A stretch of DNA of 21,171 nucleotides from a virus. Below the pieces are notes generated by a model. It was not told the origin of the DNA, made no database searches, and was given only the letters and a program-made list of their open reading frames with translations. Below are positions 1 through 21,171 of the stretch, one piece after another. How positions within the stretch are numbered: position 1 is the first letter of the stretch; the number at the start of each line of letters is the position of its first letter. A program made the translations under genes and the position numbers. The stretch is taken from IMG/VR virus record IMGVR_UViG_3300034198_008207, positions 1 through 21,171 of that record; one strand, 5' to 3'.

Positions 1-686
1 AGAAGGGCTAGTGCGATTGCTTCTAGTTCATCCCATGTTGATTCTTTAATCGCTGAGCGATCAAATGGCTTGAACTGCTTAAACACTTCTTCTGCAGCTG
101 CTTCGTCAAGACCAAGCTGAGGGACATCCTCGGCAAGGTCACGCGGCTTAATTGGAGTGATGATGTAGTTAGTAGTTTGCTGCTTACCTGTACGGGTAAC
201 AGACCAATACTTAGTAATCAGTGGGCCGGAAGTTGAGTACTCAATACCGGAGAGTTGCTTGAATAGCTTAACGCTAGCAACAAGAATCTGTCGCTGCGGG
301 CCACCTTCAGCACTGTAGTTAATTACAGTAAAAGCCTTCTTGTCTTCGGCTTTGTTACTTAAACGAATACAGAGTGGACAGTTTTTCTGTAAACAAACGT
401 AAGAACGCTTTCCACTTGTCTTTTGGTTTAAAAAGTGCTGCTTATATACAGCAAATGGGCCAGTAACATCTTCTGGATCCATAAAGCGAATAACTTGATA
501 CTCGCCTTCAACAAATTTGAACTCTATTGGGTAATCTCCAACTGGTGCTGAAGACTTTTCTGCCTCATCCCAACCAGACTTAATTACTGTGCTGGTGGAT
601 TGAGCTGGACGATCCGCTAATACGGCGGTTGAAATTGAGAACTGATCGTTCTCTGGAACATATGTGTCCTCGCGGTTTATTGCCAT
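1..686 (-). CDS. Probable gp32-like single-stranded DNA-binding protein (partial, C-terminus outside window)
   Basis: The frame is open from an ATG at 686 to the window edge, giving 228 complete residues. An AGGAG Shine-Dalgarno sequence lies about ten bases upstream. Residues 50-180 alternate beta-like strands as in an OB fold. Inside them is a zinc-ligand pattern, H84, C98, C103 and C106 (the last two as CPLC). This has the His...Cys...Cys-x2-Cys order of the zinc site of T4 gp32 (known ligands His64, Cys77, Cys87, Cys90), though the spacing differs. If correct, the protein coats single-stranded DNA at the phage fork and works with the helicase and primase encoded at 4230-6382. The tail of the visible part (residues 185-228) is acidic and helical. 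Whether it ends in the acidic partner-binding tail typical of such proteins cannot be seen. It is the last gene of the transcript entering from 1560. The alternative is another zinc-containing phage OB-fold protein. Confidence 0.6.
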   Translation of the reverse strand, partial: MAINREDTYVPENDQFSISTAVLADRPAQSTSTVIKSGWDEAEKSSAPVGDYPIEFKFVEGEYQVIRFMDPEDVTGPFAVYKQHFLNQKTSGKRSYVCLQKNCPLCIRLSNKAEDKKAFTVINYSAEGGPQRQILVASVKLFKQLSGIEYSTSGPLITKYWSVTRTGKQQTTNYIITPIKPRDLAEDVPQLGLDEAAAEEVFKQFKPFDRSAIKESTWDELEAIALAL

Positions 687-704
687 TTACTGATTTCTCC
701 TAGT

Positions 705-1172
705 TTAGTTAGTTTCGGTTGCGCGGATTATCTCCCACGCCTCGGCTATCTCATTGCTGAGCTTCCGGTGTTCTGTCCATTCTATACGCTTTATGTATAG
801 AAGTCCAGACTTTTCAAATAGTTCAATCAACTTTTCTACCATAGAACGGGAGTAAAGTCTACGACCCATTTGAGTTTCCCCGCGAACGTTTTGTTTTGCG
901 GGAAGTCTATAAGGTGAAGCTGGAATGTGACCCTCTTTAATCCATGTGCGGATAGTTATTACAGGGCGACCAAGAGCTTCTGCAAGCGCACCAATAGTAA
1001 ACATTTCAACGTCTTTACCGTTAGGCAAGGTCTTTACATATGGTCTTGAATCCCACCCTTGACCAGGCTCTACTTCCTGTTTCTTAGGTTCATGCGCTTT
1101 GCGTTTGCGTTTACTTCCTGGGTAGAACTGATCTAACCCGGAAAACGCGGCTTCAATAAAATCTTCAGTCAT
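705..1172 (-). CDS. MerR-like helix-turn-helix DNA-binding protein
   Basis: A 155-residue protein with a clear winged-helix/MerR-type N-terminal reader in the middle of the chain. Residues 57-84 (MFTIGALAEALGR...TIRTWIKEGHIP) give the helix-turn-helix and the conserved W-x-x-x-G-x-I-P turn. GRRLYSRSMVEKL then matches the wing and third helix. Such domains occur in MerR regulators, excisionases and phage terminase small subunits. The absence of integrase genes and the position next to a DNA-binding protein suggest a regulator or DNA-maintenance factor, but this is inference. The N-terminal 45 residues are rich in Lys, Arg and Glu and look disordered. The ATG start at 1172 overlaps the upstream gene by eight bases, which suggests translational coupling. 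I see no effector-binding domain, so an autonomous ligand-sensing MerR is unlikely. Confidence 0.7.
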   Translation of the reverse strand: MTEDFIEAAFSGLDQFYPGSKRKRKAHEPKKQEVEPGQGWDSRPYVKTLPNGKDVEMFTIGALAEALGRPVITIRTWIKEGHIPASPYRLPAKQNVRGETQMGRRLYSRSMVEKLIELFEKSGLLYIKRIEWTEHRKLSNEIAEAWEIIRATETN

Positions 1173-1560
1173 TACTCTTTACCAAGAAAGCGTATGAAAC
1201 TTTTGCTGGAAACATAATGTCGATGTCTTCTTCTGAAAGTTCTCCAGTGTATACACAAGCTAAAATTTCATTCTCTTGTAGTACAGGCTCCATCTTAATA
1301 CAACGGTCATAAATACCGCGCTTCTTGAGCATTTGCTCGGCAACATCCATATCTAAATTCTTAGTTACCTTGCGTTGTTTAGTTAACACCGCGTCATCTA
1401 CATCTAGAACAAGATGGCCACGATCGTTCTCTTCACCGTAAGCCTCTACGTCTGCGGTTAAACGTTTTTTAATTTCAGCGGTTCTTTCGGAAAGAAGGTC
1501 TGCTTCTTTTTTTAAAGCAAGATATTGTTTTACTGTCTGTTTAATAGATTGAATGTCCAT
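1165..1560 (-). CDS. Hypothetical protein with N-terminal coiled coil (131 aa)
   Basis: Not recognised as a named family. Residues 1-45 form a strongly predicted Lys/Glu-rich helix with a heptad-like pattern (KKEADLLSERTAEIKKRL). A mixed alpha/beta part follows with the conserved-looking segments GHLVLDVDD, a basic KQRKVTK stretch and an acidic C-terminal helix (ELSEEDIDIMF). The protein is small and soluble, with no signal peptide. It has no Shine-Dalgarno sequence before the ATG at 1560; instead a -10-like box ends six bases before the start codon, so the mRNA may begin at the A of the ATG. It is the first gene of a three-gene set with the MerR-like and single-stranded DNA-binding genes, which suggests a DNA-metabolism or regulatory accessory role. 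That role is inference from context only. Confidence 0.7.
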   Translation of the reverse strand: MDIQSIKQTVKQYLALKKEADLLSERTAEIKKRLTADVEAYGEENDRGHLVLDVDDAVLTKQRKVTKNLDMDVAEQMLKKRGIYDRCIKMEPVLQENEILACVYTGELSEEDIDIMFPAKVSYAFLVKSND

Positions 1561-1595
1561 GACGGCAACTTAATGCTCTGCCGTAGGTCTGTCAA
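1561..1595 (-). promoter_or_regulatory. Candidate leaderless promoter for the 131-aa gene
   Basis: On the minus strand a perfect TTGACA (1590-1595) is followed after exactly 17 bases by TAAGTT (1567-1572). The latter fits the actinobacterial -10 consensus TANNNT. Six bases then separate the box from the ATG at 1560, so transcription would start at or next to the A of the start codon. There is no Shine-Dalgarno sequence, as expected for a leaderless message. The box match is seen; promoter activity is inferred. Confidence 0.5.
1562..1584. repeat. Inverted repeat overlapping the candidate promoter (operator-like)
   Basis: ACGGCA at 1562-1567 and TGCCGT at 1579-1584 form a perfect six-base inverted repeat with an 11-base centre. 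It covers the first base of the -10 box and most of the spacer of the candidate promoter, where a repressor site would be expected. A ribbon-helix-helix protein is encoded just upstream at 1736-1882 and could be the ligand (inference). A six-base match can occur by chance. Confidence 0.3.
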
Positions 1596-1739
1596 CTATC
1601 TAGAGCTATTTGCCTTGTGTCCGCGGTACCCGGTCTTTTTCTTGTTCATGCTTCCAGGCTTTTTGTACCCTGACCCGTTAGGGGTAGCGGCAATACGCTG
1701 CTCTAAAGCTTTTTTAATCTTGTCGTGGTGCTTGCTCAT
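1596..1739 (-). CDS. Small very basic hypothetical protein (47 aa)
   Basis: A short open frame starting with ATG at 1739, whose first bases overlap the stop of the ribbon-helix-helix gene as ATGA. The stop is TAG at 1596-1598. The product is 47 residues long and extremely rich in Lys, Arg and His (for example MSKHHDKIKKALEQR and MNKKKTGYRGHKA). It has a short N-terminal helix, a Gly/Pro-rich middle and no hydrophobic segment. This composition suggests contact with nucleic acid or an acidic partner. I do not recognise a family. The tight overlap with the upstream gene and the lack of any other gene in the interval support it as real; the short length keeps confidence moderate. Confidence 0.6.
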   Translation of the reverse strand: MSKHHDKIKKALEQRIAATPNGSGYKKPGSMNKKKTGYRGHKANSSR

Positions 1740-1882
1740 GAGTCTTTTAGGTAATTCTCTAAAGCTTTGATAATGACGCTGGTAACTGTGACGCCCTCTG
1801 TGGCAGCCTTAGCTTGTACGGCTTTCCATAGGTCGTCGGGGACACGAATAGTGCGTGTCGGAGTCTTAGGTGCGTTAGGCAT
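1736..1882 (-). CDS. Ribbon-helix-helix (CopG/Arc-like) DNA-binding protein, 48 aa
   Basis: A 48-residue protein with the classic ribbon-helix-helix layout. The basic strand TRTIRVPDDLWKA (residues 9-21) is the DNA-reading ribbon plus the start of helix A. AKAATEGVTVTSVI then gives helix A, the turn and helix B, and the chain ends in ALENYLKDS. Such proteins act as dimers that place paired beta strands in the major groove of inverted or direct repeats, commonly as autorepressors. The ATG start at 1882 has no usable Shine-Dalgarno sequence nearby. A TACAAT box ends six bases before it, which suggests a leaderless message, and an inverted repeat covers the upstream region. The stop overlaps the next start as ATGA. 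Likely role: a phage transcriptional regulator acting on its own promoter and perhaps on that of the next operon at 1560 (inference). Confidence 0.85.
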   Translation of the reverse strand: MPNAPKTPTRTIRVPDDLWKAVQAKAATEGVTVTSVIIKALENYLKDS

Positions 1883-1888
1883 TAGATA

Positions 1889-1918
1889 ATTGTAAGGTCA
1901 CCCAATGCTTTTTGTTGG
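1889..1918 (-). promoter_or_regulatory. Candidate leaderless promoter for the ribbon-helix-helix gene
   Basis: A TACAAT box (five of six matches to TATAAT) lies at 1889-1894 on the minus strand, six bases before the ATG at 1882. This is the same spacing as the candidate promoter at 1561-1595. The -35 is poor: CCAACA at 1913-1918 with an 18-base spacer matches only three of six positions. The weak -35 would suit an activated or repressed promoter. Activity is inferred. Confidence 0.4.
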
Positions 1919-1921
1919 GTG
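1899..1921. repeat. Inverted repeat between SNF2 helicase and ribbon-helix-helix genes
   Basis: CACCCAA at 1899-1905 and TTGGGTG at 1915-1921 form a perfect seven-base stem with a nine-base loop. It lies eight bases after the helicase stop and overlaps the -35 and spacer of the candidate promoter. As RNA it could be a weak terminator-like hairpin, but no U-run follows on the minus strand. As DNA it is a plausible operator for the ribbon-helix-helix protein encoded next to it. I favour the operator reading, at low certainty. Confidence 0.4.
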
Positions 1922-1929
1922 TACTCCTA

Positions 1930-3519
1930 TTAGACCGTAGAAGCCACTAGGAAGGCTTTTAAGCTGCCAATTGTCATTGGAATACCCCCGCGCTCATCTA
2001 TGCCCTCACCATCTACTACAGCGCTGGCTAAAGCGTTTTTTTGCTGTAAAGCCTCAAACTGTCTGGCTTCAATAGAGCCTTGGACAATAATGTCTTGAAT
2101 AACAATCGAAGGCCAAGTAGAGGAGGCACGCATTATTCGTCCGTTGCGCTGGGTGGCTGCCCCTGACGACCACGGTAAGTCGTAGTTGATGAGGAGGTTA
2201 GCCGCCGGGAGATCCACACCGTAACCACCCGCATCACTACTAATAAGTACGCGAATAGAAGGATCGGTGTTAAACGCAATTTTGTTCTCCTCTTTGGTTT
2301 TAGCGTCAAGTTTTCCTGAATACAAACGGCATTGATCTACGCCTAGCGCTTCCGCCATCATGTCAAGCATGTCTACGTAGGTAGCAAATATAACTACTTT
2401 GTTGGCTTCACTTTGATCAAGAAACTCTTTTACATATTGAACTAAGTACTCAAGCTTAGGTGAGGTCTCTACACCCTCTAACGCGCCTGACTCATTTAAA
2501 TCATTAGCGTAAGCTGAACCTTCGCCTTTGCTTAATAAATATTTACGAGCGCTAGTTCGTAACAAATCTGGATGGGAGCACAGCATCTTTAAACAACCAA
2601 CCTTAGACATAATGCGCCCACGTATTTCGTCCTCAGGCCCACCATGTTTATTTTCATAACCGTAGTGCGCCATGACGTTAAAGGAAGAGCCGTACATCTC
2701 TAAAGCTTCATCTAAATCACTTACAAGATCATCAGCAATTCTGTTGTAAAGTTTAGAAGCTTTGCGGTCAAGCACTATGTTTACTGGCTCTTTATGAATT
2801 GAGTCGGGCAAGTAAGGCGCAACATCTGCGTCTTTCTGCGCCTTACGCACACAAGCTTCTTTCAACTTGGTGTGTAACGTTGGGAGATTTCTGTAACGTT
2901 CTACCGCGCCCCAGCTATTGCGAACAATAAAAGCAGAATCAAAAATATCAAAACGCCCTAGAACAGAAGAGTCTACAAACTGCATAATTGAATAAAGCTC
3001 TTCTGGCTTGCCGTTTTCAATTGGAGTTCCCGTAAGAGCAAATCTAAAAGGAGCGTTGTTAAGCTTCTTTACTGCTTTTGATCGTTTTGATCTGAAAGAT
3101 TTGATAGCGGTTGCTTCGTCAAGTACGACGAATCCTCGGGGAAGTTTTTCGACGAAAGACCAGTCATTAACAATTTGCTCATAGTTAAGAATGATGTAAT
3201 CAACCCCGCTGTTCCGCCAGTCCATGGCTTCAGCGTATTGTTCTGCGCGTTTCTTCGGCGTTCCATCAATGACCAAAGAGTTTGAAGTTCCATTTGTAAA
3301 TTTCGCAATCTGATTATGCCACTGATACTTAAGGCTTGAGAGACAAATAATAAGCCCTGGCTCACTAATTTTCCGCTCATCCATTAAACGTTCTATGGCA
3401 GCAATAGTCAAAACCGTTTTACCCAAACCTAGGTCATAAGCCACCAGCATCTTATTGCGGTCGCACATGCGATCAACAGCCTCCGGCTGGTACGGCAGGA
3501 GTGTCCCTGTAAATGTCAT
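1930..3519 (-). CDS. SNF2-family (superfamily 2) DNA helicase/translocase
   Basis: A 529-residue two-lobe ATPase. Visible motifs in order: Q-like LLPYQPEAVDRM (residues 7-18), motif I DLGLGKT (29-35), motif Ia-like LIICLSSLKYQW (56-67), motif II DEAT (134-137, replacing the usual DEAH), motif III ALTGTPIENG (161-170), and in lobe 2 SSDAGGYGVDLPAANLLINYDLPW followed by QRNGRIMR (motifs V and VI). Phage members of this group remodel DNA at forks, in branch migration or in recombination; ATP hydrolysis drives translocation on duplex DNA. The change of DEAH to DEAT is worth noting but keeps the two acidic residues. It follows the dNMP kinase gene by four bases, with AGGG ahead of the ATG at 3519. 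A second open frame inside it (3069-3380) is only a shadow. No nuclease or HNH domain is attached. Confidence 0.93.
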   Translation of the reverse strand: MTFTGTLLPYQPEAVDRMCDRNKMLVAYDLGLGKTVLTIAAIERLMDERKISEPGLIICLSSLKYQWHNQIAKFTNGTSNSLVIDGTPKKRAEQYAEAMDWRNSGVDYIILNYEQIVNDWSFVEKLPRGFVVLDEATAIKSFRSKRSKAVKKLNNAPFRFALTGTPIENGKPEELYSIMQFVDSSVLGRFDIFDSAFIVRNSWGAVERYRNLPTLHTKLKEACVRKAQKDADVAPYLPDSIHKEPVNIVLDRKASKLYNRIADDLVSDLDEALEMYGSSFNVMAHYGYENKHGGPEDEIRGRIMSKVGCLKMLCSHPDLLRTSARKYLLSKGEGSAYANDLNESGALEGVETSPKLEYLVQYVKEFLDQSEANKVVIFATYVDMLDMMAEALGVDQCRLYSGKLDAKTKEENKIAFNTDPSIRVLISSDAGGYGVDLPAANLLINYDLPWSSGAATQRNGRIMRASSTWPSIVIQDIIVQGSIEARQFEALQQKNALASAVVDGEGIDERGGIPMTIGSLKAFLVASTV

Positions 3520-3523
3520 GGCG

Positions 3524-4057
3524 TTACCCTAGCAGGGCGCGTATCTGCCGAATCAAATTGGGCATATCGCTGTTGTTCTCAATAACGGCGTCAAACTCCC
3601 AACCATCAAGATCAATCTCAGAAATGTGATCGTTAGCAGGCCCGATGCCAATGCGGTTAATTCGCCAGACTTGGCCATTCTTATGACGTTTAATAGCAGC
3701 GGCTTCGTTCTTAAACCTTACGTCTGTAATAACAATCTTTTCGGTAGTGTTGTACTTTCGCAAAGCTTGGTCAATCCAAAAGTCAGTTCCAAAAATGTCG
3801 CGAGCGCCTACGCCAAGGTCTTGAAGTAAACGACGAATTTCCGGAAACTCTGTCTTGGCAGCTTCCCAGCCTTTATAGTCCACAATGTCTTGCAACCTAA
3901 AGTCTGTCCTATTGAACATAATTAACGGATCAACTTCATACAACATTTCTTTAATCTTGTCCGCAAAAGCTACACGTTGATAGTGATGAATACCCATAAG
4001 CATGCCAGCAACTGTGTCTTTCCCTGAACGTGCGTAACCTGAAAGTCCAATGATCAT
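3524..4057 (-). CDS. Deoxynucleoside monophosphate kinase (P-loop)
   Basis: A 177-residue P-loop kinase that would convert dNMPs to dNDPs for phage DNA synthesis, acting in the cytosol. The Walker A motif GYARSGKDT is at residues 7-15. The lid/substrate region carries FADKIKEMLY and GWEAAKTEFPEIRRLLQDLG, with the phage-kinase signature GTDFWIDQAL. A core strand ends in ITDVRFKNEAAAI. The length is short relative to T4 gp1, and the layout fits the compact dNMP/dephospho-CoA kinase-like family common in actinophages and cyanophages. The start ATG at 4057 overlaps the stop of the 59-residue gene as ATGA. Substrate specificity (dGMP, dTMP or hydroxymethyl-dCMP) cannot be told from sequence. Confidence 0.85.
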   Translation of the reverse strand: MIIGLSGYARSGKDTVAGMLMGIHHYQRVAFADKIKEMLYEVDPLIMFNRTDFRLQDIVDYKGWEAAKTEFPEIRRLLQDLGVGARDIFGTDFWIDQALRKYNTTEKIVITDVRFKNEAAAIKRHKNGQVWRINRIGIGPANDHISEIDLDGWEFDAVIENNSDMPNLIRQIRALLG

Positions 4058-4233
4058 TTGTCTGTCTCCACATAAATAGGTACCCGTTCAACTAATACTG
4101 TACCTCTTGCCTTATACCGCCTAAACCACCCATACCCGGCACCGCGAAGGCGTTGCGCTAAATCTGCTATTTGGTTATTACTCGGCTCTCCGTCTACCAA
4201 AAGTTTAACTTTAAACTCAGCAACTTGCTTCAT
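4054..4233 (-). CDS. Small hypothetical protein (59 aa) coupled to primase and kinase genes
   Basis: The ATG at 4231-4233 overlaps the primase stop as ATGA, and the stop TGA at 4054-4056 overlaps the next ATG in the same way. The frame therefore exactly fills the gap between two certain genes. The product (59 residues) begins MKQVAEFKVKLLVDGE, contains a helix NNQIADLAQRLRGAGYGWFRRYKARG, and ends with strands TVLVERVPIYVETD. The beta-alpha-beta pattern with a basic, aromatic GYGWFRRY turn could be a small nucleic-acid or protein-binding fold. I do not recognise a family. It is real by context and by its double overlap. Confidence 0.75.
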   Translation of the reverse strand: MKQVAEFKVKLLVDGEPSNNQIADLAQRLRGAGYGWFRRYKARGTVLVERVPIYVETDK

Positions 4234-5159
4234 AGAACTGCCCTCAATCCATGTACTGAATGTCTAGCGTTAGCTATACCTAAACGTACCTCATCTAAGC
4301 TCATTCCGCCAATATCTTTCATATCTGTATGAGCGTAGCTAAAAAACCACGCTTCCATGCCAAACTCTCTACAGGTGTGAAGCATTTTCATGGAAGCGTT
4401 TTTACCGGCTTCATCGTTATCTAAAGCAAATATAAGACGGTCTGCCCCGCGAAGGTATAAAAGCTGTGAGGCGGACACTAAAGCTCCATAAGTAGCTACG
4501 CCGCCACGTATTCCTACGGAAGCTAAACGAACAACATCTAACGGAGATTCGACAACAATCATGTCGCTTCCAACATATTGTTTATACCCAAATAAAGAAT
4601 CGCTTTTTTTAATTTTTGCCGGGCGGTTATTGAAATAACGTTGCTTGTATCCTTTTTCTTGCCACCCTAAAAGCTTTTCAGTCTTGGCATCCCTAATAGG
4701 AATAATCCAATTTTCATTTCTAGAATCCCAACGAAGCTCGTAAGCCCTGGCCGCCTGTAATGAAAGACCTCTAGCGTCTAGCGCTTCTTGTGGCGGATCT
4801 ACAAAAGCACTGAGCATGGACTCAGTAATAATAGTTGGCTCTTCAATCGGCCCCTTTTGTTCTTGAGTAAGGCGATTAAACCTAGACACTAAAGCAGAAG
4901 GTGAAGCAAACCACTCACGTGCTTTATCAAGTTCAACCCCGCCCACATAACTTAATAAAGTGTAAAGGTTTCCTTTGAACTGACATGAAAAACAAATGAA
5001 CGCCCCTGTATCAGAGTTAATCCAAAACGAAGGGTTTCTATCTGCGTGCCCGGTTCGCTCTTCGTGGGCAGGGCAATAGCTTTGAACTTCATCTCCGCGA
5101 GTGGTTATAGCCTCCATGCCAAGACGAGCAAGGGTGTCCTGCATCTCCTCAACTGTCAT
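4230..5159 (-). CDS. DnaG-type DNA primase (CHC2 zinc finger plus Toprim)
   Basis: A compact 309-residue primase making RNA primers for the lagging strand. The N-terminal CHC2-type zinc finger is visible: C29 and H32 in SYCPAHEE, C56 and C59 in FICFSCQF, with the conserved ADRNPSFWIN between them. The Toprim domain is at about residues 195-265, with the catalytic glutamate E204 in MIVVESPLD and the acidic pair D247 and D249 in ALDNDEAG, which bind metal. A primase core segment (IIPIRDAKTEKLLGWQEKG) lies between the two. There is no C-terminal helicase domain; the helicase is the separate gene just upstream, overlapping by four bases. The chain is shorter than bacterial DnaG (about 600 residues), as in many phages. 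The start ATG at 5159 is fixed by that ATGA overlap. Confidence 0.93.
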   Translation of the reverse strand: MTVEEMQDTLARLGMEAITTRGDEVQSYCPAHEERTGHADRNPSFWINSDTGAFICFSCQFKGNLYTLLSYVGGVELDKAREWFASPSALVSRFNRLTQEQKGPIEEPTIITESMLSAFVDPPQEALDARGLSLQAARAYELRWDSRNENWIIPIRDAKTEKLLGWQEKGYKQRYFNNRPAKIKKSDSLFGYKQYVGSDMIVVESPLDVVRLASVGIRGGVATYGALVSASQLLYLRGADRLIFALDNDEAGKNASMKMLHTCREFGMEAWFFSYAHTDMKDIGGMSLDEVRLGIANARHSVHGLRAVL

Positions 5160-6382
5160 AGATCCTCAGACCCTAACTCTCGGAACTGACCCGTGTCCCA
5201 CTCCCAACATAACGAAACTTCGCTAAGACCAGAGTTACGAGAAGCAACAACGCGTAGTAAACGGGTGTCGTCTACGTTTTCGTCTTCACGCTGTAAACCA
5301 AAAATAACGTCAGCATCTTGGTGAAAGGAGGAAGAGTAACCAATAGCGTCTGCGGAAACTTGTCCCTTCTTCATCTTCCACGAAAGAACCTGAGTTGAAA
5401 TAACAATTGGCTTTTCAATCTTTTGAGCTAAACGTTTTAACGAACGAGTAATGTTAGTAAGAGCCTGAGGTGTGTTTGATTCACCGGTCTGCTCGTCAAT
5501 CATTAAATAAGTTCCGTCAATAAAGACAATGTCTGGGTTCTTGTTTTGAATCTTGCTAGCGATACCGCTTACGGTCTGACCGCCTGATGAATCAATAAAC
5601 CAAAATTTATCCCGCATGTTAGGGATGTTGTTAACTATGCGGTAGTAAATAGATTCTTCTTCAGATGTAAGAGTTCCGGTCATCAAACGCTTATGCGAGA
5701 TTCGAGCACGCATAGCGTAGTAGCGACTAACCTGCTCAGCGTTACTCATCTCAAACGAGTAAAACATTGGGGTATGCCCCTGTAATTGCGCGTTAATAGC
5801 AATCTGTAAAGCAAGCGTTGATTTACCTGTTTTTGGTGGAGCAATAATCACAATGAGCTGTCCCGGTTGAAGTCCAGATGTAGATTGGTCAATCGTGTTA
5901 AACCCTGTGGGAATACCTAAGAGTCCTGGGTTATTTTTACGCCACTCGTAATCTTTAATTGCGGTCTTTGCTGCGCTAGTAATTTCAAGGTCGTTAGAGT
6001 TGTTAAGACCATCTTCTTCAAGCTTGATCAAACCATTCTGCATAGCAAGCAAAGCTGACTCATGGTCTTGCTCTCGCTCTAAAGATTCAAGCGCTGAGCC
6101 AATAGTAGAAACAATGCGCTGCTTACGTCGCTCAGAAGTTAAACGGTCAATTAAATAATAAACACTGTCTGAGCAATTAATTTGTTCATAGGTAGGAAAG
6201 TTCTCAACAATAACCTCAAGGCTTGGACATTCTTGATAGTTAGCGTAATGAGACTGTATAAAACGAAATATCTTTTTATCAGTAGCGTCTGAGAACCAAG
6301 ACTCATTAATATTTTTCTCAAAAACTAAAGAAGCATCACGATCTTCAATAATCTTGCTAATAAGCTTAGCTTGGTTGTTCAT
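5156..6382 (-). CDS. Replicative DnaB-like DNA helicase
   Basis: A 408-residue hexameric 5'-3' helicase of the DnaB/T4 gp41 type, which would unwind DNA at the fork and recruit the primase encoded downstream. An N-terminal helical domain (about 1-125) precedes a RecA-like core that starts at GIPTGFNTIDQSTSGLQPG. Walker A is APPKTGKST at residues 181-189. The SFEMS motif (209-213) and Walker B DIVFIDG (283-290) follow, with ISTQV and the C-terminal arginine-finger region DADVIFGLQRE. All key residues are present. It sits in a coupled block with the loader, SWIM protein, unknown and primase genes. The ATG at 6382 overlaps the preceding stop by four bases. Confidence 0.94.
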   Translation of the reverse strand: MNNQAKLISKIIEDRDASLVFEKNINESWFSDATDKKIFRFIQSHYANYQECPSLEVIVENFPTYEQINCSDSVYYLIDRLTSERRKQRIVSTIGSALESLEREQDHESALLAMQNGLIKLEEDGLNNSNDLEITSAAKTAIKDYEWRKNNPGLLGIPTGFNTIDQSTSGLQPGQLIVIIAPPKTGKSTLALQIAINAQLQGHTPMFYSFEMSNAEQVSRYYAMRARISHKRLMTGTLTSEEESIYYRIVNNIPNMRDKFWFIDSSGGQTVSGIASKIQNKNPDIVFIDGTYLMIDEQTGESNTPQALTNITRSLKRLAQKIEKPIVISTQVLSWKMKKGQVSADAIGYSSSFHQDADVIFGLQREDENVDDTRLLRVVASRNSGLSEVSLCWEWDTGQFRELGSEDL

Positions 6383-6786
6383 AACTTATTGAAGTCCAAT
6401 CCCCAGTGTCCGTATCGTAATAGTCGAGTGGGTATGTCTAGCACACCAACAACCTCTGGTCTATATGGCAATTCTGAAACCAAATGGTTTACAGACTCAT
6501 AGGCAGAGAAGTATCTAAACGGATTAGTTCCCATGCTGTCAAGCATGTCCACAGTTTGAGACAAGTCGTCATCAGACAAATCGTAAGAAACTAATTCCAA
6601 AGTTACGCCTTGCTTAGTCGTGTATAAATAAAGATAACTTAAAATATCACGACGAATTTTCTTGTCCACTTTTGGAACAGGAAATATCTTTAATCGTTTT
6701 TTTACAGTGAGCTCAACCGTTAAGAATATGTCAGATACTACAAGTATTCTTCTGGGGAGCTCGTTGCTGATGTCCCCGTTTCGCAC
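6379..6786 (-). CDS. Hypothetical protein in replication cluster (135 aa)
   Basis: Not recognised. The GTG start at 6786 lies directly after the stop of the SWIM gene, with a modest AGAGG ribosome-binding sequence eight bases before it. The fold looks alpha/beta: a first strand RRILVVSDIF, a helix KIRRDILSYLYLYTT, a strand VTLELVSYDLSDDD, a helix LSQTVDMLDSMG, and a final VVGVLDIPTRLLRYGHWGLDF. That order, and the closing Asp-x-Pro...Tyr-Gly stretch, faintly recalls degenerate HAD-like proteins of actinophages. The usual DxDxT nucleophile motif is absent, so I do not assign an enzyme. Placement between the SWIM and helicase genes, overlapping the latter, suggests an accessory replication role (inference). 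Confidence 0.75.
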   Translation of the reverse strand: MRNGDISNELPRRILVVSDIFLTVELTVKKRLKIFPVPKVDKKIRRDILSYLYLYTTKQGVTLELVSYDLSDDDLSQTVDMLDSMGTNPFRYFSAYESVNHLVSELPYRPEVVGVLDIPTRLLRYGHWGLDFNKL

Positions 6787-7101
6787 TTAGAGAACCTCTA
6801 CCTTGCCAAACTTTATAATAAATTCCCTAAAGTCTTTGTTTGACTGTCGGGCTTTATCAGCGTCGTCTGAAGTAGCTCTGCTAGAAATCTCTAATGGATA
6901 AGTTCCATTGTTTGTATCAATGCGAGCTTTTACAAAAGTAACATGCTTACACCGACTACGGCTTGAAAAACCCGGACAAGTGCAGTGAAAGCTGTCGGTG
7001 TCTGTTATTGATACTTCGTAAATCCCAGGCCCTGTAACGTTAATGTTAGGCAAGAAAACTTGAACTAGACGAAAATCATCAGTCATTTGAAACTCGTTCA
7101 T
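6787..7101 (-). CDS. SWIM-type zinc-finger protein (104 aa)
   Basis: A small protein whose centre carries the SWIM zinc-finger signature CxC...CxH. The residues are C40 and C42 in FHCTCPGF, and C51 and H53 in RCKHVTF. SWIM fingers bind DNA or protein and occur in SWI2/SNF2 ATPases, MuDR transposases and RAD51-paralog partners such as Shu2/SWS1. The N-terminal half is beta-rich; the C-terminus after residue 65 is polar. The ATG at 7101 overlaps the loader stop as ATGA. Because it stands between a helicase loader and the helicase, a role in bringing the primosome or recombination proteins to DNA is a reasonable inference. A full SNF2 helicase encoded at 1930-3519 lacks its own SWIM domain, so a partnership is possible but unproven. 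Confidence 0.8.
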   Translation of the reverse strand: MNEFQMTDDFRLVQVFLPNINVTGPGIYEVSITDTDSFHCTCPGFSSRSRCKHVTFVKARIDTNNGTYPLEISSRATSDDADKARQSNKDFREFIIKFGKVEVL

Positions 7102-7787
7102 TTACGCAGGTCTCCTTTAGTAACGGTAATTGGTAAGTAAGCAAAAGCTTCTCTTGCAAAGCTTTCTGTAGCGTCACCGTAAAGACCTGCCCAATCCTTG
7201 AGTTCTATGTTAGTGGTGACAATAGTAGGTAATCCGTTGTTAAACCGTGTCCTTAACACATGATGAAGAGTGTTCTTTTGCCACCCCGATAAGCTGGCGT
7301 GTTCTTTCCCTAGGTCATCAATGATCAAAACACGGATGTTGTAAGCATCTTCATGGCATTCCCCTAGCATTCCGCTGTAAAGAGTCGCCATCTCAGGAGT
7401 TGGGTCTTCCATAAGAAAACCCTTTAAATCTAAGATATCGTTGAAGGTTGCAAAATAACATGGGCGAATTAAAACCCGGTTGTCAGAGGGAGAGAAAGAC
7501 TCCAAAGAAAACTTTGTCAACATGTCTTGAATGATGGACAAAGCCAAAGTTGTTTTTCCTCTTCCTGGTTGACCGCACAACAAAAGCCCGCGGCCGCAAG
7601 CCGGGGCACCAACAGCTTTTATAATTCGCCCGTCCTCAACTGCCTTTACCCATCTACGAATTTCAGCAAGTTGAGCAGGGTCGGTATCAACACAATCGTC
7701 TAACGTCCAACCAAGACGGTGGTCTGGGATCGCGGCAATCTTTAACCAAGATCGACGACGAACCTTTAACTCTTTAACGTTAAACAT
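7098..7787 (-). CDS. DnaC/IstB-like AAA+ helicase loader
   Basis: An ATPase of about 229 residues that would load the DnaB-like helicase onto single-stranded DNA. Walker A GQPGRGKT is at residues 72-79, Walker B VLIIDDLG at 153-160, a sensor region LPTIVTTNIELKDW with the polar TTN, and the arginine-containing FAREAFAYLPITV near the end. The start chosen is the ATG at 7787, which overlaps the previous stop as TAATG and has GGAAGG six bases upstream. A longer version from a TTG at 7802 has no such signal. The basic N-terminus (KELKVRRRSWLKI) is suited to binding the helicase or DNA. Gene order initiator-like, loader, helicase, primase is the usual phage primosome order. Confidence 0.88.
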   Translation of the reverse strand: MFNVKELKVRRRSWLKIAAIPDHRLGWTLDDCVDTDPAQLAEIRRWVKAVEDGRIIKAVGAPACGRGLLLCGQPGRGKTTLALSIIQDMLTKFSLESFSPSDNRVLIRPCYFATFNDILDLKGFLMEDPTPEMATLYSGMLGECHEDAYNIRVLIIDDLGKEHASLSGWQKNTLHHVLRTRFNNGLPTIVTTNIELKDWAGLYGDATESFAREAFAYLPITVTKGDLRK

Positions 7788-7799
7788 TAAATACCTTCC
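7785..7799 (-). promoter_or_regulatory. Ribosome-binding site fixing the helicase-loader start
   Basis: GGAAGG at 7794-7799, inside the last codons of the winged-helix gene, stands six bases before the ATG at 7787. It supports re-initiation at the TAATG junction and argues against the upstream TTG start. Confidence 0.6.
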
Positions 7800-8662
7800 C
7801 AAGACTTTGAAGCCTCTACTTTAGCGGTTTCTAAATCTTCATCCGTAACCATAGACCTTTTTGCCTCAACCGCAAGAGAACCAAACTGTAAGATAAACCT
7901 CTTCCAAAGATGCTCGGGGTTATCAATGCCCTTTTCGTGAGCAAGCTGGTTGAAGTAACGATCCATCATTAAAAGCTCAATCTCGCCGTCCGTACCATGG
8001 TTTTTCCTAGCGGTAGCAAATGCGGCGCGGAAACCCCTCTTAGACATCGTCCAAGGCCTAATCCCCCAAGTACCCTCAACCCGCTCAATAAAAGCCGTAG
8101 AGCTTTGATCAGGTGTCCAGTCAACTGGGGAACGCCCGTTCTTAAACTCAACCGCATCAAGAAACTTCTTCTGCTTTAAATCCTGATGTTCCCGCGTACG
8201 GCGCTCGCGGTCTTTGCGAAGTTGCTCCATGTGATCATCCGCATCAAAATCCATTTGTCCGGGGAATGTCATTTTGCCTCCAGTAGTTAAATCAACTTTA
8301 TAGAATTCTTCTTCCGCGACTCCGTCGCGTACTCTTTCTTGCTTATTTGCTAATATGCTATTAGTGCTTAATCTGCTATTAGGCTCTGAGAGCTTAGAGA
8401 TAGCACGGGTTTCCAGTAGTCTGGCCATACGGGTTTCCAGTAACTCCCACCCCTCCTCAGTAACAGCAATTACCCTTCGGTACGCCCCATTAGAATACTT
8501 CTGCGTCGTCGTAGAAAGCAGCCCAAGCCCTTTTAGCTCATTAATGGCTTTTTGGCAGGCGTCACGTCCCTCTTTAAATGCCTCAGAAAGGGCCGTAGCG
8601 CCCCCGTAGAGCTCTTTAGAGGCAATCTCCATCAGTACGCCTAGGGCTCGAGCTGTAATCAC
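7787..8662 (-). CDS. Winged-helix replication initiator/organizer-like protein
   Basis: A 291-residue protein starting at a GTG (8662) that overlaps the previous stop as GTGA. Residues 1-80 are a winged-helix domain: a helix ARALGVLMEIASKEL, then ATALSEAFKEGRDACQKAINELKGLG as helix-turn-helix, then a wing YSNGAYRRVIAVTEEG. A polar, charged linker follows (residues 100-165, rich in Lys/Arg/Asp). The C-terminal half (170-275) contains DWTPDQSSTAFIERVEGTWG and a helical region ending in a conserved-looking HLWKRFILQFG. This two-part layout fits phage replisome organizers that bind the origin and recruit the loader encoded immediately downstream. The role is inferred from fold and position; the alternative is a plain transcription regulator. 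No origin iterons are obvious within the gene. Confidence 0.7.
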   Translation of the reverse strand: MITARALGVLMEIASKELYGGATALSEAFKEGRDACQKAINELKGLGLLSTTTQKYSNGAYRRVIAVTEEGWELLETRMARLLETRAISKLSEPNSRLSTNSILANKQERVRDGVAEEEFYKVDLTTGGKMTFPGQMDFDADDHMEQLRKDRERRTREHQDLKQKKFLDAVEFKNGRSPVDWTPDQSSTAFIERVEGTWGIRPWTMSKRGFRAAFATARKNHGTDGEIELLMMDRYFNQLAHEKGIDNPEHLWKRFILQFGSLAVEAKRSMVTDEDLETAKVEASKSWEGI

Positions 8663-9267
8663 TCCGTAGAGCCCTTCTTAGCCTTTTCCATCTCCTCAAC
8701 CACTGCCTTGGCAAAGATCTTAGCAATTGCTTCTAAGCCAAAATACAGGTTGGCTGCGTTGTCTTCATCATAGGCTTCGTCTTCGTCGTCATCCTCGTCC
8801 TCTTCAACATCCTCATCCTCAGGCTCAACGTAAGGCTCTTCCGCAGCCACTTTGAGGTTTATGGTTTCCGCTTCTGGCATAACTGGTTCTTCGGACTTCT
8901 TCAGTCCGTTTGCTGCGGTGATAGGTAGCAACCCCTCAGTTAAATCAAAACAAGGGATTCCCATCTTGGTCGCGGTAGCTAATGCGTCTTGGCACTCAGG
9001 GTCTTCATCTGACCACACAATAAAGCAAACCGTGTTGGCCTTATCTGTTTGCTCTAAAGCTTCATTAAGCTTTGCGTTAACCACTGGTTTGTTTTTGTCT
9101 TTAGCAAACTGGGAAGCAAATGTTTTTGCTTGAGTTATTTTACCTTCGTCAACAATGTGGACGGCACCCCCCGCCCCTTTGGCGTAGAAATGATCTTCCA
9201 TTAATGCTTCTAAATTTGCTCTACTTGTCTGACCATTACCGGCCACAACAACGTAATAATTTTCCAT
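8659..9267 (-). CDS. Hypothetical Rossmann-like protein with long acidic linker (202 aa)
   Basis: Not recognised as a named family. Residues 1-125 alternate strands and helices: NYYVVVAGNG, then a helix, a second strand AVHIVDEG, TVCFIVWSDEDPE, and a helix with GIPCFDL. This resembles a small Rossmannoid domain of the kind seen in SLOG or nucleotide-binding proteins, but no diagnostic motif is certain. Residues 145-170 are almost only Glu, Asp and Ala, encoded by a GAN-rich run at 8757-8833. A helical C-terminus (IAKIFAKAVVEEMEKAKK) is amphipathic. The ATG at 9267 has a strong AAGGAGA site. It is the first gene after the tail module and the membrane gene, and the first of the replication block. 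The acidic arm could mimic DNA or bind basic partners (inference). Confidence 0.8.
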   Translation of the reverse strand: MENYYVVVAGNGQTSRANLEALMEDHFYAKGAGGAVHIVDEGKITQAKTFASQFAKDKNKPVVNAKLNEALEQTDKANTVCFIVWSDEDPECQDALATATKMGIPCFDLTEGLLPITAANGLKKSEEPVMPEAETINLKVAAEEPYVEPEDEDVEEDEDDDEDEAYDEDNAANLYFGLEAIAKIFAKAVVEEMEKAKKGSTE

Positions 9268-9305
9268 GTCTTCTCCTTGCTACGGAAGACATACCATACA
9301 CAACT

Positions 9306-9590
9306 TTAGTTATTTGTCCTAGTGGGGTTGATGACGGCGGGCTTGTAGGTAGCTACCCGTTCGGCGGCAGCTAAAAAGAAGGATCCAAGGAAAGCGCCAG
9401 CTATAACTGTGACTATAACCGTCTTATAGGGCGAGATTTCAAGCAAAAGCGTTGCCCCTAATGAAAAGAAAAACGAAGCAAATGCTTTTAAAACAATGTT
9501 ATTTATAAACATGCTAAGTATGTCCAGCAGAGGGTCAACCACGGCCAACAAGAAAGCGGTTGAGCACCCAATCAAAATTAAATTAAGCAT
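9306..9590 (-). CDS. Small membrane protein, possible holin
   Basis: A 94-residue protein with three hydrophobic stretches, about residues 2-24, 28-50 and 56-77, and a polar, basic C-terminus (RVATYKPAVINPTRTNN). Size and topology fit a class I or III-like holin, which would open the cell membrane at lysis. Other small phage membrane proteins look the same, and no endolysin gene lies next to it in this window. There is no good ribosome-binding site before the ATG at 9590; the start codon lies in a small hairpin (9586-9601). An LIGC sequence at residues 6-9 looks like a lipobox, but the segment before it is too short and lacks positive charge. It ends the tail-gene run. Confidence 0.7.
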   Translation of the reverse strand: MLNLILIGCSTAFLLAVVDPLLDILSMFINNIVLKAFASFFFSLGATLLLEISPYKTVIVTVIAGAFLGSFFLAAAERVATYKPAVINPTRTNN

Positions 9591-9601
9591 AGCTAGATGC
9601 T
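9586..9601 (-). promoter_or_regulatory. Small hairpin over the start codon of the membrane protein gene
   Basis: On the minus strand AGCAT and ATGCT pair around the six-base loop CTAGCT, and the second arm contains the ATG at 9590. The stem is only five pairs, so it would be a mild brake on translation at most. It could matter for a lysis-timing gene, but this is inference. Confidence 0.25.
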
Positions 9602-9602
9602 A

Positions 9603-12137
9603 CTACGTTTTTGGTTGAGCCACATACACCGCAACTGTGGTGCCTAAGTTTACTTGAGAGGATAAAGCTGCCCCAGAAAGTCGGGTTTGAACAGCAAATC
9701 TATTTTTGTATAAGTGGCTACGAGAACCGTTAACTACGCCGCCTTCCCAAAATAAATCGGAAGTTTCTCCTGGGCCACCTGAGCCATCAAAATAAGGGGA
9801 TAGCGCGGAAGAGTTTTCAAATAGAGCGGAGTCTATAAAAATAATATCTCCGATGGCAGCTGTCCAACTAAGAGCTACGTGAGCATACGCAGCGGTAGCC
9901 GGGGCGGTAGCAGTAACAAATGGACGATTCCATGACGTACCTGTTGCGGTAATGGTAAAAGGATTACCAGTGCTAGTGCTAATCGGATTTTTAGATAAGT
10001 CATACCAATGAATGGATGGAGTAACTACTTCAGACCCCGTGGTTACTTGTGTGTAAACGCTAAATGTATAAGAAGTGCTTGGGTAATAAATTCCCATTAA
10101 GTCAGCTGTTGTTGTGGTTGACTTTAAAAGTACTGAAGTTGCGCTAGCGGTCAGTTTTAAGGAGTTTCCAGAAAGGTGCACGGTTCCAGTACTTGCTACT
10201 CGCGCTACGTCAGCATTAGTGAGCGCATATGTAAATGATTTTGATATTTGAGTAGGGTTAGCTGGGTTTACTCTAACGCTAGTTATCATCTTTACGCCGT
10301 TAAAAATTGTGCCTGCTCCAGTTATTGATATTGAATCTCCTGGCTTAAAGTTGTGGCTAACGTCTGTTTCTAAAGTTGCTACGTTAGACGTTATAGATCT
10401 ATGCGTAATATTGTAAATCTGTGCTTCTGGCTCATGGTTTGTTGCACTAACCGCTGTAGTCGCTCCGGTTACTGACCAAGGCGTAATTGGGGAAGCAAAG
10501 TGTGGGTTCAACAGCTCATTAATGCGAGTAGCTTTAAGCGTTAAATGAAGTTGACGTGCCTCATCAAAGCTAGTCACTGTTGCTGCTTGCTCAAATTGTG
10601 CGCAGTCAAAATAATGGTACTCGTTGCTCGCGGAGGCTCCTGCGCTAACGATAGTTATTACAGGTACAGCGTAGTAAGCGTCAGTAGGCGCTGTCCCTGA
10701 AACAACAGGCCTAGCTGAAAAATCACCAACCGTGTTGTTTAAAGAACTGCCAGTTGATTCAGAGATAAAATCACCTAAACGGCTGTACCATCTGGTTTTA
10801 AGTACAATACCTCTGATAGTTGATCCAGCAGCGGAGTACACGCTGAATACGTAGTTTAGCCCCGCAGTTACTGGAATTCCTTTAATAAGAGGGTTTGTAT
10901 ACCCGCATTCAAGTTTAATTGTTGCGCTTGACCCCGTGCTGTTTTTTACAGCTAAAATTCCTTTTTGTTTATTTGGATACAGTGCCGGTGCGGTTGTTTC
11001 AGCCCATGGAGCTGGATATGGAGTTAATACTCCATAAGAAGCAGTGGCTGCGTTATACGCAGATGTTTGCGCTAAATCAGGTGCGGTCAATGCGTAATAA
11101 ACGGATGTGGCGTCTATTGCTGTAATAGTTTTTGGAGTTCCTCCCGTGTTAAACAAAGATAGCGAAAAGTTAGATAAATTAATCTTGTTACCGACTGTGT
11201 AGTTGTGGGCACCAATAATTGCGCGTGCTACGTTACTTGTAATAGAAACCGCGGTAACGCTTTCAACTATAACGTTTGAAATTGTTGAAGTTGCGTCTGA
11301 GGATGCCCAGTGGCCTTTTGATTCTTCAAACGAAGAATCGTTGTAATCCAACATTAAATTATGGCTTTTTACTAGACCATCAAGACTAGAGTTAGGGGTA
11401 CCGGCTACGGGCTGGGGAACCGCATAACCAGTAAACGCTTTCATATACTCGCGTAAGCCGTCCGCACTTCCTTTTTTCTTACCGATAGTTACTGCATCTC
11501 TAATGAGGATACGCGACTGTTGATAGCCAATTTCAGGTTCGTAGGTCAAACCAAATTGCTGCAAAAGAGAAGGGATAAGCATTCCGCCTACTTTTTCAAG
11601 GTTATACCGTTCCACTAAAAGCTCAGTAACGGTTTGAACGTAGTCAAGCTGAAACCCAAACAACGACATAAATCTATAAAGATCGTCGTTGTCCCAATCC
11701 GCTGTAGCAATATAAGCTTGTTTTATTTTGTAAATTCCTGGTAAATAATCGTATAAATTTTTTCCGTAATTATAATTTTTTACAGAAACTCCCATTACAT
11801 TTCCAGCTCGCACCCATTTATAGTTAAAAGTTTCGTAAACAAATATGGAATAGTAATAAAATGAACCTTTAGATAAATTGTAAGTATCGTTATAGATTGT
11901 TGGGTCATTTTCTTTTGCTACATTGACCAGTACGTCACCGTCATAGGCGTTAACTGGAAATCCGTACGAGTTACGCACTAGGCGAATGTCCGACCATGCG
12001 CCACTTGGGCTTGCCCATTTTAGGCGAATTGAATTATAACTGCGAGCTTGGGCAGTAAAAGACCCGGCAACATAGCTTACGGAGGTTGCGTCTCCGTAAG
12101 TAGATAGCCCATAGTAATCAATACCATAACGTGACAT
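9603..12137 (-). CDS. Large tail protein: FN3-like, P2 gpI-like core and two carbohydrate-binding-like modules
   Basis: An 844-residue distal tail protein. Residues 25-118 look like a fibronectin type III domain (SIRLKW...GFPVNAYDG...YYYSIFV). Residues 128-245 fit the P2 gpI baseplate family: NLYDYLPGIYK, LLVERYNLEK, LLQQFGLTYE, and GKKKGSADGLREYMKAFTG, the usual R-G-T/S-x-x-G-L turn. Two similar beta-sandwich units follow, about 261-518 and 540-776. Each has an N-P-x-F or S-S-F-E opening, a TFSVY/VFSVY strand, a WY pair, and a closing D-x-A-x-F/Q-F-E. These features fit CBM4/9-like sugar-binding domains. Each unit contains an inserted ITSNVA-type module. The end PYFDGSGGPG...WEGGVVNGSRS is a motif common after such domains. 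It would join the baseplate to a receptor-binding surface or be the fibre itself. It follows the gpJ-like gene with a TAATG junction. Confidence 0.85.
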   Translation of the reverse strand: MSRYGIDYYGLSTYGDATSVSYVAGSFTAQARSYNSIRLKWASPSGAWSDIRLVRNSYGFPVNAYDGDVLVNVAKENDPTIYNDTYNLSKGSFYYYSIFVYETFNYKWVRAGNVMGVSVKNYNYGKNLYDYLPGIYKIKQAYIATADWDNDDLYRFMSLFGFQLDYVQTVTELLVERYNLEKVGGMLIPSLLQQFGLTYEPEIGYQQSRILIRDAVTIGKKKGSADGLREYMKAFTGYAVPQPVAGTPNSSLDGLVKSHNLMLDYNDSSFEESKGHWASSDATSTISNVIVESVTAVSITSNVARAIIGAHNYTVGNKINLSNFSLSLFNTGGTPKTITAIDATSVYYALTAPDLAQTSAYNAATASYGVLTPYPAPWAETTAPALYPNKQKGILAVKNSTGSSATIKLECGYTNPLIKGIPVTAGLNYVFSVYSAAGSTIRGIVLKTRWYSRLGDFISESTGSSLNNTVGDFSARPVVSGTAPTDAYYAVPVITIVSAGASASNEYHYFDCAQFEQAATVTSFDEARQLHLTLKATRINELLNPHFASPITPWSVTGATTAVSATNHEPEAQIYNITHRSITSNVATLETDVSHNFKPGDSISITGAGTIFNGVKMITSVRVNPANPTQISKSFTYALTNADVARVASTGTVHLSGNSLKLTASATSVLLKSTTTTADLMGIYYPSTSYTFSVYTQVTTGSEVVTPSIHWYDLSKNPISTSTGNPFTITATGTSWNRPFVTATAPATAAYAHVALSWTAAIGDIIFIDSALFENSSALSPYFDGSGGPGETSDLFWEGGVVNGSRSHLYKNRFAVQTRLSGAALSSQVNLGTTVAVYVAQPKT
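10173..10406 (-). repeat. ITSNVA-type module, copy B (inside second carbohydrate-binding-like domain)
   Basis: Residues 578-655 of the large tail protein: SITSNVATLE, then KPGDSISITGAGTIFNGV, then SFTYALTNADVA and STGTVHLSG. It matches the module in the gpJ-like wedge protein (12242-12448) in order and spacing of these motifs. It interrupts the sandwich between its first strand (NPHF...PW) and SLKLTA. Confidence 0.65.
11028..11252 (-). repeat. ITSNVA-type module, copy A (inside first carbohydrate-binding-like domain)
   Basis: Residues 296-370 of the large tail protein: SITSNVARAI, then TVGNKINLS, LFNTGGTPKTIT, YYALTAPDLA and ATASYG. It is the most diverged of the three copies, and the usual F-N-G-V is replaced by a different turn. 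It sits in the same place of the first sandwich as copy B in the second. Confidence 0.55.
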
Positions 12138-13861
12138 TAGCTAAGGATACCTCCAGATAAGGTTAAACTAATATCAGTTGCGTAATTGCTTTCAGGAATC
12201 TCATTAGTTGCGCAAATGATGTCGGTAACAGTCAAAGCGGTAACACTTGCTGTTCCAGTTACGGCTACGGAAACTACATCTGTTGCTATGCACACATACG
12301 AAAATGTATTTGTAGTTTTAGCAGTAACTACATAAACGCCATTAAAAGTAGAATCTACGTCGGTTACTTTAATAGTTTGACCTACGTTTAACCCGTGAGC
12401 GTTTGCGGTGAGAGTGGCCACATTTGAAGTCAAAGCTTTGTTCGTAATAGTTTTTGTAATATCTGCGTCTTTTCTAACTAACTTACTAATTTGTGAGTAC
12501 GCCACACCTTCTACAGAAGCAATTGCTGACATAACATCTTGAAGGGTAATACGGTCAGCAAAAGCCACGTTATTAAACGCAAACAGCTCGGTTAAAATAG
12601 AGTTTACATTTGCTTGAATAATTGTTTGCTTGTACTGAGGCAAACAAGTAATAGCGGCTGTAACATACACAGTTACATAGCTAGGTGGTTGGTAAGTAAC
12701 AGTAGTATTTGCTGGAATTTTATCAATTAAATAGCTTTCAATTGCAGCTTTAATAGTGTTAAACGTAGCTGTTGGAGTAACTCCGTCTGATTCAACTCCG
12801 CGGTCACCAACAGGGGCAAAGAAGAGAGTTACGCTGCTGTACACGTCTGCAATAGCAATAGCTTTAGCTACTCTACTTACTTGAACCGCTAGGGCTGAGT
12901 AGTCAGATAAAGAAACAGCTCTATTAAGAGATCTAACGCTAAGAGGCGCGTTGATACGAATTGAGTCGGTTGCTTCTGGGTCAGCGCCACCTTTGCCGGA
13001 GCCGTCGTCTAAAGCAGATAAATATTTGTTTAACACGGAAAGCCCTGCAGAACTTGGGGTAATCCCAGCAGTTGTGATAATAGATTTAATTGTGTTTGCG
13101 GCAACATTACCCTCAGTGCCTCCACCGATTCGGTAGCTAGCAAGTACTACTGCGTTATTGGGTGGCACACGTCCGCTAATACCGTCACCGAATACTACAA
13201 ATGTAACACCGGCTGCGTTAGTGTATGTTGAAAACACAGGGTCGTAGCTGTTGTAGTCAATCAAATATGGAACTTCTGTGTAAGAAACCCCGCCCACCGT
13301 TAATGAGATGCTTCCTGTAATAACTGGAGTTTTAATTAGTTTAAACGATTGATTAACAGTTCCGTTAGAGGTTCCAATACTTGCAGATGGAACAGTCACG
13401 CCTTGTGTAGCAGTCACTGTTGTTCCAGTGCTACCTGCAGGAACAGTAAGAGCGGTATCGGTTTCAAAAATAATTTGGTTAGTTGTGCTATTTGAAACTG
13501 TAGAAGTAGCCACTTGTGTTAAGGCCGGCACAGTAATTGCTCCAGCAGTACTATTACTGAAGCTTAAAGTTACTTTTGCTGCTGTGCTTTCTGTGGGCTT
13601 GTAGCCTAGCAATTTTGCAATTTGAAGTACGCTGTCACGTTGACTAGCTGTGCTAATGAACGCTTCATTTGCCGACTTGTCAATGTAATAGTTTAGGATA
13701 TCTCCCATGTAAGCAAAGTTCTCAAGAATGGTCATACCAAAGTCTGAGGGATCGCGGTTAGTCCAAAGAGGCGCGTAGTCCTCAATTAAATCAATTAAGT
13801 CTTTACGAATAGCCGCATAGTCGCGGGATGTGTAATCCACTTGAGGGATGTAGTTTGTCAT
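12137..13861 (-). CDS. Baseplate wedge protein, gp6/gpJ-like
   Basis: A 574-residue member of the baseplate J family, which forms the ring of wedges joining the hub to the tail periphery. The signature N-terminus is present: VDYTSRDYAAIRKDLIDLIE, then TNRDPSDFGMTILENFAYMGDILNYYID, with ANEAFISTASQRDSVLQIAKLLGY. The central part has the conserved VVFGDGISGRVPP and an IRINAPLSVRSLNRAVSLSDYSALA segment. The C-terminal third includes a QDVMSAIASVEGV motif. An extra module of about 70 residues (472-540) is inserted before the last 34 residues (see 12242-12448). The ATG at 13861 overlaps the gp25-like stop as ATGA. Confidence 0.93.
   Translation of the reverse strand: MTNYIPQVDYTSRDYAAIRKDLIDLIEDYAPLWTNRDPSDFGMTILENFAYMGDILNYYIDKSANEAFISTASQRDSVLQIAKLLGYKPTESTAAKVTLSFSNSTAGAITVPALTQVATSTVSNSTTNQIIFETDTALTVPAGSTGTTVTATQGVTVPSASIGTSNGTVNQSFKLIKTPVITGSISLTVGGVSYTEVPYLIDYNSYDPVFSTYTNAAGVTFVVFGDGISGRVPPNNAVVLASYRIGGGTEGNVAANTIKSIITTAGITPSSAGLSVLNKYLSALDDGSGKGGADPEATDSIRINAPLSVRSLNRAVSLSDYSALAVQVSRVAKAIAIADVYSSVTLFFAPVGDRGVESDGVTPTATFNTIKAAIESYLIDKIPANTTVTYQPPSYVTVYVTAAITCLPQYKQTIIQANVNSILTELFAFNNVAFADRITLQDVMSAIASVEGVAYSQISKLVRKDADITKTITNKALTSNVATLTANAHGLNVGQTIKVTDVDSTFNGVYVVTAKTTNTFSYVCIATDVVSVAVTGTASVTALTVTDIICATNEIPESNYATDISLTLSGGILS
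12242..12448 (-). repeat. ITSNVA-type module in the gpJ-like wedge protein
   Basis: Residues 472-540: ALTSNVATLTANAHGL, NVGQTIKVTDVDSTFNGV, NTFSYVCIATDVVSV and VTGTASV. The order is the same as in the two copies in the next gene. It looks like an insertion, since the wedge protein's own C-terminal strand region (LTVTDIICATNE) resumes after it. Confidence 0.65.
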
Positions 13862-14268
13862 TGTTGGGTTACCTCTCGAATTACTTCGCCTGAACGGCTA
13901 AGGATAGCTGTTTTTATTTTTACACTTTGCTCAGACTCATTTTGATTATATCTATATTTAATTTCTGCGGTTAAGTACCCGTCAATAGGGTCTACGGAAG
14001 TAATCACCTCTGTAAGGATAAGATCTTGGAGCCAGTTTGAAAAAGCGGTAGCAACAGCTTGTTTAATCAAACTTGAAGATGCGTCTATATTTTCAAATAA
14101 AGCTTCCGCCGCTGTGCTGCCAAAAGTAGGTCGCATAAGTCGTTCATTTAAGCGGGTCATTACTACAAGAACGACTCGATCTTGCCAAATTTTCTTATCG
14201 TCTTCTGAGTACGAAACGGAGCCCGAGGCATCAAAGGAAAAAGGTAAAGATATAGCTCTTTGAACCAT
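13858..14268 (-). CDS. Baseplate sheath initiator, gpW/gp25-like
   Basis: A 136-residue protein of the gp25-like lysozyme family (a fold name only; no lytic activity is expected), which anchors the first sheath ring on the baseplate. Seen: ISLPFSFDASGSVSYSEDDKKIWQDRVVLVVMTRLNERLMRPTFGS, split over residues 6-52, is the standard opening with the R-x-x-P-x-F-G-S turn. ALFENIDAS and IKQAVATAFSNWL, then the strands VDPIDGYLTAEIKYRY, match the family. The chosen ATG at 14268 gives the TAATG junction with the spike gene. An ATG at 14286 would add six residues but would overlap that gene by 19 bases. The stop overlaps the gpJ-like start. Confidence 0.92.
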   Translation of the reverse strand: MVQRAISLPFSFDASGSVSYSEDDKKIWQDRVVLVVMTRLNERLMRPTFGSTAAEALFENIDASSSLIKQAVATAFSNWLQDLILTEVITSVDPIDGYLTAEIKYRYNQNESEQSVKIKTAILSRSGEVIREVTQQ

Positions 14269-14813
14269 TATAGAACCCCCATCCATACTGGAAAGTTAGG
14301 GTCTCCAGCTATAAACATAACCCACACTTTTTGGTTTAAATCCGGCACCCCGCGGTGCGGCGTATGCTCATTTGTATTAGTAGCGTCATTAAATACTGTA
14401 CCAGATGACCCATTCCATTTTTTAGTTGTATTCACAGCAGTTTCGTGTTCATGATCAAGAAAATTTGTTGAATCGGGAGTTTTACCTGCGTGGTTATTGG
14501 TATGCGTTAAGGTCTGAGTAGCACTAAAAGAGTGAGTATGACCGGGGCTTCCACCAGAACCAGTTGTCCCAGATATAGAGATTGAGTGGTCTCCGTGCCC
14601 AAGTAGAAGGGCCGCAACCTCAGACGCTAAATGTTTTTTATGATCTGGGTGGTCAGCGTTAAACGTAACAGGAACGCAAGGCAACGCCCATTCAGTGATT
14701 TCTTGCCCAAGAATCTGCGGAACAATTAATCTTATTTTGTTTTCTTTTTCTGGGTCGTTATTATCCACACAGACACCTAGGTATATCCCATAGAACCGCT
14801 TATCAAAACTCAT
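14268..14813 (-). CDS. Baseplate spike/OB-fold protein, gp5/gpV-like, with histidine-rich insert
   Basis: A 181-residue protein. Residues 5-50 (FYGIYLGVCVDNNDPEKENK, then IRLIVPQIL...EWALPCVP) and 153-181 (HRGVPDLNQKVWVMFIAGDP, then NFPVWMGVL) are the two halves of the OB fold of T4 gp5 and P2 gpV, which sits on the hub and leads to the membrane-piercing tip. Between them lies an insert of about 100 residues with 13 histidines (55, 58, 61, 73, 76, 92, 94, 104, 108, 121, 123, 150, 153), including GHGDHS, GHTHSF and DHEHE. There is no lysozyme domain and no long C-terminal beta-helix, so the needle must be in another protein or very short. It is the next gene after the hub, overlapping by four bases. 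Confidence 0.88.
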   Translation of the reverse strand: MSFDKRFYGIYLGVCVDNNDPEKENKIRLIVPQILGQEITEWALPCVPVTFNADHPDHKKHLASEVAALLLGHGDHSISISGTTGSGGSPGHTHSFSATQTLTHTNNHAGKTPDSTNFLDHEHETAVNTTKKWNGSSGTVFNDATNTNEHTPHRGVPDLNQKVWVMFIAGDPNFPVWMGVL

Positions 14814-16144
14814 AGCAAATTTGACCTTCTCAATAGACGTTGCACAATTATAGGGGATTTAGGGGTTTGTTCAATAATGTTATTAAGAGATTCGGTTTCG
14901 CTTTGCCATAAAGGGGCTTGAGCGTAGCCATTTGGGGCTGATCTATTTTGAGTATCTGTAAACGCACTATTAGATTGAGGGCTATATGTTTGAGCTGGGA
15001 TGTTTAAAGATGTTGTGGGAACAACGTTTGTTTGTTTTACGTTAGGAATAATTGTTCTGGTTGGGGTGTAGTCGGGCGCAGTAACCGCAGAGCTGTCTTC
15101 CCAATTAGCCGCTGAGCCTAAAGAATCAATTCCAACCGTTAATATGGTTGTGTACCGCTGCATGTTACGTTTTTCTTCAATAATTTTGTGTTCTGTAGCT
15201 AAAATAACCCAATAACCAGAATAGACAGGGCCAAGACCGTCTAAAAACACAGGCATATCTGGGCGCAGGTCAGGATTACCAAGTACTTCTACCTGCGCTC
15301 TGTAAGGAAAAGAGTTTCTGTCGTCTGCGGCAGACGCCTCAAAACTAGCAGTTTCAACATCAGAAGCCACTACATTAGTGTCATACATGTCAAAAAATTC
15401 AGCTTGTTTTCTTTTTCTAGTTGCAGTGTTTCCTTTTTGTTTAGTTATAGATAAAGGAGATGCTGTAGCTTTGTCGGTGCCACTTATTGCTATTGCAGCT
15501 TTAGACGCATCGTCGTAGGTAAGGGTTTCACCAATTAAAGGGTTAAATGAGTAAATTGTAGACCCAAGAGGGTCGCTAAGCTTACGCATAATAAACTTTG
15601 GAGCACTTGTTCTATAATTTTTAAAATCTTCTAAGATAGGTTGAAAGTATAATTCGGTGTTTTGAGCCCGAAGGGTATACCCACATTGTTTTGCTAGACG
15701 CACCATTAGCTCCCAATCTGTATGGCCGGCTTGAGCTATTTGTGGATACACACGGGGGTGAGCAACAGCGTAAGACACAAAATTATACTTTGTTGCTATC
15801 TGTTTAATTACTTTGTCAGCTGTAACATTTTTGTATACAGTTTGAGAGGCTTGACGCATTGGGTATGAGCCGCCAATTATTAATATTTCAGTAAAGTTTT
15901 TACCTGGGGTTTTTTCTGGTTTAATGTGGTGGATATACCCATAAAAATAACGACGATTCTTTAAACCGTAGATAGTTAACTTAACGGGGGTGCCTGGAGT
16001 TACAACACTGTACTCAATTCCCCAGTCTCTAAACTTAATACTTGCAAGCTCATGCGAGTATCTGTTTTGATAAATATTTGCGTAATACACAAATTGCGGC
16101 TGCGTACTTGTGTCAGGGAACTCTACTTTAATGTAATTAAACAT
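14810..16144 (-). CDS. Baseplate hub, gp27/late control gpD-like
   Basis: A 444-residue hub protein that forms the trimer under the tail tube and holds the spike. Residues 90-180 contain the family core: FYGYIHHIKPEKTPGKNF, VYKNVTADKVIKQIATKYNF and PQIAQAGHTDWELMVRLAKQ, then CGYTLRAQNTELYFQPI. The segment SDPLGSTIYSFNPLIGETLT and the PDMPVFLDGLGPVYSGYWVILATEHKI region (about 290-320) complete the gpD/VgrG-like arrangement. The last 100 residues are Pro/Thr/Asn-rich and probably flexible. It overlaps the LysM gene by eight bases and starts with ATG at 16144. No peptidase or lysozyme motif is visible. Confidence 0.9.
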   Translation of the reverse strand: MFNYIKVEFPDTSTQPQFVYYANIYQNRYSHELASIKFRDWGIEYSVVTPGTPVKLTIYGLKNRRYFYGYIHHIKPEKTPGKNFTEILIIGGSYPMRQASQTVYKNVTADKVIKQIATKYNFVSYAVAHPRVYPQIAQAGHTDWELMVRLAKQCGYTLRAQNTELYFQPILEDFKNYRTSAPKFIMRKLSDPLGSTIYSFNPLIGETLTYDDASKAAIAISGTDKATASPLSITKQKGNTATRKRKQAEFFDMYDTNVVASDVETASFEASAADDRNSFPYRAQVEVLGNPDLRPDMPVFLDGLGPVYSGYWVILATEHKIIEEKRNMQRYTTILTVGIDSLGSAANWEDSSAVTAPDYTPTRTIIPNVKQTNVVPTTSLNIPAQTYSPQSNSAFTDTQNRSAPNGYAQAPLWQSETESLNNIIEQTPKSPIIVQRLLRRSNLL

Positions 16145-16415
16145 TAGGAATTCTCAATACAGTTCCAGGCTCAATATTATTGAAGTCTAATATTTCTGGG
16201 TTGTACTCAGGAATAACCCACCAATACTGGGGACGTTGGTAGTACTTGTAAGCAATTTGATCAAGGCGCTCACCTTGCACATACACGTGCTCCCAGTATT
16301 TACTATAGCCAAGGCTGGAAAATTTATAAAAAACAACAGGCTCTTCTACCCCTGTGTAGGTAGTAGAAAAAAAGTCAATAGTTGAGTATTCGTAACGAGA
16401 TCCTCTGTAAATCAT
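16137..16415 (-). CDS. LysM-domain baseplate/tail protein
   Basis: A 92-residue protein whose second half (residues 44-91) is a LysM domain: VYVQGERLDQIAYKYYQRPQ, then WWVIPEYNPEI, ending IEPGTVLRIP. LysM domains bind peptidoglycan, and in contractile machines they occur next to tube-initiator and hub proteins, as in P2 gpX and T4 gp53. It probably sits between the tube initiator (preceding gene) and the hub (following gene). The ATG at 16415 is chosen because it follows the previous stop by two bases. A GTG at 16451 would add 12 residues but would overlap the previous gene by 34 bases without a ribosome-binding site. Confidence 0.88.
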   Translation of the reverse strand: MIYRGSRYEYSTIDFFSTTYTGVEEPVVFYKFSSLGYSKYWEHVYVQGERLDQIAYKYYQRPQYWWVIPEYNPEILDFNNIEPGTVLRIPNV

Positions 16416-16417
16416 AA

Positions 16418-17461
16418 TTAACCCGCCGAAATTCCTGAGCCAGAGAAGCACTCAAATGAGATGTTTACGGTTGTGCGTAGTGGAATCATAGTTTCAGTAA
16501 ACGCGGTATGGTTTATTGAAATATTAGATATCCAACCTACATAAGATAAATTATCGTGCACGTCTGGGCCTAACGCAATACCCATAAGGGTGGGCTGCAA
16601 GTACCCTACGTTTGCTGTTTTTTTGCCTAACAACGTAGTCCATTGTTTGTCGCCAGAGCCAGAACCGTTAATTGCTCTAAATAAGTACTCTAAGTCCGCC
16701 ATTGTGCCTTGCTTTATTAGCGCACGCCATTGTTCGACAAAGTCTTGCTTTGCCGCTAAAGGAAAACCTGCGCTGTAGTAAGACGGATCAGGTACTCCAA
16801 TAGATTTTCCATAAGCAAAATCGTTAGTGCGGTCAATAACGATGCTTACCGTCAAAGTCTCTTGTCCAGGAAAAACACCAGCAACAACGCGCAAAGTATC
16901 GGCTGCGGAAGGGGTAATGTCCATATTACGAGCTACGTTAGTGCTAATGTTTTCAGGGTTCCAAAGGAATTGGAAACCATAGTTTCTATCTAAAAGCATT
17001 TTTTCTGCGTTAGATGTTGATTCTTCTGTGCTTTTTTCTGAAATATCTCCTGCGCCTTGGAAGTACCAAATTCTTCCTCTACGTAGGCCATGGAAATCAG
17101 CAAAAGTTGTGTTTCCTACATATGTCTCGTCAACACTTGAGGGCCTTAACGGCAAACTCCAAGTGTGAGGAGGCAAATTAAATTTATAGCCCGCAGGTAC
17201 TATTGTTCCTCCAAAAGGAACAGGCTCTGCTTGTGACGAAGTAGGTTTATCAGGTAGTTCATCGCGACCCTCGTCGCGATCATATATTCTAGAATAAAAA
17301 GATGTAATAGCGGCCGTGTTGGCGGCTGTAATTTCAGCGGAAACCTCAATCGCTACATTAGTAGAGGTGGTTAGCCGAGTTAAGCTTGCGGCATCCGCCT
17401 CTTCTGCTCTTACAGCTGAGGTTTTTCTAGAATAAGGGCCGTACTCTGAGTTAACTATCAT
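16418..17461 (-). CDS. Tube-initiator-like baseplate protein (contractile injection system tube family)
   Basis: A 347-residue protein. Residues 160-214 (GFQFLWNPENIS, then TLRVVAGVFPGQETLTVSI, VIDRTND) match the pattern of the CIS tube/Afp7-Pvc7-type proteins that start the inner tube on the baseplate. There a FxFNPE segment is followed by an L-x-F-x-L-x-x-D strand. The C-terminal part (305-337: YVGWISNISINHTAFTETM, then PLRTTVNISFECF) is the expected tube-like sandwich strand pair. In such systems a LysM domain is often fused at the C-terminus; here LysM is the separate next gene. The N-terminal 110 residues, rich in Ala, Thr and Pro, are not recognised. The start ATG overlaps the tape-measure stop as ATGA. 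Confidence 0.75.
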   Translation of the reverse strand: MIVNSEYGPYSRKTSAVRAEEADAASLTRLTTSTNVAIEVSAEITAANTAAITSFYSRIYDRDEGRDELPDKPTSSQAEPVPFGGTIVPAGYKFNLPPHTWSLPLRPSSVDETYVGNTTFADFHGLRRGRIWYFQGAGDISEKSTEESTSNAEKMLLDRNYGFQFLWNPENISTNVARNMDITPSAADTLRVVAGVFPGQETLTVSIVIDRTNDFAYGKSIGVPDPSYYSAGFPLAAKQDFVEQWRALIKQGTMADLEYLFRAINGSGSGDKQWTTLLGKKTANVGYLQPTLMGIALGPDVHDNLSYVGWISNISINHTAFTETMIPLRTTVNISFECFSGSGISAG

Positions 17462-19518
17462 TTGTTAGCCGCTCCCGCTAGTACAACTGTCTCATTAAAA
17501 TACTCTTTGATGGCTTTTGCAATAGCTTCTGGGTCATTGCCTGTTACGTTAAAGGTAACTCCACCATAATTAACCGTGTTTGTTGAGGCTGCAGAGGAGG
17601 CTCCGGTAGTTGCTTTAGAGCCTACATTGTAATCTGCGCTAATTTTTGACCAGTCAACACCTTTATAACGAGCTTCATCCCAGCTTGATTGGGAAAGGGC
17701 TGCAAAGATCGCTTCTTTTGGCGCACCAGCTTTAAATAGTTCGACAATTTTATCGTACCCGCGGGCTTTAGATTGATTTCCTGTTAAAGTGTTGTATGTA
17801 GCGTCTAAGCCTTGATCAACACTTGTATACGCCTGAACGCCTCTTCCTTCTTCTTTAGACTTAAAGTTAACAGAGCCAGGCATTTGGTATCCAGTATTAA
17901 GTGGATTATAAGAGGCGCTATTTTTCCAAGCTCCACCTTCTTTTTTCATCCAAATTACCATTGCGTCAATGTTTTCTTTGGTGGTCGGTGCCCCTATTTT
18001 TTTCAATAAAGCAACAGCAAAATCACGTGGGTTATTTCCTACAGTGCTAGAGGATCCACTTGTAGATCCTCCAGTGGCACCTCCAGTGGCACCTCCCGTA
18101 GTGCCCGTGTCTGCGTTAGCGCCTTCTATGCCTAAACCTGTAACTAGACCAATGTCGGTTGCGGCTAAGCCTAAAGCAAGAGCGGCGGTAGCAAGGATGC
18201 CACCTTTAGTTAGCATTAACGCAAGGCCTTTTTTACCAGTGTCATTGGCCGCACCCATATAGGTAAGAACTTTTGCGTTTGTTTCAGTAAGGGCTTTCAT
18301 TTGAGGTAAGAATTTTTCGGTAATTGTTAAGCTAAAATCACCTAAAGCAGTTGCTGCGGAAGCGTAACCTTTAGCTCCAGCTTCAGCAGTTGCACCTGTT
18401 TGTACTGCGCCAGCTGCGTTTCTGTAGCTTTGAGCGTTAACGGCAGCAGTAGTTCCACCAAGTTCGGTAAGGGTTGCTTTATCTATTGATGCGCCTTTAG
18501 TTTTTGCTTTATAAAGCAAACCATTAGCAACAAGTTGTTTTGCCATTGGGTCATTACCAAAGTACATATCAAGCATGGAATCCATAGAGTTTCCAGGTTG
18601 AAGGCCAATTAAAACTTCTCGTTCGCTAGGTGTCTTACCTGCTCCGTACGCACCAGCATAATCGCGGCAAATCTTTTTCCAAAGATCATCAATAATTTGA
18701 TCTGGCGGTTTCATATTTCCGTTAGAATCACGAAGTTGAATACCGATACCGCGAAGCATATTTACGTTTCTACCTTGTTGCATAGAACCATACGCACGCA
18801 TAGTGCCTTCAAAACCAGCACCTGGAAGAAGATTTGAAACGCTAGCGACACCGCTAGCCACGCTGCCCATTCCGCCAGCGCCTTGCGTAACGTTTGGCCC
18901 AGTGACACCAATGCTTTGCGCGGCAGCTAAGCCTCGCATAACATCCATTTTATCTTTAGTGGTAGACGCAGCAGCTAAAAGCCCTTGAGTTTTATTTATT
19001 TGGTCATAGCTTTTTCCGTTGAAATAGCCGGTACGAGACATCAAAAGTTGAGCTTCTACGCTTTCGCCAGGTTTATCAATTGCTCCTGAAGTAACTGCCG
19101 CGGTGTATAAAAATCCTGCAGAAGCATTCTCGGTTATATATCGAGTAAGGCTAGTGTTACCGCTGTAGTTAGACCCTCCGCCACCGCCGCCTCCGCCGCC
19201 TGCTTGAGCAGATGAACCCCCGCTACCGCTACCGCCACCGCCACTAGCGGAGCCTCCACTATTAGCGGAGCCGTTGGCAACGGTATTAGAGGTTGCAGTA
19301 GCGCTAGATGGAGGAGTGAATTTAGGGTTGGGAGCAACCTGGTTTGAAGACACGCCTCCAATAGACCCGCCACCACTACCCGCAGTTTGTAGTTTGGAAA
19401 GGCCAGTGCCGAGAGTATTTGCCCAGCTCTGTGTTTCTTGTTTAAGCAGATTCATCTGCTGACGGACATCAGAGAGGCCGTTTTTTATTTCAACAATGAC
19501 GTTACGTGGATCTGCCAT
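17458..19518 (-). CDS. Tape measure protein with muralytic (lysozyme-like) domain
   Basis: A 686-residue protein in the tape-measure position, between the assembly protein and baseplate genes. Residues 1-45 form a helix or coiled coil. Residues 47-120 are a Gly/Ser/Pro linker with runs of glycine. The middle is Ala-rich and helical, with one hydrophobic span at about 431-463 that may enter the membrane. Residues 495-623 resemble the lysozyme-like domain of actinophage tape measures and lysins: VIWMKKEGG with a candidate catalytic E527, SASYNPLNTGY, GVQAYTSVDQGLDATYNTL and a final SSWDEARY. It would cut peptidoglycan during genome entry. A repeated GGAT linker joins the parts (18068-18103). 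The chain is short for a tape measure, so the tail should be of modest length. A GGGAGG site in the preceding frame serves the ATG at 19518. Confidence 0.85.
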   Translation of the reverse strand: MADPRNVIVEIKNGLSDVRQQMNLLKQETQSWANTLGTGLSKLQTAGSGGGSIGGVSSNQVAPNPKFTPPSSATATSNTVANGSANSGGSASGGGGSGSGGSSAQAGGGGGGGGGSNYSGNTSLTRYITENASAGFLYTAAVTSGAIDKPGESVEAQLLMSRTGYFNGKSYDQINKTQGLLAAASTTKDKMDVMRGLAAAQSIGVTGPNVTQGAGGMGSVASGVASVSNLLPGAGFEGTMRAYGSMQQGRNVNMLRGIGIQLRDSNGNMKPPDQIIDDLWKKICRDYAGAYGAGKTPSEREVLIGLQPGNSMDSMLDMYFGNDPMAKQLVANGLLYKAKTKGASIDKATLTELGGTTAAVNAQSYRNAAGAVQTGATAEAGAKGYASAATALGDFSLTITEKFLPQMKALTETNAKVLTYMGAANDTGKKGLALMLTKGGILATAALALGLAATDIGLVTGLGIEGANADTGTTGGATGGATGGSTSGSSSTVGNNPRDFAVALLKKIGAPTTKENIDAMVIWMKKEGGAWKNSASYNPLNTGYQMPGSVNFKSKEEGRGVQAYTSVDQGLDATYNTLTGNQSKARGYDKIVELFKAGAPKEAIFAALSQSSWDEARYKGVDWSKISADYNVGSKATTGASSAASTNTVNYGGVTFNVTGNDPEAIAKAIKEYFNETVVLAGAANK
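18068..18103. repeat. Short tandem repeat in the tape measure linker
   Basis: A 12-base unit, CCTCCAGTGGCA on the plus strand, occurs perfectly at 18068-18079 and 18080-18091, with a degenerate third copy to 18103. It codes for the repeated Gly-Gly-Ala-Thr linker before the muralytic domain. It could expand or contract by slippage without breaking the frame. Confidence 0.8.
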
Positions 19519-19521
19519 TTG

Positions 19522-19677
19522 TTAACTACCTCCCTTATATCTTTGAGTCCGCTCTAGCCAGTTCTGTCGTTCTCTAACTGACAAGTTACGAATCTCTGTT
19601 AATGTCCACCCAGTAAAAGTTCTAGTGAGTAGTTCATACTCATTTAAAATTGCTTCATAATCAGTAGTGCTATAGGC
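19522..19677 (-). CDS. Frameshift extension of the gp26-like tail assembly protein (51 codons, no start codon)
   Basis: An open frame in the +1 register relative to the gp26-like gene. It runs from the slip candidate to TAA at 19522-19524, three bases before the tape-measure ATG. It encodes AYSTTDYEAILNEYELL and then TRTFTGWTLTEIRNLS and VRERQNWLERTQRYKGGS. There is no ATG or GTG and only one late TTG, so it cannot be an ordinary gene. The W-x-x-x-E-I and E-R-x-x-W-L pattern is like the second parts of tail assembly chaperones, which are made by frameshift at exactly this position, directly before the tape measure. Shifted product: 262 + 51 residues = 313. The alternatives are a one-base assembly or sequencing error, or a pseudogene scar. 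Confidence 0.7.
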   Translation of the reverse strand, partial: AYSTTDYEAILNEYELLTRTFTGWTLTEIRNLSVRERQNWLERTQRYKGGS

Positions 19678-20464
19678 GAAACAAATCTGTCAAACTAAGT
19701 GGTAAATTAATATCTTCACCGCATGCCTGACAAGTTTTCTTCACCTCCCCGAGGCGTGGGCCTGGGTTGCGTTCAATAATTTGATTAAGTATTTTTTCTC
19801 GATCAGCCATGCCTAAAGACAAAGCTGTAGAAGCACCTGAAGAGGGGCGCCCATCAAGAGACAAAATACATCCGGCCAAAAGAACGGTGTTAACCTCAGC
19901 TGGTGTTTTGTCCATGTTATCCACAAGACGTCGTTGTACTACGCCAGTTGGAAGGGCTACTCCAGCATCTCCCTTTTTAGTTTTAACAATAAATGTTCGT
20001 TCTTCAAGTGTATTTTCAAGTTTTTTGGTTGGGACGTCAAAAATTAAATGAACTTCACATGACTGAGCGGTTTTACAATCAGGACATGTAATGTTTAGTT
20101 CAAGAGTGTCACCAAAAGTAGCGCGTCGGATGGCAATAAGAATCGCGTCCCTATCTCCAGCTAACAAGTTATCCACAGACTCTCTAGTTGCCTCTTCACT
20201 GCCAATTTTTACTAAACCGCGTTGTAAAAGGACGTTAAAGGCTTTAGCCGCAGATCCAGCTTTAGCAATCAATTCCTCATCCATTCCGTTTAGCTCGCGA
20301 ACTTCCGCTGTTCTAACTACTTCGTTATTAGCGGTTACATATCCGCCGGGTAAAGTCACTTCTGACTCTGAAGGTACCCGAGTCTTGATAATAGCCTCGG
20401 GTTCCCTCATCGCCTGTTCAGCAAATTTTGATACTAATTCTGCGTCTGTAATTATCTCAGTCAC
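19670..20464 (-). CDS. T4 gp26-like baseplate/tail assembly protein with two CxxC pairs
   Basis: A 264-residue protein from a GTG start (20464) with AGGAG upstream. Its two cysteine pairs, C127/C130 in TCPDC and C245/C248 in TCQACGE, probably form one zinc site bringing the middle and the C-terminus together. LPGGYVTANNEVVRTAEVRELNGMDEE near the N-terminus, split over residues 38-64, and the closing INLPLSLTDLF fit the T4 baseplate/tail assembly family (T4 gp26/gp51-like), found in many myoviruses between the tail tube and tape measure genes. By position it would act in tape-measure and hub assembly. The end of the gene is unusual: a 51-codon frame in the +1 register follows without a start codon, so a fraction of ribosomes may make a longer form. 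Confidence 0.82.
   Translation of the reverse strand: MTEIITDAELVSKFAEQAMREPEAIIKTRVPSESEVTLPGGYVTANNEVVRTAEVRELNGMDEELIAKAGSAAKAFNVLLQRGLVKIGSEEATRESVDNLLAGDRDAILIAIRRATFGDTLELNITCPDCKTAQSCEVHLIFDVPTKKLENTLEERTFIVKTKKGDAGVALPTGVVQRRLVDNMDKTPAEVNTVLLAGCILSLDGRPSSGASTALSLGMADREKILNQIIERNPGPRLGEVKKTCQACGEDINLPLSLTDLFRL
19676..19684 (-). other. Candidate +1 slippery site UUG UUU CGC
   Basis: The overlap of the two frames is only 20 bases (19670-19689), because the downstream frame has a TGA at 19690-19692. Within it, the codon UUU (19679-19681) followed by C allows tRNA-Phe to re-pair from UUU to UUC, its better codon. The next codon is then read as GCC in the new frame. The UAG stop of the zero frame follows two codons later. 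Confidence 0.5.
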
Positions 20465-20491
20465 GTTTTATACTCCTAAATAGTTATTAGA

Positions 20492-21103
20492 TTATTGAAC
20501 TTTATCTGGATCTAAGTCTGACTGGTAAGCATCTGATGCTGAGCCACCCTTTGTAAAGGCTACCGAAAGTCCTTCATGGACTAGCTGCATTGACTCAAAC
20601 AATAGTGCACCATCATTTGCGTTTAGGTCAGTGTAGTTCAAACCAGTAATCCAAGCGTTTTGGACTTTAAAGACCATTTTTGGAGTATTGGTTGCTGCTG
20701 CGTTTGGGTGATCCATAACGTAAATATTAATATTTACGCGGAAGGTCTTATTAGCGGTAGTTGTAGCAATACCTTCGCCAGATGATGCCGCAAAAAGGCC
20801 TCTCATCCAAGTAATTGCTTGATCGCTGCCGTAAAGCACGCCACGTTGGAACGTGATTGGGCTAAATGTAGTCATACCCGGCACTTGGTGAACAGTGGTG
20901 TTGTAGCCACCTTCACGGTACTGGATTGCCTGTGTAGTGATGTTTAGACCACTGATGTTAGTAAAACCACCTGTCCATCCGCTAGTGATTCTGTTGTCAA
21001 ACTGAGTCTCTCCAGCGGCGGTAAACTCCGCGTAGAACCGAAACGAGCGTAACGGATCAGTTGCAATCGTGGAAAAACGATTGATATTGCTAGTTGTTGC
21101 CAT
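20492..21103 (-). CDS. Tail tube protein, T4 gp19-like
   Basis: A 203-residue protein of the T4 gp19-like tail tube family, which stacks as hexameric rings around the tape measure. Seen: DPLRSFRFYAEF at the N-terminus, GFTNISGLNITTQAIQYREGG, then PGMTTFSPITFQRGVLYGSD, the classic tube-family centre, TWMRGLF, and near the C-terminus KVQNAWITGLNYTDLNANDG, then LLFESMQLVHEGL. The strong AAAGGAGA site precedes the ATG at 21103. The next gene upstream is probably the sheath, the usual order in contractile phages. Confidence 0.94.
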   Translation of the reverse strand: MATTSNINRFSTIATDPLRSFRFYAEFTAAGETQFDNRITSGWTGGFTNISGLNITTQAIQYREGGYNTTVHQVPGMTTFSPITFQRGVLYGSDQAITWMRGLFAASSGEGIATTTANKTFRVNINIYVMDHPNAAATNTPKMVFKVQNAWITGLNYTDLNANDGALLFESMQLVHEGLSVAFTKGGSASDAYQSDLDPDKVQ

Positions 21104-21118
21104 TATTGTTTATCTCCT

Positions 21119-21171
21119 TTACGCCACAGTAACGGTGGTTCCACCGTCAAACTGACCAATTTTAATGATTA
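21119..21171 (-). CDS. C-terminal end of an upstream gene, probably tail sheath (partial)
   Basis: Only the last 16 codons and a TAA are visible, ending IIKIGQFDGGTTVTVA. It directly precedes the tail tube gene, where contractile phages carry the sheath. The identity rests on gene order alone; the short peptide cannot prove it. Confidence 0.5.
   Translation of the reverse strand, partial: IIKIGQFDGGTTVTVA

Follow-up and report, generated by a model that had tools for sequence, protein, structure and literature searches.

Frameshifted tail assembly chaperones are well known in phages, and most of them shift by -1. The closest described systems are gpG/gpGT of lambda and gpE/gpE+E' of P2, in which overlapping frames between the tube and tape-measure genes yield a short and a long chaperone, the second frame being startless in both phages. 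A 2016 review treats T4 as an exception to this conserved tail-chaperone frameshifting and lists the haloarchaeal myovirus HSTV-2 as a likely +1 case (PMC5009743), and the SEA-PHAGES data also include forward (+1) cases (PMC10885494). The Listeria phage PSA, which the original prediction for the locus described here had cited among frameshifted chaperones, does not belong in this list, as its +1 cases are the capsid and tail-shaft genes (PMC5009743). Among eukaryotic viruses, UUU_CGN is an established +1 motif: influenza A PA-X arises by P-site slippage of tRNA-Phe at UCC_UUU_CGU (PMC3498833), and UUU_CGN has been proposed as the +1 site of plant amalgaviruses (PMC5052127).

The DNA that we analyzed, referred to as the window, is a viral stretch of 21,171 bases (IMG/VR record IMGVR_UViG_3300034198_008207) whose minus strand carries all of its major genes. 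A gp26-like gene lies between a gp19-like tube gene and a large gene in the tape-measure position (Table 1), an order that is the same in the BRock group of Streptomyces phages. We put the probability at roughly 0.88 that the product of this gene is a tail assembly chaperone that belongs to the T4 gp26/gp51 family and exists in two forms, the longer of which would be made by a +1 slip of the ribosome.

Table 1. Features of the frameshift locus in the window.
Feature	Position	Strand	Basis and remarks
Tail tube gene (gp19-like)	20492..21103	-	PF06841, E = 1.5e-26; upstream of the gp26-like gene
gp26-like gene (T4_baseplate, PF12322), 264 aa	19670..20464	-	PF12322, E = 1.2e-10; candidate short (G-like) chaperone form
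Shift site UUG_UUU_C (E-site UUG, P-site UUU, CGC in the A site)	19678..19684	-	Predicted, from relatives
Zero-frame stop UAG	19670..19672	-	Sequence; CGC CUA, two codons between UUU and UAG
+1-frame C-terminal part, GpE-like, 51 codons plus stop	19522..19677	-	Startless; open in all relatives
Large gene in tape-measure position, 686 aa	17458..19518	-	Position, length, and own Shine-Dalgarno GGGAGG

The gp26-like frame ends in CTT AGT TTG ACA GAT TTG TTT CGC CTA TAG, giving a protein that closes with LTDLFRL. The +1 frame is open from 19689 to 19525, overlaps the gp26-like frame by 20 nt (19670-19689), and stops at a TAA (19524-19522) that only three bases (CAA) separate from the tape-measure ATG at 19518. 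Its first codon after UUU_C is the GCC at 19677, from where it reads GCC TAT AGC and onward, and its predicted fusion with the gp26-like part comprises 313 residues. All coordinates and counts given in the original prediction, including the overlap, the 51 codons, and the length of the fusion, agree with the sequence. The absence of ATG and GTG from the second frame, also part of that prediction, is confirmed, and the single TTG comes only after the conserved W..EI motif. SD-like sequences stand ahead of the gp26-like GTG (AGGAG) and of the tape-measure ATG (GGGAGG); no such signal was found before the second frame in the window. The locus resembles P2 and lambda in its gene position, overlapping frames, and startless second frame, but differs from them in direction: a canonical -1 heptamer (X_XXY_YYZ) is absent at the window's junction, where the -1 frame holds stops, and by sequence the junction falls into the UUU_CGN +1 class, with UUU_CGC in frame and the +1 frame immediately open. 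The protein in the tape-measure position has no Pfam family above cut-off and no match among phage records.

A further difference from P2 lies in the first part of the protein, which has 91 aa in P2, whereas the window encodes a 264-residue T4 gp26-like protein with two CxxC-type zinc-ligand pairs (C127/C130 and C245/C248) that matches PF12322 at 41.9 bits, above the gathering cut-off of 24.5. The second part carries the motif W-x-L-x-E-I-R-x-L-S-x-R-E-R-x-x-W-L, bearing out the tail-chaperone-like features that had been noticed in it. A similar motif, W...E(L/I)...(M/L)S...E, is present in the E' frame of P2 (HWPPSELYPMSLTELITWREKA), but the direct sequence match to P2 GpE stays below threshold: Phage_P2_GpE (PF06528) is hit in 9 of 20 relatives, at best with E = 6.4e-4 and 19.6 bits against a cut-off of 23. 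A sequence search of the PDB with the second part gave no match.

An AF2 model of the zero-frame gp26-like part only (pLDDT 89.7) was compared by Foldseek with 350,542 PDB chains, the best two of which both belong to the HK97 tail assembly chaperone 2OB9; these matches are weak (probability 0.84 and 0.77, E = 0.46 and 1.1). Alignment by VIA-align gave Z = 6.3 over 95 residues with an rmsd of 3.9, where a Z below 8 can reflect a common arrangement, and the next matches were the uncharacterized proteins 3FGX (Z = 5.9) and 5IR0 (Z = 3.9), with all others at 3.2 or less. By the cautions that go with these tools, the model is suggestive of a fold kinship with the HK97 chaperone but does not prove it. 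Among predicted viral structures, it matches T4-like baseplate hub assembly proteins with E = 1.3e-20.

To follow the junction in relatives, we collected 59 loci by an IMG/VR search with the gp26-like protein and 80 by a profile search (contigs partly shared), together with 10 isolate phage records and 14 GTDB genomes. These comprise freshwater phages, Streptomyces phages, and actinobacterial prophages, and include 148 records in which the +1 junction can be read, of which 102 are unique over 320 nt; the metagenome sequences are mutually related and were thinned. Within the window itself, the 8-mer TTGTTTCG occurs once against 1.06 occurrences expected by chance, so evidence of its significance must come from these relatives. 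The alignment that had been proposed as a check shows UUU_C in an unchanged position throughout the 148 records and in 102/102 unique junctions, with two codons between UUU and the zero-frame stop in 90 of the latter and three in the other 12. Elsewhere in these genes, an in-frame UUU_C is seen at 9 of 403 Phe codons. Across 52 sequences less than 92% identical to one another, zero entropy is confined, among the codons near the site, to UUG and UUU, whereas the Leu codons at -4, -6, and -8 take several synonyms, and the UUG-UUU region forms the longest invariant block in the DNA alignment. The bias persists in GC-rich relatives, where UUU occupies the site in 10 of 10 clusters but makes up 5% of Phe codons elsewhere (11/223); on a rough estimate that assumes independence, the probability of this by chance is about 0.05 to the tenth power.

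The A-site codon is likewise restricted. It is CGN in 93 of the 102 junctions (CGC in 42, CGU in 42, and CGA in 9) and never CGG, and the remaining nine junctions have CAA, CAG, CTC, CTG, or CCG, all of the form CNN. CGC, CGU, and CGA would be the codons readable by an inosine-34 tRNA-Arg, and the bias, with CGG never used, suggests dependence on one tRNA-Arg isoacceptor. Judged by comparison of the relatives, a programmed +1 frameshift at the junction is near certain.

The frames lie one base apart in a metagenomic contig, and a sequencing or assembly indel within what is in reality one continuous gene had been named as a refuter. A continuous frame is found in none of the 148 records, and the same break recurs in assemblies made independently, in Streptomyces phage isolates, and in the chromosomes of bacteria, which refutes this explanation and leaves it a negligible probability.

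The second frame also bears the marks of a translated sequence. Differences between relatives are distributed over its three codon positions as 0.294/0.172/0.534, compared with 0.298/0.172/0.530 in the gp26-like frame over its final 40 codons, and no stop interrupts it in any of 84 sequences. By this pattern, the second frame evolves as a protein under protein-level selection, which, with the invariance of UUU_C, supports the +1 reading of the original prediction. A rival reading makes the second frame a separate small gene that starts at a non-standard codon (ATT or ATA) and is translationally coupled to the gp26-like stop. The frames do overlap with the stop close by, the second part in Lysobacter (L082-L084) starts at an ATGA overlap in another frame, and the annotation of cyanophages assigns the second part an internal ATG. 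However, no start codon is conserved in the second frame: 47 of the 102 junctions lack any ATG, GTG, or TTG through codon 15, and the +1 frame opens just 5-8 nt upstream of UUU in 45 of the 102. In the window, no SD sequence stands ahead of it, and coupling leaves both the invariance of UUG-UUU and the use of UUU in GC-rich genomes unexplained. A separate gene with its own start is hence rejected for the +1 set, although it may hold for some copies in eCIS, and the coupled variant is highly improbable.

In one contig only (L009, about 3620-3760), a short deletion puts the second part in frame with the tape measure gene; this fusion may be a real variant or an assembly fault.

From these sequences, and in part from analogy, we infer the following course of events at the programmed +1 site. 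Most ribosomes would stop at the UAG and release the 264-residue gp26-like protein. A fraction would slip by +1 with tRNA-Phe on UUU in the P site, the tRNA re-pairing from UUU to UUC before the CGN codon in the A site is decoded, and would then read GCC-UAU-AGC and onward to yield the 313-residue fusion with its GpE-like C-terminal part. The same frame could be entered by a -2 slip, as used by phage Mu (stated in PMC3498833), or by transcriptional slippage. Reasoning from the sequence, UUG UUU CGN offers neither tRNA-Phe nor tRNA-Arg a good -2 re-pairing, and a run of three U is too short for the polymerase to slip on, whereas tRNA-Phe re-pairs perfectly when it moves from UUU to UUC; we regard such entry as very unlikely.

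The original prediction drew attention to the UAG just behind the site. This stop is probably not the main trigger of the shift, because the codon in the A site is almost always CGN, which makes the site the UUU_CGN motif of eukaryotic viruses. Influenza A PA-X and the amalgaviruses share with the phage junctions the P-site UUU, the following C, and the A-site CGN (PMC3498833, PMC5052127), but they involve eukaryotic ribosomes and unrelated proteins, and the E site is UCC in PA-X versus UUG or CUG in the phage junctions. The argument from a rare CGN codon is also not obviously applicable here: CGC and CGU are not rare in the window (10 and 14 per thousand), so a "hungry codon" trigger is not evident and codon frequency does not explain slow decoding of CGN. 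The invariant UUG, on the other side of the slip, suggests that the E site contributes to the shift.

As for other stimulators, no convincing 3' RNA structure was found (z of 0.56 in the window), and an SD-like stimulator of the kind used in prfB was rejected, being absent in 23 of 27 clusters. A 5' hairpin 8-50 nt before UUU is paired at 82-90% in held-out AT-rich relatives and at 60-65% in GC-rich ones, compared with 23-69% in slid controls. It is possible that this hairpin helps the shift; the stretch is also protein-coding.

The original prediction expected an unusual version of a frameshifted chaperone. A +1 site that would fuse a gp26-like protein to the second part is indeed what the relatives show, but it is not isolated and forms one branch of a widespread family. 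In the Streptomyces phages BRock, LuckySocke, Alone3, GiJojo, and pSt2308, the gp26-like gene has CUG UUU followed by CGC or CAG and then the same +1 part, which the records leave unannotated or present as a hypothetical protein of its own that begins at an internal start. At the four actinobacterial genome loci that we examined, the gene sits within BRock-like prophages; assignment of these four loci to eCIS was rejected, as homologues of the BRock terminase, portal, or major head protein lie nearby. The SP-15-like phages L278 and L279 have UUU_UUU_C with the +1 frame open, and Listeria phage LIS04 has UUU_UUU_A, again with the +1 frame open.

In T4-like cyanophages, the same gene pair is joined by a site for a shift in the opposite direction. 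The gp26 gene of Synechococcus phage S-RIM8 ends in GCU AGU UUU UUC GGA UAG (L197, 6453-6641), and the canonical -1 heptamer U_UUU_UUC stands just before the gp26 stop in 76/76 unique junctions (L197 and L198-L277). As in the actinophages, the short form ends in FF, the extension is homologous, and a large tail protein comes next, but the junction is -1 rather than +1. The -1 frame yields an extension such as YSLTEIENMIPWEREVYIALLKQ, whose last 46 residues GenBank lists as "baseplate hub assembly catalyst"; the annotated 46-aa "gp51" thus misses the first part.

T4 itself also has both forms, here as two genes. Like the gp26-like protein of the window, T4 gp26 (E = 8.8e-64) and gp51 (residues 1-201, E = 3.9e-52) match PF12322, both over the full length of the family, and the two are paralogues (L070, 5803-7229), with a GpE-like C-terminal extension in gp51 alone, equivalent to the frameshift part. 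Unlike in the window, the short and long forms are divergently transcribed, and T4 gene 26 shows neither a slippery site nor an open GpE-like extension. The gp51 extension aligns with the cyanophage -1 extension at 97.1% (E = 6.1e-11), and the complete cyanophage fusion and gp51 align over their entire lengths at 99.1% (E = 2e-18). The actinophage +1 fusion is collinear with the cyanophage -1 fusion across the junction at 92.9% (E = 3.6e-7); its direct match to T4 gp51 is weak (56%, E = 1.1e-4). Followed from the +1 fusion through the cyanophages to gp51, these alignments indicate that a short/long pair is made by +1, by -1, or by two genes. We consider it likely that PF12322 represents the G/GT-type tail chaperone in T4-like phages and in many others with contractile tails, with the pair produced via +1 at UUU_C in actinophages and SP-15-like Bacillus and Listeria phages, via -1 at U_UUU_UUC in cyanophages, or by duplication in T4, where gp26 would be the short and gp51 the long form.

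Further gp26-like loci show other arrangements. An uncultured 595-kb phage (L067, LR756511) has GGU UUU UUC with the -1 frame open, a -1 version, and an uncultured large phage (L066, LR756508) has AAC UUU CUA with the +1 frame open. In Lysobacter and Ramlibacter (L082-L085, about 4670-4710), a DUF6760-like part follows the gp26-like gene in the -1 frame, with a nine-T run in GC-rich DNA at the junction; the Ramlibacter copy lacks an ATG, and its locus is an eCIS, with eCIS_core proteins, sheath, and tubes. An injection system may here make use of -1 frameshifting or of slippage during transcription.

As to function, we infer the chaperone role from gene position, the motif, analogy, and a fold match that is weak. 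If the pair works as G/GT does in lambda and E/E' in P2, the tape measure protein would be coated by the short form, and the long form would bring tail tube subunits to the tape measure. Alternatively, the frameshift could be real and its product a baseplate hub assembly factor, since both T4 gp26 and T4 gp51 have been listed as chaperones of hub assembly (PMC3004832). The tube and tape-measure neighbors, the GpE-like C-terminal part, and the first rank of the HK97 chaperone among the fold matches point instead to tail length and tube assembly. Since gp29, the tape measure of T4, is counted as part of its "hub", the two roles may be one; we judge a hub factor distinct from a tape-measure/tube chaperone to be unlikely.

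A +1 shift has precedents among tail chaperones in the cases proposed earlier for HSTV-2 and in SEA-PHAGES (PMC5009743, PMC10885494), to which the window is likened by shift direction only, and is therefore not a novelty in itself. As far as the open literature shows, the novelty lies in the protein family (T4 gp26/gp51), in the strictness of the UUU_C site in bacteria, and in reading T4 as a split version; our search of that literature found no earlier description of gp26/gp51 frameshifting, with subscription literature outside the search and priority accordingly uncertain. By the same measure, the junctions would be the first large collection of natural UUU_C +1 sites from bacteria, in which the roles of the E-site UUG and the A-site CGN could be dissected. 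In the annotated phage records that we inspected, the long form is missed or the second part is given a false internal start. Should T4 carry its short and long forms unlinked, as gp26 and gp51, then the T4 puzzle becomes testable, by asking whether the last 48 residues of gp51 bind the tube protein gp19 and whether gp26 binds the tape measure gp29. The proposed reading of PF12322, if true, would account for T4 as the exception to tail-chaperone frameshifting and would give gp51 a function.
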